From Rhodococcus oxybenzonivorans (GTDB lineage: Bacteria > Actinomycetota > Actinomycetes > Mycobacteriales > Mycobacteriaceae): DNA of 64,000 bases. The stretch covers positions 3,844,001 to 3,908,000 of the forward strand of contig NZ_CP021354.1 in NCBI RefSeq assembly GCF_003130705.1, read 5' to 3'. A model generated the notes under the pieces. The model did not search any database. It was not told where the DNA came from and worked only from the letters and a program-made list of their open reading frames with translations. Positions 1 to 64,000 of this stretch are shown here, piece after piece (positions within the stretch are counted from its first letter, which is position 1; every line of letters starts with the position of its first letter). A program made the translations under genes and the position numbers.

Positions 1-266
1 GGCACGCGGCACCGCTACGAGCTCCAGGGCCCGGAACGTGGCGGTCCAGTCCCAGCTCGTCCTCCTCGAGGACGGGCTAGAAGTGCTGGGCCAGAAGGTC
101 TATGGCGGCATGGTGACCGGGCAACGTTGGGGAAGGGGGCAGTAGCACAGGCACCCTTGGGTGTCCTCGAGGTCCGGGACAGTACGGGCCGCCAGGCCCG
201 TTCCGTTGGGCCACCAGGCGCGGCGTTCACCATTCACTGTCGGCCACTACCGCTACGGTCTCCCCC
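1..266. other. Unresolved left edge of the element
   Basis: No gene here can be called with confidence. A plus-strand frame is open from the window edge to a TAG at 143-145 and could be the 3' end of a gene. A minus-strand reading from a GTG at 237 to a TAG at 100-102 would give 45 residues with four Cys near the end (CLCYC, then QRC). It has no Shine-Dalgarno sequence. Beyond that TAG the minus strand again looks coding in more than one frame (for example WDWTATFRALELV), as would be seen in a gene decayed by a stop and a frameshift. Sequence to the left of the window is needed to decide. Confidence 0.3.
233..266 (+). promoter_or_regulatory. Putative leaderless promoter of the 96-residue gene
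   Basis: A TACGGT -10-like hexamer lies at 254-259, seven bases before the ATG at 267, and a weak TTCACT lies at 233-238. No ribosome binding site precedes the ATG. The geometry fits a transcript that starts at or next to the A of ATG, a common arrangement in Actinobacteria. Confidence 0.4.
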
Positions 267-557
267 ATGGCAAAACATGAGATTGCTCCGGAGGACCTCA
301 ACGCCTCCCACATCGGTCAGTACGTGAAAGTCTCCCTGGTCTACCCGGCGGACGGCGTGGACCGCGCGACTTTCCTCGTTGGCGCTGTGCTGGGCGTGGA
401 GCACAAGGTGTCTGAGGACTTCCCGGACCGCGACGTTCTGACCACCGTCACGGTAGACGTGGCGGTAAACGAGGTCCCCATCGTCCTGCCCAACGGCGGC
501 CCCGTGGAAGTCGGAGACACCCTGGACGAGTTGATGACGAGGACGGAAGCGAAGTAG
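267..557 (+). CDS. Small acidic protein of the element, unknown function
   Basis: This is a 96-residue soluble protein starting MAKHEIAPEDL, with no signal peptide, membrane segment or cysteine. It is rich in Val and Asp, and alternating hydrophobic stretches (VKVSLVYPAD, TVTVDVAVNEVPIVL) suggest a small beta-rich domain. I do not recognise the family. It is the only clear plus-strand gene of the element in view, convergent with the capsid side and apparently read from its own leaderless promoter. Genes oriented against the main operon at this end of such elements are sometimes accessory cargo, but nothing in the sequence shows its role. Codon third positions are GC-rich, as expected of a real gene here. 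Confidence 0.6.
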   Translation: MAKHEIAPEDLNASHIGQYVKVSLVYPADGVDRATFLVGAVLGVEHKVSEDFPDRDVLTTVTVDVAVNEVPIVLPNGGPVEVGDTLDELMTRTEAK

Positions 558-576
558 CCACCGCCCCGAACATAGA

Positions 577-610
577 GAGGCCCCGCTCCGGAGGATTCCG
601 GGCGGGCCTC
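577..610. terminator. Hairpin between convergent small genes
   Basis: GAGGCCC at 577-583 pairs with GGGCCTC at 604-610, and an inner CGGA/TCCG extends the stem. There is no T-run on either side. It lies 20 bases after the stop of the plus-strand gene and just past the stop of the minus-strand 20-codon ORF, so it may end both transcripts. Confidence 0.5.
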
Positions 611-621
611 CTCGTGTCACG

Positions 622-684
622 TCACGTAACGGACTGCCACCATGCCATCAACCAGTAGAACCACTCGTAGCCAGGCATCATCAT
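622..684 (-). CDS. Trp-rich 20-residue small ORF with perfect RBS
   Basis: This ORF encodes 20 residues: three Met codons in a row, then PGYEWFYWLMAWWQSVT and TGA. It has four Trp, two Tyr and one Phe, so it would be an aromatic peptide able to insert in or lie on a membrane. A perfect AGGAGG at 691-696 sits six bases before the first ATG, one of the best ribosome binding sites in the element. It is the last minus-strand reading frame after the capsid gene, beyond the 748-790 hairpin. Function is unknown. A membrane-active peptide (lysis, exclusion or signalling) is only a guess. The SD and the composition together argue against chance, but the ORF is too short to be certain. Confidence 0.5.
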   Translation of the reverse strand: MMMPGYEWFYWLMAWWQSVT

Positions 685-747
685 GGAACGCCTCCTCTGC
701 CTCTCCGGCCTACTTGGTGTAGCGCTCCCGGAGTGACGGCTGTTACA

Positions 748-790
748 CGAGAACGCCCCACCGGAGGCTCAACCCGGTGGGGCGTTCTCG
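748..790. terminator. 17-bp perfect hairpin terminator
   Basis: CGAGAACGCCCCACCGG (748-764) is perfectly complementary to 774-790, with a 9-base loop, and is followed on the plus strand by TTTCCC. It lies 95 bases beyond the capsid stop on the minus strand. It probably separates the capsid operon from the small ORF at 622-684 and may act in both directions. Confidence 0.7.
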
Positions 791-885
791 TTTCCCGCTC
801 CAGGACCGGCACGAGGAGAGCCGGAGGCGGGAGTTGGTCCCACCGCCCTCTCAGAGGTAGGGCCGAGAGGGCGGCGGGGGTCTAT

Positions 886-2076
886 TTACGCGGCGGCCAC
901 CGCCGCCGTGACGATGCCGAGCGGCTGGTAGATGTCGAGCTCCGCGCGGGTCTCGATGCGGGCCCGGAGCTCGTTCTTCTCGAACAAGCCATCCGACTCC
1001 GACCACCGGAGGTCGATAGCCCCATCCATCCGGAGCGCCACCGCCGTCGTGTCCAAGACGATGCCCGTTCCCGCCGCCACGACCGTGGAGGGGACCACCT
1101 GGGTGGACCAGAGACGGCGGGCCGCGCGGTCCACCGGGGAGGCGGTCATCTCCAGTTGGCCGGCGGTGTCGGTCCGGGAGAGCTCGATGGTCTCCCAGTC
1201 CGCCGGATTGAGCACGATGAGTCCCGCGGCGTGGCCCTGGGCCTCGAGCTTGGTGATGGCCTTACGGACCGTGGTGATGGCGTCCGTGGCGAACGTCTGG
1301 ACCTGGGCCCCGGAGACGTTGAGAAGGCCAGTGAAGTTATCCCCGAGACCGTCGCCGTTGATTACCTGGCCCTCAATGCCATGGAGGAGGCCCTGAAACA
1401 TCTCCGTCTCCACAAACTGCTGAACGCTGGCACTGTCACGGAGCCAGTACTCGTGGATTCCCTCCGAGAGGTGGGCCACGATCTTGAGCGCCTCGTCAAT
1501 CTGCACGAGGTTGTAGACCGACGTGGGCTTGGTACCGCCCACCGGGACCACCGCGGCGTTGTCGTCGCGGACGGTCTGCCTGAGGTAGCGGTAGGTGGGA
1601 GTGGAGTTGGGGATGGTGTAGAGCGCGTCCAGGATGGACACGCCAGGGTCCGCCAGGGACTGGACCGCGGCGTCCATCGGGGTCCCGGTGACCACCGCTC
1701 CGGACGGGGCCAGAGCCTTCTGGCTGTCCGGGGAGCCGGTCTGGGTCATCTTCTCCGCCAGCTTGGCGGCAACCTGGGCGGCTCCTGCCTTGCGGGTGAT
1801 GGGCAGACCGCGGCGCTTGGTGCCGTTGCCATTACCGGCGGGACCGCCAATCTCCGCCTCGAGCGCCTTGGCCTGGTCCAGAACGGTCTGGTCTGCCCTG
1901 GCCGTCTTGATGTCGGCTACGGAAGCCCTGGCCTCCTCGATGGCCTCACCGTGGGCCTTGCGCTCGTCCGCGGTGAACGAACGGCCCTCCGCCTTTGCCT
2001 TGGCCTCGATGGCACGGGCCGTTTCGAGCGCCTTACGTCCGGCGGCCTGGAGAGTCTGAATCTTTTTGGTGTTCAT
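886..2076 (-). CDS. HK97-type phage major capsid protein
   Basis: This 396-residue protein builds the icosahedral head shell. Residues 1 to about 75 are charged and helical with Lys/Glu/Ala coiled-coil character (KALETARAIEAKAKAEGRSF), as in the scaffold-like delta domain of HK97 gp5. The rest fits the capsid fold, including the sequence ILDALYTIPNSTPTYRYLRQ, a segment VIVLNPADWETIEL-like around residue 290, and the C-terminal R-E-L-D-I-Y-Q-P-L-G-I-V motif typical of the family. The ATG at 2076 has GGAGT upstream. No prohead protease or portal gene is adjacent. In phiRv1 a protease precedes the capsid gene. Either the delta domain is removed differently, a helper protease is used, or the gene is a relic. 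The reading frame is intact and of normal length. Confidence 0.9.
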   Translation of the reverse strand: MNTKKIQTLQAAGRKALETARAIEAKAKAEGRSFTADERKAHGEAIEEARASVADIKTARADQTVLDQAKALEAEIGGPAGNGNGTKRRGLPITRKAGAAQVAAKLAEKMTQTGSPDSQKALAPSGAVVTGTPMDAAVQSLADPGVSILDALYTIPNSTPTYRYLRQTVRDDNAAVVPVGGTKPTSVYNLVQIDEALKIVAHLSEGIHEYWLRDSASVQQFVETEMFQGLLHGIEGQVINGDGLGDNFTGLLNVSGAQVQTFATDAITTVRKAITKLEAQGHAAGLIVLNPADWETIELSRTDTAGQLEMTASPVDRAARRLWSTQVVPSTVVAAGTGIVLDTTAVALRMDGAIDLRWSESDGLFEKNELRARIETRAELDIYQPLGIVTAAVAAA

Positions 2077-2333
2077 GGGGATTACTCCGTTTCGAGTGGA
2101 TCGAGCTGCATCTACTCAAAGCGGACGGGTTGACTCCGTTTCCGCTGGCCCCGCTCGTGGTGGCGGGGCGGACGGCTGCATCCGGATTGACCGCTGGCCT
2201 TGGGAAGGGCCCACCGCTCCGGACCGCTGGCGCTGGCGTCCCAACACGGACGGTCACCGGAGCGATGGGGGTACTTCCACGGCCGAGAATACATGACCGG
2301 ATGCCGGAATCCATTGTCGGAGAAGGGATCAGA
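2077..2333. other. Intergenic segment upstream of the capsid gene
   Basis: This segment holds a 7-bp stem (GCCCCGC 2148-2154 with GCGGGGC 2163-2169). It also holds a 10-base sequence, ACTCCGTTTC, that occurs twice, at 2084-2093 (covering the capsid ribosome binding site) and at 2133-2142. A 60-codon minus-strand frame (2112-2294) is open but has no ribosome binding site. I expect the capsid promoter here but cannot place it. Confidence 0.4.
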
Positions 2334-2648
2334 CTACCCAGGGACTATCCCCGACTCCCCCGGGCTACTCCGCGGAGCCGGGGCGGACGGGGCCGCCATC
2401 GTGAGGTCCAGCTCCGCCGCCTCCAGAGCCCTCTCCAGGACGGCGCGGGCCTTGTCGGAGCCCAGAAGGGACTCCAGGGTCCCGGCGTATGCCTCCGCCG
2501 CCGCCAGGGCCACCTCCAGGGCCACTCCGTCCCGCTCCGCCGCCTCAAGAGTCTCCACCATGGCCGCGCGGTCCTCCTCGAGGAACGCCAGCCCAACAAG
2601 GGCCACCGCGGCACGGGCGGCGGCGTGGCGTCCATCCGGGGCGTTCAT
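2334..2648 (-). CDS. Small Ala/Glu-rich helical protein, paralogue of its neighbour
   Basis: This is a 104-residue, predicted all-helical protein of unknown function. Its C-terminal half (LESLLGSDKARAVLERALEA then AELDLTMAAPSA) aligns with that of the gene just upstream (LAALHGTDEARRLLDVSLEA then ALLDAAVALPSA), so the two look like a tandem duplication. The start overlaps the upstream stop by four bases (ATGA), which implies translational coupling. It lies between the regulator and the capsid gene, where phiRv1-like elements carry small packaging-related genes. A small-terminase or scaffold role is possible but not shown. Confidence 0.65.
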   Translation of the reverse strand: MNAPDGRHAAARAAVALVGLAFLEEDRAAMVETLEAAERDGVALEVALAAAEAYAGTLESLLGSDKARAVLERALEAAELDLTMAAPSAPAPRSSPGESGIVPG

Positions 2649-2935
2649 CGGTCCGTCTCCGCGGAGGGGAGGGCCACCGCCGCGTCCAGTAGCGCCGCCT
2701 CCAGGCTCACGTCCAGGAGGCGGCGGGCCTCGTCCGTGCCGTGGAGCGCCGCCAGCGCGTCGGAGAGGCTCCTGGCCAGGATGGAGGCCACCGCCACGAG
2801 GGCGGGGCGGTCCAGGCCCTCGAGGGACGCCGCCAGCCGCTCCGCGTCCCCTGCCAGAGCGGCGCGGGCCGCCACGGAGGCCACGAGCGCCGCCTCCGCC
2901 TCGTCCAGGTGGGCCGTGTCGTGTAGTTCGGTCAT
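2645..2935 (-). CDS. Small helical protein, first of a duplicated pair
   Basis: This 96-residue protein starts MTELHDTAHLDEAEAALV. The ATG at 2935 was chosen because AGGAC precedes it closely. ATG codons further upstream (2962 and 3046) have no ribosome binding site. It is Ala/Leu-rich and helical throughout, with no cysteine or membrane segment. It overlaps the next gene by four bases and shares its C-terminal pattern L-x2-L-x-G-x-D-x-AR-x2-L-x3-LEAA. Function is unknown. The pair probably forms a hetero-oligomer or two variants of one oligomeric protein, but this is inference. Confidence 0.6.
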   Translation of the reverse strand: MTELHDTAHLDEAEAALVASVAARAALAGDAERLAASLEGLDRPALVAVASILARSLSDALAALHGTDEARRLLDVSLEAALLDAAVALPSAETDR

Positions 2936-3058
2936 GATGAGGTCCTTCCGTAGTGTTTTCATGGTGCGAACTGGGCGTTTACCTCCGGCCGGCGGCGGGC
3001 CGGATGGAGCCATAGCCCAATATCGTTGAGCAACAGCGGATTTCATCGGCAGGGCAGT

Positions 3059-3166
3059 CTAAGCCTGATTGCTTAATCTGAGCACGCGCGTGCGCAGTTG
3101 CCCGGCCGGTGTCCGCAGCTCGAGGTCGGAGCGATCTGGACACCCCCCAGGGGTCCGCCCGGTCAC
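3059..3166 (-). CDS. Possible 35-residue ORF coupled to the whiB stop
   Basis: A GTG at 3164-3166 overlaps the stop of the WhiB-like gene (GTGA) and opens a 35-codon frame ending in a basic stretch, LRTRVLRLSNQA. There is no separate ribosome binding site and the family is unknown. It is listed only because the overlap is typical of coupled genes. Confidence 0.25.
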   Translation of the reverse strand: MTGRTPGGCPDRSDLELRTPAGQLRTRVLRLSNQA

Positions 3167-3525
3167 GAGTCCCGACGTCGTCGGCGCGTCTGCAACCGGG
3201 ACGGCGGCGTGCCGTTCGGCACGGAACGAATGCCGTGGACACCGCCAGCGGCCACGCCTGTGAACCCGTCCGCCACCACCCGGCAGTCCTCCAGCAGCGG
3301 GCAACCCTTGCAGAGCGCCTCTGCCTCCTGCCACCGCCCCACCGCCTCCCAGACACGCTCACTGGAGTGGAGGCCATCGAACAGGTGGGGAGACCGTGAG
3401 CACGGGGGTGGGACGTCACGAGCAACGAGGAGGGCGGCGGCGGCTGCCTCGTCCCGGCCACGCCTGGTGGTCTCGGACCGGGGCCAGGGTGTCCGGTCCT
3501 TCCAGGGGGACGCGCGGCCCGTCAC
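3163..3525 (-). CDS. WhiB-like iron-sulfur transcription regulator of the element
   Basis: With the GTG start at 3525 this is a 120-residue protein. It carries the exact WhiB cysteine spacing, C42-x29-C72-x2-C75-x5-C81, which binds a 4Fe-4S cluster, followed by GVAAGG where most family members have the GVWGG turn, and then an Arg-rich tail (RRRRR near the C-terminus) suited to DNA binding. From established knowledge, WhiB proteins work with the primary sigma factor and occur in several actinophages, where some act on host or phage promoters. It lies beside the palindromic segment at 3653-3847 and is the obvious candidate regulator of the element. The start is uncertain: the frame stays open to a GTG at 3630, but the only good ribosome binding site drives the 11-codon ORF that overlaps this start. 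Confidence 0.8.
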   Translation of the reverse strand: MTGRASPWKDRTPWPRSETTRRGRDEAAAAALLVARDVPPPCSRSPHLFDGLHSSERVWEAVGRWQEAEALCKGCPLLEDCRVVADGFTGVAAGGVHGIRSVPNGTPPSRLQTRRRRRDS

Positions 3526-3557
3526 CGCGTGGCCGTCCGGATGGTTGGTGTCGTCAT
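3522..3557 (-). CDS. Thr-rich 11-codon leader ORF before the whiB-like gene
   Basis: An ATG at 3557, preceded by AAGGAGAGGACGGAACG, encodes MTTPTIRTATR (five Thr of eleven) and stops at a TGA sharing GTGA with the proposed whiB-like start. The arrangement suggests translational coupling or a leader peptide. It could also mean the true protein is made by a frameshift from this start. No attenuator stem was identified. Confidence 0.4.
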   Translation of the reverse strand: MTTPTIRTATR

Positions 3558-3652
3558 CGTTCCGTCCTCTCCTTGGCTGGGTGGTGGGCGGGTACGCCGC
3601 CCTGGGGGCCGTCGCGGGCCCGTAGACCACCGCCCCAGAGAGCTCCCCGAAG

Positions 3653-3847
3653 TGGGGACAAATTGCCTACTGGGGACCTGGGGACCTGGGGACCGGGGAC
3701 TGGGCTGGAGACAACACACACCGCCCGCGTAACCGAAAACAGCCCTTTACCAGTAAAAACACGTAAAAGGTGGCTGATATTAAGCAAGAGGGCGGCGTGT
3801 GTGTTTTGTCGGGGCGGTCCCCAGGTCCCCAGTTCCCCAGGTCCCCA
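3653..3847. repeat. Nested palindrome with inverted 8-bp iterons, candidate replication origin
   Basis: On the left, TGGGGACC is repeated in tandem at 3671-3678, 3679-3686 and 3687-3694, with a variant at 3694-3701 and a lone TGGGGACA at 3653-3660. On the right, the reverse complement GGTCCCCA occurs at 3816-3823, 3824-3831 and 3840-3847, with variant GTTCCCCA at 3832-3839. Inside these arms a second inverted pair (GACAACACACACCGCCC at 3709-3725, imperfectly matched by 3790-3810) flanks a third (CCCTTTAC 3743-3750, GTAAAAGG 3763-3770). All three layers share a centre near 3758, and the middle is the most AT-rich stretch of the element. It lies just past the 3' end of the primase/helicase gene. 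Iterons flanking an AT-rich core beside a replication gene is the layout of phage-satellite origins such as those of SaPIs. An operator region for the whiB-like gene is the alternative. Confidence 0.65.
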
Positions 3848-3900
3848 GTTCGGAGCGCGCCCCGTGGGAGCGGCCATATACGCCGCCCCCACCCCGCCGG

Positions 3901-6501
3901 TCACGAGCCCGTCTCCCCGACAAGGCGGAGCACTTGTGCGCGCCCCACCTTGTCCTCCTCCACGCTCCCGTCATTGACCAGCTCCAGGAGCATGGACTCG
4001 AACGCATCCCGTCGCGGCCCCGTCTTGAACTTGTCCCGGAGGGGACGCCGCGGCTTCCAGTCCCCGCCCTCCAGGTAGTTGTGGATTTTCTCGTGGGCTT
4101 GCTTCCGGAGGTCCTCCACCGCCTCCCCCGTGTGCTGGGCGGCGGCCCACGCTTGGGCGGCCTGGGCCTTGCCCTTGGCCTCCGCCGCCTTCCGTTCCTG
4201 GTGGCGGAGAACCTTCCGGACCCTGGCCACGGTCTCGTCCGACTTGGCCAGCACGGTCCCGGCCAAGTCCCAGACCTCGTCCGTGACGTCTCCCTCCTGG
4301 CCGATGAGGACGGATAGGATTACGCCCACTTTGAGCTGGAGGAGCGTTCGGTGGCCGGCCAGCTCGTCCTCCTGGCCGTCGTCGGAGTCGATGAGCTCTG
4401 CCAGCCGCTCGTCCGCGTCCGCATCTACCGCCGCCACCGCGGCGGGGCCCACCTCCACGTCCTGAAACTTGCCCTCTGGGATGGGTAGGTAGGGGCGGAG
4501 TCCGGGGCGGTCGTCTCCGCTCTCCTCCGCGGTGTCCCCGTCCGGCGTCGTAGGAGAGTCCGGTATCACCAGCGGGTCCGTACCCGGCCACCGCTTCGCA
4601 ATGAACGAGACGTCCACGCGGGGCGGAAGGGTGCCCACCGCCGCCCGTAACGCCTCCCGGTCCTCCGTGGTGAACCCTGGGTCATTGGTAGGCAGGAACA
4701 CGAACCGTTGAGGCAGACCGCCCCCGTGTTCCCCGAGGAGGCCACCAGCACGGAGCGGCTGGACGCCCACGATGGCTGCCAGGCGGTAGGCCATGGCCGG
4801 GAGCTTCACCGCCTTGGTGGTGTCCGCGTACTGGAATCCCTGGGCCTCCCCGCTCCAGCCCTTCCGGAGAACCGGGGATATGGTGGCCCCCTGGCGACCG
4901 GACACGGACACCAGAGAGTCCACCTCCGGAACGTCCACCAGGAATCTCTCCGTGAGCATGTACGTGGTTGGGTCCAGTGGGCTACGCCGCCGGAGCCCGA
5001 ACGCCTTGACCAGCCCCTCACCGGAGCCCGCCTCCGCGGAGGGAATATCCGGGAGCCCCGCCAGGGCGGCATGGGCGGTCCGTGTGCTGGTCCCTTTGCC
5101 TCTACCTGACCGCGCCACGAGTCCTACGAACAGGTTGAGGGAGGCGCGGTCCCCGGCCAGAGCCGGGATGGTGACGTAGGGCGGGATGGCAGCGGACACG
5201 AGGACCAAAGCCGCCCCGAGAGCCCCCCACGGAGACGCCCTCCGGAGACGCGCGAACGTCCGGATATCCTCAAGCACTGTGGAACTGGACCAGAAAGCCT
5301 CCTCCTCGTCCACGTCCAGGACCGCCTGGCTCACGTCCCACGCCGCCGGGGCCGGTCCGATGATGCCCAGCTCCACCATGACCCGCTCCACGGGCTTGTG
5401 CTCCATGGCGGCGTGGAACTGGAGCTTGGTCCACCGCTTGGACCCGGCCAGCTCCTCCGGAGGGTTGTCGGTCCAGAGCATGAGGGGACCGGAGTCTCCC
5501 TCCAGCTCCACCCGCGGGTTGGTGCATCCCGCCTCGTGTGCGGTGGCACTCTTGTCGGACCCGTGGTCTCCGGGAGCCTTCCAGACCGGGCACTGGCAGC
5601 CACCGTCCCGCATACGCGGAGACGGAGTCCAGCCGTACCAGGACAGAATCTCCGCCCACGGGTGGGCATCGTTCCACGCCGCCACGGTCTCCCCTAGCGT
5701 GTCGTCCCCGGCGGTCCGGCGCTCCGCCCGCTCCTCCGCCGCCTGGACTCTCCGTTCCCGGACGAGCTCGTTCTCCGCCGCCCGGGCGCGGATGAGCTCC
5801 ACCAGCCACGGGCTCTCCGAGAGGCGTTGCACTGGACCGACATTGCGGTAACTTCCCTCCGCGCGGGAGGAGGGCGGGACCAAGATGTACCGCTTCGCCA
5901 TGGAGACCACCGCCCCGCCGGGGAGCTTGAACTCGTCCACCAGCGGGAGGTCTGGGACGTCATTCACGTAGATGAAGTGGCCGCCGTCCTTGTGGACCCA
6001 CCGCCCGTCCGCGTCCTGTTGGCCCGGGGAGGCGGTGGTCATCGGGTAGAGGTCCGGCGGCGTGTCCGTACCGGCCACCGCCAGCTCCCGCACCGCCCGG
6101 ACCTCGTCCGCCGTATCCGCGTCGATATCGGTGATGCCGGACCGCTCCACGTGGAGACCTACGTTGGGCTCCCGGCCACCGGAGTCGGTGATGTAGCGCT
6201 GGTAATAGGACTTGAGGCGGGCCGGGTTGTCGGTGGCGGCCTCACGTCCGGACCCGGACGTGACACTCTCCCAATCGGGGTCCCCGGCCTCCCGGGCGGC
6301 GTCCTGAGCCTTGCGGTCATCGTTCGCCCGCTCTCTGGCGGTCCGGAGGTCCAGCGGAGCCTTAGGGTCACGCCCGGGACGGGTCTCCACGAACACCACG
6401 GACGCGCCGGCCTTGGCGAATACGAGGGCGGCGTCCAGGACCGAGACCCCGCCCATGTCTCGCATGATCGAATCCAGCTCGTTGGCGGCCGTGTTCAGCA
6501 T
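3901..6501 (-). CDS. Primase/helicase-like replication protein
   Basis: This 866-residue protein combines an N-terminal primase-polymerase-type domain (residues about 20-240) with a C-terminal ATPase region (about 400-650). In the first domain, GLHVERSGITDIDADTADEV supplies the acidic metal-binding D-x-D, and DGGHFIYV and the GAVVSMAKRYILVPPS stretch fit bifunctional primase/polymerases. A C-x-C...H...C cluster near residues 290-320 may bind zinc. A P-loop-like GLVARSGRGKGTST lies near residue 465. It has RGKGTS rather than a textbook GKT/S, so activity is less certain. The C-terminal 130 residues are charged and helical. Its start overlaps the preceding gene by seven bases. The candidate origin lies directly downstream. 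Equivalent large primase-like genes occur in phiRv1. It most likely starts replication of the excised element. Confidence 0.8.
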   Translation of the reverse strand: MLNTAANELDSIMRDMGGVSVLDAALVFAKAGASVVFVETRPGRDPKAPLDLRTARERANDDRKAQDAAREAGDPDWESVTSGSGREAATDNPARLKSYYQRYITDSGGREPNVGLHVERSGITDIDADTADEVRAVRELAVAGTDTPPDLYPMTTASPGQQDADGRWVHKDGGHFIYVNDVPDLPLVDEFKLPGGAVVSMAKRYILVPPSSRAEGSYRNVGPVQRLSESPWLVELIRARAAENELVRERRVQAAEERAERRTAGDDTLGETVAAWNDAHPWAEILSWYGWTPSPRMRDGGCQCPVWKAPGDHGSDKSATAHEAGCTNPRVELEGDSGPLMLWTDNPPEELAGSKRWTKLQFHAAMEHKPVERVMVELGIIGPAPAAWDVSQAVLDVDEEEAFWSSSTVLEDIRTFARLRRASPWGALGAALVLVSAAIPPYVTIPALAGDRASLNLFVGLVARSGRGKGTSTRTAHAALAGLPDIPSAEAGSGEGLVKAFGLRRRSPLDPTTYMLTERFLVDVPEVDSLVSVSGRQGATISPVLRKGWSGEAQGFQYADTTKAVKLPAMAYRLAAIVGVQPLRAGGLLGEHGGGLPQRFVFLPTNDPGFTTEDREALRAAVGTLPPRVDVSFIAKRWPGTDPLVIPDSPTTPDGDTAEESGDDRPGLRPYLPIPEGKFQDVEVGPAAVAAVDADADERLAELIDSDDGQEDELAGHRTLLQLKVGVILSVLIGQEGDVTDEVWDLAGTVLAKSDETVARVRKVLRHQERKAAEAKGKAQAAQAWAAAQHTGEAVEDLRKQAHEKIHNYLEGGDWKPRRPLRDKFKTGPRRDAFESMLLELVNDGSVEEDKVGRAQVLRLVGETGS

Positions 6502-6878
6502 GAACGGTCACCGCCGCTCGCGGAGATGGGCAGGTACCAGCCGATGGCCCGCCAGTCTCGTATGCGGAGCCCGGGCTCTATCTGGGTGACGTGGACTCGT
6601 CCGTGGGGGACGGCGTCCGCCGGGAGGTCCAGGAGGCGGCGGAGGAGGTACTCCTCACGCGAGGAGAGCTCCCGGAAATACTCCGTGGCCATCGGGTGGT
6701 TCTCAAACCAGGCACGGTCCGCGTCCGACTCTCCGCGGAGCGCCACGGTGATTGGGCAGGTGTCCGCGTGCTCCGTCTGCCCGCAATCTGGGCAGACCCG
6801 GGTAGACTCTGAAACCGACTCCAACAGGTCATCCATGGAAGCGGCCTCCGCAAGGGGGCCGTTTCTGTTTGTAGTCAT
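6495..6878 (-). CDS. Small zinc-ribbon-like protein of the element
   Basis: This is a 127-residue protein with a short cysteine cluster, C-P-D-C-x10-C, near residues 29-43, likely half of a zinc-binding knuckle, followed by an acidic helical segment (EYFRELSSREEYLLRRLLDL) and a beta-like C-terminal part. The family is unknown to me. It is co-transcribed with the primase gene, overlapping it by seven bases, and follows the 68-residue gene after three bases. A helper of replication or DNA binding is plausible from context only. Confidence 0.65.
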   Translation of the reverse strand: MTTNRNGPLAEAASMDDLLESVSESTRVCPDCGQTEHADTCPITVALRGESDADRAWFENHPMATEYFRELSSREEYLLRRLLDLPADAVPHGRVHVTQIEPGLRIRDWRAIGWYLPISASGGDRSC

Positions 6879-6881
6879 GGT

Positions 6882-7088
6882 TCACGCCCCGCCCCGGAGG
6901 ATGGCCGCCAGCCGGTCTACCTGTTCGGGGGTGAGCGGTGGGGCGTCGGCCAGGATGGCCTCCACCACGTCCTGGATACGGGAGGCCGCCAAGTCACGAC
7001 GAAGGGGCGTCGTATCGGCGGATGGGTCACGCTTGACGGCATTTCCGATATGGCCCGCGATGCTGCGGGACCGGGACGACATAGCCAC
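6882..7088 (-). CDS. 68-residue basic helical protein next to the integrase
   Basis: This small protein starts (M)AMSSRSRSIAGHIGNAVKRD and ends with LTPEQVDRLAAILRGGA. The N-terminal part is basic, the C-terminal part is a helix pair. The GTG at 7088 has AGGAG at a good distance; an ATG six bases later is the alternative. It is the first gene of the replication operon. Short proteins of this type often sit beside integrases in actinobacterial elements, and in phiRv1 the excisionase occupies a similar place, so a recombination directionality factor is possible but unproven. An inverted repeat overlaps its ribosome binding site. Confidence 0.6.
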   Translation of the reverse strand: MAMSSRSRSIAGHIGNAVKRDPSADTTPLRRDLAASRIQDVVEAILADAPPLTPEQVDRLAAILRGGA

Positions 7089-7096
7089 GGGTTGCT

Positions 7097-7120
7097 CCTG
7101 GTGTGCGAGAACACACCAGG
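7097..7120 (-). promoter_or_regulatory. 9-bp inverted repeat covering the RBS of the replication operon
   Basis: CCTGGTGTG (7097-7105) and CACACCAGG (7112-7120) are perfect arms with a 6-base spacer. On the minus strand the second arm runs into AGGAG, the ribosome binding site of the GTG at 7088. It could be an operator or an RNA hairpin that hides the ribosome binding site. The rest of 7121-7312 has smaller palindromes (CACGGGGACCGTG; GCGCGCA...TGCGCG) but no convincing gene. Confidence 0.45.
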
Positions 7121-7312
7121 CACCCGGTCAGAGCTCCCCGTAGGCGGGATTACTGCCGTGGCCCTGGTCTACACGACGCCGCGTTGTCTTGGCTTCCCAG
7201 AAGGGTTGCCGCGGGCCCTACATAACCCGCTGGAGACCCGACGGTACACGGGGACCGTGGAGCGCGCAACAACGGAGGTGCGCGTAATCTATTGCGGCCC
7301 TTAGTGACTGCC

Positions 7313-8734
7313 CTATGACTTCCCTTGAGACCGCTTCCGCTGGAAGTCCACCAGAACCGTCTCCGGGCGGAACGTCCGCGTCCCCCGTCCGGGCGGATGA
7401 ATGGTCACGTCCGCGAGGACGTCAATCACGGCACGCTTGCGCGCGGTGGTGAGGTCCTCCCACGCCGCCGCCACGTCACCGGATGCCACCAGCGGAGCGA
7501 TGACGTCCGCCGCCCCAGCGGCGGCTATCTCCGCCTCCAGCTCCGCCAGCCGGGTCCGGACCTTCTCGTTCGCGGTGCGGAACTGGTCCCGCGTCATGAT
7601 CCCGTAGTCCTCCGCCAGGTCCTCGAGGCGGCGGCGTAGGACGTCCGCCTCCGCGGAGAGGTCCCGTGTGTCCGCTTCCACCTTGGGCGCGAACAGCGCC
7701 AGCGCGTCCGGCTTGGAGAGGCGGCCCACGATGAGCGCCTCCACGAAATCCTCCACGGGGGCGGCCATCCGCTGGAGATGGTGGCCCTCCGAACAGCGGT
7801 ACTGGCGATAGACCCGGCGGGCCCCACCCGCGTGAACAGTGGCTCCGCACACTCCGCAGCGCGCCAAGCCGGTGAGGAGGGCTACCGCTTGACCGGGGCG
7901 GGACTTCCGGCGGCCGGGGCTCGTGAGGATGGCAACCACCGCCCGCCAGGTCTCCTCCGGGACGATGGGCTCCCACACGGCCCGCCCCACCACGAACGCC
8001 GTGGGGTCCTGGCGGTAGCTCACGTGGGTCCCCTCCGGGCGGTGGCGGCGGAGTCCGGCGTTCCGGGCGTTGAGGAGCACGTCCCGGACGGAGGTGGCCC
8101 TCCACGTGGGCATCCCCTGGGGTGTCGTGAGCCCCGCGGCGGTCCAGGCACGTGCCACCGCGGTAAGCGGCTCCCCCGCAAGGACCGCCTCGTATCCCGC
8201 CGCCACCGCCGCGGCCTCGTCCGGCCGGATGGTGATTCCGTCCGGCTCGTAGCCGAACGCCCGCCGCCCTCCGACGTAGCGCCCCTGGGCGGCGGCCTGG
8301 AGTACCGCGGACTTCTGGCGGGCGGACTTACGCTCCATCTCCCCCTGCGCAACGGAGCCCAGAATCCGGACCACGAGGCGGCCTCCGTCCGTGGAGGTGT
8401 CCACACCATCGGAGGCGGTAACGATGGTGACTCCGTGCCGGTCGCACCGCTCGAGGACGCCCTCGAGGTCCACGAGCCGCCGGACGAGCCGGTCCACGTG
8501 GCGCGCCACGATGACGTCCACCTCCCCGCGGTCCACCGCCTCCATCATCTCCTCGAACTGGGGCCGCGGCTTCCGGCTCGTGGCGGAGACGTCGTTATCC
8601 ACGTACTCCCGGACCACCTGGAGCCCACGGGATTCCACGAGTCGGCCGGTGTCCTCCCGTTGGCGTTGGATGCCATACTCCGTCCCGTCCCGGTCCTGGG
8701 ACTGGCGGAAGTAGAGGGCGGCGCGCTGGGTCAT
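7313..8734 (-). CDS. int: Large serine integrase
   Basis: This 473-residue site-specific recombinase joins attP and attB by double-strand cleavage and rotation. The resolvase domain is at the N-terminus, with YFRQSQDR placing the catalytic Ser at residue 12 and an Arg at residue 10; later come DRLVRRLVDLEGV and GEMERKSARQKSA with the linking helix. The recombinase domain follows (RRAFGYEPDG). A zinc ribbon starts with C-G-V-C near residue 290 and ends with a Cys in the sequence RQYRCSEGHH. A coiled coil lies near 345-400 (LRRRLEDLAEDYG, LAELEAEIAAAG). The gene is last in the element and its start is about 30 bases from the comM junction, so its promoter region abuts the attachment site. It should be both integrase and, with a partner, excisionase. 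Confidence 0.95.
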   Translation of the reverse strand: MTQRAALYFRQSQDRDGTEYGIQRQREDTGRLVESRGLQVVREYVDNDVSATSRKPRPQFEEMMEAVDRGEVDVIVARHVDRLVRRLVDLEGVLERCDRHGVTIVTASDGVDTSTDGGRLVVRILGSVAQGEMERKSARQKSAVLQAAAQGRYVGGRRAFGYEPDGITIRPDEAAAVAAGYEAVLAGEPLTAVARAWTAAGLTTPQGMPTWRATSVRDVLLNARNAGLRRHRPEGTHVSYRQDPTAFVVGRAVWEPIVPEETWRAVVAILTSPGRRKSRPGQAVALLTGLARCGVCGATVHAGGARRVYRQYRCSEGHHLQRMAAPVEDFVEALIVGRLSKPDALALFAPKVEADTRDLSAEADVLRRRLEDLAEDYGIMTRDQFRTANEKVRTRLAELEAEIAAAGAADVIAPLVASGDVAAAWEDLTTARKRAVIDVLADVTIHPPGRGTRTFRPETVLVDFQRKRSQGKS

Positions 8735-8746
8735 GTCACGATTCTA
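8735..8746 (-). promoter_or_regulatory. Leaderless -10 element of the integrase
   Basis: On the minus strand TAGAAT (8741-8746) is followed by six bases and the integrase ATG. No ribosome binding site exists between them, so a leaderless transcript is likely. The -35 position would fall at about 8764-8770, inside the attachment site, so excision would change this promoter. Confidence 0.5.
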
Positions 8747-8756
8747 GGCGAGACGT

Positions 8757-8780
8757 CCGCTATATTGACGTCCACGTGAC
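8757..8780. other. Attachment-site junction of the element (attL or attR)
   Basis: ComM homology is clear through ...ALRVTWT and then the frame reads Ser-Ile-stop, which is foreign. The crossover therefore lies near 8764-8772. GGACGTC is present twice on the minus strand here (8767-8773 and 8753-8759). Serine integrases use sites of about 40-50 bp with a 2-bp core, so no long direct repeat is expected. Confidence 0.7.
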
Positions 8781-10193
8781 CCGCAGTGCCCGATCGGCGC
8801 CACGCGCGGTGATCATTCCCTTCTGCAGCGCACGCTCCACCGGTGCGAGTGCGGGCCGGGACAAGCGGAACTTCTGGCGCAGAGCCGGCCCCGGCACCTC
8901 CGCGTTGGTACGCCAACCGTGGTCGTACCAGCGCTCCCCAGCCGCGGCGCGGGCAGCGGCCACCCGCCGGTGGACGTTCTCGGTGCTCTCACCGATCTCA
9001 TCGATGAACGCGCCGGTCGCCACCGCCTGCATCCGCACACGCAGGTCCACACGATCGAGGAGCGGCCCCGACAGTTTCCCCAGATACCGCCTCCTCGCCG
9101 TCGGAGCGCAGATGCAGTCGGCCTCACGGGCCGGGGCACACGGACACGGGTTCGCGGCGAGGATCAACTGGAAACGAGCGGGGTAGCGCGCCACACCGTC
9201 CCGGCGGGCGATCCGCACCTCGCCGTCCTCCAGGGGCGTGCGAAGGGCCTCGAGTACCTTGGTGCCGATTTCGGCGAATTCGTCGAGAAACAGCACGCCC
9301 CGGTGTGCACGACTCACGGCGCCCGGCCTCGCGACGCCACTGCCCCCGCCGACGAGAGCGCTGACCGTAGCCGTGTGGTGTGGCGCGATGAAGGGTGGGA
9401 CGTCGATCAGCGGCCTATCCGGTGGCAGCAGGCCCGCCACCGAGTGAATCGCGGTCACCTCGAGCGACTCGCCTTCGGTCAGCGGTGGCAGTATGCCCGG
9501 AAGCCGCTGTGCGAGCATCGTTTTGCCGACACCGGGTGGACCGGTGAGCATGAGGTGGTGCGCACCCGCCGCAGCAACTTCGATGGCCCAGCGCGCCTCC
9601 GCTTGACCGACAACCTCGCTGAGGTCACCGCGCACAGGCTGAATCAGACGCTCCGTCGGTTCGGGATACTCGAGTTCGTACTCGCCGCGCATCCATGCAA
9701 CAGCGGACCGCAGATCACGCGCGCCCAGGACCTCGATCCCGCTGACGAGTCCGGCCTCGGGCAAGGTCTGCACGGGTACCACGACCGTCGACCATCCCGC
9801 GTTCTTGGCCGCGAGAACCGCAGGGAGCACACCGCGCACCGCACGAAGCCGGCCGTCGAGCGCGAGTTCGCCGAGCAACACCGTCTCACGGAGCCGATCA
9901 CGCTTGACCTGCTTTGCCGCATCGAGCACCGCCGCCACCAGTGCGAGGTCGTATACGGACCCGACTTTCGGCAAGGTCGCCGGCGACAAGGCCAGGATGA
10001 CCTTCGAATCCGGCCACTGCTCGCCCGAATTGGTCACGGCGGCGCGAATTCGGTCGCGCGCCTCCTGTAGCGCCGTGTCCGGCAATCCCACGAGGTGCAC
10101 GGCCGGAAGACCGCGCCCGATGTCCGCCTCGATTTCCACCAGCTGACCGTCCACCCCCGTCACCGCTACCGAATGCGCGCGCCCCAGCGCCAT
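8760..10193 (-). CDS. comM: ComM/YifB-type AAA+ ATPase, 3' end lost to the element
   Basis: This Mg-chelatase-family AAA+ protein is known in naturally competent bacteria as ComM, a branch-migration helicase acting on incoming DNA. The start ATG at 10193 overlaps the yraN stop (TGATG) and gives 477 residues. MALGRAHSVAVTGVDGQLV is the family N-terminus. Walker A GPPGVGKT lies near residue 221, Walker B is GVLFLDEF, and the cysteine knot NPCPC...CIC follows. The family usually runs about 30 residues further, through a helix that starts WTLADLAG. Here the protein ends WT-Ser-Ile at the element junction. The ATPase core is complete, so partial function is possible. In relatives dprA follows comM. 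Here it would lie beyond the element, outside the window. Confidence 0.9.
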   Translation of the reverse strand: MALGRAHSVAVTGVDGQLVEIEADIGRGLPAVHLVGLPDTALQEARDRIRAAVTNSGEQWPDSKVILALSPATLPKVGSVYDLALVAAVLDAAKQVKRDRLRETVLLGELALDGRLRAVRGVLPAVLAAKNAGWSTVVVPVQTLPEAGLVSGIEVLGARDLRSAVAWMRGEYELEYPEPTERLIQPVRGDLSEVVGQAEARWAIEVAAAGAHHLMLTGPPGVGKTMLAQRLPGILPPLTEGESLEVTAIHSVAGLLPPDRPLIDVPPFIAPHHTATVSALVGGGSGVARPGAVSRAHRGVLFLDEFAEIGTKVLEALRTPLEDGEVRIARRDGVARYPARFQLILAANPCPCAPAREADCICAPTARRRYLGKLSGPLLDRVDLRVRMQAVATGAFIDEIGESTENVHRRVAAARAAAGERWYDHGWRTNAEVPGPALRQKFRLSRPALAPVERALQKGMITARGADRALRVTWTSI

Positions 10194-10549
10194 CAAAACG
10201 CGTCCCGGACATGCTCGATCTGTGGTTCCCCGGCACGGTTCACCATGATCGCAACGACATCGAAACGCACCCGGGACCAGTGCCGGCCCGAGTCGCGCAG
10301 CCATTCCACCGCCAGCAATCGGATCCTTCGCTGCTTGGAGAACGTCACCGCCTCGGCCGGGCTACCGAAACCGAGACCGCGGCGTGTCTTCACCTCGACG
10401 AATACGAGCCAGTCAGCCTCTGCTGCAATGAGATCGACCTCCCCGTACCGCGACCGCCAGTTGCGGTCGACGATCTCCATACCCGCATCGGTGAGATACC
10501 GGGCCGCCAGATCTTCCCCATGTGCGCCGAGCGCAAGATTGTGCGCCAT
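10193..10549 (-). CDS. yraN: YraN / UPF0102 endonuclease-like protein
   Basis: This 118-residue protein of the UPF0102 family has a restriction-endonuclease-like fold. The catalytic-type motif is visible as GEVDLIA...FVEVKTRRG (Glu, Asp, E-x-K). Its biochemical role is unsettled; the fold suggests nuclease or Holliday-junction-type activity. It lies directly upstream of comM, overlapping it by one base, an association conserved across Actinobacteria and linked to DNA uptake and processing genes. Length is normal. Confidence 0.9.
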   Translation of the reverse strand: MAHNLALGAHGEDLAARYLTDAGMEIVDRNWRSRYGEVDLIAAEADWLVFVEVKTRRGLGFGSPAEAVTFSKQRRIRLLAVEWLRDSGRHWSRVRFDVVAIMVNRAGEPQIEHVRDAF

Positions 10550-10848
10550 CGCAGCCTCCGTCGACTCCCCCGGCGGTCCACCGATGCGGACCGCGCCCCT
10601 CCATCACTGTGCCGCAGGGCGAATCGTGCGAGACCCTGCGAGCTGGTCGAAAAAATTGACCTGTGGAGCAACCACAGGTTGTGGACAACTAGGCGATCTA
10701 CGCCTCGGATCAGCACTCGAACCGCTGGTCAATCGTGTCAAGCTCGGAAAACACGCCCACGATTCGAACTTCGCTGGCGGCCGACCGCACCGGGCGGAAT
10801 GCTGGACGAAAGAACGTGCACCGGACAACGAGAAGGAGAGTCGGCGCC
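10550..10848. other. Divergent intergenic region with hairpin and DnaA-box-like site
   Basis: This stretch separates yraN (minus) from the HAD-like gene (plus). ACCTGTGG (10659-10666) and CCACAGGT (10672-10679) form an 8-bp hairpin. TGTGGACAA at 10680-10688 is the reverse complement of TTGTCCACA, the DnaA box of high-GC Actinobacteria. A single box does not make an origin. An AT-rich run lies at 10650-10657. Both promoters are probably here but cannot be placed. Confidence 0.4.
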
Positions 10849-11223
10849 ATGGTGGTCGGATTCGACTATTGGCAGGTCATCAGCCACTATCCCGAGTATT
10901 TTCGCGAGCTCGCCGACATGCATCGGTCGGCCGGCCACGACGTGGTCATCATCTCCGCCGTCGGGGATCGCACCGCAGGCACCGTCGAACGTGACGTCCG
11001 GACACTGGGATTCAGTACCGCCATACCGGTGTACGAGGTCAGGTTCGACCATCCGCGCCAAGCACCCGAACTGAAACTCGACAAGTGCCGGGAGCTACGG
11101 GTGAGCGTCTTCTACGACGATCGCGACGACGTGTGCCGGCTGATGAACGCCCACGGTATCCTTGCTCTGCGTGTGACTCGCCGAGACGGCTCGACGTACG
11201 ACCTCGGTTCGGAGCGGGGCTAG
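10849..11223 (+). CDS. HAD-like hydrolase/phosphatase domain protein, unknown substrate
   Basis: This 124-residue protein starts at the ATG at 10849, where AAGGAGAG precedes it. It looks like a minimal haloacid-dehalogenase fold: an N-terminal hydrophobic strand with Asp (MVVGFDYWQ), a second strand ending in Ser (DVVIISAVG), a Lys in KLDKCRELRV, and an acidic motif FYDDRDDVC that matches the last HAD motif. The first motif has only one of the two usual Asp residues, so catalysis is uncertain. It may belong with small nucleotidase/polynucleotide-kinase-phosphatase relatives. It converges with the patatin gene and overlaps its stop by four bases. Confidence 0.6.
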   Translation: MVVGFDYWQVISHYPEYFRELADMHRSAGHDVVIISAVGDRTAGTVERDVRTLGFSTAIPVYEVRFDHPRQAPELKLDKCRELRVSVFYDDRDDVCRLMNAHGILALRVTRRDGSTYDLGSERG

Positions 11224-12269
11224 GTCCCCGACATGCCGGTGTCCGATCCGGTGAAGCCGGCAGAGTCCTTGACCGTGGCAGTCAGTCCGGCGTCAGCAAG
11301 AGCACTTTCGGTGCGGGCGCGACCCAGTTCGATCATCTCCGCCGCGCGATGGAAGTCGAGACTGCGACATGCGGTGCGCGGAATGCGGACGAGGACGTCC
11401 GGTGGGTACGCAGCGAGCTGGTATCGAGCCAGTGTTGCCTGCATCATGTCCAGCGAGCGGTTCATCACTGCGAATCGGCTGAACTTGGGAACAGCCATCG
11501 CCCCGTCCGCATTCACGCTGTCCCCGCCCGGCACCTCGACCGTGTCGTCCAGCGAATCGAGCTCCGCATGGGCAGTACCGAATCGGCCGACGACCGATCG
11601 CACGATATCCAGTTCACGGAGCTGGGCAGTACTGCGGCGGAACCTCGCGAGCCACTCGTCGACAGGTCGCGAGTCCGCGCTCGCGTTCTCGGGAGCCTGA
11701 GACCGGTTTTCCCTGTCGTCGGCACCCAGACTGACCGCGATTCTGAGCGCCGGCCCCGCAGCCACGAGGGGGGCCAACGGCAACGGATCGAGCACCCCGC
11801 CGTCGGCAAGTACGCGACCATTGAGCACGGAGGGCGTGATAACTCCGGGGATGGCGATCGATGCTCGGATCGCGGCGTCGACAGGCCCCCGCTGGAACCA
11901 GACCGATCGTCCCGCTGCCAGATCGGTCGCGACCGCGGTATACGGAATAGGAAGGTCCTCGATCCGGACCTCGCCCAGTACCTCACGAACTCTGTGGAGA
12001 ATTCTCTCCGCGTGAATGGCACCGGGAGCCGAGACCGACAGATCCAGCAGGCGCATCACATCGAGCTGAGTCAGGCTCAACGCCCAGCGCGTGAAGTCGT
12101 CGAGCTTTCCGGCCGCGTAGACACCCCCGACAAGAGCGCCCATGGACGACCCTGCAATCCCGACGATCTCGAAACCGTGCTCCTCGAGCACCTGAATCGC
12201 TCCGATGTGCGCATAACCGCGCGCTCCCCCGCTGCCCAGAGCGAGCGCAACGCGCCTCTGTTCGGCCAT
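11220..12269 (-). CDS. Patatin-like phospholipase
   Basis: This 349-residue protein of the patatin/RssA family, with a Ser-Asp catalytic dyad, cleaves acyl esters of phospholipids or related lipids. The oxyanion loop G-S-G-G-A-R-G is at residues 12-18, the nucleophile is Ser42 in G-S-S-M-G, and the Asp lies in A-D-G-G near residue 155. The last 100 residues form a family-variable C-terminal region. No signal peptide is present, so it should be cytoplasmic or peripheral to the membrane. It lies downstream of the DUF2469 gene on the same strand. The physiological substrate cannot be told from the sequence. Confidence 0.85.
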   Translation of the reverse strand: MAEQRRVALALGSGGARGYAHIGAIQVLEEHGFEIVGIAGSSMGALVGGVYAAGKLDDFTRWALSLTQLDVMRLLDLSVSAPGAIHAERILHRVREVLGEVRIEDLPIPYTAVATDLAAGRSVWFQRGPVDAAIRASIAIPGVITPSVLNGRVLADGGVLDPLPLAPLVAAGPALRIAVSLGADDRENRSQAPENASADSRPVDEWLARFRRSTAQLRELDIVRSVVGRFGTAHAELDSLDDTVEVPGGDSVNADGAMAVPKFSRFAVMNRSLDMMQATLARYQLAAYPPDVLVRIPRTACRSLDFHRAAEMIELGRARTESALADAGLTATVKDSAGFTGSDTGMSGT

Positions 12270-12294
12270 CGGCTGATCGTACGTGGACGAAACC

Positions 12295-12612
12295 TCAGGA
12301 CAACCCGTTGTCGGGCAGCCGCAGGTCGGGTTTGTCCAGTTCCTCGATGTTCACATCCTTGAAGGTGATGACCCGGACATACTTCACGAACCGCGCGGGC
12401 CGATACATGTCCCAGACCCACGCGTCGGACATGCGCAGCTCGAAGTAGATTTCACCGTCCGCGTTGTGCGGAAGCAACTCCACCGAGTTGGCCAGATAGA
12501 ACCGGCGCTCGGTCTCCACGACATAAGAAAACTGACCGACGATGTCCCGGTACTCGCGGTAGAGCGACAGCTCCATCTCGGTTTCGTACTTCTCGAGATC
12601 CTCGGCACTCAT
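12295..12612 (-). CDS. DUF2469 family protein
   Basis: This 105-residue protein starts at ATG 12612 (MSAEDLEKYETEMELSLYRE). It is highly conserved in Actinobacteria next to rnhB and yraN and is the counterpart of Rv2901c. It is acidic and rich in aromatic residues (FSYVVETERRFYLANSV, AWVWDMYRPARFVKYVRV). No catalytic motif, membrane segment or signal peptide is visible. Function is unknown to me. AGGAGG upstream supports the start. Confidence 0.85.
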   Translation of the reverse strand: MSAEDLEKYETEMELSLYREYRDIVGQFSYVVETERRFYLANSVELLPHNADGEIYFELRMSDAWVWDMYRPARFVKYVRVITFKDVNIEELDKPDLRLPDNGLS

Positions 12613-12671
12613 CGGTCTCGGAGTCCTCCTGCTCTGGTGTGAATAGTCATCATCTCGCACTTTCCGAACGG

Positions 12672-13352
12672 TTATCCACTCGGTGCCGCGGTGCCCTGCA
12701 CTCGGTTCCGTACCGCGGCGACGTTCGCCCACGACCGGCGGTGCTCGCGACAGGGGCCCAACGCCTCGAGCGCGCTCGTGTGTGCGGATGTGCAATAGCC
12801 TTTGTGGATCGCGAACCCGTAACCCGGATACTCGTCGTCCATCTCCACCATGACGCGGTCGCGGGTGACCTTCGCCAGGATGCTCGCGGCCGCGATGCAT
12901 GCCGCCGCGCCGTCACCACCGATGACCGGCAAGGAGGGAGCGGGGATGCCCGGCACGCGGAAACCGTCGGTGAGGACGTAACCCGGCGTGGTGGACAACC
13001 CGGCAACCGCCCGACGCATACCCTCGATGTTGGCCACGTGTACTCCGATGCGGTCGACCTCCTCGGCCGAAATGGACACGACACTCCATGCCAGGGCAAG
13101 CCGGGTGATAGCCGGGTAGAGCTCCTCACGCGTCCGCTCGGTGAGCTTCTTGGAGTCGTCGAGCCGAGCCAGGGCGGGATAGGGCTTGGGGGCCAGGACG
13201 CAGGCCGCTACGACGAGTGGACCCGCACATGCTCCCCGGCCGGCCTCGTCCACGCCCGCCACCGGCCCCAGCCCGCTACGAATGAGGGCCGATTCCATCG
13301 TCCGCAGACCAGCCGACCTGCGGATGACGATACGTGGCGGCCAGGAAGTCAC
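12672..13352 (-). CDS. rnhB: Ribonuclease HII
   Basis: This enzyme cleaves RNA in RNA:DNA hybrids and nicks at single ribonucleotides left in DNA. It has 226 residues. The first motif, [13 protein letters not shown], supplies catalytic Asp35 and Glu36; the second Asp lies in the DSKKLTE/TRE region and the last in the [17 protein letters not shown] segment. The GTG start at 13352 overlaps the lepB stop (GTGA), so rnhB is translated from the lepB operon. The order rplS-lepB-rnhB-DUF2469 matches mycobacteria. Confidence 0.95.
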
Positions 13353-14155
13353 TTGCCCTGAATATCGGGGGAGCTGATGGTGCCCATCCGCGACGGTGGC
13401 AATGCGATGACGACCGCCTTGCCGATGACGTTGTCGAGCGGAATGGTGCCCTGCATGTCGTCGCCGACGTGATACCGCGAGTCCGCCGAATTGCTGCGGT
13501 TGTCACCCATCACCCACACGTGCCCCTCCGGGACGGTAACGGGACCGAAGCAGCGCGCCGATTTCAGAGCGGTGTCGCAGGCCTGCGAACCGGGCACGAA
13601 CGGGAAGTCCGTCACGACGTACGGCTCGTCGAGGGGTTTGCCGTCGACGAGGATGCGTCCCTGTTCGTCGCAGCATTCGACGGTTTGGCCGCCGGTGGCA
13701 ATTACTCGCTTGACCAGGTCGTTCTCGTCCGGCGGCACGAGGCCGACCAATGAACCGAGTTCCTGGGCGCCGCGAACCACCACATTCGAGGAACGAATGG
13801 AGACGAAATCCTGCGACCAGGAGTCGGGACCACGAAAAACGATGACGTCACCCGGCTGAGGTTCGCCGAAGTGGTAACCGACCTTTTCGACGACGATGCG
13901 GTCGCCGGTGCACCCGGCACATCCGTGAAGGGTGGGTTCCATCGACTCCGACGGGATGAGATAGACGCGGGCGATGAAGGTCTGCAGAAGAAAACTCAGC
14001 ACGAGCGCGACCAGAATGAGGATCGGCAACTCGCGCAGGAAAGAGCGGGGCTTCTTCTCCGGCTTGGTCGCACCTGCAGGGGCGGATGCGACCGCGGGAT
14101 CGCCGGTGGTATCGGATTCCGACGACAATGCCCGCTCCTTCGAAGAATCTGTCAC
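13349..14155 (-). CDS. lepB: Type I signal peptidase
   Basis: This membrane enzyme removes signal peptides from exported proteins. It has 268 residues with a GTG start at 14155. One membrane segment spans about residues 43-62 ([16 protein letters not shown]), after a charged cytoplasmic tail. The catalytic Ser is residue 71 in I-P-S-E-S-M-E-P-T, and the general-base Lys is residue 149 in NDLVKRVIA. The box [13 protein letters not shown] is intact. A Cys pair in [10 protein letters not shown] follows the Ser motif. It lies downstream of rplS, separated by a terminator-like hairpin, which would reduce its expression relative to L19. Confidence 0.95.
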
Positions 14156-14166
14156 GAAATCAGATT

Positions 14167-14198
14167 AGCCCGGCACTGCGCGAACGCAGTGCCGGGCT
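14167..14198 (-). terminator. Intrinsic terminator after rplS
   Basis: A perfect 14-bp stem (AGCCCGGCACTGCG 14167-14180, CGCAGTGCCGGGCT 14185-14198) has a four-base loop, UUCG on the minus strand. It sits between the rplS stop and the lepB start. Confidence 0.75.
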
Positions 14199-14209
14199 TC
14201 TGGGAAAGC

Positions 14210-14551
14210 TCAGCGCTTTTCCTTGATCTTGGCAGCCTTGCCACGGAGATCGCGGAGGTAGTACAGCTTGGCGCGACGGACGTCACCGCGGGTGACGACC
14301 TCGATCTGGGCCAGGTTGGGGCTGTGCACGGGGAAGGTGCGCTCGACGCCGACGCCGAAGGACACCTTGCGGACGGTGAAGGTCTCGCGGACGCCGCCGC
14401 CCTGGCGGCGAATGACGACACCCTTGAAGACCTGCACACGCTCCTTGGAGCCTTCGATGACCTTGACGTGCACGTTCAGGGTGTCACCGGGACGGAAGTC
14501 GGGGATGTCGTCGCGGAGGGACTTCTTGTCCAGGAAATCGAGCGTGTTCAT
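14210..14551 (-). CDS. rplS: Ribosomal protein L19
   Basis: This 113-residue protein of the large ribosomal subunit sits at the 30S-50S interface. The family pattern is complete: [54 protein letters not shown], and the basic C-terminus [20 protein letters not shown]. The ATG at 14551 has AAGGATGG upstream. It starts a transcription unit of its own after the membrane protein gene, ended by the hairpin at 14167-14198. Confidence 0.97.
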
Positions 14552-14645
14552 CGGTGTTCCATCCTTGCGTATTCGCAGGAGCAGAGGAACCGAGCGGCAC
14601 CCGGACGTTCGTGAAACGCCGTTGCTCGTCTGGTTCGTGCCCAGT

Positions 14646-15557
14646 TCACGTAATGCTGCCTGGTCCAGGCAACCTGTCCATTGTGCCAGACGCGACCGCG
14701 CGGGACGAAATCGGCGGGGGCGCCGGATGCACCACCTCGTCGAGTTCCGCCTCCGCGGCCACCTTGGCGTGCTCGGCAGCCTCCTTCACGTGCTCGGCGC
14801 TCGGAGTCCCCGCGATGAAGTCCTGCACGAAGATCTTGGCTCGGATCACCGGCCGGCGCAATTTCCGCTCGCGCTCGAGCGCGCGAAGCATCCGCTTGGG
14901 CTTGCTGGTGTATCGCCAGCGGGCCCACGGCGCGCTCGGCCTGCTCAACCGGATGGCACCGACCAGCAGGATCGGAAAAATGAACAGACCCAGCAGCCCG
15001 GTCCAAATCTTCCCTTTGAGCAGCACCACGCCGGCGATGAGCAGATTGACCACGGAGAGCACGCCGATCGCCACCCGAACCCACGGATCGGGTGAGTCGC
15101 GGAAGCTGGTGACGTCCATCAACTCGAGCGGTCTGAGTCCGAGCAGCAGCAGGCCTGTGACGGCGATCGCCACGAAGACGGCGTCCACCGACGCCCTCCC
15201 CTCGTCGGCCCAGTACACGTCCTGCAGATAGAAGATCAGTGCGAACTCGTCGAGCACCAGTGCGGCGCCGATTCCGAAGAAGGTGGCGAGCACCGCGCCG
15301 GTGGTCTGTGTCCCGTCCACGTAGACGGCGACGAGCGCGACACCCGAGATCAGCATGGTGACTACACCGAAGACGACGTGGTGCACATGGTGCCCGCCGG
15401 GCTTGACATTCCCCGGCCACCACGACACCTCCGCGCGGATCATCCGGACGCTCAGTCGAATGAACAGGAAGGCCCCGAGAAACCCCAGCAGGAAGAAGAG
15501 CAGGGGCAGGCGCCCGTGCCCGACGATCTCCCGATCCAGCCATTCGTACATGGACAT
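14646..15557 (-). CDS. Polytopic integral membrane protein, unknown function
   Basis: This 303-residue protein has about six or seven membrane segments: [84 protein letters not shown] and [18 protein letters not shown] His-rich loop, [11 protein letters not shown], near residue 55 could bind metal or heme. The C-terminal 90 residues are cytoplasmic and helical with basic then acidic stretches ([30 protein letters not shown]). Similar proteins occur in Actinobacteria without assigned function. It lies downstream of tex and upstream of rplS. Confidence 0.75.
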
Positions 15558-15622
15558 CCACTATCCCAGCAAAAAACTGGTCACTCCATCGAATAGCGAA
15601 TGCTCGTGCCCGACCCGATGCT

Positions 15623-15675
15623 GATTAGACACGGTGCCGATTAGACACGGTGCCGATTAGACACGGTGCTGATTA
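15623..15675. repeat. Three tandem 16-bp repeats at the tex stop codon
   Basis: GATTAGACACGGTGCC is repeated at 15623-15638, 15639-15654 and (last base T) 15655-15670, and a fourth unit begins GATTA before running into the tex stop. Each unit holds TTA, a TAA on the minus strand. Because 16 is not a multiple of three, the TAA triplets at 15625, 15641 and 15657 cover all three frames behind the tex gene. Confidence 0.9.
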
Positions 15676-17988
15676 CTTGCCGAAGCCTGCCTTCCGCAAG
15701 GCATCCGCCATCGAGCCACCGGCGGGGGCCGGGCGCGCATCCCGACCGCCGCGTTCGCGGCCACCTTGCTGGGGCTTACCGCCCCCGCGGCGATCCTGCC
15801 GTTGTCCCCCGCCGCGTGGGCCCTCGCTCTTGCGCGCCGCCGCGCCCACCTCGTCATCGAGCCGCAGGGTCAGCCCGATCCGCTGGCGCGCCTCGTCCAC
15901 CTCGAGCACCTTCACTTTCACCACGTCGCCCGACTTCACGACGTCGCGCGGGTCCTTCACGAAGTTGTGAGACATGGCGGAGACATGGACGAGACCGTCC
16001 TGGTGCACGCCGATGTCCACGAAGGCGCCGAACGCTGCCACGTTGGTGACCACGCCTTCGAGTGTCATCCCGGGCTTCAGGTGCGCCACTTTTTCGATGC
16101 CCGCGGCGAACGTCGCCGTCTTGAACTCCGGCCTCGGGTCGCGCCCGGGCTTCTCCAGCTCACTGATGATGTCGGTGACCGTGGGCAGTCCGAAGCGGTC
16201 GTCGACGAAGTCTGCGGGATTGAGGCGGCGGAGAACCGCCGTGTTGCCGATGACGTCGCGCACACCGCTGCCGCTGGCGCCGACGATCTTGCGCACCACC
16301 GGGTACGCCTCCGGGTGCACGCTGGATGCATCGAGCGGATCGTCGCCGTTGGGAATGCGGAGGAAGCCGGCGCACTGTTCGAACGCCTTGGGCCCGAGTC
16401 GAGCAACATCCTTGAGTCCCTTGCGGCTCAGGAACGGGCCATTCTGGTCCCGGTGCGCGACGATGCTCTCTGCCAGGGAGCCTGCGATACCGGACACGCG
16501 GGACAACAACGGCACGGACGCCGTGTTCACATCGACACCGACCGCGTTCACCGCGTCCTCGACCACAGCGCCGAGGGACCGGGCGAGCAGCGTCTCCGAA
16601 ATGTCGTGCTGGTACTGCCCCACACCGATCGACTTGGGGTCGATCTTCACCAGCTCCGCGAGGGGGTCCTGCAGTCGACGGGCGATCGACACGGCGCCGC
16701 GGATGGAGACGTCGAGGTCAGGTAGTTCCTGCGACGCGTATGCAGATGCCGAGTACACCGACGCGCCGGCCTCGGACACCACGATCTTGGTGAGGTTGGT
16801 AGCACCGGACTTCGCGATCAGTTCGGTGGCGAGCGCATCGGTCTCACGCGAGGCGGTGCCGTTTCCGATAGCGATCAACTCCACACCGTGGCGAGCCACC
16901 AGGTCGGCGAGGGTGGCGAGCGCGGCGTCCCACTTGTTGTGGGGCTGGTGCGGGTAGATGGTGTCGTGCGCAACTACCTTGCCGGTCGCGTCGACGACGG
17001 CCACCTTCGTTCCGGTGCGGAAACCCGGGTCGAGACCCATCGTGGCGCGGGTGCCTGCCGGCGCCGCGAGCAACAGGTCGCGGAGATTGTTGGCAAAGAC
17101 GTCGACAGCGTCCTTCTCTGCCGACTGACGCAACCTCATCCGGACGTCGATGCCCAGCGTGATGAGCAGCTTCGTCTTCCACGCCCACCGCACCGTGTCG
17201 AGCAACCACTTGTCGGCCGGCCGGCCACGGTCGGCGATCCCGAACCGGCTCGCGATTCGGCCCTCGTAGACGGTCGGTTCACCGGGAACCGGCTCGTCCC
17301 TGTCCGGTGCCAGCGTGAGCGTCAGTACCTCTTCCTTCTCACCACGCAGCACGGCAAGGATTCGGTGCGAGGGGAGGGTGGTGAACGGCTCGGAGAACTC
17401 GAAGTAGTCGGCGAACTTCGCGCCTTCTGTCTCTTTGCCCTTGCGGACGACGGAAACCAGCTTCCCGCGCGTCCACATCAGCTCGCGCAGATCGCCCACC
17501 AGGTCGGCGTCCTCGGCGAAACGCTCGACGAGAATCGCTCGCGCACCCTCGAGTTGCTCGGCCGTATAGGACGCGGGGTCGGTAGCGGGGTCCGTGATCA
17601 GCGCATCGGCAACAGGCTCGTGACCCGCCTCGCGGGCGATCTGCGCCTTGGTGCGCCGCTTCGGCTTGAAGGGCAGATAGATGTCTTCGAGCCGGGCCTT
17701 GGTCTCGGCCGTCATGATCTGTCCGCGCAACTGGTCGTCGAGCTTGCCCTGCGATTCGATCGAATCGAGTACCGCGACACGCCGTTCGTCGAGCTCACGC
17801 AGGTAGCGGAGCCGCTCTTCGAGCTGGCGAAGCTGAGCGTCGTCGAGGGTTCCGGTGACTTCCTTGCGGTAACGGGCAATGAAGGGAACGGTGGCCCCGC
17901 CGTCGAGGAGGTCCACAGCGGCCGCGACCTGTCCCTCCCGGACGTCGAGCTCCTCGGCAATGCGTTGGTTCACGGTCTTCAGAGTCAC
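15673..17988 (-). CDS. tex: Tex family RNA-binding transcription accessory protein
   Basis: This is a large nucleic-acid-binding protein related to eukaryotic Spt6, thought to act in transcription elongation and RNA decay. A GTG at 17988 (VTLKTVNQRIAEELD) gives 771 residues, the usual length. An open frame upstream has no good start. Domains in order: the helical N-terminus with VPFIARYRKEVTGTLDD, a YqgF/RuvX-like domain (ATMGLDPGFRTGTKVAVVD, near 320-460), helix-hairpin-helix (AVGVDVNTASVPLLSRVSGI), and a C-terminal S1 domain (GMTLEGVVTNVAAFGAFVDIGVHQDGLVHVS). The tail is Gly/Arg/Gln-rich. It lies between trmD and rplS, a place where mycobacteria have no tex. Confidence 0.95.
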   Translation of the reverse strand: MTLKTVNQRIAEELDVREGQVAAAVDLLDGGATVPFIARYRKEVTGTLDDAQLRQLEERLRYLRELDERRVAVLDSIESQGKLDDQLRGQIMTAETKARLEDIYLPFKPKRRTKAQIAREAGHEPVADALITDPATDPASYTAEQLEGARAILVERFAEDADLVGDLRELMWTRGKLVSVVRKGKETEGAKFADYFEFSEPFTTLPSHRILAVLRGEKEEVLTLTLAPDRDEPVPGEPTVYEGRIASRFGIADRGRPADKWLLDTVRWAWKTKLLITLGIDVRMRLRQSAEKDAVDVFANNLRDLLLAAPAGTRATMGLDPGFRTGTKVAVVDATGKVVAHDTIYPHQPHNKWDAALATLADLVARHGVELIAIGNGTASRETDALATELIAKSGATNLTKIVVSEAGASVYSASAYASQELPDLDVSIRGAVSIARRLQDPLAELVKIDPKSIGVGQYQHDISETLLARSLGAVVEDAVNAVGVDVNTASVPLLSRVSGIAGSLAESIVAHRDQNGPFLSRKGLKDVARLGPKAFEQCAGFLRIPNGDDPLDASSVHPEAYPVVRKIVGASGSGVRDVIGNTAVLRRLNPADFVDDRFGLPTVTDIISELEKPGRDPRPEFKTATFAAGIEKVAHLKPGMTLEGVVTNVAAFGAFVDIGVHQDGLVHVSAMSHNFVKDPRDVVKSGDVVKVKVLEVDEARQRIGLTLRLDDEVGAAARKSEGPRGGGQRQDRRGGGKPQQGGRERGGRDARPAPAGGSMADALRKAGFGK

Positions 17989-18137
17989 AAAAATGGACCC
18001 TACCGCTACCGGGGGACACCCTCGTCGGCGGAGAGGCGGTCGGGAGTGCGAAAGCGGCGTTTCGTGCCGGCCGTCGCCTCCGGGGAGCAGATCCGGTGCG
18101 CGGGGCATCGACGACCGGGTACAGCCGCTGGGCTGAT

Positions 18138-18830
18138 TCAGGGCAACAGGTCCGGCCGGCGCTCCGCGGTGCGCTCCAACGATTGCTCGTGGCGCCACTG
18201 GGCGATCTTGGCGTGGTCACCCGACAAGAGCACCGGTGGGACGTCGAGTCCTCGCCACGTGGCAGGCCGGGTGTAGCTCGGGCCTTCGAGGAGCCCGTCG
18301 CTGAACGAATCTTCCTGGTGTGACTGCTGATTGCCCAGGACACCGGGAATCAGCCGGACGAAGGCCTCGACCATGACGAGCACTGCCGCCTCACCCCCGA
18401 TGAGGACGTAGTCGCCGATGCTGACTTCTTCGACCCGCACGCGCCGGGCAGCGTCGTCGATGACTCGTTGGTCGATGCCCTCGTATCGCCCACAGGCGAA
18501 AACGATGTGGCGCTCCCCTGCCCAGCGTTCCGCCGTCGCCTGTGTGAAGGGGACGCCCGCCGGTGTGGGGACCACCAGAAGTGTGTCGCCATCGTCCCCG
18601 CCCCTGGCGAGGACGTCATCCAGGGCCGGTCCCCACACACTGGGTTTCATGACCATTCCGGGGCCACCGCCATAGGGCGAGTCGTCGACAGCTTTGTGGA
18701 CGTCGTGCGTCCAGTTCCTCAGATCGTGCACGTCTACCGAGAGGAGTCCCTTGTCGATCGCCTTGCCGAGCAGGGCAGCGCGAAGGGGCTCGAGATACTC
18801 CGGGAAGATGGTGACCACGTCGAGACGCAT
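18138..18830 (-). CDS. trmD: tRNA (guanine-N1)-methyltransferase
   Basis: TrmD methylates G37 next to the anticodon of several tRNAs, preventing frameshifts, using S-adenosylmethionine in a trefoil-knot site. It has 230 residues from ATG 18830 ([17 protein letters not shown]). Knot motifs are visible: [13 protein letters not shown] and [17 protein letters not shown]. The catalytic Asp region lies in [16 protein letters not shown]. It follows rimM by ten bases in the rpsP operon. Confidence 0.95.
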
Positions 18831-18840
18831 GTTTACCGGC

Positions 18841-19386
18841 TCATTCGCCGACAGGAGATTCACCGAAGTCAGGGTCGAGCAACCCTTCCGGTGGGTCGAT
18901 CTCGACGACACCGTCCGCAACGGACACCGAGGTCACGATCGCGGCGACGAACGGAACGAGTAATTCCGGCGCCCCCTCACGACGGACGGACAGGAGTTCG
19001 CCTGCCGCCGAATGCAGTACCTCGACGACGGTACCCACCGGAGTGCCGTCCGCCAGCCGAACGGCAAGGCCCTCGAGTTCGTGATCGTAAAACTCGTCCG
19101 GGTCCTCGGACGGTTCGAGTTCCGCGCTGTCGATGACGAAGAGCGTGCCGCGTAACGCATCGGCGGCAGCACGATCCGCTACACCCTCGAGGCGCAGCAG
19201 AAGCCGCCCGGAATGCTCCCGGGCGGCTTCTACCGTGTACGTGGTGAGGTTCTGCTCGCGCGGCTTCCGTCCCCGCAGCACGGCACCGAGAGCGAAACGC
19301 TGTTCGGGTTCGTCGGTGCGAACCTCGACGACGACTTCCCCTTTGATGCCGTGTGACTTGGCGACACGGCCGACGACGAGCTCCAC
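18841..19386 (-). CDS. rimM: 16S rRNA processing factor RimM
   Basis: RimM helps mature the 30S subunit by binding S19 and the 16S head. The GTG at 19386 ([21 protein letters not shown]) gives 181 residues. The N-terminal RimM beta-barrel domain ([16 protein letters not shown]) and C-terminal PRC barrel ([42 protein letters not shown]) are clear. The longer open frame upstream overlaps the KH gene and is not used. Confidence 0.95.
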
Positions 19387-19399
19387 TGCTGTGCGGCCG

Positions 19400-19642
19400 C
19401 TACTGATCGGTGTCGACGACGTCGACACGGATCCCGCGGCCACCGATACCGGAGACCAACGTGCGCAGCGCTGTCGCTGTGCGACCGCCACGTCCGATGA
19501 CCTTGCCGAGGTCGTCAGGATTGACGTGAACCTCGACAGTGCGCCCCCGACGCCCGGTGATCAGCTCGACACGAACGTCGTCGGGATTGGCGACGATGCC
19601 ACGAACGAGGTGCTCCACGGCATCGGCGACGACGGCACTCAC
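19400..19642 (-). CDS. khpA: KH-domain RNA-binding protein (KhpA type)
   Basis: This 80-residue single type-II KH domain carries the GxxG loop as [13 protein letters not shown]. Its GTG start overlaps the rpsP stop (GTGA). From established knowledge, KhpA binds RNA broadly with KhpB and affects cell elongation and translation in other bacteria, and the gene is fixed between rpsP and rimM in Actinobacteria. Confidence 0.9.
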
Positions 19643-20100
19643 TTGTCAGCAGCCTCGGAGTTCTCGGCCTCTGCACCCGACGCGTCGGCAGCAGCCTCAT
19701 CGTCGTCGGCCTTGGCCTTCTTCTTCTTCGGGGTGATGGCCTCGGACACCGGCTCGTTCTCGGCCTGCGCCAGCGCAGCCTGGAACAGCTCCAGCTTGGA
19801 CGGCTTGGCTTCCTTGACGCGGAGAGTGCCCTCGGTACCCGGCAGGCCCTTGAACTTCTGCCAGTCGCCCGTGATCTTCAGGAGTGCCTCGACGGGCTCG
19901 GTGGGCTGCGCGCCCACGCCCAGCCAGTACTGCGCCCGCTCGGAATCGATGTCGATCAGCGAGGGCTCTTCCTTGGGGTGGTACTTGCCGATGGTCTCGA
20001 TCGCGCGGCCGTTGCGACGGGTGCGGGCGTCGGCAACGACGATGCGGTACTGCGGGTTCCGGATCTTGCCGAGCCGGGTGAGCTTGATCTTGACAGCCAC
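19639..20100 (-). CDS. rpsP: Ribosomal protein S16
   Basis: S16 is needed for 30S assembly. The GTG at 20100 ([22 protein letters not shown]) follows AAGGAG and gives 153 residues. The first 85 are the conserved S16 core. The remainder is an actinobacterial extension ending in a Lys run ([12 protein letters not shown]) and an acidic tail. First gene of rpsP-khpA-rimM-trmD. A GACGCAC/GTGCGTC inverted repeat (about 20160-20180) lies in the upstream region and may be regulatory. Confidence 0.95.
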
Positions 20101-20279
20101 TGCTGTACTTCTCCTTCGGTGCGCACACCAAGTGCACACATTGTCACGTGCAATTCAGCGACGCACAGGAATAGTGCGTCCGGTTTTGCCTCTCACCTGT
20201 GACCGCCGCGCGGTACGGAACCGGATGCGACGAACAGCGGATCATTCTGCCAGACGAGCACCGTCAGGGTAAAACCAGG

Positions 20280-21365
20280 TCATCGCGTCTTGACGACATT
20301 TCCGCGCAGCACCACGATGGCGGGTGCGGCGAGGGCATCGCTTCCGGTACGTGGGTCGTCCCGGTAGACGAGCAGATCCGCGGGTGCGCCCGGTTCCAGC
20401 CCGGGATGCCGCAGCCAGGTCCGGGCGTTCCAGCACGCAGCGCCGAGCGCGTCGGTCGGCGACAGCCCGACGGCTTTGAGCTCCTCGACCTCGTCGGCGA
20501 TCCGGCCGTGCACGATGGATCCGCCGGCATCGGTGCCCGCGTAAATCGGAATTCCGGCCTCGTGGGCCGCGCCGATCGTGTCTTTCACCCTCGAGTGCAG
20601 GTCCCGCATATGAGCCGCGTACACCGGGTACCGCGTCGCAGAGTCGGCGATCTCGGGGAAGGTGGCGATGTTGATGAGCGTCGGGACGAGGGCAGTACCG
20701 TGCGCCACCATGAGCTCGATCGTCTCGTCGGTGAGCCCCGTACCGTGCTCGATGCAGTCGATACCGGCGTTGATCAGACCGGGAAGCGCGTCCTCGGCGA
20801 AGACGTGGGCCGTGACCCGTGCGCCTTCTCGGTGGGCGGCGGCGATGGCTTCCACCAGAATGTCGTCGCTCCACAAGGGTGCGAGGTCACCGATCGACCT
20901 GTCGATCCAGTCACCGACCAGCTTGACCCAGCCGTCACCGGCGCGCGCCTGCCGCGCAACCTCGGCCGGCAACTGCTCCTCGTCCTCGAGGTCTACCGGC
21001 AGCCCCGGTATGTATCGCTTGGGTGCGGCAATGTGCTGACCTGCCCTGACGATCCGCGGCAGGTCGACCCGCTCGTCGAGGAATCGGGTGTCCACGGGAG
21101 ACCCGGCGTCGCGGATCAGGAGGACACCGGCATCGCGCTCGGTCTCCGCCTGCGCGATCAGCCCCTCGATGCTCTCACCACCGCCGCCGCCGAGCTTGAT
21201 CCCGACGTGGCAGTGCGCATCGACCAGTCCGGGAACGATCCACCCCGAATCACAGATGGTCTCGGCACCGGCGATCGGCTCGGTGGAAACGACCCCTTGA
21301 TCCACCCAGTATTCGACGGGCTGTTCGCCGGGCAGGCCGATACCCCGCAAGTGCAGTGCGCTCAT
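20280..21365 (-). CDS. Metal-dependent amidohydrolase
   Basis: This 361-residue cytoplasmic TIM-barrel hydrolase has all expected metal ligands: H51 and H53 in DAHCHVG, a Lys in GWVKLVGDW that may be carboxylated, His in ARVTAHVFA, His in CIEHGTG, and Asp in AGTDAGG. This set matches imidazolonepropionase/prolidase-like amidohydrolases. The substrate is unknown. It sits between ffh and rpsP on the same strand, as Rv2915c does in M. tuberculosis. No signal peptide. Confidence 0.85.
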   Translation of the reverse strand: MSALHLRGIGLPGEQPVEYWVDQGVVSTEPIAGAETICDSGWIVPGLVDAHCHVGIKLGGGGGESIEGLIAQAETERDAGVLLIRDAGSPVDTRFLDERVDLPRIVRAGQHIAAPKRYIPGLPVDLEDEEQLPAEVARQARAGDGWVKLVGDWIDRSIGDLAPLWSDDILVEAIAAAHREGARVTAHVFAEDALPGLINAGIDCIEHGTGLTDETIELMVAHGTALVPTLINIATFPEIADSATRYPVYAAHMRDLHSRVKDTIGAAHEAGIPIYAGTDAGGSIVHGRIADEVEELKAVGLSPTDALGAACWNARTWLRHPGLEPGAPADLLVYRDDPRTGSDALAAPAIVVLRGNVVKTR

Positions 21366-21369
21366 CGCT

Positions 21370-22953
21370 CTACTTCTTCGGCAGCTTCAACTGCGACAGG
21401 TCGATGCCTTCGAGACCGGGAGGTAGCTCGTCCAGCCCCTTCGGCATGCTCGACAAATCCGGCATGCCCGCCGGAAGGCCACCGGGCATTCCGGGGAAAC
21501 CACCCGGCATGCCCCCGGGGAATCCTCCGCGCACCTTCGGCGGCGTCGGACCCTTCCCGCCCTTCTTGCCTTTCTTGCCCTTCTTGCTGCGCTGCGGCTT
21601 GCGGGATCCGGGCATGCCCATCCGACCGGCCATCGCCGCCATCATCTTGCGGGCTTCGAAGAAGCGGTCGACGAGCTGATTGACGTCGGACACCTTGACA
21701 CCCGAGCCGTTGGCGATCCGCAGCCTGCGCGAAGCGTTGATGATCTTGGGGTCTTCGCGCTCCGCCGGCGTCATGCCCCGGATGATGGCCTGCACCCGGT
21801 CGAGTTGCTTCTCGTCGACGTTGGCGAGGGCGTCCTTCATCTGTCCAGCGCCGGGAAGCATCCCCAGGAGGTTGCCGATGGGCCCCATCTTGCGGACGGC
21901 CATCATCTGTTCGAGGAAGTCCTCGAGGGTCAGCTGCCCCGAGCCGATCTTCTGCGCGGTGGCCTCCGCCTGCTCGGCATCGAAGTGCTGCTCGGCCGCC
22001 TCGATGAGGCTGAGGACGTCACCCATGCCGAGGATACGGCTGGCCATCCGGTCGGGGTGGAAGACGTCGAAGTCCTCGAGCTTCTCACCCGTGGAGGCGA
22101 AGAGGATGGGCTGTCCGGTGACCTCACGGACGCTCAGAGCCGCGCCACCGCGGGCGTCACCGTCGAGCTTGGTGAGCACGACACCCGTGAATCCGACGCC
22201 TTCACGGAAGGCTTCGGCGGTACTGACCGCGTCCTGGCCGATCATCGCGTCGAGAACGAAGAGAGTTTCGTCCGGATCGACAGCATCACGGATGCCCGCG
22301 GCCTGCGCCATCAGATCGGCATCGATACCCAGGCGCCCCGCGGTGTCGACGATGACGACGTCGTACTGCTTGGTGCGGGCCTCGTCGATACCGGACCGCG
22401 CGACTTCGACCGGGTCTGCCGCGGTGATCCCGAGCGGGTTGTCACCGCCGCCGATCGACGTGCCCGGGTGGGGCGCGAACACGGCGGCGCCTGCGCGTTC
22501 ACCGACGATCTGCAGCTGGGTGACGGCACCCGGACGCTGCAGGTCACACGCCACCAGCAGCGGGGTGTGCCCCTGATCGCGCAGCCACTTGGCGAGCTTG
22601 CCGGCGAGAGTGGTCTTACCGGAACCCTGCAGACCGGCGAGCATGATCACGGTCGGCGGTGTCTTGGCGAACGCGAGTCGACGGGTCTCACCGCCGAGAA
22701 TCCCGACGAGTTCCTCGTTGACGATCTTGACGACCTGCTGCGCCGGATTGAGCGCCGCGGACACCTCGACGCCCTTGGCCCGCTCCTTGATCCTCGCGAT
22801 GAACGCGCGCACCACGGGCAGCGCGACGTCCGCCTCGAGCAGAGCCAACCGGATCTCACGACACGTGGCGTCGATGTCGGCCCCGGAAAGGCGACCCTTG
22901 CCACGCAGATCCTTGAGGGCTCCGGTCAACCTGTCGGAAAGGGATTCGAACAC
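21370..22953 (-). CDS. ffh: Signal recognition particle protein Ffh
   Basis: This GTPase, with 4.5S RNA, recognises signal sequences of membrane proteins on the ribosome and docks with FtsY. The GTG at 22953 (VFESLSDRLTGALKDLRGKG) gives 527 residues. N domain at 1-90; G domain with GLQGSGKTTLAGKLA, DTAGRLGID and TKLDGDARGGAALS; M domain with Met-rich helices (LEQMMAVRKMGPIGNLLGML). The C-terminus is an unusual Gly/Pro/Met-rich tail (GGFPGGMPGGFPGMPGG) after a Lys patch. The gene four bases downstream is the amidohydrolase. Confidence 0.95.
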   Translation of the reverse strand: MFESLSDRLTGALKDLRGKGRLSGADIDATCREIRLALLEADVALPVVRAFIARIKERAKGVEVSAALNPAQQVVKIVNEELVGILGGETRRLAFAKTPPTVIMLAGLQGSGKTTLAGKLAKWLRDQGHTPLLVACDLQRPGAVTQLQIVGERAGAAVFAPHPGTSIGGGDNPLGITAADPVEVARSGIDEARTKQYDVVIVDTAGRLGIDADLMAQAAGIRDAVDPDETLFVLDAMIGQDAVSTAEAFREGVGFTGVVLTKLDGDARGGAALSVREVTGQPILFASTGEKLEDFDVFHPDRMASRILGMGDVLSLIEAAEQHFDAEQAEATAQKIGSGQLTLEDFLEQMMAVRKMGPIGNLLGMLPGAGQMKDALANVDEKQLDRVQAIIRGMTPAEREDPKIINASRRLRIANGSGVKVSDVNQLVDRFFEARKMMAAMAGRMGMPGSRKPQRSKKGKKGKKGGKGPTPPKVRGGFPGGMPGGFPGMPGGLPAGMPDLSSMPKGLDELPPGLEGIDLSQLKLPKK

Positions 22954-23029
22954 CGAGTGCGCTCCTGAAGTCGTGCGAGTATGCGGTGGATATTCTCGGG
23001 CACCAGCGTAACCGCTCCGGTCCGGCCGA

Positions 23030-27273
<4,244 letters not shown>

Positions 27274-27402
27274 CTTGAGCCTCCTCCTTCTCAGCCCAGC
27301 CCGTTGCTGGCTGACGACCTGAGAAGAAGGGTGCTCATGCGGTGTTTCAGCCGTGCCACTGCACTGTTTCGCGCAGGTGAACGCATCACCCATTTGTGTT
27401 GC

Positions 27403-27418
27403 GTACAGGTTTCGTCAC
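27403..27418 (-). promoter_or_regulatory. Possible GlnR site upstream of amtB
   Basis: On the minus strand GTGACGAAACCTGTAC has the AC-n9-AC spacing described for mycobacterial GlnR, with a following GCAAC. It lies 130 bases before the amtB start. The match is short and could be chance. Confidence 0.3.
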
Positions 27419-27450
27419 GGCAGTTCCATGTTTTTTCGGGGTCGTTCCGC

Positions 27451-28866
<1,416 letters not shown>

Positions 28867-28932
28867 TGTTTCAGGCTCCGGTTTCGCCCGCGCAGTGCCT
28901 TCCCACGTGCGAGGGCTCCCACCGCAGCCGGA

Positions 28933-31900
28933 TCAGGCCCCGGCGGCGGCCATGTCCTGACCCCGCAGACGCTGGGAGATGACGGTGGTGATGCCGTCAC
29001 CGCGCATGCTCACACCGTAGAGAGCGTCCGCAACTTCCATCGTCGGCTTCTGGTGGGTGATGACGATAAGCTGCGACTTCTCCCGCAGCTGCTCGAACAA
29101 GCCGATGAGACGACGCAGGTTCGTGTCGTCCAGCGCAGCCTCGACCTCGTCCATCACATAGAAGGGTGACGGCCGGGCCCGGAAGATCGCGACCAGCATG
29201 GCGACCGCGGTCAGTGACTTCTCGCCACCCGACAGCAACGACAGTCGTTTGACCTTCTTTCCGGGCGGACGGGCCTCGACCTCGATGCCGGTCGTCAGCA
29301 TGTCGGACGGGTCGGTGAGCACCAACCGTCCTTCACCACCGGGGAACAATTTCGCGAACACCTGCACGAACTCCCGTTCGACGTCGGCGTACGCCTCGGT
29401 AAACACCTGCAAGATCCGGGCGTCCACATCGGCGACGACACCGAGCAGGTCCTTGCGGGCTGTCTTGACGTCTTCGAGCTGAGTCGACAGGAAGTTGTAC
29501 CGCTCCTCGAGGGCCGCGAACTCCTCGAGGGCCAGCGGGTTGACCTTGCCGAGTGTCGCCAGATCTTTCTCCGCACGTTTCGCTCGACGCTCCTGCGCAG
29601 CCCGGTCGTAGGGAATCGGCGCAGGCATCGTGACCTGCTCCCCCCGCTCCTTCGCCTGCTCGTACTCCTCCATCTCCAGCGGCGAGGGCGGCAACGGCAC
29701 ATCCGGCCCGTATTCTGCGATCAGGTCGTCCAACCCGATGCCGTGCTGTTCGAGGATCGATTCCTCGAGCTGCTCGATGCGCGTCGCGGCCTGGGCGCGG
29801 GCCACCTCGTCGCGGTGGACGGCGTCGGTCAGTGAAGCCAGCTGTGCAGTCAACTGACGCACCTTCTCCTTGACCTGCTCGAGCTGCTCGGTCCGCTCGG
29901 TGCGCGACCTGGCGAGTTCGTCGCGGTGCGCCATCGCCGCTGCGACCACCTCACCGAGATGGTCGGCCACCCGCTGTCCCGATTCGGCCACCGCAGCCGC
30001 GACCGCGGCAGCGTTCTGCCGTGCCTTCATCGCACGTTCCGCACGCGCCCGGGCGTCGCGTTCCACCTGCGCTGCCCGGCGCAGCGAATCCGCCTTTCCG
30101 CGCACCGACTCCGCCCGCTCCTCGGCTGTGCGAACCGCGAGCCGGGCCTCCACCTCGACGGCGCGCACTTCGGCGAGCGCCGCGGCCGCCATCTCGCGCT
30201 CGTAGCTCGTGGAGTCTGACCCACCAGATTCGGTGCCGCCGGGCGTGGCGTCCTGCTCGGCCAGGCGCAGCCGCTCTTCGAGTTCGGCGAGAGCCGCCAG
30301 GGTCTCCTCGCGCCCGCTTTCCGCCTTCTCCCGCTGCCGAGTGAGGCGATCGGATTCCGCATGTGCCGCGCGTGCCGCCTGCCCGAGGCGGCCGAGTCGC
30401 TCGTAGATGGCGGACATCGCGGCGTCGGACTCGTTGAGGGCGGCGAGGGTCTGCTCGGCGTTCTCCTGTCGGGCGACCTGTTCGGCAAGCGCTCCCGACA
30501 ACGCCGCGGACAATTCCTCGGCACGCCGTTCGGCGTGCGCCAGATCGCTCACCGAGTTGTCGATCGCGGCCTGAACCTCGAGAGTGCTGGGCTGCCTGTC
30601 CGAACCGCCACTGATCCACCCGGCACCGAGCAAGTCTCCGTCTCGGGTGACGGCGCGCAGTTCCGGTGCCGAGTCGACAATCTCGACGGCGTCGTCGATC
30701 GAGTCGACCACCACTACACCGGCGAGGAGCGCGAACAAGCCTGTTCGGAGCTCTGCCGGGCACTCGATGACGTCGGCCGCCCAACGAGCGCCGAGGGTGA
30801 GCGCGGCACCGGACGAGGGAATCCGGTCACTTCCGATCACCAGAGCGGCCCGTCCGCTGTCGGTATCTTTCAGCGCGCCGACCGCTGCGCGGGCCGCATC
30901 GAGTGAGTCGGCGACGACGGCATCGGCTGCCGGACCCAACGCCGCTGCGACCGCGCCTTCGTACCCCTTCTCTACGGTGATGAGACCACCGAGCGGTCCC
31001 GCAATGCCGTCATCGCGGCGATTCTCGACGAGCCAGCCTGCCCCGTCTTTGCGTTCGAGTCCCATAGACAGGGCGTCGATCCGGGCACGAAGCGATGCCA
31101 CTTCCTGACCTGCCGCGCGTTCGGCGCTCTGCAGTTCGGTGACACGCTCGGTGACCAGGCGCAGCGCTTCGACGGCTCGCTCGTGGTGGGAGTCGAGTCC
31201 GACCTCCCCCGCGTCGAGGTCACCGATCTCGTCCTGGACCACTTCGAACTCGGCTTGCGCGGCGTCGCCGCGCGCCCTGGCTTCCTCGATCGCCACCGTC
31301 AACCGCGACACCTCGGCGTCCACCGAGTCGGCGCGCGTCCGCAGGGTGTCGACCTGGCCCGACAGCCGGGCAAGCCCCTCGCGGCGGTCGGCGATGGCAC
31401 GGACGGCGGCCATGTGTGCGCGTTCCGCTTCTGCGGCCGCCTCCTCCCCCGCGGCGAGCTGCTCCTTGGCCGCGTCGAGTGCCGCGCGCGCCATCTCGAC
31501 AGCCTCGGCCAGTTCTTGTTCCTCCGCCGCGAGCCGATCGGCACGCGCCTCCATCTCGTCGGGATCCTGACCGCGATGCGCCGAAGGCTCCGAATCGAGA
31601 TGCCGAGCCCGTTCGCGGGCGATCCGAATAGTGGCATTGACGCGCTCCGCGAGGGCAGACAGCCGAAACCACGTCTGGGCTGCCGCCTCGGCGCCCGGCG
31701 TCAACCGCGACAGCTCCTGCTCGTGACGGCCGAGCTCGAGAGTGGCCTCGTCGAGTGCCTCGGTGACGGCATCGTGCTGCTCACGGGCTCTCTTCTCGTC
31801 CTGCGCCTGATTCGCCAGCTCCGCCCGGCGGGTCACCAGGTCATCGGCAGCGAGCCGCAGCTTGGCATCGCGAAGGTCGGCTTGCACGGTCTGCGCGCGC

Positions 31901-32538
31901 CGAGCCACCTCCGCCTGCCGCCCCAGTGGCTTGAGCTGACGACGCAACTCGGCCGTCAGATCGTTGAGCCGGGCGAGGTTGGCCTGCATGGAGTCGAGCT
32001 TGCGGACGGCCTTCTCTTTACGCTTGCGGTGCTTGAGCACCCCCGCTGCTTCTTCGATGAACGCACGCCGGTCCTCGGGCCGCGACTCGAGGATGGCCGC
32101 CAGACGCCCCTGCCCGACGATGACGTGCATTTCCCGTCCGATGCCGGAGTCGCTGAGCAGTTCCTGCACATCCATCAGTCGGCAGGAGCTGCCGTTGATC
32201 TCGTATTCGCCCGCACCGTCGCGGAACATTCGACGGGTGATCGAGACCTCGGAGTAGTCGATGGGGAGTGCGCCGTCGGAGTTGTCGATGGTGAGCGTGA
32301 CCTCGGCGCGGCCCAGCGGTGCCCTGCCCGCCGTGCCCGCGAAGATGACGTCCTCCATCTTGCCGCCGCGCAGGGCTTTCGCGCCCTGCTCCCCCATCAC
32401 CCAGGTGAGGGCATCGACCACATTGGACTTTCCCGATCCATTGGGTCCCACGACGCACGTGATACCGGGTTCGAATCGCAGAGTCGTTGCGGACGCAAAG
32501 GATTTGAATCCCTTCAGCGTCAGACTCTTCAGATGCAT
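28933..32538 (-). CDS. smc: Chromosome segregation ATPase SMC
   Basis: SMC forms the condensin ring with ScpA and ScpB, which organises and segregates the chromosome. It has 1201 residues. Walker [15 protein letters not shown] is near residue 32; long coiled coils run about 170-500 and 670-1000; the hinge ([22 protein letters not shown]) is near 510-650; the ABC signature [14 protein letters not shown] and Walker [13 protein letters not shown] are near the C-terminus. All parts are intact. It lies upstream of ftsY and after acyP. Confidence 0.97.
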
Positions 32539-32560
32539 GACGGACGACTTTACCTTCGGA

Positions 32561-32836
32561 TCACCGTTCGACGAACCCGGTGACGTCTCCGCGAGCGGAA
32601 TCCCATTGCTCGACCACCAGGTCCACGGTGCCCGGTGTGTTGCCCGAACGCAGGAGTGCGAGCAGCGCGTCCAGCTTGTCGCGCGGGCCCTCGGCGATCA
32701 CCAGCACCCGGCCGTCCGCCTGGTTGGCCGCATAACCGACGAGACCGAGTTCCAGCGCCCGCGCGCGCGTCCACCACCGGAACCCCACGCCCTGCACGTA
32801 CCCGTGAACCCATGCTGTCAGTCGTTCCGTCGTCAT
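32561..32836 (-). CDS. acyP: Acylphosphatase
   Basis: This 91-residue enzyme hydrolyses acyl phosphates such as carbamoyl or acetyl phosphate. Both catalytic residues are present: Arg20 in [11 protein letters not shown] and Asn38 in [11 protein letters not shown]. Placed just upstream of smc and after the beta-propeller gene, as in mycobacteria (Rv2922A). Confidence 0.93.
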
Positions 32837-32837
32837 G

Positions 32838-33770
32838 TCACGGCCGTTCCAGTCGGTAAATGGTCCCGGTGAAACTCGTCACGTACAGCGCGTCCGCGTT
32901 CCAGCCCGGTCCGGCGCCGAACCGCACCGACGACACCAGCGGGAGCCCGGACGCGAGTGCACAACTCTCCCCGGTCGCCGGATCGACGCGCACCACCTTG
33001 CCACCGCCGTTGTACGCGACGTACACGATGCCGTCCGGTCCTACGGTGAGGTCGTCAGCGGCATTGAGCGGACCGGCCCCTGGCAACGGTATCGACACCA
33101 CCGGGCCGGTCAGGTCGTCCTCTCGCAGAATGCGCAACGTGGTGGTCGTATCGAACGTCGTCACCGTGTAGATGTTCCCGTCGTGGGCAGCGAGGCCGTC
33201 GACGGTTCCCAAGTCGGTACGCACCACTTCGGGTGTGTGTGGATCCGCGGCCGGAACACGGGTCACTCCTGCGCCCGACCCCAGATTCCGCGCGGTGAGG
33301 AGGTCGCCGTTCCCGAGCCGCACCAGCCCGTTCGGCATGACGAGTCCCTTGGCCACCGTGTGCGTATCCCCGGTGTCGAGATTCACGACGTCTATCGTTC
33401 CACTTTCCGTCCCGGCAACTCCGGCGGAGAACGAATTTCCGGTGGCGAAGTAGGCGTCGGAGCCGTGCATCGCGATTCCGCCCGGCGCGTCGACATCGGG
33501 CACGATCGAGCGGACCGTTCCGTCCGGCTCCACGCCGTCCAGGGCGCCGCCGCCGACGAGACCGGTCCGGGACACCAGCATCGTTCCCGCCCCGTCGAAT
33601 GCGAGGTTCTCGAGGATGCCCGCGCCGGAGATCACTTCGGACACCGACCAGGGCGTGCACGCTCCGACCGGCGGCGCGAACGCCGGTCCGGCAGCAGCGG
33701 GTGCGGCCGCGAGAAGGCCGGCGCTCACTACCAACCCTCCGGCGAGGGCGGTCAGCTCACGCCGCATCAT
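32838..33770 (-). CDS. Secreted beta-propeller (SMP-30/NHL-like) protein
   Basis: A 310-residue protein with a clear signal peptide, MMRRELTALAGGLVVSAGLL then AAAPAAAG, and cleavage after AAA or AAG. The mature part has repeated blades of the type LAFDGAGTMLVSRTGL, GLVRLGNGDLLTARNL and DLTVGPDGIVYVAYNGGGKVVRVDP, typical of NHL/SMP-30 propellers such as ScyD-like proteins. The substrate is unknown and no catalytic site is evident. The ATG overlaps the osmC stop, and the gene ends one base before acyP, so all are one operon. Confidence 0.8.
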   Translation of the reverse strand: MMRRELTALAGGLVVSAGLLAAAPAAAGPAFAPPVGACTPWSVSEVISGAGILENLAFDGAGTMLVSRTGLVGGGALDGVEPDGTVRSIVPDVDAPGGIAMHGSDAYFATGNSFSAGVAGTESGTIDVVNLDTGDTHTVAKGLVMPNGLVRLGNGDLLTARNLGSGAGVTRVPAADPHTPEVVRTDLGTVDGLAAHDGNIYTVTTFDTTTTLRILREDDLTGPVVSIPLPGAGPLNAADDLTVGPDGIVYVAYNGGGKVVRVDPATGESCALASGLPLVSSVRFGAGPGWNADALYVTSFTGTIYRLERP

Positions 33771-34207
33771 GCGTCGCTTTCGATGGTCAGTGTGACTTTC
33801 GTTCCCGTCTTCAGAGTCCGGCCCACGGTGCATACCTTGTCGATCGAGCGCTCTACCAGCGCGACGAGACGCTCCTGCGCGGCAGCGTCGAGCTCGCTCA
33901 GGTCCAGTTCGAGGACCTCGTCCAACTGCGGGTACACCTCGTTCTCCCGGTCGGCCGCACCCGACACCCGGATCGTGGCGTCGTAGTTGTCACCCAGCCG
34001 TCGAGAGAGAGGGAAATCAGAGCTCATCCCGCTGCACGCCGCGAGCGCGATCTTCAGCAGTTCACCCGGAGTGAATACACCTTCGACGCCCTCCGAGCCG
34101 ATCAGGACCTCGGCGCCGCGTGAGCTGCGTCCCGTGTAGCGGCGGGTGCCCGTTCGCTCGACCCACAACGAGGTAGTGGCCGGCGTGTCGGAAGTCTGTT
34201 CTGCCAT
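33767..34207 (-). CDS. OsmC/Ohr-family peroxide resistance protein
   Basis: This is a 146-residue thiol peroxidase-like protein. The ATG at 34207 (MAEQTSDTPATTSLWVER) is supported by length. Family features are the early Cys in LAACSGMSSDF and the second Cys in SIDKVCTVGRTLKTG, the pair that reduces organic hydroperoxides. It matches Rv2923c, which also lies between acyP and fpg/mutM. First gene of a minus-strand operon, divergent from the PNPOx gene. Confidence 0.88.
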   Translation of the reverse strand: MAEQTSDTPATTSLWVERTGTRRYTGRSSRGAEVLIGSEGVEGVFTPGELLKIALAACSGMSSDFPLSRRLGDNYDATIRVSGAADRENEVYPQLDEVLELDLSELDAAAQERLVALVERSIDKVCTVGRTLKTGTKVTLTIESDA

Positions 34208-34372
34208 GCGCACAATCCTGCCACTCGGGGCCGACGGACCTGCACCGTGGGCGTCCATCCTCCCGACGGGCAGTCGGGGGGCGGCTGTGGATTGCAGGCA
34301 CCGAAGCACGGCACGGTCGTTCGGTGCACCGTAGGGTGAACCGACCAATGACGCCGACACGTAAGCGGGGCA

Positions 34373-35044
34373 ATGCAGATGGGCCAGATCGGTAGCGCGG
34401 GTGAGCGAACCCTTCAAGTCGAGTACGGCACCGAGGATCGCGCCGCGAAATTCTACTCTGACCAGGTGCTCGACCACCTCAATCCGACGATGATCGATTT
34501 CGTCGGCCGCCAGGAACTCGCGTTCGTCGCTACCGCCGACGCGTCCGGCGAATGTGACAACAGCTTGCGCGCCGGCGCACCCGGTTTCATGCACGTCATC
34601 GATCCGAAGACGGTGGCGTATCCGGAATATCGTGGCAACGGAGTGATGGCGAGTCTCGGCAACATCCGGGAAAATCCCCACGTGGGAATCATGCTCGTGG
34701 ACTTCGTCCACGACCTGATCGGCTTGCACGTCAACGGTTCCGCCCGGATCGTGGAAGACGCGGACCTGCGTTCCGAAATCCCGGATCTACCAGCAGATCA
34801 CACCAAGGGCCGGGTGCCAGAGCGATGGGTCGTCGTCGACGTGGAGGAGGCGTATATCCACTGCCGCAAGCACATTCCACGAATGGCGCCCGTACCGCAC
34901 CACCGGGAGTGGGGCACGGACGACGTCAAGCGCAAGGGCGGCGACTATTTCGAGGCCAAATCGACCCTGCGACACGATGAAGAGCTCAGGCAGGGCGTTT
35001 CGGCGGACTTCGCCGCGGCGCAGGCTGGCACCTCGGGCAGCTGA
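34373..35044 (+). CDS. PNPOx-fold flavin-binding family protein
   Basis: This 223-residue protein belongs to the pyridoxamine-5'-phosphate-oxidase-like superfamily, with the split-barrel pattern [30 protein letters not shown] then [35 protein letters not shown]. Such proteins bind FMN, F420 or heme; the cofactor here is unknown. Its last 59 bases overlap mutM on the other strand. Confidence 0.75.
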
Positions 35045-35864
35045 ACGACGAGCGATTCATGAACTTCTCACGACGAATTGCAGTGCCGCACCGCGGGCAG
35101 GGACGATCCTCCTGCCCGTATGCGGACAGCGATCGATCGAAGTAACCGGACTCGCCGTTCACGTTCACGTACAAGGCATCGAAGGACGTACCGCCCTGAT
35201 CCAAGGCTTCGCGCATGACCTCCTGAGCGGCCCCGAGCAGCTGGCGGAGGGTCGCAGCAGTCAATCGATCGGTGAGGCGGGTCCCGTGGATCTGCGCGCG
35301 CCACAGGGCCTCGTCGGCGTAGATGTTCCCGATCCCCGACACCACCGTCTGATCGAGAAGAGCACGTTTGATCTCGGTGTGCTTGCGGCGCATCACCGTA
35401 ACGGTCGCCGCAGATTCGAATCTCGTGTCCAGTGGATCCCGGGCGATGTGCGCAACCGAATCAGGGACGAGCGAGCCGTCGACATCGACCAGAGGCGCGA
35501 GCGCCCATCCGCCGAAGGTGCGTTGATCCACGAACCGCAGATCGAGTCCGGAATCGAGCCGCGCCCGAATGCGCAGATGTTTCTCGGTGACGGCCTCGGG
35601 TGGCTGCACGAGCATCTGCCCGCTCATCCCCAGGTGGACCACGAGCGCGACGGCACTGGGCTCGAGGACCAGCCACAAGTACTTTCCGCGGCGGTCAGCT
35701 TGCGCGATTCGTTCGCCCGTGAGCTGTCCGGCGAGATCCTCTGCGCCGAGGATATGCCTCCGGATCGCGCGGGGATGCAGGACGTCGACCGAATCGATGG
35801 AAGCTCCGACAATGTGCCGTTCGAGTCCGCGGCGAACTACCTCGACCTCGGGAAGTTCAGGCAC
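34986..35864 (-). CDS. mutM: Formamidopyrimidine-DNA glycosylase
   Basis: MutM removes 8-oxoguanine and formamidopyrimidines and nicks the site. It has 292 residues. The N-terminus [13 protein letters not shown] gives catalytic Pro2 and Glu3, a Lys lies in [10 protein letters not shown], and HVGMSGQ-like HLGMSGQM follows. The C-terminal zinc finger is C-P-R-C-x16-C-P-R-C with an Arg in NRSSFSC. A short basic tail follows. Downstream of rnc and overlapping it by eight bases. Confidence 0.95.
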
Positions 35865-36615
35865 TGACGCCGTCGGCCGCTACGTCCGGGCCACCGTCGG
35901 ACAGAGCGTTCCACGCAGTACTCGCGGCCTTCTGCTCGGCTTCCTTCTTGGATCTGCCGATTCCGACACCGAACGCCTTGCCGCCCACTACGACGGTGGC
36001 AGTGAATTCCTTGTCGTGGTCCGGTCCCGTTGCGGTGATCTCGTACGAGGGGACCCCGACACCACGTTCGGCAGTGAGTTCCTGCAGGCTCGTCTTCCAG
36101 TCGAGCCCTGCGCCGAGACGCGGAGCCCGTTGGAGTAGGTCGCTGAACAGGTCGAGTACCACTCGCCGCGCTGTCTCGATCCCGTGCTGCAGATGGATCG
36201 CCCCGAGTATCGACTCCATGCCGTCCGCCAGAATGCTCGGCTTGTCGCGCCCGCCGGTCATCTCCTCGCCCTTGCCGAGGAGCAGATGCGCTCCCAGGCC
36301 GCCGTCACCGAGTGCACGAGCCACCTCGGCGAGCGCGTGCATGTTGACGATGCTCGCGCGGATCTTCGCGAGGTCGCCCTCGGATTTCTGCGGATGAGCA
36401 AGGTACAGCTGCTCGGTGATGGTGACTCCGAGCACGGAGTCACCGAGGAACTCGAGTCGCTCGTTGGTGGGAAGGCCACCGTTCTCGTAGGCATACGAGC
36501 GGTGGGTCAACGCCAACGTGAGCAGCGAAGGTTCGATTTCGACGCCGAGAGCGGCGAGGAGGGAAGCATGATCCTCCTCGCCGCCGGCGGGTGTATTACT
36601 GATGTCGCTCGTCAC
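35857..36615 (-). CDS. rnc: Ribonuclease III
   Basis: RNase III cleaves double-stranded RNA in rRNA maturation and mRNA turnover. A GTG at 36615 ([12 protein letters not shown]) gives 252 residues. The signature [13 protein letters not shown] supplies acidic metal ligands, and [12 protein letters not shown] gives the second set. The dsRNA-binding domain is at the C-terminus ([12 protein letters not shown]...[18 protein letters not shown]). It follows rpmF, as in most Actinobacteria. Confidence 0.95.
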
Positions 36616-36634
36616 GACGCCTCTCCGTGGCGAA

Positions 36635-36817
36635 CTAGACGGCGGCAGTGACCTGGCGGCCCTTGTATGTGCCGCAGGACGGGCACGCGATGTGGGGCAG
36701 CGTCTTCTCGCCGCAGCCACGGTTGGGGCAGGTAACGAGGGTGGGCACAGTGGTCTTCCACTGGCTGCGACGCGACCTCGTGTTGGATCGCGACATTCTG
36801 CGCTTGGGGACAGCCAC
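36635..36817 (-). CDS. rpmF: Ribosomal protein L32 (zinc-binding form)
   Basis: This 60-residue basic protein has the L32 N-terminus [20 protein letters not shown] and four cysteines (CPNRGC, CPSC) for zinc, so it is the C+ form. It follows the DUF177 gene by two bases, the widespread DUF177-rpmF pair. Confidence 0.96.
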
Positions 36818-36819
36818 TT

Positions 36820-37431
36820 CTACTTCTCCTCGGCTTCGTTGTTCACAAGATTCTTGCTGGGATCTGATTCCACGCCAAATTTGGCTGCAAGACCAGCCCA
36901 GCGAGGATCAAGTATGTCATGCCCATGACCAGATTCGGCAATCGCCAGGCGAACGCCACATTCTGGGCACAGTCCTTGGCAGTCGTCGCTGCAGAGCGGC
37001 TGCAGAGGAAGCGCGAGTCCGACCGCGTCGATGATGACGGGCTCGAGGTCGATCTCGTCGTCCTCGACGCGGTAGATCTCATCCTCGTCCGTGGTCTCCT
37101 CGGTGGCGCTGTCCGGGTAGGCGAACAGCTCGGTGAGGCTGAGATCGACAGATCCGCTGAACGGCTCGAGGCATCTCGAGCACTCGCCGACGGTGTCGGC
37201 GCTGACGGAACCGGTGACCAGGACGCCTTCGGACACGGCTTCCAGACGGAGATCGAGATCAATCTCCGATCCCTCCTCGATTGCAATCATGTCGAGTCCG
37301 ATGCGCCGCGGCGCCGTCACCACCCGTTCGACGGTGCGCATCGAACCAGGACGACGGCCTAGCTTGACCGTGTCCAGCACGAAATCCGCGTCCCTACGGG
37401 AACGCGATGAGCTGCGGCGATGGGTTGACAA
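36820..37431 (-). CDS. YceD/DUF177 family protein
   Basis: This 203-residue protein of the family tied to 23S rRNA accumulation and ribosome assembly is nearly always next to rpmF. A zinc-like set of cysteines is present ([10 protein letters not shown], then [13 protein letters not shown]). A TTG at 37431 is the likely start, giving MSTHRRSSS in place. An ATG lies 30 codons later. Confidence 0.88.
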
Positions 37432-37514
37432 GACACTTCACTTTCGAGATGAGGAGAACGACTTTGGGCAACCACTCCACGATACGCAATCGGCGTGGAT
37501 GATCCAAATGCCGG

Positions 37515-38288
37515 TCAGCGGCGGCGCTCGGCCCGCCGGTCGTCTGCGTCGTAGTCGGAAGCGTAGTCGGGCACGCCCGAACCCGTCCGCAGCTGCTGGC
37601 GTCCCCGTCCGACGGAGCGAATAGTGCCGGACAGGAACTCCTCGAACTCGGCGAGTTTCGTGTCGACATACAGGTCACAGTCCGATCTGAGCCGGTCGGA
37701 TTCGGCGTGTGCGGCGTCGATCACCCTGGCGGATTCGGCATGCGCCTGCTGCACGACCTCGGTCTGCGATACCAGGCGTTCCTGCTCGGCGGTACCTTCC
37801 GCGACCGAGCGCTCGTACGACGCCTTCCCTGCCTCGATCATGCGATCGGCTTCGGACCGGGCGCGGGTGGTGAGAGTGTCGTACTCGCGCTGCCCCTCGG
37901 CGATGGTCGCCTCGGATTCTGCCTCTGCGTCGGCGACCAGCTGCTCGGCGTGCGCACGCGCCTCGGCGACCATCCTGTCGGCCTGAGCTTTTGCGTCCGC
38001 GAGGATGCGATCGGCGTCGTCCCGTGCATTCTCGATCGTCGACGTAGCTTCGGCGTTGGCGCTGGCGACTGTCTTTTCAGCGTTGGACCTGGCGTCACCG
38101 ACCAGCTTGTCGCGGTGGTCCAGCACGTCCTGGGCGTCGTCGAGTTCACCGGGAATGGCGTCGCGCACATCGTCGAGCAATTCGAGAACATCGCCGCGTG
38201 GGACCACACAGCCGGCGGTCATGGGCACACCGCGTGCCTCTTCGACAATCGCGACAAGTTCGTCGAGCGCCTCGAAAACCCGGTACAC
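37515..38288 (-). CDS. sepIVA: DivIVA-domain septation protein SepIVA
   Basis: SepIVA is a coiled-coil protein that in mycobacteria marks the septum and the polar growth zone. A GTG at 38288 (VYRVFEALDELVAIVEEARG) gives 257 residues; the frame also opens at a TTG at 38300. The DivIVA-like N-terminus is VPMTAGCVVPRGDVLELLDDVRDAI. From about residue 60 to 205 there is a near-continuous coiled coil rich in Ala, Glu and Arg. The C-terminus is basic and disordered. It is the orthologue of Rv2927c by context (next to DUF177, rpmF, rnc and mutM). Confidence 0.88.
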   Translation of the reverse strand: MYRVFEALDELVAIVEEARGVPMTAGCVVPRGDVLELLDDVRDAIPGELDDAQDVLDHRDKLVGDARSNAEKTVASANAEATSTIENARDDADRILADAKAQADRMVAEARAHAEQLVADAEAESEATIAEGQREYDTLTTRARSEADRMIEAGKASYERSVAEGTAEQERLVSQTEVVQQAHAESARVIDAAHAESDRLRSDCDLYVDTKLAEFEEFLSGTIRSVGRGRQQLRTGSGVPDYASDYDADDRRAERRR

Positions 38289-38396
38289 GAGCAACCCCAA
38301 TCTTTCATGACCTCAGCAGGTCGGCGCAGCCTTCTTCGTGCAAGTCTGCCGGATGGGGACGCCAGGGGTGTGCCGCGACGGCCGGTGTGTCGGGTA

Positions 38397-38888
38397 TCAG
38401 CTCTCGGCGGCCCGCTCGGCGATCCTCGTCAGCAGACGGGCGTGCACCTTCTCGGGCAGCATTCCCGTGACGTCGCCGCCGAAGGTGGCCACCTCCTTGA
38501 CCAGTGAGCTGGAGAGGTAGCTGTAGGCAGGGTTGGTGGGAATGAACAACGTGTCGACGCCAGTGAGTTTCTGGTTCATCTGCGCCATCTGCAGTTCGTA
38601 GTCGAAGTCGTTGGCGCCACGTAGACCCTTGACGATCGCTGTGATCCCTTGCTGCTTCGCGTAATCCACGAGCAGGCCGTGCCAGGAACTGACTCGCACG
38701 TTCGGCAGTGCACTGATGGCATCCTCGAGCATCTCGATCCGCTCTTCCACCGTGAAGAGGCCACGCTTGCTCTTGTTGATCATCACCGTGACGATGACCT
38801 CGTCGAACTGCGCGGCAGCTCTGCCGATTACGTCGAGATGACCATTGGTTACAGGGTCGAAGGATCCGGGGCAGACAGCGCCAGTCAT
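38397..38888 (-). CDS. coaD: Phosphopantetheine adenylyltransferase
   Basis: CoaD makes dephospho-CoA from 4'-phosphopantetheine and ATP, the fourth step of CoA synthesis. It has 163 residues with the nucleotidyltransferase motif GSFDPVTNGHLDVI (T-N-G-H) and the second motif YSYLSSSLVKEVA. The start overlaps the rsmD stop by four bases, giving an rsmD-coaD operon. Confidence 0.96.
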   Translation of the reverse strand: MTGAVCPGSFDPVTNGHLDVIGRAAAQFDEVIVTVMINKSKRGLFTVEERIEMLEDAISALPNVRVSSWHGLLVDYAKQQGITAIVKGLRGANDFDYELQMAQMNQKLTGVDTLFIPTNPAYSYLSSSLVKEVATFGGDVTGMLPEKVHARLLTRIAERAAES

Positions 38889-39451
38889 GAGTCCAGACCG
38901 TAGCAGGTCGCCAGCTCGATCCGAGCCTCACCGTACTTCTTCGCCTTGACGGGCGCGTAACCCTCCGGCCACGACGTCTCCGGTGACCGCGACGAGCGCT
39001 CCAGGACCACGAGCGACCCGTCCGCCACCCAGCCGTGCCCCCGCAGATCACTCAGAACCGTCTGAACCGCGCCGTCATCCACCGCATACGGCGGATCCGC
39101 GAGAACCAGGTCGTACACGCGGTCGGCGGTGCCGGCCAGCACCGCGGACACCGGAGCCGTCCGCACCGCTGCACCCGGCAATCCCACCGCACCCACATTC
39201 TGCGAGATGATCCCCGCAGCTTTCGCATCCGATTCGACGAGCAGGACACGATCGGCGCCCCGCGAGAGCGCCTCGAGCCCCAGGGCCCCCGAACCTGCGT
39301 ACAGGTCGAGAACCGAGGCGCCCTCGAGATCCATCCGGCTGTGCAGGGCGCTGAACAACGCCTCACGGACCCGGTCCGAAGTGGGCCGGGTTCCGCTCGG
39401 CGGGACCCGCAGGCGTCGGCCGCCCGCGAGCCCCGCGATGATGCGGGTCAT
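38885..39451 (-). CDS. rsmD: 16S rRNA (guanine966-N2)-methyltransferase
   Basis: RsmD methylates G966 in the 30S P-site region. It has 188 residues: MTRIIAGLAGGRRLRVP, then RPTSDRVREALFSAL, a SAM-binding DLYAGSGALGLEALSRGA and the catalytic ADPPY in LVLADPPYAVDD. It follows pyc by ten bases and is coupled to coaD. Confidence 0.96.
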   Translation of the reverse strand: MTRIIAGLAGGRRLRVPPSGTRPTSDRVREALFSALHSRMDLEGASVLDLYAGSGALGLEALSRGADRVLLVESDAKAAGIISQNVGAVGLPGAAVRTAPVSAVLAGTADRVYDLVLADPPYAVDDGAVQTVLSDLRGHGWVADGSLVVLERSSRSPETSWPEGYAPVKAKKYGEARIELATCYGLDS

Positions 39452-39461
39452 CGAACGTCCG

Positions 39462-42400
39462 TCACTCGCTTGCGGACTCCTTCGTCGAGACGACGGCGAG
39501 GAGGTCGCCGCCCTCGACTTGCTGGACGGAGCCGATGGCCAGGCGGGTGACGGTTCCGCCGCGAGGCGCGGTGATGGCCGCTTCCATCTTCATCGCCTCG
39601 ATCGTGGCGAGAGTATCGCCGGCCTCGATGTGCTGCCCCTCGGTGACGGCGAGGGTGACGACGCCGGCGAACGGGGCGGCGACGTGGCCGGGATTGCTCT
39701 TGTCGGCCTTCTCCGTGGCGGGGATTTCGCTGGCGATGGAACGGTCACGCACCGACACCGGACGCAACTGGCCGTTGAGAATGCACATGACGGTGCGGTA
39801 GCCGCGCTCGTCGGGCTCGGAGATCGCCTCGAGACCGATGATCAGCTCGACACCCGGGGCGAGCCGCACCCGATGCTCGTCGCCGCTCCGAAGGCCGTAG
39901 AAGAACTGGTTGGCCGACAGCTGGGAGGTGTCGCCGTACTTGTCGCGGTGCTCGAGGAATTCCTTGGTCGGACCGGGGAAGAGCAACCGGTTGAGCGTCG
40001 CCCGGCGTTCGGCGGAGGTACCGGACAGCGCCTTCTCGTCCTCCACCGACAGGGCGACTTCGGGTTTGGCCGGCCCGCGGCCCTCGAGAGCCCGGGTACG
40101 GAACGGTTCGGGCCACCCGCCGGGCGGGGTGCCCAGCTCGCCGCGCAGGAACCCGATGACCGAATCGGGAATGTCGAAGCGGGCGGGGTTCTCCGCGAAC
40201 TCGTCGGTGGAGGCACCGGATCCGACGAGGTGCAGGGCGAGGTCGCCGACCACCTTCGACGACGGCGTCACCTTGACCAGGCGTCCGAGCATGCGGTCGG
40301 CGGCGGCGTAGTTGGCTTCGACGTCCTCGAAACGGTCGCCGAGACCCAGGGCGACAGCCTGGGTACGCAGATTCGACAACTGCCCACCGGGGATCTCATG
40401 GGTGTAGACGCGGCCGGTCGGGGCCGGCAGCCCGGACTCGAACGGCTTGTACACCTTGCGCAGTGCCTCCCAGTACGGCTCGAGGTCGCACACCGCTTGC
40501 AGGTCGAGCCCGGTGTCGTGCTCCGAGTGCGCGGCCGCCGCCACGATCGCCGACAACGCCGGCTGGCTGGTGGTGCCGGCCATCGCCGCGGAGGCGCCGT
40601 CCACGGCGTCCGCACCCGCCTGCCAGGCGGCCAGATAGGTGGCGAGCTGGCCACCGGGGGTGTCGTGGGTATGCACGTGCACCGGCAGGTCGAAGTTCTG
40701 GCGCAGCGCCGTGACCAGGGTGGTCGCGGCCGGGGCGCGGAGCAGCCCGGCCATGTCCTTGATCGCGATGATGTGCGCTCCGGCCTCGACGATTTCCTCG
40801 GCCAGGCGGAGGTAGTAGTCGAGGGTGTAGAGCTTCTCGTTCGGGTTCGACAGGTCGCCGGTGTAGGACAGGGCGACCTCGGCGAGCGTGGTACCGGTCT
40901 CGCGGACGGCGTCGATGGCCGGCCGCATCTGGTCGACATTGTTGAGGGCATCGAAGATGCGGAAGATGTCGATACCGGTGGCCGCGGCCTCGTCGACGAA
41001 CGCCCGCGTCACCTTCTCCGGGTACGGGGTGTAGCCGACGGTGTTACGGCCACGCAGCAGCATCTGCAGGCAGATGTTCGGTACGGCCTCCCGCAGCGCC
41101 GACAGCCGGTACCAGGGGTCCTCGTGCAGGAACCGCAGTGCCACGTCATACGTCGCGCCGCCCCACGCCTCGATCGAGAGCAGTTCGGGGGTCATCCGGG
41201 CCACGTGCCCGGCGACGTCGAGCAGACCGCTGGTCCGCACCCGGGTCGCGAGCAGCGACTGGTGGGCGTCGCGGAACGTGGTCTCGGTGACGGCGAGGGC
41301 CTTCTGCTCCCGCAACGCCCTGGCGAATCCCTCCGGCCCCAGAGCGAGCAGCTTCTGGCGGCTGCCGTCCGGCGGCGGGGTGGACAGGTCGATCTGGGGC
41401 AGCTTGTCCCGCGGGTACACCGCGGACGGCCGTTCCCCGTGCGGCTTGTTCACCGTCACGTCGGCGAGGTAGGTGAGGATCTTGGTGCCGCGGTCGGCGG
41501 AGCTGCGCAGCGTGAGCAGCTGGGGGCGTTCCTCGATGAACGAGGTGGTGACCCGGCCCGCCTTGAAATCGGGGTCGTCGAGAACCGCCTGCAGGAACGG
41601 AATGTTCGTCGAGACCCCTCGGATGCGGAACTCGGTGACCGCCCGGCGCGCCCGGGCGACGGCGGTGTCGAAGTCGCGGCCGCGGCAGGTGAGCTTGACG
41701 AGCATCGAATCGAAATACGCCGAAACCTCGGCCCCGACCGACGTACCGCCGTCGAGGCGGATACCGGCACCGCCCGGGGTGCGGTAGCCGGTGATTCGAC
41801 CGGTGTCCGGGCGGAACCCGTTGGCCGGGTCCTCGGTGGTGATCCGGCACTGCAGCGCCGCACCACGCAACGTGATGTTGTCCTGACTCAGGCCCAGATC
41901 GGCGAGGGTCTCCCCCGAGGCGATCCGCAACTGCGACTGCACCAGGTCGACGTCCGTGACCTCCTCGGTCACCGTGTGCTCGACCTGGATCCGTGGATTC
42001 ATCTCGATGAACACATGATTGCCGCGGGTATCGAGGAGGAACTCGACAGTGCCCGCGCAGGAATAATTGATCTCCTTCGCGAACGCCACCGCGTCCGCGC
42101 AAATCCTCGCCCGCACCTCGTCCGGCAGGTTCGGCGCCGGCGCCAGCTCGATCACCTTCTGGTGACGGCGCTGCAGCGAACAATCCCGCTCGAACAGGTG
42201 GATGACGTTGCCCTGACCGTCGGCCAGGATCTGGACCTCGATGTGACGCGGATCGATGACCGCCTGCTCGAGGAACACCGTCGGATCGCCGAACGCGGAC
42301 TCCGCCTCCCGCGCGGCCGCCTCGATCGATTCCCGCAACTGGGACCGCTCGGCCACCCGGCGCATGCCGCGGCCACCGCCGCCGGCGACCGCCTTCACGA

Positions 42401-42866
42401 AGATCGGGAACTGCATCGACTCCGCCGCCGCGAGCAACTCGTCCACATCCGCCGACGGCTCCGACGACGCCAGCACCGGCAGGCCGGCCGCCTTCGCGGC
42501 CGCGATCGCACGGGCCTTGTTACCGGTCAGCTCGAGGACCTCCGCGGACGGGCCCACAAAGGTGATGCCCGCCTCCGCGCACGCCGCAGCCAGATCCGGA
42601 TTCTCGGACAGGAACCCGTAACCGGGATAGACCGCATCGGCACCCGCCTGCTTCGCGGCGGCGACGATCTCCTCGACCGAGAGATACGCCCGAACCGGGT
42701 GCCCCTCCTGACCGATCTGATAACTCTCATCGGCCTTCAGACGGTGGATCGAGTTCCGATCCTCGTACGGAAACACCGCAACAGTTCCAGCACCTAGTTC
42801 GTAGGCGGCACGGAAAGCGCGGATCGCAATTTCGCCACGGTTGGCGACCAGGACTTTGGAGAACAT
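39462..42866 (-). CDS. pyc: Pyruvate carboxylase
   Basis: This biotin enzyme makes oxaloacetate from pyruvate and bicarbonate, an anaplerotic step. It has 1134 residues. Biotin carboxylase domain (MFSKVLVANRGEIAIRAFRA to about 460) with the Gly-rich KAVAGGGGRGMRRV and EMNPRIQVEHTVTE; carboxyltransferase HMGL-like domain (about 530-800) with the metal Lys in IKDMAGLL and His pair in HVHTHDTPGG; PYC-OADA and biotinyl domain at the end with the EAMKMEA Lys. Complete. It lies alone upstream of the rsmD-coaD pair and is convergent with nothing. Confidence 0.97.
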   Translation of the reverse strand: MFSKVLVANRGEIAIRAFRAAYELGAGTVAVFPYEDRNSIHRLKADESYQIGQEGHPVRAYLSVEEIVAAAKQAGADAVYPGYGFLSENPDLAAACAEAGITFVGPSAEVLELTGNKARAIAAAKAAGLPVLASSEPSADVDELLAAAESMQFPIFVKAVAGGGGRGMRRVAERSQLRESIEAAAREAESAFGDPTVFLEQAVIDPRHIEVQILADGQGNVIHLFERDCSLQRRHQKVIELAPAPNLPDEVRARICADAVAFAKEINYSCAGTVEFLLDTRGNHVFIEMNPRIQVEHTVTEEVTDVDLVQSQLRIASGETLADLGLSQDNITLRGAALQCRITTEDPANGFRPDTGRITGYRTPGGAGIRLDGGTSVGAEVSAYFDSMLVKLTCRGRDFDTAVARARRAVTEFRIRGVSTNIPFLQAVLDDPDFKAGRVTTSFIEERPQLLTLRSSADRGTKILTYLADVTVNKPHGERPSAVYPRDKLPQIDLSTPPPDGSRQKLLALGPEGFARALREQKALAVTETTFRDAHQSLLATRVRTSGLLDVAGHVARMTPELLSIEAWGGATYDVALRFLHEDPWYRLSALREAVPNICLQMLLRGRNTVGYTPYPEKVTRAFVDEAAATGIDIFRIFDALNNVDQMRPAIDAVRETGTTLAEVALSYTGDLSNPNEKLYTLDYYLRLAEEIVEAGAHIIAIKDMAGLLRAPAATTLVTALRQNFDLPVHVHTHDTPGGQLATYLAAWQAGADAVDGASAAMAGTTSQPALSAIVAAAAHSEHDTGLDLQAVCDLEPYWEALRKVYKPFESGLPAPTGRVYTHEIPGGQLSNLRTQAVALGLGDRFEDVEANYAAADRMLGRLVKVTPSSKVVGDLALHLVGSGASTDEFAENPARFDIPDSVIGFLRGELGTPPGGWPEPFRTRALEGRGPAKPEVALSVEDEKALSGTSAERRATLNRLLFPGPTKEFLEHRDKYGDTSQLSANQFFYGLRSGDEHRVRLAPGVELIIGLEAISEPDERGYRTVMCILNGQLRPVSVRDRSIASEIPATEKADKSNPGHVAAPFAGVVTLAVTEGQHIEAGDTLATIEAMKMEAAITAPRGGTVTRLAIGSVQQVEGGDLLAVVSTKESASE

Positions 42867-43042
42867 TTGAGCAAACTACCCCGCCAACTCCGGCAGCGGA
42901 GAAACGGTATCCCATTATGCAGGATCGTCCGCAATCTTCACAAAGCAGCCCCTGACGTGTGCGAATTCTGCAATGGGCCCGAAACAGAGCAGTGAAGAAT
43001 TACGTGACCGGAAGTAACTGCTTCACCCTGATCGTCGACTTT

Positions 43043-45301
43043 TCACGTTTTCTCGAGGAACTCGATCCGGTCCGCATCGAGCGCCGAAGTGACCATCGCA
43101 GAGAGGCCCGGGTGGTTTTCCAGGCGCGGATCGTCGGCAGTCACCGACCGGGCGAACTCGGCAGCCGCGGCGATCACGTCCTCGTGGCCGAGAAGTGAGA
43201 GCAACCGCAGCGTCGAGGTGGTACCCGATTGCGCTGCCCCGAGAATGTCACCCTCCCGCCGGGTCGCCAGGTCGAGTTGCGCGAGTTCGAAGCCGTCGTT
43301 GGTGGACGCCACGTTCTGCAGGCGCCCGAAGGCAGGCGCACCCGGATTCATCTCCGTGACGAGAATGCACAGACCCTGGTGGGCACCCCGGCCGACCCGG
43401 CCGCGGAGCTGATGGAGCTGGCTGACCCCGAAGCGGTCGGCATCCAGGATCACCATGATCGTGGCGTTCGGGACGTCGACGCCCACCTCGACCACCGTGG
43501 TGCAGACGAGGACGTCGATGTCGCCGGCCGTGAAGTCCCGCATCACGGCGTCCTTCTCGTCCGTGGGCAGCCTGCCGTGCAGCAGCCCGACACGGAGGTC
43601 GGGCAGGATGGTGCCGCCCAGTTCCTCGAAGACCTCCACGGCCGACTTGGTGTCGGGCTGCTTGTCGTCGACAGCATCCTCGCCGTCGCCCTTCTCACCG
43701 TCACCGATCCGCGAGCAGACGACGTATGCCTGCCGTCCCTCGGCCACGTCCTCGCGGATCCGTTCCCACGCGCGTGCGACCCACTGCGGTTTCTGGGACG
43801 CTGGTACCACACTGCTCTTGATCGGCGAACGGCCCTTCGGAAGCTGGCGCAAGGTGGATACGTCGAGGTCACCGAGCACCGTCATCGCGATTGTGCGGGG
43901 TATGGGCGTCGCCGTCATGACCAGAAGATGCGGGCTCAGGCCTTCGCGCGCCCGCGACCGGAGCCGGTCGCGCTGTTCGACGCCGAACCGATGCTGTTCG
44001 TCGACCACCACCATGCCGAGGTTGAAGAACTCGACGTTGTCCTGGATGAGGGCGTGCGTGCCGATGACGATCCCTGCGTCGCCGGTCACCACCTCGAGGA
44101 GCGCGGCCCGTTTCGCAGCGACCGGCATCGACCCGGTCAGCAGCGCTACGCGGGTCGCCTTCTCGTCCGCGCCGAGCTCGCCCGCCGTCGCGAGTGACCC
44201 CAGCAGAGCCCGCAGCGAACGCGCATGCTGCGTCGCGAGCACTTCGGTGGGGGCGAGCAAGGCGCACTGATACCCCGCATCGACAACCTGCAGCATGGCC
44301 CGCAGGGCAACGATGGTCTTACCGGACCCCACCTCACCCTGCAGGAGCCTGCTCATCGGATGCGGCTGGGACAGATCCGCGGAGATCTCCTCGGCCACGG
44401 CGTGCTGGCCGTCGGTCAGCTGGAAGGGAAGTCTGCGCTCGAACTCGTCCGCGATTCCACCCGGTACCGGCGGGCACTCGGGCGCCACCCGCTCGGCGTT
44501 GTCGTGCCGGCGTCGAGCAAGCACCAGCTGCAGGGCCGCCGCCTCGTCGAAGCGGAGCCGGTCGTGCGCATTCTCGATGTCGTCACGAGTGTCGGGGAGG
44601 TGGACGAGGCGGAGCGCCTCGTCCAGACCGATGAGGTTGCGCTCTCGACGGATCCGTTCGGGGAGCGGGTCGTCGATCCGGTCGAGTTGGTCGAGGACCT
44701 GCCGAACACACTTCATGATCGTCCAGCTCTCCACCTCCCGCGTCGCCGGATACAGCGGGATCAGGGCGCGGTCGAACACGGACATGTCGACGCCCGCGCC
44801 CGGCTCCTGGGCAGCCCGTGCGATACCCGCGAGATCCCCCGCCCCGCGAATCCGCCCGACGTTCACCACCGGGTCGTCGCTGCCCGCACGAGGCTCCGGG
44901 AGGATCAGGTAACTCGGATGAGTGAGGCTCCACTTGCTGCGGAAATACTTCACGGTGCCGGAGAACATCGCGCGCACACCGGGTTTGATGACGTGTTTGA
45001 CCTTCTGCGGACTGAAGAAGGTGACGTCGACGTTCTGCGTATCGGTCGCGAGAACCACCTTCAGCATGCTGCCCGGACGGTTCTTCATCTTCACGACTGC
45101 CGCCGACGACACCCGCGCGATGATGGTGATGTGCTCACCCTCCGGCGGATCCTTCTCGGCGAGTTCACGGCCCTGGGAGGCGTACCGGTGCGGGTAGTGC
45201 CGCAACAGGTCCTCGACGGTGCGAATGTCGAACGCCGTGTCCAGCGCATCGGCGGTCTTGCGACCCAGCAGGTGATCGAGCCTGTCGGCGAGTGTGGCCA
45301 T
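43043..45301 (-). CDS. recG: ATP-dependent DNA helicase RecG
   Basis: RecG regresses stalled replication forks and migrates branched DNA. The ATG at 45301 (MATLADRLDHLLGRKTADAL) gives 752 residues. The N-terminal OB wedge (EGEHITIIARVSSAAVV) is followed by a helicase core with LLQGEVGSGKTIVALRA and VVVDEQHRFGVEQRD (DEQH box), then TATPIPRTIAM and the C-terminal QLRGRVGRG motif. The open frame runs on upstream within the fakA-like gene and is not used. Confidence 0.95.
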   Translation of the reverse strand: MATLADRLDHLLGRKTADALDTAFDIRTVEDLLRHYPHRYASQGRELAEKDPPEGEHITIIARVSSAAVVKMKNRPGSMLKVVLATDTQNVDVTFFSPQKVKHVIKPGVRAMFSGTVKYFRSKWSLTHPSYLILPEPRAGSDDPVVNVGRIRGAGDLAGIARAAQEPGAGVDMSVFDRALIPLYPATREVESWTIMKCVRQVLDQLDRIDDPLPERIRRERNLIGLDEALRLVHLPDTRDDIENAHDRLRFDEAAALQLVLARRRHDNAERVAPECPPVPGGIADEFERRLPFQLTDGQHAVAEEISADLSQPHPMSRLLQGEVGSGKTIVALRAMLQVVDAGYQCALLAPTEVLATQHARSLRALLGSLATAGELGADEKATRVALLTGSMPVAAKRAALLEVVTGDAGIVIGTHALIQDNVEFFNLGMVVVDEQHRFGVEQRDRLRSRAREGLSPHLLVMTATPIPRTIAMTVLGDLDVSTLRQLPKGRSPIKSSVVPASQKPQWVARAWERIREDVAEGRQAYVVCSRIGDGEKGDGEDAVDDKQPDTKSAVEVFEELGGTILPDLRVGLLHGRLPTDEKDAVMRDFTAGDIDVLVCTTVVEVGVDVPNATIMVILDADRFGVSQLHQLRGRVGRGAHQGLCILVTEMNPGAPAFGRLQNVASTNDGFELAQLDLATRREGDILGAAQSGTTSTLRLLSLLGHEDVIAAAAEFARSVTADDPRLENHPGLSAMVTSALDADRIEFLEKT

Positions 45302-45309
45302 CGAATTCC

Positions 45310-47025
45310 TCATTCCACCCCGAGTTGCAACAGATCTCCCGGTTGTCCGCCGTGGTAGACCATCACCTCGACGCCGGGATGCCGCTGGGAGATGTGATCG
45401 GCCAATTCCGTGTCGAGCCCGGCCGGTGCTTCCGCGCCCATCAGGAGCGTGACCAGTTCGCCGCCTGCCCCGAGGACGACGTCGACCAGACGCTTTCCGG
45501 CGGCGACCGCGTCCGGTTCGATCACGATCACCTCGTGCCCCATCAGACCGATACCGTCTCCCGGTTCGCAGGTGCCCACGTAGGTCAGGGCCCGCTCCCG
45601 CGCGATGCGCAACGAACCCCACCGGGTGGCGGCCGCGGCCTCGGACATCGCGAAAGCGTCGTCGACCGCTTCGCGTTCCGGATCGTGCACTGCGAGGGAT
45701 GCCAGCCCCTGCACCATGGACGAGGTTGCGAGGAGAAGCACCTCGTGCCGGGAATCGCGAGCTGCGGCACTCACCGCGACGAGTTCCTGGGCCGACAGCG
45801 CCCCGTTGGGAAGGACCAGCACCTCTCGGCGTCCCAACTGGCGGATGATGCCGAGCAACTGCGCGCGGGTGACGGGGGCGGCGTCGCATCGGAGCACGGT
45901 CGCACCCTCCCCGGAGAAGAGGTCGGCCGCGCCGTCGCCCGCCACGACCGCGACGATGCCCCGGTCGTCCTGATCGGGGCGAGTGCGGACGGGAGGTAGG
46001 AGCCTGCCCTGTTCGCGCGCGTCGACGAGAAAACTGCTGACGCGAATCCTGTGTACGCGTCCGGCATCGAGACCCGCCTCCACAGCAGCCCCGGCATCCG
46101 CACAGTGCACGTGCACCGACCATCCCCCGTCGCCGTCACCGACGATCACCGTGGAATCCCCCAGCTCGTCGAGTGCGTTCCGCAGTTCTGCCATCCGGGC
46201 TTCGTCTGTGTCGGCCACCAGATACATGACCTCGAAATCCTGATGCGAGCTTTCACAAGCGGAATGGTGGCCCCGATGCGCAAGGTCGTCGCTCGTATCC
46301 GGCAACTCGACGTCCGACGACTCCGTGCCTGAATCCGGAGACGGCTGGCGGCGTGGCACTCGCAGCGCGATCGGGGCACGGTCCGGCCGCTCACCGGTGA
46401 CCGCCGCGACGAAGGCATCGAGAATGACGACGAGCCCCAGCCCGCCGGCGTCGACCACACCGGCGGTCCCGAGCGCGTCGAGCTGGCCGGGTGTGCGGGC
46501 AAGTGCGGCGGCCGCGGCATCTGCCGCGGAGCGCGCTGTGTCGGCGACAGGCGCATCGTCCGGGAATTCCGCTGCCGCGTCCGCAGCGCAGCGCAGGACC
46601 GTGACAATCGTTCCTTCGACCAGGTAGCTGACCGCGTCGGTCACCAGGTTGGTAGCCATCAACAGTCCGGTCCGGACAGTTCTGGTGTCGACGACGCCGG
46701 TGACCGCTGCCTCGGCGACACCGCGCAACACCTGGGAAAGGATGACCCCCGAGTTGCCCCGGGCACCCGCCACCGCGCCGCGGGCCAGCGCGATGGCCAC
46801 TTGACGGACGTCCGTTTGGTGGCCGTCGTTTCCGGCATACTTGTCGATTGCCTCGAGGGCAGCCCGCATGGTGAACAGCAGATTGGTTCCGGTGTCGGCG
46901 TCCGGAATCGGGAACACGTTGAGACTGTTGATCTCCTCGCACCGTGCCTCGAGTCCCGCGACCGCCGTCCTCGCCCACGACGTCAGGACTCGGCCGTCCA
47001 TCGGGCGCTCAGGAACCACTGGCAT
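45310..47025 (-). CDS. DAK2/DegV-type protein, FakA-like fatty-acid kinase
   Basis: This 571-residue protein has an N-terminal DhaL (DAK2) ATP-binding domain: NSLNVFPIPDADTGTNLLFTM, GARGNSGVILSQVLRG and VDAGGLGLVVIL. The C-terminal part fits the FakA/YloV C-terminal region, including EVLVLPNG and EVMVYHGGQPGD. From established knowledge, FakA phosphorylates fatty acids bound by a FakB protein, feeding phospholipid synthesis. No fakB is in view. It is linked to recG and rpmB, as in mycobacteria. The assignment is by domain order only. Confidence 0.85.
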   Translation of the reverse strand: MPVVPERPMDGRVLTSWARTAVAGLEARCEEINSLNVFPIPDADTGTNLLFTMRAALEAIDKYAGNDGHQTDVRQVAIALARGAVAGARGNSGVILSQVLRGVAEAAVTGVVDTRTVRTGLLMATNLVTDAVSYLVEGTIVTVLRCAADAAAEFPDDAPVADTARSAADAAAAALARTPGQLDALGTAGVVDAGGLGLVVILDAFVAAVTGERPDRAPIALRVPRRQPSPDSGTESSDVELPDTSDDLAHRGHHSACESSHQDFEVMYLVADTDEARMAELRNALDELGDSTVIVGDGDGGWSVHVHCADAGAAVEAGLDAGRVHRIRVSSFLVDAREQGRLLPPVRTRPDQDDRGIVAVVAGDGAADLFSGEGATVLRCDAAPVTRAQLLGIIRQLGRREVLVLPNGALSAQELVAVSAAARDSRHEVLLLATSSMVQGLASLAVHDPEREAVDDAFAMSEAAAATRWGSLRIARERALTYVGTCEPGDGIGLMGHEVIVIEPDAVAAGKRLVDVVLGAGGELVTLLMGAEAPAGLDTELADHISQRHPGVEVMVYHGGQPGDLLQLGVE

Positions 47026-47111
47026 CCTCTCTCACGGGTTCAATCGAAGGTGCCGTCAGACTAGTCGCGGGACGCCGATCGAGTCTGACGTGCTCGGCCA
47101 TCCGGCCGAGT

Positions 47112-47141
47112 TTGGCCAATCAGCACTCGAGCGGCTACTCT
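47112..47141 (+). promoter_or_regulatory. Candidate promoter of rpmB
   Basis: TTGGCC (47112-47117) and TACTCT (47136-47141) are 18 bases apart, 96 bases before the rpmB ATG. A GGCCGC/GCGGCC inverted repeat lies in the leader, followed by GAAGGAG before the start. Confidence 0.4.
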
Positions 47142-47236
47142 TGCACGGTTGCCTCGTAAGGGCCGCGATCACTGCGGCCTGCCTACGTGGGGCCAGTTAA
47201 ATTTCACAGTTCACTATCTTGAAGGAGTTCGCGACT

Positions 47237-47428
47237 ATGGCTGCCGTCTGCGACGTATGCGCCAAGGGGCCCGGCTTCGGTAAGTCGGTCTCGCACTCGC
47301 ACCGGCGTACCAATCGTCGCTGGAACCCGAACATTCAGACTGTTCGTGCCGAAGTTGCCCCCGGAAACACCCGGAAGCTCAACGTCTGCACGTCCTGCCT
47401 GAAGGCTGGAAAGGTTGCTCGGGGCTGA
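47237..47428 (+). CDS. rpmB: Ribosomal protein L28 (cysteine-containing form)
   Basis: This 63-residue L28 starts [22 protein letters not shown] and has CxxC pairs at both ends (C-D-V-C and [10 protein letters not shown]), the zinc-binding C+ form. GAAGGAG lies nine bases before the ATG at 47237. Monocistronic, with a strong terminator after it. Confidence 0.96.
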
Positions 47429-47448
47429 CCCCGACGCTGCGTGTGTTC

Positions 47449-47482
47449 CGAAGCCCCCGACACCTCGGTGCCGGGGGCTTCG
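47449..47482 (+). terminator. Intrinsic terminator of rpmB
   Basis: CGAAGCCCCCG pairs with CGGGGGCTTCG at the ends of 47449-47482, with an inner CACC/GGTG stem, followed by TCATAT. It lies 20 bases past the rpmB stop. Confidence 0.8.
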
Positions 47483-47550
47483 TCATATCGCATCCATGCA
47501 GCACATCGGGTCGTGGTGATGGCGGGTCGGGCGCCACGTAGGGTGCAACC

Positions 47551-48351
47551 GTGACTTCTCTCGATGGACTCAGCAAAGTACAGCTCGACGAGGGCGTGCT
47601 CCGCATCACGATTTCGACCGCCGACAACGGCACATCGCTGGACGGCGAAGGCCTCGATCAGGGCACACGTGCCCTCGAGGCCGTGGGCGATCGGATCGGC
47701 AGCGTTCTCCTCGTCGGCGAAGGGCCGAACTTCTGTGCCGGCGGTAATGTCCGCGCCTTCGCCGCCGCACCCGTGCGCAGCGAGTACGTCGCCGAGATCG
47801 CGCGCGTCTTCCACGCCTTCGTGCGCGCTCTCGACGCGGTGACCGTTCCGGTGATCGCCGGTGTGCATGGGTGGGCTGCGGGCGCGGGAATGAGCCTCGT
47901 CTGCCTCGCCGATGTCGCGATCGGCGGGCCCGGCACCAAGATGCGGCCGGCGTACCCCTCGATCGGTTACACACCGGACGGCGGCATGTCGTGGACTCTT
48001 CCGCGGATCGTCGGCATCGCCCGTGCTCGCGAAATCCTGCTGACCGATGCGGTTCTCAGCGGCGACGAGGCAGTGCGCCTCGGAATTCTCAGCCGCTTGG
48101 TCGGTGACGACGTGGTACAGGACGAGGCGCTTCGACTCGCGCGAACCCTGGCTGCGGGTCCGACCTCCTCGTACTCCGGGATCAAGACTCTGCTCTCCGC
48201 ATCGACGACACGCACTCTGGCAGAGCAACTCGACGCGGAGGCCGCCTCGATCGCCGTCGCAGCCGACAGCCCGATCGGACGTGAAGGCGTCGATGCCTTC
48301 GTCGAGAAGAGACGCGCAGACTTCGCATCGATCAAGGAAGTGCGGGCGTAA
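47551..48351 (+). CDS. Enoyl-CoA hydratase/isomerase family protein
   Basis: This 266-residue crotonase-fold protein has the oxyanion loop GPNFCAGGNVRAF (residues about 58-70) and the second loop GVHGWAAGAGMSLVCLADV. Where hydratases have a catalytic Glu, this one reads YTPDGGMSWTL with Asp, so it is probably an isomerase or a specialised hydratase. It ends four bases before ung, which is convergent. The substrate cannot be assigned. Confidence 0.8.
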   Translation: MTSLDGLSKVQLDEGVLRITISTADNGTSLDGEGLDQGTRALEAVGDRIGSVLLVGEGPNFCAGGNVRAFAAAPVRSEYVAEIARVFHAFVRALDAVTVPVIAGVHGWAAGAGMSLVCLADVAIGGPGTKMRPAYPSIGYTPDGGMSWTLPRIVGIARAREILLTDAVLSGDEAVRLGILSRLVGDDVVQDEALRLARTLAAGPTSSYSGIKTLLSASTTRTLAEQLDAEAASIAVAADSPIGREGVDAFVEKRRADFASIKEVRA

Positions 48352-48354
48352 ACG

Positions 48355-49029
48355 CTAGGGCAGTTCCCAATTCACGGGTTCGGCGCCGAGGCTGTCGAGC
48401 AGTTCGTTCGCTCTGCTGAACGGACGTGAACCGAAGAATCCTCGCGACGCGGACAGCGGTGAAGGGTGAGCGCTCTCGATCGTCGGCACGTCTGCAAGCA
48501 TCGGCTTCAAGGTGGACGCGTCCCGGCCCCAGAGAATGGCGACGAGGGGTTCGGTTCGCTCCACCAACGCGCGAATTGCCTGTTCCGTGACAGCTTCCCA
48601 ACCCTTCCGCCGATGGGAGGCAGGAAGTCCGGGCTGGACGGTCAGGACCCTGTTCAACAGCAACACGCCCTGACGAGACCACGGTGTCAGATCTCCCGTG
48701 GACGGCGTCGGAAAACCGAGGTCCTTGCTGTACTCGGCGAAGATGTTGCCGAGACTGCGGGGAACGGGTCGCACGTCGGGCGCCACCGAGAAGCTGAGCC
48801 CCACGGCGTGCCCGGGAGTTGGATACGGGTCCTGACCGACGATCAGCACCTTCACCTCGGCGAAGGGGTGCGTGAACGCGCGCAACACGTTGTCGCCGGA
48901 CGGAAGATACTCCCTGCCCTCGGCAATCTCCGCGCGGAGGAATGCACCCATCTCGGTGATGCGATCGGCTGCCGGAGCGAGAGCCTCGGCCCAGCCGGCC
49001 TCGACCAGATCGGATAGCGGCGCAGCCAT
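48355..49029 (-). CDS. ung: Uracil-DNA glycosylase
   Basis: Ung removes uracil from DNA. It has 224 residues. The catalytic Asp is residue 67 in [19 protein letters not shown], and the C-terminal His is in the [17 protein letters not shown] motif; [17 protein letters not shown] is also typical. It overlaps the carbonic anhydrase stop by one base. Confidence 0.96.
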
Positions 49030-49550
49030 CAGTCGAGCCTACGCAGGGCGTCGCGGTAGTACGCCGCGTTGGCCGAGTACATCTTCACGTTCATTTCCAC
49101 GTGCCCCTCGGGAACCTCATAGCCTTCTCGGATTTTCGCGGGCACGCCGAGTGCCATCCGTCTCGGCGGCACCTCGAACTTGAACGGAATGACAGCGCCC
49201 GCCCCGACCACGGAACCGGCCCCGATCACCGAACCGTTCAACACCACCGAACCCGACGCGATGAGGCAATTGTCCCCGATCGTGGAACCCTCGATGTGTG
49301 CCGCGTGTCCGACGACGCATCCGGACCCGATGACGGTGGGGTCGATCGGCGTGCAATGGATGACGGTGCCGTCCTGGATGTTGGTCCCGGCACCGATGGA
49401 GATGGTGCCGTAGTCGGCGCGGAGCACGGCCTGCGGCCACACCGATGCGCCCGCCGCGAGCGTGACGTTCCCGATCACCACCGCGTCGGGGTGGACGTAA
49501 GCGTCCGGGGAAATGTCCGGTTCCTGCTCGCCGAGTGCGTAGATAGCCAT
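49029..49550 (-). CDS. Gamma-carbonic anhydrase-like hexapeptide protein
   Basis: This 173-residue left-handed beta-helix protein has repeated hexapeptides ([35 protein letters not shown]). Three histidines expected to bind the metal are visible ([16 protein letters not shown]). It belongs to the YrdA/PaaY group of gamma-class carbonic anhydrases, for which activity varies. Nine bases after thiL. Confidence 0.85.
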
Positions 49551-49559
49551 GGGTGCAAC

Positions 49560-50537
49560 CTATACCGAGAAACTCTGCCAGCCGGAGGCCCCCGGCCACC
49601 GCCGGCCGTCGACCGTGATGCCCGTCCCGTCATGGACCGTTCCGATGCGAACCCAGCCCTCGGGTAGTGGCACGCCGGATGGGAAGGTGGCGGCGAAACC
49701 GTGGTCTTCTCCCCCGGTCAGTACCCACTCCCAGTAGTCGGTCCCCAGGATCGCAGCTGCGGACACCAGGTCCGGCGACACGGCGATGTCGTCCCGCGCG
49801 AGCGCCATCCCGACTCCCGACGCGGCGCCGATGTGCCCGAGATCGGCGAGTAGCCCGTCGGAGATGTCGGTCATCGAGTGTGCGCCCGCCTCGGCGGCGG
49901 TCCACGCCGCTGCATACGGTGGGTGCGGTACGCGGTGAGCGGCGAGAAGTCCGGGAAACCGAGTCGATTCCGCGAGGAAGAGGGCCAGACCACAGGCGGA
50001 TGCACCCAGCGTGCCTGCGACAGCGACGACGTCGCCCGCCTGGGCGCCCGAGCGAAGGACGGCGCGCTGCCCAGCGAGGTCACCGAGCACCGTGACAGAG
50101 ATCACGACGGAATCCGCCTGAACCAGATCGCCGCCGACCACGCCCGCACCGAGTTCCTCGGCAGAATCCCAGATTCCCGCGGAGATACCGTCCGCCACCT
50201 CCACCGGGGTATCCGGCGGCAGACCGAGCGACACGAGAAACGCGGTGGGCCGCGCCCCCATCGCCGCGACATCGGCCGCGTTCTGGGCCACCGCCTTGCG
50301 CCCGACCTCACGCGGAGACGACCAGTCGAGCCGGAAGTGCCTGCCTTGCACCAGCATGTCGGTGGACACGACGACGCGGCCGTCTCCCGCCCGGACGAGC
50401 GCGGCATCGTCGCCGGGGCCGAGAAGTGTGGTGGGCGGCTGGACGCGACCCTCCACGGCGCGGTCGATCACGGCGAACTCCCCGACATCCGCGACGGTGC
50501 GGGGAACGGGGGAACCCGGGGTATCCGTTGGTGTGAT
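49560..50537 (-). CDS. thiL: Thiamine-monophosphate kinase, apparent ATC start
   Basis: ThiL makes thiamine diphosphate from thiamine monophosphate and ATP. The conserved N-terminal VADVGEFAVIDRAV lies upstream of the first GTG in frame (50471). No ATG, GTG or TTG exists between there and the stop at 50625, but GGAGG at 50544-50548 stands six bases before an ATC at 50537, which gives 325 residues starting I-T-P-T-D-T-P-G-S-P. ATP-binding/metal motifs GDDAALV, STDMLVQGRHFR, MTDISDGLLADLG and GGEDHGFAATF are present. If the GTG at 50471 were used, the conserved VGEF strand would be lost. Confidence 0.88.
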   Translation of the reverse strand: MTPTDTPGSPVPRTVADVGEFAVIDRAVEGRVQPPTTLLGPGDDAALVRAGDGRVVVSTDMLVQGRHFRLDWSSPREVGRKAVAQNAADVAAMGARPTAFLVSLGLPPDTPVEVADGISAGIWDSAEELGAGVVGGDLVQADSVVISVTVLGDLAGQRAVLRSGAQAGDVVAVAGTLGASACGLALFLAESTRFPGLLAAHRVPHPPYAAAWTAAEAGAHSMTDISDGLLADLGHIGAASGVGMALARDDIAVSPDLVSAAAILGTDYWEWVLTGGEDHGFAATFPSGVPLPEGWVRIGTVHDGTGITVDGRRWPGASGWQSFSV

Positions 50538-50730
50538 GGTGTGCCTCCACGAGCGCCGTTGTGTCGGATCACCCGGCGCAGCGCCAGTGTGGCCGGTCGA
50601 CGGAATGTGCGACTGCGGTACCTTTTAGCTGTTGCCGGGACTCTCCGGCACGTGACCGATCAGCGCGCCGAAGCACCCGCGACTCTACCGAGATACATGC
50701 GGGGCGGAGCAGGGAAGGGCCGGAGCGAGA

Positions 50731-50961
50731 GTGCAAGCGTTCATCCTGATCCAAACCGAGGTCGGACGAGCTTCGGCCATCGCGGCGCAGATCGCGCAGA
50801 TCACCGGGGTGCAATCAGCGCAGGACGTGATCGGGCCGTACGACGTGATCGCGCGGGTCAGCGCCGACGACATCGCGCCGGTGACGCAGGAGATCCGCCG
50901 AGTCCCCGGTATCACCCGCACCCTCACCTGCGACATTCCCGAGAAGCCGAAGACGATCTGA
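50731..50961 (+). CDS. Stand-alone Lrp/AsnC ligand-binding domain protein
   Basis: This 76-residue protein is a single RAM domain without the DNA-binding helix-turn-helix (MQAFILIQTEVGRASAIAAQ, VIGPYDVIARVSADDIAPVTQ, VPGITRTLTCDI). Such proteins form amino-acid-binding oligomers and often lie near thiL in Actinobacteria. The GTG at 50731 is preceded by GGAG. The ligand is unknown. It is the first of two plus-strand genes. Confidence 0.85.
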   Translation: MQAFILIQTEVGRASAIAAQIAQITGVQSAQDVIGPYDVIARVSADDIAPVTQEIRRVPGITRTLTCDIPEKPKTI

Positions 50962-50963
50962 GC

Positions 50964-51554
50964 ATGCCCGAACGTGAATCGCACCCGACCGACGCAGCTA
51001 CCGATACCGAACCCGTCGAGCGGCGTAATCCTGCTCTCATCGCCACTGCGGTGGCGCTTCCGGTCGCGTTGGTGATCGGCATCGTCGTCGCCGCGGTCAT
51101 TGCCGGGCGCAACCCTGCGAAATCCCCCGTGTCGCTGGGTCCGGTGCCCGCTCCCGCGGCTGCCTCCGCGGAGTGCACGGCGTTGATGGCCGGTCTCCCG
51201 GACGCATTGGGCGAGTACACGCGAGCCGAACTCACTCCACCGGCACCCGCGGCGACCGCGGCGTGGCAACCGGCCGAGGGTGAACCACTCGTTCTGCGAT
51301 GCGGCCTCGATCGTCCGGCAGAGTTCGACCAGGCGTCGTCATTGCAGGTGATCAACGGGGTGCAGTGGTTCGAGATCTCCGGGGAGAGCGCAGGAATCGA
51401 CGCGAGCAGCTGGTTCACCGTGGACCGCGGGATCTACGTGGGACTTACCGTTCCCCGGGGCGTCGGACCCACGCCGCTGCAGGAAATGTCGGATGCGGTG
51501 TCGAAGGTTCTGCCACAGAAGCCGCTGGACCCCGCACCCGTCCCCAATCCGTGA
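50964..51554 (+). CDS. DUF3515 family membrane-anchored protein
   Basis: This 196-residue protein has one N-terminal membrane segment (ALIATAVALPVALVIGIVVAAVI, about 26-48) and an extracytoplasmic domain with two Cys (SAECTALMAGLP, VLRCGLDRP) that could form a disulfide. The start follows the previous stop by two bases. Function is unknown. The family is actinobacterial and usually next to ddl and thiL. Confidence 0.85.
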   Translation: MPERESHPTDAATDTEPVERRNPALIATAVALPVALVIGIVVAAVIAGRNPAKSPVSLGPVPAPAAASAECTALMAGLPDALGEYTRAELTPPAPAATAAWQPAEGEPLVLRCGLDRPAEFDQASSLQVINGVQWFEISGESAGIDASSWFTVDRGIYVGLTVPRGVGPTPLQEMSDAVSKVLPQKPLDPAPVPNP

Positions 51555-51591
51555 ACCACAGCGCGCGCAGCAAGCCGGGCGCGCACATCGT

Positions 51592-52698
51592 CTAGCGCAG
51601 CCCGGTGCCCCGGGCGAGCGCAGTATCGACCAGGGTGGACACGAGGGTGCCGTAGTCGACTCCGATCGCTCCCCACATGCGCGGATACATCGAGATCGAG
51701 GTGAACCCGGGCATGGTGTTGATCTCGTTGATGACCGGACCGTCTTCGGTGACGAAGAAGTCGACACGCGCGAGACCCTGGCAGTCGAGGGCGGCGAAGG
51801 CGCGCACCGCGAGAGCGCGAATGTCTTCGCTCACCGATTCGTCGAGTTTCGCGGGCACATCGAACTCGCACACATCATCGAGGTACTTGCTGTCGAAGTC
51901 GTAGAACGCCTCGTCGCTGCCCGACGCAGCCGGCATCCGGATCTCGGCGACGACGCTGGCCCGGACTTCGCCGTCCGGGAATTCGAGAACCCCGCACTCC
52001 ACCTCACGTCCACTGATCCCCGATTCGACGATCACCTTGGGATCGTGCTCACGGGCGTGGGCGATGGCATCGTCGAGGGCGGCCCAGTCGGCGACCCGGG
52101 TGATACCGATGGACGAGCCCCCTCGCGCGGGCTTCACGAACACCGGCAGATCCAGGCGGGACTTCTGCTCCTCGGTGAGATTGTCGGTGCCCGGCCGCAG
52201 CACCACCTGAAATCCGATGGGCAACCCCTCGGCCGCAAGCAACTTCTTGGTGAACTCCTTGTCCATTCCGGCAGCGCTCGCGAGGACGCCCGGGCCGACG
52301 TACGGAATTCCGGCGAGCTCGAGCAGACCCTGGATCGTGCCGTCCTCGCCGTAGGCGCCGTGCAGGACGGGGAATACCACGTCCACCGAGGCGAGGATCT
52401 TCCCTGCTTCACCGTCGTCGAGAGCAACGAGATCGCCCGAGCGGGTGGGGTCGGCCGTCAGGGCCAACGCGGAACCCCCGGCATCGACGCTGGGCAGCGA
52501 CCGGCCGCGGATGGACAGGGAGGCGGGATCGGTGGAGCCGAGAACCCACGACCCTTCGGTCGTGATACCGATCGGCACCACCTCGTACCGTTCGGGGTCG
52601 AGGTTCCTCAGGACGCTCCCGGCGGAGACGCAGGAAACGGAATGCTCGTTGCTACGGCCACCGAAGATGACGGCTACCCGGGTACGCGGTGTGCTCAC
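51592..52698 (-). CDS. ddl: D-alanine-D-alanine ligase
   Basis: Ddl makes the D-Ala-D-Ala end of the peptidoglycan stem, the target of D-cycloserine. A GTG at 52698 ([27 protein letters not shown]) gives 368 residues. The ATP-grasp pattern is visible: [45 protein letters not shown], and [20 protein letters not shown] at the C-terminus. The longer frame upstream is not used. Confidence 0.95.
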
Positions 52699-52792
52699 GA
52701 ACAAACCGTACCGCCGCCCCGCCGTGATTACCGCACCCACCTCCGATCGCCGATACTTCGCCGACCTCACGACTTCGAGCCGACAACCGCGG

Positions 52793-53917
52793 TCACACTC
52801 CCGACAGTGCCCGTTCGACGTCGGCAAGGAGATCGTCGGTGTCCTCGATCCCGCAGGACAGTCGTACGAACCCGTCGGGAACCGCATCTCCCCATCTCGC
52901 CCGGCGATCGGCCGTGGTGTGGAGGCCACCGAAGCTCGTCGCCGAAACGAGCAGTTCACTGCCTGCCACGAAGCGATGGAACTGCTCGGCGGAGCCGAGT
53001 TCGAAACTCACCAGTCCACCGAATCGGCGCATCTGCCCCGACGCGACAGCGTGGGAAGGATCACTCGCCAGGCCCGGATAGCGCACCCGTTGCGCCGCGG
53101 GGTGCGCGGCCACAAGGTCTGCGACAGCCGACGCGTTGGCGCACTGCCGCTCGAAACGCAGCCCCGCAGTTCCGAGACTTCGGTGTGCAAGCCATGTCTC
53201 GAAGGGTCCGAGCACCGTTCCCGACAAAGCTCTTTCCCGCTCCATCCCGGCGAGGAATTCGGCGTCCGATACCGCGATGTAGCCCATGAGGAGGTCGCTG
53301 TGCCCACTCAATGCCTTTGTGCCACTGGCAACAACGACGTCTGCGCCGAGTTCCAGAGGTTGCTGGCCGAGTGGGGTCGCCGTCGTGTTGTCGACGACGA
53401 GCACGGCCCCGGCATCCCGGCACCGCCGCGACAGCGCGCGTAGGTCGACGACGTCGAGGGACGGGTTGGCGGGAGTTTCGGCGACGACAACCGTCGTTCC
53501 TTCCGCCGACGCCAACAGCGCCGCGGTGCTCTCGCTCGCCATGTCCGAGGTCGTCACTTCGTGCACGGTGATGCCCAGCGGCTCCCACCGCTCCCGCGCA
53601 TAGGCACGGACTTGGTAGTACCCGTCCGCGGGAACGATCACCGTGTCCCCTGCCGTGAGAAGAGTGCGCACTGCGACGGTGACGGCAGACATCCCGGAGC
53701 CGACCACCAGTGCCCCGGAGGCGCCTTCGAGCATGGCGAGCGCCGATTCGAGATCGCGCCAGCCAGGATTCGATGCCCGGGCATACGTGTCCGACTCGGT
53801 TCCTTCGTCGGCGCTCAGCTGGTACGGGGCGGCAAACACCGGACCCCGCTGCATCGGAGACCCTGGATGCGCTTCTGCCGCAACAGCTTTGACACAACGG
53901 GTGGAATCTCCGCTCAC
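52793..53917 (-). CDS. Cystathionine gamma-synthase/lyase-family PLP enzyme
   Basis: This 374-residue fold-type I PLP enzyme starts with GTG 53917, four bases after gpsA. The Schiff-base Lys is in [31 protein letters not shown] and [15 protein letters not shown] are typical, and R-Y-P-G is present as VRYPGLAS. The family makes or breaks C-S bonds of homocysteine, cystathionine or methionine. The reaction here cannot be fixed from sequence. Confidence 0.85.
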
Positions 53918-53921
53918 CCGG

Positions 53922-54920
53922 TCACTCCGACTTCGTACGACGGCCGAGCAACTGGCCGATCGCGTCCTGCACGACGAGACCTTCATGACACACGCGGTGC
54001 ACGGCGTCGGTGAGCGGCATTTCGACGTCGTAGCTGGATGCGAGCGCCCGAACCGACGAGCAGGATTTCACGCCCTCGGCCACCTGTCCGTGAGTGGCCT
54101 CCTGCGCGGTCTCCATGGACCCGCCCTGCCCCAGCCGCTCACCGAAGGACCGGTTCCGCGACAGCGGTGACGAGCACGTGGCTACCAGGTCGCCCACGCC
54201 GGCGAGCCCTGCAAGGGTGGTCGGTTTTGCGCCCAAGGCAACACCCAGACGAATGATCTCCGCCAGGCCGCGCGTAATGATGCTCGCAATTGTGTTGTCG
54301 CCCAATCCACTTCCGGCTGCCATGCCGCACGCGAGGGCGATCACGTTCTTGCATGCGCCACCGATCTCGCAGCCGATCACGTCGGAGTTCGTGTACGGAC
54401 GGAAGTACCCCGTGGCCGACGCCTTCTGCAGCGCAAGCGCGCGCGTCGAGTCGGTGCACGCGATCACTGTCGCCGCCGGTTGTTCGATCGCGATCTCGCG
54501 GGCCAGATTGGGTCCGGACAGGACGGCGACACGCCCCGGATCGGCGCCCGTGACCTGGACGATGACCTGACTCATCCGCATCAGTGTGCCGGTCTCGATC
54601 CCCTTCGCCAGGCTGAGGAGGGTGGCATCCTCGCCGATCATCGGACTCCACTCCGCCAGATTGCTTCGCAACGACTGGGAGGGAACGGCGAGAACGACGA
54701 AGTCTGCACCGTCCAGCGCAGCCGCCGCATCGTCGGTGGCAGTCAGCGTCGACGGAAGCGCGACGCCGGGTAGATAGTCGACGTTTTCGTGCCGCCCGGC
54801 GATCGATTCGGCGACCTCGGCGCGGCGCGCCCACATGGTGACATCGGTTCCGGCATCGGCCAGGACCTTCGCAAAAGCCGTCCCCCACGAGCCTGCCCCC
54901 AGTACAGCTGCCTTGCTCAC
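53922..54920 (-). CDS. gpsA: Glycerol-3-phosphate dehydrogenase (NAD(P)+)
   Basis: GpsA makes sn-glycerol-3-phosphate for phospholipids. It has 332 residues with the Rossmann [17 protein letters not shown] at residues 7-23, [12 protein letters not shown], the catalytic Lys in [13 protein letters not shown] and [13 protein letters not shown]. The gene is intact and ends before the PLP enzyme gene. The plus-strand fbiD gene starts 100 bases away. Confidence 0.95.
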
Positions 54921-55022
54921 ACAGCCCCCTCATCATCGATTCTCTTCGTATCCCGCTCACAGTAGCGCCGATACCGGGGCACGACACCGCAGCGTCTGGA
55001 CTGGACTGGCAAGATATCGGGC

Positions 55023-55760
55023 ATGAGCACCGCGACTCCACCCGTGACGCCCCGCGCGCACGTACTGGTCGCGGTCAAAGAACTTCACGTGGCCAAGACC
55101 CGCCTGTCCGGAGTGTTCGACGTCGCCGACCGCACCGGCCTGGTGCTGTCGATGCTGCGCGACACCCTGACGGTGGTCCGTGACGTCGACTCCGTGGTGG
55201 GTGTCACGGTGGTCACGCCCGATGCGGCGGTCGCGCGTCTCGCGCGCAGCGTCGGCGCCCACGTCTATGCCGATCCCACATCGACGCCGGTCGAGGGCAG
55301 TGTGGACGAGCAGGGTAGCGAGGGAGACCAGGGCGAGCACGGACTCAATGCGGCGCTGGCAGCCGCGGCCGACCATGTTCGAAAGAATGAGCAGGGTGTG
55401 GATGTCGTCGCCCTGCAGGCCGATCTCCCGTCGCTGCGCAGAGACGAATTCGGCGAAGCTCTCGCTGCGGCCAGAACCGGCGGCCGATCGGTGGTCGTCG
55501 ACCATCACGGAACCGGCACCGCGGCACTGTTCTCGTGCGACCCTTCCGTTCCGCTCGATCCGCAGTTCGGGCCAGGATCGGCCCGGCGACACCTCGAGTC
55601 GGGGGCCCGCCCGTTGCACGGGCACTGGCCGGGTTTGCGAACCGATGTAGACACCGCCGACGACCTGGATACCGCTCGCGCACTCGGAGTCGGGCCTGCC
55701 ACGCGCGCCGCACTCGACGCTGCAACCCCTATCGCCGCTTCCCCGGGCGGAAAGTCGTAG
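55023..55760 (+). CDS. fbiD: F420 guanylyltransferase FbiD (CofC type)
   Basis: FbiD activates phosphoenolpyruvate or 2-phospholactate with GTP, the first step of cofactor F420 synthesis in Actinobacteria. It has 245 residues with a nucleotidyltransferase fold: VLVAVKELHVAKTRLSGVF, VTPDAAVARLARSVG, QADLPSLRRDEFGEAL and DVDTADDLDTARALG. An internal EGSVDEQGSEGDQGEHG insert at 90-106 is acidic. The order gpsA, fbiD, ppk matches mycobacteria. Confidence 0.92.
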   Translation: MSTATPPVTPRAHVLVAVKELHVAKTRLSGVFDVADRTGLVLSMLRDTLTVVRDVDSVVGVTVVTPDAAVARLARSVGAHVYADPTSTPVEGSVDEQGSEGDQGEHGLNAALAAAADHVRKNEQGVDVVALQADLPSLRRDEFGEALAAARTGGRSVVVDHHGTGTAALFSCDPSVPLDPQFGPGSARRHLESGARPLHGHWPGLRTDVDTADDLDTARALGVGPATRAALDAATPIAASPGGKS

Positions 55761-55826
55761 CCGACGACCAGTGTGAATTTGCCCCATCGATTGTCCGCAG
55801 GAGTTTCCTCGAGGGATGATCGTGAT

Positions 55827-58031
55827 GTGAGTAATGGCGAAGCACTCGACCGGCAGACCGACGTCGACGACAAGAACGGATCGCGCGACGGCACCCTCGT
55901 GGTGAACTCGACGAGCATCCCGATGGCGCCTCCTGCGGCTACGAATGCTCCCGCGAGCGTCCTCACCGAGGGACTGCCCGAAGATCGTTATCTCAATCGG
56001 GAACTCAGTTGGCTCGACTTCAATTCGCGTGTTCTCGCGCTTGCCGAGGACACGTCACTGCCGCTCCTCGAGCGTGCAAAGTTCCTCGCGATCTTCGCGT
56101 CCAACCTGGACGAGTTCTTCATGGTGCGGGTCGCGGGCTTGAAACGCCGGGACGAGACCGGTCTGTCCGTGCGTTCCGCGGACGGTCTCTCCCCCCGGGA
56201 ACAGCTCTCGCTGATCGCAAAGCGCACCCAGGAAATCTCCGACAAGCATGCTCGGGTGTTCCTCGACTCCGTGCGTCCGGCGCTTGCCGCGGAAGGGATC
56301 TCCATCATCGGCTGGTCCGATCTCACCGACGACGACCGGGTACGCCTGTCGGTGCATTTCCAGGAGCAGGTCTTTCCGGTGCTCACTCCCCTCGCTGTGG
56401 ACCATGCGCACCCGTTCCCCTACATCAGCGGGCTCAGTCTCAACCTCGCGGTGACGGTGAAGGACGCGGCCACCGGCGGCGAACACTTTGCTCGCGTCAA
56501 GGTTCCGGACAACGTGGGTCGGTTCGTCCGCGTCAACCGCAACGAGACCCCGTCTTCGATCGACGCCTTCCTCCCCATGGAGGACCTCATCTCGGCCCAC
56601 CTCGACGTGTTGTTCCCCGGTATGGAGATCGTGGAGCACCACGCTTTCCGCATCACGCGCAACGCCGATTTCGAAGTCGAGGAAGATCGCGACGAAGACC
56701 TCCTGCAGGCGTTGGAACGGGAACTGGCCCGTCGGCGCTTCGGATCACCGGTGCGTCTCGAAGTAGCCGACGACATGACCGAGCACATGCTCGAATTGCT
56801 GCTGCGCGAACTCGACGTCGACCCGGGTGACGTCATTCAGGTACCCGGACTCCTGGACTTGTCGTGCTTGTGGCAGGTGTACGCGGTCGACAGGCCGGCC
56901 CTCAAGGACCGGCCGTTCGTGCCTGCGACCCATCCGGCTTTCGGCGAGCGGGAGACTCCCAAGAGTGTCTTCTCCACACTTCGCGACGGCGACGTGTTGG
57001 TGCACCACCCCTACGACTCCTTCTCTACGAGCGTGCAACGTTTCATCGAGCAGGCGGCGGCCGATCCGCAGGTTCTGGCGATCAAGCAGACCCTGTACCG
57101 GACTTCCGGTGATTCACCGATCGTCAACGCGCTGATCGCCGCCGCCGAGGCAGGCAAACAGGTTGTGGCTCTAGTCGAAATCAAGGCCCGGTTCGACGAG
57201 CAGGCCAACATCAAGTGGGCCCGCAAACTCGAACACGCAGGCGTTCACGTGGTGTACGGACTCGTCGGACTCAAGACGCACTGCAAGACCTGCCTCGTCG
57301 TCCGGCGTGAAGGTTCGGCGATCCGCCGCTACTGCCACATCGGTACCGGCAACTACAACCCGAAGACGGCCCGGCTCTACGAAGACGTGGGGCTGCTGAC
57401 AGCCGCTCCCGAGATCGGCGCGGACCTCACCGATCTGTTCAACTCGTTGACGGGCTATTCCCGCAAGACCCACTACCGCAATCTCCTCGTTGCGCCCTAC
57501 GGAGTCCGCCGGGGAATCATCGAGCGGATCGACGCCGAGGTGGCCCGCAAACTGCAGGGCCATGAAGCCGGAATTCGCATGAAGGCCAACGCGCTGGTCG
57601 ACGAACAGGTGATCGACGCGCTCTATCGTGCGTCCAAGGCCGGCGTTCCGGTGGACATCGTCGTCCGGGGAATTTGCGCTCTGAAACCGGGAGTTCCGGG
57701 AATGAGCGAAAACATCGTGGTTCGCTCCATCCTCGGCCGATTCCTCGAACATTCCCGAATCTTCCATTTCCGCGGCGCCGACGAGTTCTGGATCGGCAGC
57801 GCCGACATGATGCACCGCAATCTCGACCGGCGCGTGGAAGTGATGGCGCAGGTGAAAGATCCCCGCCTCACAGCGCAGATGGCGGACATTCTCGATTCTT
57901 CCCTCGACCCCACCACTCGGTGCTGGTTGCTGCAGCCGGACGGACGTTGGGCGGCGGCACCGGCGGACGGTGAGGATGTGCGCGAGCACCAGGAGGCCAT
58001 GATGCGGACGCGGATGGGTGGCGGATCCTGA
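55827..58031 (+). CDS. ppk: Polyphosphate kinase 1
   Basis: Ppk makes inorganic polyphosphate from ATP. A GTG at 55827 ([18 protein letters not shown]) gives 734 residues. The frame opens further up without a good start. The body begins [24 protein letters not shown], the catalytic His is in [21 protein letters not shown], and [31 protein letters not shown] is typical. It is linked to fbiD and overlaps mutT1 by 14 bases if the first mutT1 ATG is used. Confidence 0.96.
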
Positions 58032-58065
58032 ACGCGACGACGGCGCGGCAGAAGGAAGGAACCCG

Positions 58066-59001
58066 TTGAGCATCTCAGGTGACAAACCCGTCAGAGCCAA
58101 CATCTTCGCCGCCGGTGCGGTGTTGTGGCGAAAATCTCCCGACAATCCCGACGAGACGGAGGTCGCGCTCGTTCACCGGCCGAAATACGAGGATTGGTCT
58201 TTCCCGAAGGGCAAGCTCGATCCCGGGGAGACCGCGGTCGTTGCCGCGGTGCGCGAGGTAGAGGAAGAAACGGGCCTCCGAGGACGTCTCGGTCGCCACC
58301 TCGGGGCATTGACCTACCCCATCCCCGGACACCGGCGATTGAAGCGCGTCGAATACTGGGCAGCCGAGGCGCGGGAAGGCGTTTTCGAGGCCAATGACGA
58401 AGTAGACGAATTGCGCTGGCTTCCCGTCCCCCAGGTCGCCGATCAATTGTCGTATCCGATGGATCGCAAAATTCTGCGCCGATTCAGTGCCTTACCTCCC
58501 GACACCGCAACAGTGTTGCTGGTACGCCATGCGAAGGCAGGGAGTCGGAAACGGTACAAGGGTGACGACAACACCCGACCGCTTGATCCGACCGGCGAAT
58601 TGCAGGCAGACGCACTCGTCACGCAGCTCCGGGCTTTCGGAGCCACCGAGATTTCTTCTGCGGATCGCACGCGGTGCACACAGACCATGGAACCGCTGGC
58701 GCTCTCGCTGGACACCACGATCCGGGTCGAGCCGCTGCTGTCCGAGGAGAGCTACAAGGCCGATCCCGCCGCCGCACGGACCCTGGTGCGCAAAATCGCC
58801 GCACGCGGTGGAGTGCAGGTGATCTGCAGTCAGGGCGGGGTCATTCCCGATCTGCTCGAGTGGTGGGCGAAGACTGATGGTGTCTCACTACCGCCGGCGC
58901 GCAACCGGAAAGCGAGCACGTGGGTGCTCTCGCTCTCAGGCGGCAAGCTCATCGCAGCCGACCACATCGACAGCCCCCTCCCACTGTCTCGTCAAGACTG
59001 A
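58066..59001 (+). CDS. mutT1: MutT1-type Nudix hydrolase fused to a histidine phosphatase domain
   Basis: This enzyme cleans 8-oxo-dGTP and related nucleotides, the MutT1 role in mycobacteria. A TTG at 58066 follows GAAGGAAGG by six bases and gives 311 residues; an ATG at 58018 lies inside ppk with no RBS. The Nudix box GKLDPGETAVVAAVREVEEETGL is at about 55-77. The second half is a histidine-phosphatase domain with LLVRHAKAGSR. It ends before a bidirectional terminator and hupB. Confidence 0.92.
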   Translation: MSISGDKPVRANIFAAGAVLWRKSPDNPDETEVALVHRPKYEDWSFPKGKLDPGETAVVAAVREVEEETGLRGRLGRHLGALTYPIPGHRRLKRVEYWAAEAREGVFEANDEVDELRWLPVPQVADQLSYPMDRKILRRFSALPPDTATVLLVRHAKAGSRKRYKGDDNTRPLDPTGELQADALVTQLRAFGATEISSADRTRCTQTMEPLALSLDTTIRVEPLLSEESYKADPAAARTLVRKIAARGGVQVICSQGGVIPDLLEWWAKTDGVSLPPARNRKASTWVLSLSGGKLIAADHIDSPLPLSRQD

Positions 59002-59033
59002 GCTGCCCGAAGCTTCGACCGGGCAGCACACAC

Positions 59034-59065
59034 AGGCGCCGACCACGAGATCGTGGTCGGCGCCT
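59034..59065. terminator. Bidirectional hairpin between mutT1 and hupB
   Basis: AGGCGCCGACCACGA (59034-59048) is the perfect reverse complement of 59051-59065, giving about 14 paired bases around AGAT. It lies between two convergent stops. Confidence 0.75.
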
Positions 59066-59096
59066 GCTGTCACGCGGAGCGCTGCGTGCGCGAGCT

Positions 59097-59771
59097 CTAC
59101 TTGCTGCGCTTGGCCGGAGCCTTCTTGGCGGCGGTCTTCTTCGCCGTCGTCTTCGCGGGCGCCTTCTTGGCGGCGGTCTTCTTCGCCGTCGTCTTCGCGG
59201 GCGCCTTCTTGGCGGCGGTCTTGGTGGCCGTGGTCTTGGCCGGAGCCTTCTTGGCGGCGGTCTTGGTGGCCGTCGTCTTGGCCGGAGCCTTCTTGGCGGC
59301 GGTCTTGGTGGCCGTCGTCTTCGCGGGCGCCTTCTTGGCGGCGGTCTTGGTGGCCGTCGCCTTCGCCGGCGCCTTCTTCGCGGCCGTCTTCTTGGCGGCG
59401 GCCGACTTCTTCGCCGCTGCCTTCTTGGCCGCAGCCTTCGTGGCGGTTGCCGATGCACCGCGCTTGACCGCGGGACCCGTGGCCGGAAGCTTCTGGCCGC
59501 CAGCGATAACCGCCTTGAACTGGGCGCCCGGGCGGAATGCCGGCACCGACGTGGGCTTGACCTTCACGGTCTCACCCGTGCGGGGGTTACGTGCGACACG
59601 GGCCGCACGGCGGCGCTGCTCGAAAACGCCGAATCCGGTGATGGTCACACTGTCGCCGCGGTGCACTGCCCGAACAATGGTGTCCACAACATGCTCGACA
59701 GCTTCAGTTGCCGTGCGCCTGTCCGAACCCAGCTTCTCGGTCAGAACATCGATGAGCTCTGCCTTATTCAT
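59097..59771 (-). CDS. hupB: HU-type nucleoid protein with Lys/Ala repeat tail (HupB)
   Basis: HupB packs DNA. Residues 1-90 are the HU fold ([43 protein letters not shown]). Residues about 125-224 are a histone-H1-like tail of seven KKAPAK units, each about 14 residues, alternating with TTATKT or TAKKT. The encoding DNA is a 42-bp tandem repeat (about 59110-59390) prone to length change. GGAGG precedes the start. Tailed HU is normal in Mycobacteriales. Confidence 0.96.
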
Positions 59772-59928
59772 TGAAAATCCTCCGCGAACTAATGGCCCAC
59801 CATTGGACCGACTACGAACTACGGTAAACCCGAATACCGCAGGAGTCTATGTGCCACGCCAATTCTCATACAACGCGGCACCATTCTCAGGGAATTGTTA
59901 TCTGGCGGAGAGACTCGGATTTGCTCTG

Positions 59929-60537
59929 TCAGTCGGTCGAAACAGGCTCCGGAAGCGTCGTTGGTTTCCAAGAAGGCCTTGACTTTTCGAACTCAGAAAT
60001 GGCCTCTACCTGCCGTAATGTCAATCCGATGTCGTCCAGACCCTCAATCAGGCGCCAACGGGTGTAGTCATCAATCTCAAAGGGCACCACAGTGGTTCCG
60101 GCCGTGACCGTCTTGTTTTCGAGATCGACAGTCAATTCGAGACCCGGCTGCTCGTCGAGCAACTTCCAGAGCAGTTCCACGTCAGACTGGGCCACCTGAG
60201 CGGCCAGCAGGCCGGCCTTGCCGGCGTTCCCACGGAAGATGTCGGCGAACCGCGACGCGATCACGACCCGAAAGCCGTAGTCGGATAGCGCCCACACCGC
60301 GTGCTCCCGGGACGACCCCGTGCCGAAGTCGGGACCAGCGACCAGAACGCTGCCCTTGTCGTACGGTGCGACGTTGAGAACGAAGGAAGGGTCGCCCCGC
60401 CACGCGGCGAAGAGGCCGTCCTCGAAACCTGTGCGCGTCACTCGCTTCAGATAGACGGCCGGAATGATCTGGTCCGTGTCCACGTTGGATCGCCGCAGCG
60501 GAACGCCGATACCTTTGTGTGTGCTAAAGGATTCCAT
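59929..60537 (-). CDS. leuD: 3-isopropylmalate dehydratase small subunit
   Basis: With LeuC it isomerises 2- to 3-isopropylmalate in leucine synthesis. It has 202 residues with [23 protein letters not shown] and the [17 protein letters not shown] substrate loop. It follows leuC by 27 bases. Confidence 0.96.
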
Positions 60538-60564
60538 CGAAAAATCTCCTAAATTCCTTGAGTC

Positions 60565-61977
60565 CTAGGCCAGATCTGCCGGAGCGGACAACGTTCCCCG
60601 GACCGCGGTCGCGGCGGCCACGAGCGGCGAGACGAGATGCGTCCGACCTCCCTTGCCTTGACGTCCCTCGAAGTTTCGGTTGGACGTGGAGGCCGAACGT
60701 TCCCCCGGCGCCAGCTGATCCGGGTTCATTCCGAGGCACATCGAGCACCCGGCCTGACGCCACTCGGCACCCGCAGCGGTGAAGATCTCGCCGAGTCCTT
60801 CCTTTTCCGCCTGCGCGCGAACCCGCATCGAGCCGGGCACAACGAGCATCCGGACGCCTTCCGCGACGTGGCGGCCACGCAGAACCTCGGCAACGGCACG
60901 AAGATCCTCGATCCGGCCGTTGGTGCACGAGCCGACGAAGACGGTGTCGATCGCAACCTCACGCAACGGGGTCCCGGCTTCGAGTCCCATGTAGGTCAAC
61001 GCTTTCTCGGCCGCCTGCCGTTCGCTCTCGTCGGCGATGTTTGCCGGATCGGGAACGGCCTCACCGAGCGGCAGACCCTGCCCGGGGTTGGTGCCCCACG
61101 TCACGAACGGCGTCAAAGTGCTCGCGTCGATGTGGACTTCGTTGTCGAAAACGGCGCCCTCGTCAGTCTTCAGCTGTTCCCACGCCGCCACTGCGGCGTC
61201 CCAGTCGGCGCCCTGGGGAGCATGCGGACGACCCTTGATGAATTCGTAGGTGGTCTCGTCGGGTGCGATCATCCCGGCGCGGGCACCCGCCTCGATCGAC
61301 ATGTTGCAGATGGTCATCCGCGCTTCCATCGACAGCTTCCGAATCGCCTCGCCGCGATATTCCAGAACGTAGCCCTGACCGCCGCCGGTTCCGATCTGCG
61401 CGATGACGGCGAGAATGAGGTCTTTACTCGTGACACCGTCGGGCAATTCGCCGTCGACGGTGACGGCCATCGTCTTGAAGGGCCGCAGCGACAGCGTCTG
61501 GGTCGCCATGACGTGCTCGACCTCGCTCGTGCCGATTCCCATCGCGAGTGCGCCGAAGGCGCCGTGCGTGGAGGTGTGGCTGTCACCGCACACCACCGTC
61601 ATGCCCGGCTGTGTCAGACCCAGCTGAGGGCCGACCACGTGCACGATGCCCTGATCGATGTTTCCCATCGGATGAAGACGGACACCGAACTCCTCGCAGT
61701 TCCGCCGGAGCGTGTCGACCTGAGTCCGGGAGATGGGGTCTGCGATCGGCTTGTCGATGTCCACGGTGGGAACGTTGTGGTCCTCGGTGGCGATCGTGAG
61801 ATCCGGCCGGCGCAGGGGCCTGCCGGCGAGCCGCAATCCGTCGAACGCCTGCGGGCTCGTCACTTCGTGAACGAGATGCAGGTCGATGTAGATGAGATCG
61901 GGATTGTTCCCCTCACCCCGAACGACGACATGGTCGTCCCACACCTTCTCTGCCAGGGTGCGTGCTTTCTCCGCCAT
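60565..61977 (-). CDS. leuC: 3-isopropylmalate dehydratase large subunit
   Basis: This is the iron-sulfur subunit of isopropylmalate isomerase. The ATG at 61977 ([17 protein letters not shown]) with AGAGG upstream gives 470 residues; the frame also opens at a GTG three codons earlier. The cluster cysteines are visible in [14 protein letters not shown] and GCSMCLGMN, and [17 protein letters not shown] is typical. Divergent from iclR, whose product probably controls it. Confidence 0.96.
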
Positions 61978-62089
61978 CTTCTCCACCTCTGTGTGTCACT
62001 TCGCACAGCGGGCTTCGGGCCGGTCCGCGGTGCGCTTGATGTCGTCAGTCTCATCCCGGGCACGCACTCGACGGAAGCCGTAGGTGCGC

Positions 62090-62128
62090 TATGATCCCAC
62101 CATGCGAGAAACTGGTATCGACCTATGA
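62090..62128 (+). promoter_or_regulatory. Leaderless promoter and 8-codon ORF before iclR
   Basis: TATGAT at 62090-62095 is a near-perfect -10, and six bases later an ATG at 62102 starts M-R-E-T-G-I-D-L and a TGA overlapping the iclR start as ATGA. The only Leu codon is the rare CTA. CTATG-n7-CATGC (62089-62105) and CTATG-n6-CATAG (62123-62138) are possible operator sites. Confidence 0.5.
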
Positions 62129-62826
62129 GACAGCATAGCGGCATCGGAGTGCTGGACAAAGCGGTAGGCGTGCTACATGCCGTGGCCGAGAAGCCCTGCA
62201 GCCTCACCGAACTGTGCTCGCGCACCGGACTACCCCGTGCCACCGCACACAGGCTGGCCGTAGGTCTCGAAGTGCACCGCCTCCTCACCCGGGACACGGA
62301 CGGACTCTGGTGCCCCGGCCCAGGCCTTGCCGAACTCGCTGCCACAGCCAATGATCCGCTCGTGTCGGCAGCAGCGCTCGTGCTTCCGCGGCTGCGCGAG
62401 ATCACCGGGGAGAGCGTGCAGTTGTACCGCCGGGAAGGCACCCAGCGCATCTGTGTGGCGGCCATGGAACCGCCGACCGGCCTGCGCGACACCGTCCTCG
62501 TCGGTGCCCGGCTTCCGATGAGCGCGGGCTCGGGCGCCAAGGTGCTACTCGCGTGGGCGGATCCCCAGACTCAGCGCGCCGTTCTTCCCGACGCCGCGTT
62601 CGGCGAACGCGTCCTCCTGGAAGTCCGTCGGCGAGGCTGGGCGCAGAGCGCCGCCGAACGGGAACCGGGCGTCGCCAGCGTCGCCGCGCCCGTTCGCGAC
62701 GGGAACGGTTCTGTCATCGCCGCCATTTCGGTGTCGGGGCCCATCGACAGGATGGGTAGACGGCCCGGAGCCCGATGGGCGGCTGATCTCCTCGCCGCTG
62801 CGGAAGCGTTGCACAAGCGACTGTGA
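62125..62826 (+). CDS. IclR-family regulator of leucine genes
   Basis: This 233-residue regulator starts at ATG 62125. The N-terminal winged helix has GVLDKAVGVLHAVAEKPCSL and TGLPRATAHRLAVGLEVHRLL; the C-terminal effector domain has LVGARLPMSAGSGAKVLLAW and SVAAPVRDGNGSVIAAISVSGP. By position it matches the IclR-type regulators (LtbR/NdgR type) divergent from leuCD in other Actinobacteria. It has no ribosome binding site of its own and seems to depend on the upstream 8-codon ORF. Confidence 0.9.
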   Translation: MRQHSGIGVLDKAVGVLHAVAEKPCSLTELCSRTGLPRATAHRLAVGLEVHRLLTRDTDGLWCPGPGLAELAATANDPLVSAAALVLPRLREITGESVQLYRREGTQRICVAAMEPPTGLRDTVLVGARLPMSAGSGAKVLLAWADPQTQRAVLPDAAFGERVLLEVRRRGWAQSAAEREPGVASVAAPVRDGNGSVIAAISVSGPIDRMGRRPGARWAADLLAAAEALHKRL

Positions 62827-62863
62827 ATATGCTCGGCCTCATCCGTACCGCGACAGGAGAGAC

Positions 62864-63385
62864 ATGATGGGCAGCAATCAGCGAGCACAGATCACGATGA
62901 CGGATTCGGAGATCACCGAATTCGTCGACCACAGTAGGGTCGCGACTCTCGCAACGGTGGGTGCGGACGGCCGACCGCACCTCGTGGCCATGTGGTACGC
63001 CGTGATCGACGGCGAGATCTGGTTCGAGACCAAGGCGAAGTCGCAGAAGGCAGTCAATCTGCGGCGAGACGACCGTGTCACGATCCTCATCGAGGACGGT
63101 GACACCTACGACACCCTGCGGGGTGTGTCGATCGACGGACGGGCCGAGGTCGTCGACGATCCGGACGCGCTGTTTGCCGTCGGCGTCAGCGTCTGGGAGC
63201 GGTACACGGGCCCCTATTCCGACGAACTCCGGCCCGCGGTCGACCAGATGATGCACAAGCGGATCGCTGTTCGTGTGGTTCCCGACCGTGTCCGGAGCTG
63301 GGACCACGCAAAGCTCGGTCTCCCGGCCATGCCCGTCGCCGGGACCACCGCCGCCTACCTGACGCAGCCCGCTCGCCGACAGTGA
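62864..63385 (+). CDS. PNPOx-fold F420- or flavin-dependent oxidoreductase family protein
   Basis: This 173-residue split-barrel protein (TEFVDHSRVATLATVGADGRPHLVAMWYAVIDG, SQKAVNLRRDDRVTILIEDG) resembles FDOR-B proteins such as Rv2991, which has the same place after the iclR gene. Those proteins bind F420. AGGAGA precedes the ATG at 62864. The substrate is unknown. Confidence 0.85.
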   Translation: MMGSNQRAQITMTDSEITEFVDHSRVATLATVGADGRPHLVAMWYAVIDGEIWFETKAKSQKAVNLRRDDRVTILIEDGDTYDTLRGVSIDGRAEVVDDPDALFAVGVSVWERYTGPYSDELRPAVDQMMHKRIAVRVVPDRVRSWDHAKLGLPAMPVAGTTAAYLTQPARRQ

Positions 63386-63497
63386 CGCGCGACGGCTGAT
63401 TCTTCTGCCACTGCCGCGCCCCCGGGAAAAATGAGGGGCATTCTCCATTCCACCGGCGTAACTTCACACAGTGAACCATCTACCGAGGGAGTTCGCC

Positions 63498-63665
63498 GTG
63501 GCCGAAGCGAGTAACGAAGAAATGCGAAAGAAATTCCGTGAGGCACTCGAACGGAAGAATCATCAGGCCGGAATGTCCACTCAGCACAAGGACGGCAATT
63601 CCAAAGTGCATCACGTGCACGGCCCGGCCGATCACAAACGCGAATTCCGCCGCAAGAGTGGATAA
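63498..63665 (+). CDS. DUF5302-type small protein
   Basis: This 55-residue basic protein starts at GTG 63498 (VAEASNEEMRKKFREALERK) with GAGGGAG before it, and continues GPADHKREFRRKSG. It is a small family widespread in Actinobacteria with unknown function. It ends before the terminator at 63688. Confidence 0.75.
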   Translation: MAEASNEEMRKKFREALERKNHQAGMSTQHKDGNSKVHHVHGPADHKREFRRKSG

Positions 63666-63687
63666 GCGAGCACACTGACAGAAAAGA

Positions 63688-63719
63688 GAAACACCCTCCA
63701 CCGAAGTGGAGGGTGTTTC
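63688..63719. terminator. Bidirectional 14-bp hairpin terminator
   Basis: GAAACACCCTCCAC (63688-63701) pairs perfectly with GTGGAGGGTGTTTC (63706-63719) around CGAA (UUCG on the minus strand). It closes the DUF5302 gene on one side and the tRNA-Glu transcript on the other, six bases past its 3' end, where TCTTTTC follows. Confidence 0.85.
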
Positions 63720-63724
63720 TTGTG

Positions 63725-63797
63725 TAGCCCCGACGGGATTCGAACCCGCGCTACCGCCTTGAGAGGGCGGCGTCCTAGGCCGCTAGACGACGGGGCC
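63725..63797 (-). tRNA. tRNA-Glu (anticodon CTC)
   Basis: This is a 73-nt cloverleaf on the minus strand. GGCCCCG at the 5' end pairs with CGGGGCT, the D-arm is TCGTCTAGCGGCCTAGGAC, the anticodon loop of CCGCCCTCTCAAGGCGG has CTC, and the T-arm has GGGTTCGAATCCC. The discriminator is A. CCA is not encoded. Confidence 0.93.
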
Positions 63798-63889
63798 AAG
63801 AACTTGGTATTGCACTAACCAGGTGTTGCTCTGGAAGCTCAGCAAGCATAACTTGCTGAAGTTCGGTAACAAAATCGGCCGAACTTCCG

Positions 63890-63961
63890 CTGGGGTACCA
63901 GGACTCGAACCTAGAATGGCGGTACCAGAAACCGCTGTGTTGCCAATTACACCATACCCCA
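63890..63961 (-). tRNA. tRNA-Gln (anticodon CTG)
   Basis: This is a 72-nt cloverleaf on the minus strand. TGGGGTA pairs with TACCCCA, the anticodon stem-loop GCGGTTTCTGGTACCGC has CTG, and the T-arm has AGGTTCGAGTCCT. The discriminator is G. It lies 92 bases upstream of tRNA-Glu on the same strand, so the two may be cotranscribed. Confidence 0.93.
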
Positions 63962-64000
63962 ATGGCCTGTTCGGACCGCTGAGCCGGAGGGCTCCGCGGG

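Follow-up and report, generated by a model that had tools for sequence, protein, structure and literature searches.

An array of opposed iterons behind a Prim-Pol/DUF3987 gene is a probable replication origin of a satellite-like element in Rhodococcus oxybenzonivorans

The window analysed here, a stretch of 64,000 nucleotides of Rhodococcus oxybenzonivorans DNA, contains the greater part of an integrative element (approximately 9,019 bp) that splits yifB. The ends of the element lie at about -259 and about 8760 in window coordinates (the right end at approximately 8760-8781), and the word TGGACG is common to both. All genes of the element are on the minus strand; among others, they comprise a serine integrase, a major capsid protein, a WhiB-like ORF, an 866-aa Prim-Pol/DUF3987 protein and a 127-aa ORF. 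The genes relevant here are as follows.

886..2076, minus strand: major capsid protein, 396 aa (Phage_capsid, E 2.4e-19; PHROG 10)
3163..3630, minus strand: WhiB-like ORF, 155 aa, with the pattern C-x29-CxxC-x5-C (weak family match: Pfam Whib, E 0.017, below the cut-off; PHROG 12112, E 7.7e-4)
3901..6501, minus strand: primase-helicase, 866 aa, the presumed initiator reading the iterons (Prim-Pol, DUF3987 and a predicted winged helix)
7313..8734, minus strand: large serine integrase, 473 aa
8760..10304, minus strand: main 5' part of yifB (Mg-chelatase-like ATPase), interrupted by the element

An integrase and a major capsid protein thus occur in one phage-like region, as required of a candidate PICI by the definition used in the accessible part of PMC10654092; the candidate mycobacterial PICIs described there include phiRv1, and helper-phage mobilisation is not demonstrated in that part of the paper.

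The site of interest is located between the 3' end of the primase-helicase gene and the 5' end of the WhiB-like ORF, as the sequence-only reading had placed it. It is composed of the following parts.

3653..3694, plus strand: distal iteron arm, with TGGGGACA at 3653 and exact TGGGGACC at 3671, 3679 and 3687
3695..3815, no strand: core between the arms, containing the most AT-rich DNA of the element; presumed unwinding region
3710..3728, plus strand: arm 1 of an inner inverted repeat (ACACACACCGCCC at 3714-3726)
3790..3810, minus strand: arm 2 of the inner inverted repeat (GGGCGGCGTGTGT at 3790-3802)
3816..3847, minus strand: proximal iteron arm, with exact GGTCCCCA at 3816, 3824 and 3840, and GTTCCCCA at 3832

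Four units of the TGGGGACC type (three of them exact) stand opposite four of the GGTCCCCA type (again three exact), and the proximal arm begins 53 bp from the stop of the primase-helicase. The AT-richest 40- and 60-mers of positions 1-8740 fall into the core, at 3744-3787 and 3730-3789, respectively, so that the facing tandem units around an AT-rich stretch, which were first noticed in the letters alone, are real. The exact 8-bp period proposed at the same time holds for most steps, but TGGGGACA at 3653 is 18 bp out of step with the other units. Two more single copies of GGTCCCCA were seen within the element and off the array, at -219 and 473, and may be due to chance.

The arms are complementary over most of their length: 79% between 3669-3721 and 3797-3849, 96% between 3670-3695 and 3815-3840, and 100% over the 18 nt of 3669-3686 and 3816-3833. 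With a period of 8 bp, the iteron arms can pair in several registers, with centres at 3751, 3755 and 3759. The single common centre near 3758 that had been proposed therefore applies to the inner repeat ACACACACCGCCC/GGGCGGCGTGTGT, whose centre is 3758, but not uniquely to the iteron arms. Similarly, of the two inner inverted pairs that had been described, ACACACACCGCCC/GGGCGGCGTGTGT stands out, since 5 of 2000 dinucleotide-shuffled cores gave a coaxial repeat of equal quality (44 of 2000 if it was allowed anywhere in the core), whereas the innermost pair, AGCCCTTTAC/GTAAAAGGTGGCT, found by eye, is gapped and weak alone. When centres from 200 to 8600 were scanned, symmetry was maximal at 3759, with 51 of 100 pairs, in comparison to a mean of 28%. 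Inverted arrays with at least five copies of a 7-mer did not occur in 3.05 Mb of shuffled sequence; this and the rarity of the coaxial inner repeat bear out the earlier view that chance is an unlikely source of the arrangement. On the minus strand, 3650-3852 folds into one long hairpin of -60.4 kcal/mol, in comparison to -32.3 kcal/mol (sd 3.3) for 200 shuffles (z -8.5).

According to the structure model, the 866-aa protein consists of a Prim-Pol domain, a DUF3987/MCM-like AAA+ part at approximately 405-760 and a predicted winged helix at approximately 800-862. Pfam searched up to E 5 gave nothing beyond DUF3987 and Prim-Pol, and no sequence relative was present among solved structures up to E 1. 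The AAA+ part aligned best with MCM chains among the structures listed; an SF3 helicase is the trait of the pRN1 type. Foldseek gave structural matches to Cch (5dgk, E 2e-3) and the Prim-Pol domain of pRN1 (1ro0, E 2e-3), and weak ones to the SaPI5 primase-helicase (7ola, E 0.016) and PriRep1 (7pds, E 0.026-0.054). Scans of genome contigs and viral contigs with the single protein found no match, while an alignment-based rescan of genome contigs found one short relative, and a plasmid search gave a single weak match. Among the close protein relatives, those with the best names are from Rhodococcus. The accessible part of PMC5862659 predicts that DUF3987 is a helicase acting in the replication of mobile elements.

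In the host family, the protein was matched in 82 of 401 genomes. The 82 loci that we examined comprise 80 of the match places, the window itself and another element from its genome. Among the places of the family search outside this set are G145, G176, G242, G292, G332, G346 and G091:C3; the closest full-length relatives (P0002-P0004, 53-55% identical) are outside it too, and no near sister of the window's site is among the loci. About eight of the 82, kept in the set, have a match restricted to the Prim-Pol part.

The sequence-only reading had suggested searching related elements for the 8-bp unit. Taken alone, such a search is misleading: the exact double iteron TGGGGACCTGGGGACC occurred in one of 28 genus genomes, its own, and also in 9 viral contigs. 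Since the doubled word was confined to its own genome within the genus, we compared the architecture across relatives, and here the two-armed layout recurred with different words. Facing arrays of short, mostly G-rich words (GGGGTAC, GGGGGAC, GGGTGGAC, GGGTGAC, GGTGGCC, TGTGGCA and others) were seen in many of the 38 loci read downstream of the stop. The second element of the same genome (L005, 4980-10900), with a tyrosine-type integrase as read from the sequence and separate Prim-Pol and DUF3987 genes, carries a GGGTGGAC array behind its helicase gene, and hence two replicons with different words appear to be co-resident.

For counting, each region was scored by the copies of one 7-mer in both orientations, with at least 6 as the strict and at least 5 as the looser threshold. 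At the stop region 35 of 82 loci reached the strict threshold, whereas 3 of 1640 shuffles did so and, elsewhere in these loci, 10 of 884 windows; the looser one was reached in 52 of 82 loci (18 of 1640 shuffles; 63 of 884 other windows). These counts are not independent, as the loci are related, and the threshold was read off the same data that suggested it. The loci with lower scores (30 of 82 below 5, 47 of 82 below 6) have either degenerate arrays that the score missed or genes without arrays. The score erred in both directions, as L111, L122 and L165 scored high from scattered copies, whereas L145 and L148 scored 3 and 4 despite facing repeats visible by eye. L063, a near-copy of L062, was left out of the tiling, covariation and core-motif analyses, and L111 and L122, not array-like, of the latter two.

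Tiling of 81 loci located the signal at the gene end. A score of at least 6 was found in 35 of 79 loci at -300..300 and in 28 of 79 at 0..600, whereas at most 4 reached 6 in any tile off -600..600; upstream regions reached 6 in 0 of 73 loci and 5 in 3 of 73. In the 52 loci with a score of at least 5, steps of 8 or 9 bp made up 107 of 196 short steps, the core was AT-enriched in 47, and the array was G-rich at its opening and C-rich at its close in 34 (the reverse in 6, mixed in 12). The common form among relatives is > > < core > < <, whereas the window has the plain form > > > core < < < <.

A motif in the core, C[AT]GGT[AC][AG], was considered and is not claimed. With cores shorter than 20 or longer than 180 bp excluded, it was present in 22 of 48 in-family cores (120 of 1920 shuffles; 2 of 46 flanks), but outside the family it occurred in 4 of 13 cores and equally in 4 of 13 flanks, and the pattern had been read off the first set. 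The exact form CAGGTCA (16 of 79 vs 3 of 76) likewise came from the first set and is not claimed.

The loci outside the host family are a cleaner test of the threshold. A class-wide search matched 30 of 394 genomes and gave 15 strong places outside the family, of which 14 were kept (the second place of G551 was left out) and 13 could be evaluated, as the contig of L164 ends at the gene. Here 9 of 13 loci scored at least 6 (2 of 700 shuffles) and 11 of 13 at least 5 (9 of 700 shuffles), the 11 including L165 with its scattered copies. As rough negative controls, the weak-match loci L167-L171 reached 6 in none of five cases and 5 in one. The protein also matched 566 phage records. In the one examined, Gordonia phage Hibiscus, a CGTGGAC array is located just 3' of the annotated DNA primase/polymerase gene, within the annotated hypothetical gene 55, which itself overlaps the end of gene 54. 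In 11 viral contigs of Prim-Pol phages that match in the Prim-Pol part only, without a DUF3987 match (L051-L061), no such array was found; 7 of the 11 had some 600-bp window with a score of at least 6, from scattered and mostly intragenic copies, and a high-scoring window touched the stop region solely in L058 (score 7). One of the 9 viral contigs with the exact double iteron, the phage-like L046 (9373-9539), has six copies of TGGGGAC in opposed arms 128 bp apart; its fetched part encodes a PolIII-alpha-like protein, as read from the sequence, with no primase seen, so we set it aside as unrelated or convergent.

In an exploratory covariation analysis of 46 related sequences (loci matching in the Prim-Pol part only were excluded and the window's own was kept), the similarity of iterons correlated with identity of the C-terminal part of the protein (r 0.44, 46 loci). 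The effect was modest: with the AAA+ core held constant the partial correlation was 0.20 (permutation p 0.002), and the reverse partial was 0.13 (p 0.06). Residues 822 and 827, of which the former closes helix 818-822 and the latter lies in the turn ahead of helix 829-843, ranked first and third of 371 columns, with residues 588 and 729 of the AAA+ part second and fourth; as a set, the winged-helix columns exceeded the others (p 0.012). This suggests, from sequence comparison, that the C-terminal winged helix is the iteron reader.

SaPI origins have iterons that flank an AT-rich segment. The accessible part of PMC7581432, the source of the further statements on SaPI and SCCmec, speaks of iterons only; according to it, SaPI Rep and SCCmec Cch2 use their C-terminal domains to recognise repeats that immediately follow their own genes or operon. 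The element resembles the SaPI case in being satellite-like, with multiple short iterons directly downstream of the presumed initiator helicase gene: the array starts 53 bp after the stop, the position of arrays peaks at the stop across loci, and the iterons flank AT-rich DNA. The SaPI iterons are read by the helicase C-terminal domain, apparently as two hexamers, for which the modelled winged helix would be the counterpart here. However, SaPI helicases are described in the sources available as DUF927 (Cch-like) or Primase_Cterm/D5, and the protein here is neither; it is an actinobacterial DUF3987 protein with an MCM-like fold and a fused Prim-Pol. The element thus appears to work like a SaPI replicon and is not filed as one, because Pfam gives DUF3987 and Prim-Pol only.

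The putative origin of SCCmec Cch/Cch2 also consists of intergenic repeats behind the helicase operon, bound there by the helicase's C-terminal domain, but it has three 5-nt direct iterons, no two-armed array and a separate primase, CCPol-MP; deletion of the inverted repeats left binding unaffected there (PMC7581432). In the archaeal plasmid pRN1, according to the accessible part of PMC4234260, a single protein (ORF904) unites Prim-Pol, helicase and winged helix; a hairpin-capable element is located just 3' of its gene, and this downstream stem-loop is required for replication. A protein of this composition, with the winged helix predicted, and a hairpin-capable element just 3' are found here as well; the pRN1 helicase is SF3, and, unlike here, the pRN1 origin lacks iterons according to the authors. 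PLE RepA, too, is an initiator encoded by a satellite, and the repeats to which it binds lie in noncoding DNA that replication requires, but it is a RepA_N protein without predicted primase or helicase activity, at least in the accessible part of PMC7145576, and the repeats are of another type. The candidate mycobacterial PICIs including phiRv1 share the small integrated form, integrase and major capsid protein, whereas no origin is described for them in the part of PMC10654092 available, and the element here is in Rhodococcus, in yifB.

The site is very probably the replication origin of this 9-kb satellite-like element, read by the adjacent Prim-Pol/MCM-like helicase. The candidate satellite origin of the sequence-only reading is supported in kind on three grounds: the layout recurs behind the 3' ends of genes of this family, the adjacent protein has a fitting predicted architecture, and SaPI, SCCmec and pRN1 provide precedents. 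Reading by the adjacent protein is the economical interpretation because of repeat recognition by C-terminal domains in SaPI and SCCmec, the pRN1 hairpin and the predicted helicase role of DUF3987. The helicase would bind the TGGGGACC iterons of both arms via its C-terminal winged helix, and the opposed arms could allow two helicase assemblies to load in head-to-head orientation on the AT-rich core. The core would then melt, possibly aided by extrusion of the long hairpin, and the Prim-Pol domain would prime on the exposed strands. Bidirectional replication would follow excision, presumably with firing on helper induction.

Alternatively, the site may be an operator through which the primase-helicase or the WhiB-like protein controls transcription of the following gene or, by handcuffing, the copy number, with the origin elsewhere. 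Iteron plasmids also use iterons for copy control, the site is upstream of the WhiB-like ORF, and such an ORF (C-x5-L[FY][DE] and CxxC-x5-C) within 2.5 kb downstream was found in 12 of 68 loci (the window, L073, L077, L081, L084, L085, L088, L090, L108, L114, L115 and L117), in comparison to 3 of 68 for the cysteine pattern on the opposite strand. The gene order helicase-origin-WhiB recurs and deserves a look. However, the arrays are independent of the WhiB-like gene: a score of at least 5 was reached in 9 of the 12 WhiB-followed loci and in 43 of the 70 others, 14 of the latter having too little downstream sequence for the scan. The idea that the site couples replication with regulation through the whiB-like gene was therefore not upheld, and two opposed arms with an AT-rich core exceed the needs of an operator, which we regard as unlikely. 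A promoter scan of 3400-4000 found none; it covers sigma-70 types only and expects none in such DNA, and thus carries no weight.

A role as RNA or as a hairpin only, in which the site forms a large terminator or attenuator of transcription downstream of the primase-helicase gene, would agree with a fold far above that of shuffles just behind the stop codon. Nevertheless, no terminator-like site was found, Rfam gave no match up to E 1 in 3000-4000, a terminator has no need for tandem units of 8-9 bp or an AT-rich centre of 120 bp, and the layout is kept among elements with different words, all of which makes this role very improbable. It is likewise very improbable that a protein of the helper or the host recognises the site for partition (centromere-like) or DNA packaging (pac/cos-like), since, although satellites need packaging signals and repeats can serve as such, the arrays are tied to one family, the Prim-Pol/DUF3987 helicase, whether or not the element also matches the integrase and capsid protein of the window, one accompanies a tyrosine-type integrase (read from the sequence), and the words change with the helicase C-terminus.

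In the literature searched, DUF3987 genes followed by iteron origins were not found described, no paper contained both 'DUF3987' and 'iteron', and no mapped origin was found for actinobacterial satellites, candidate PICIs and phiRv1 included. We tentatively propose, at slightly less than even confidence, that one modular replicon is common to the satellites and phages of Actinobacteria, namely a Prim-Pol/MCM-like helicase whose gene is followed by the origin at a fixed position, and that it may have radiated into many mutually orthogonal versions, each with its own 7-9-bp word read by co-varying residues (approximately 819-831) just before the recognition helix of the winged helix. If so, the pairs of word and helix would be a natural protein-DNA recognition code, and satellites and phages could share a cell without cross-replication. 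The rule of looking right behind the Prim-Pol/DUF3987 gene gives testable candidate origins for dozens of elements, with at least one named phage among them, the uncharacterised DUF3987 family would gain an initiator role, and winged helices with their matching iteron words are ready as a panel for the study of specificity.

Two minor observations concern the DNA next to the site. ARAGORN reported a tRNA-Ala (GGC) at 3202-3280, inside the WhiB-like ORF, which had no Rfam match up to E 1 and is probably spurious. The short ORFs 2334-2648 (104 aa) and 2645-3046 (133 aa), for which Pfam and PHROG gave no convincing family match, resemble each other by eye at their C-termini, in the manner of duplicates.
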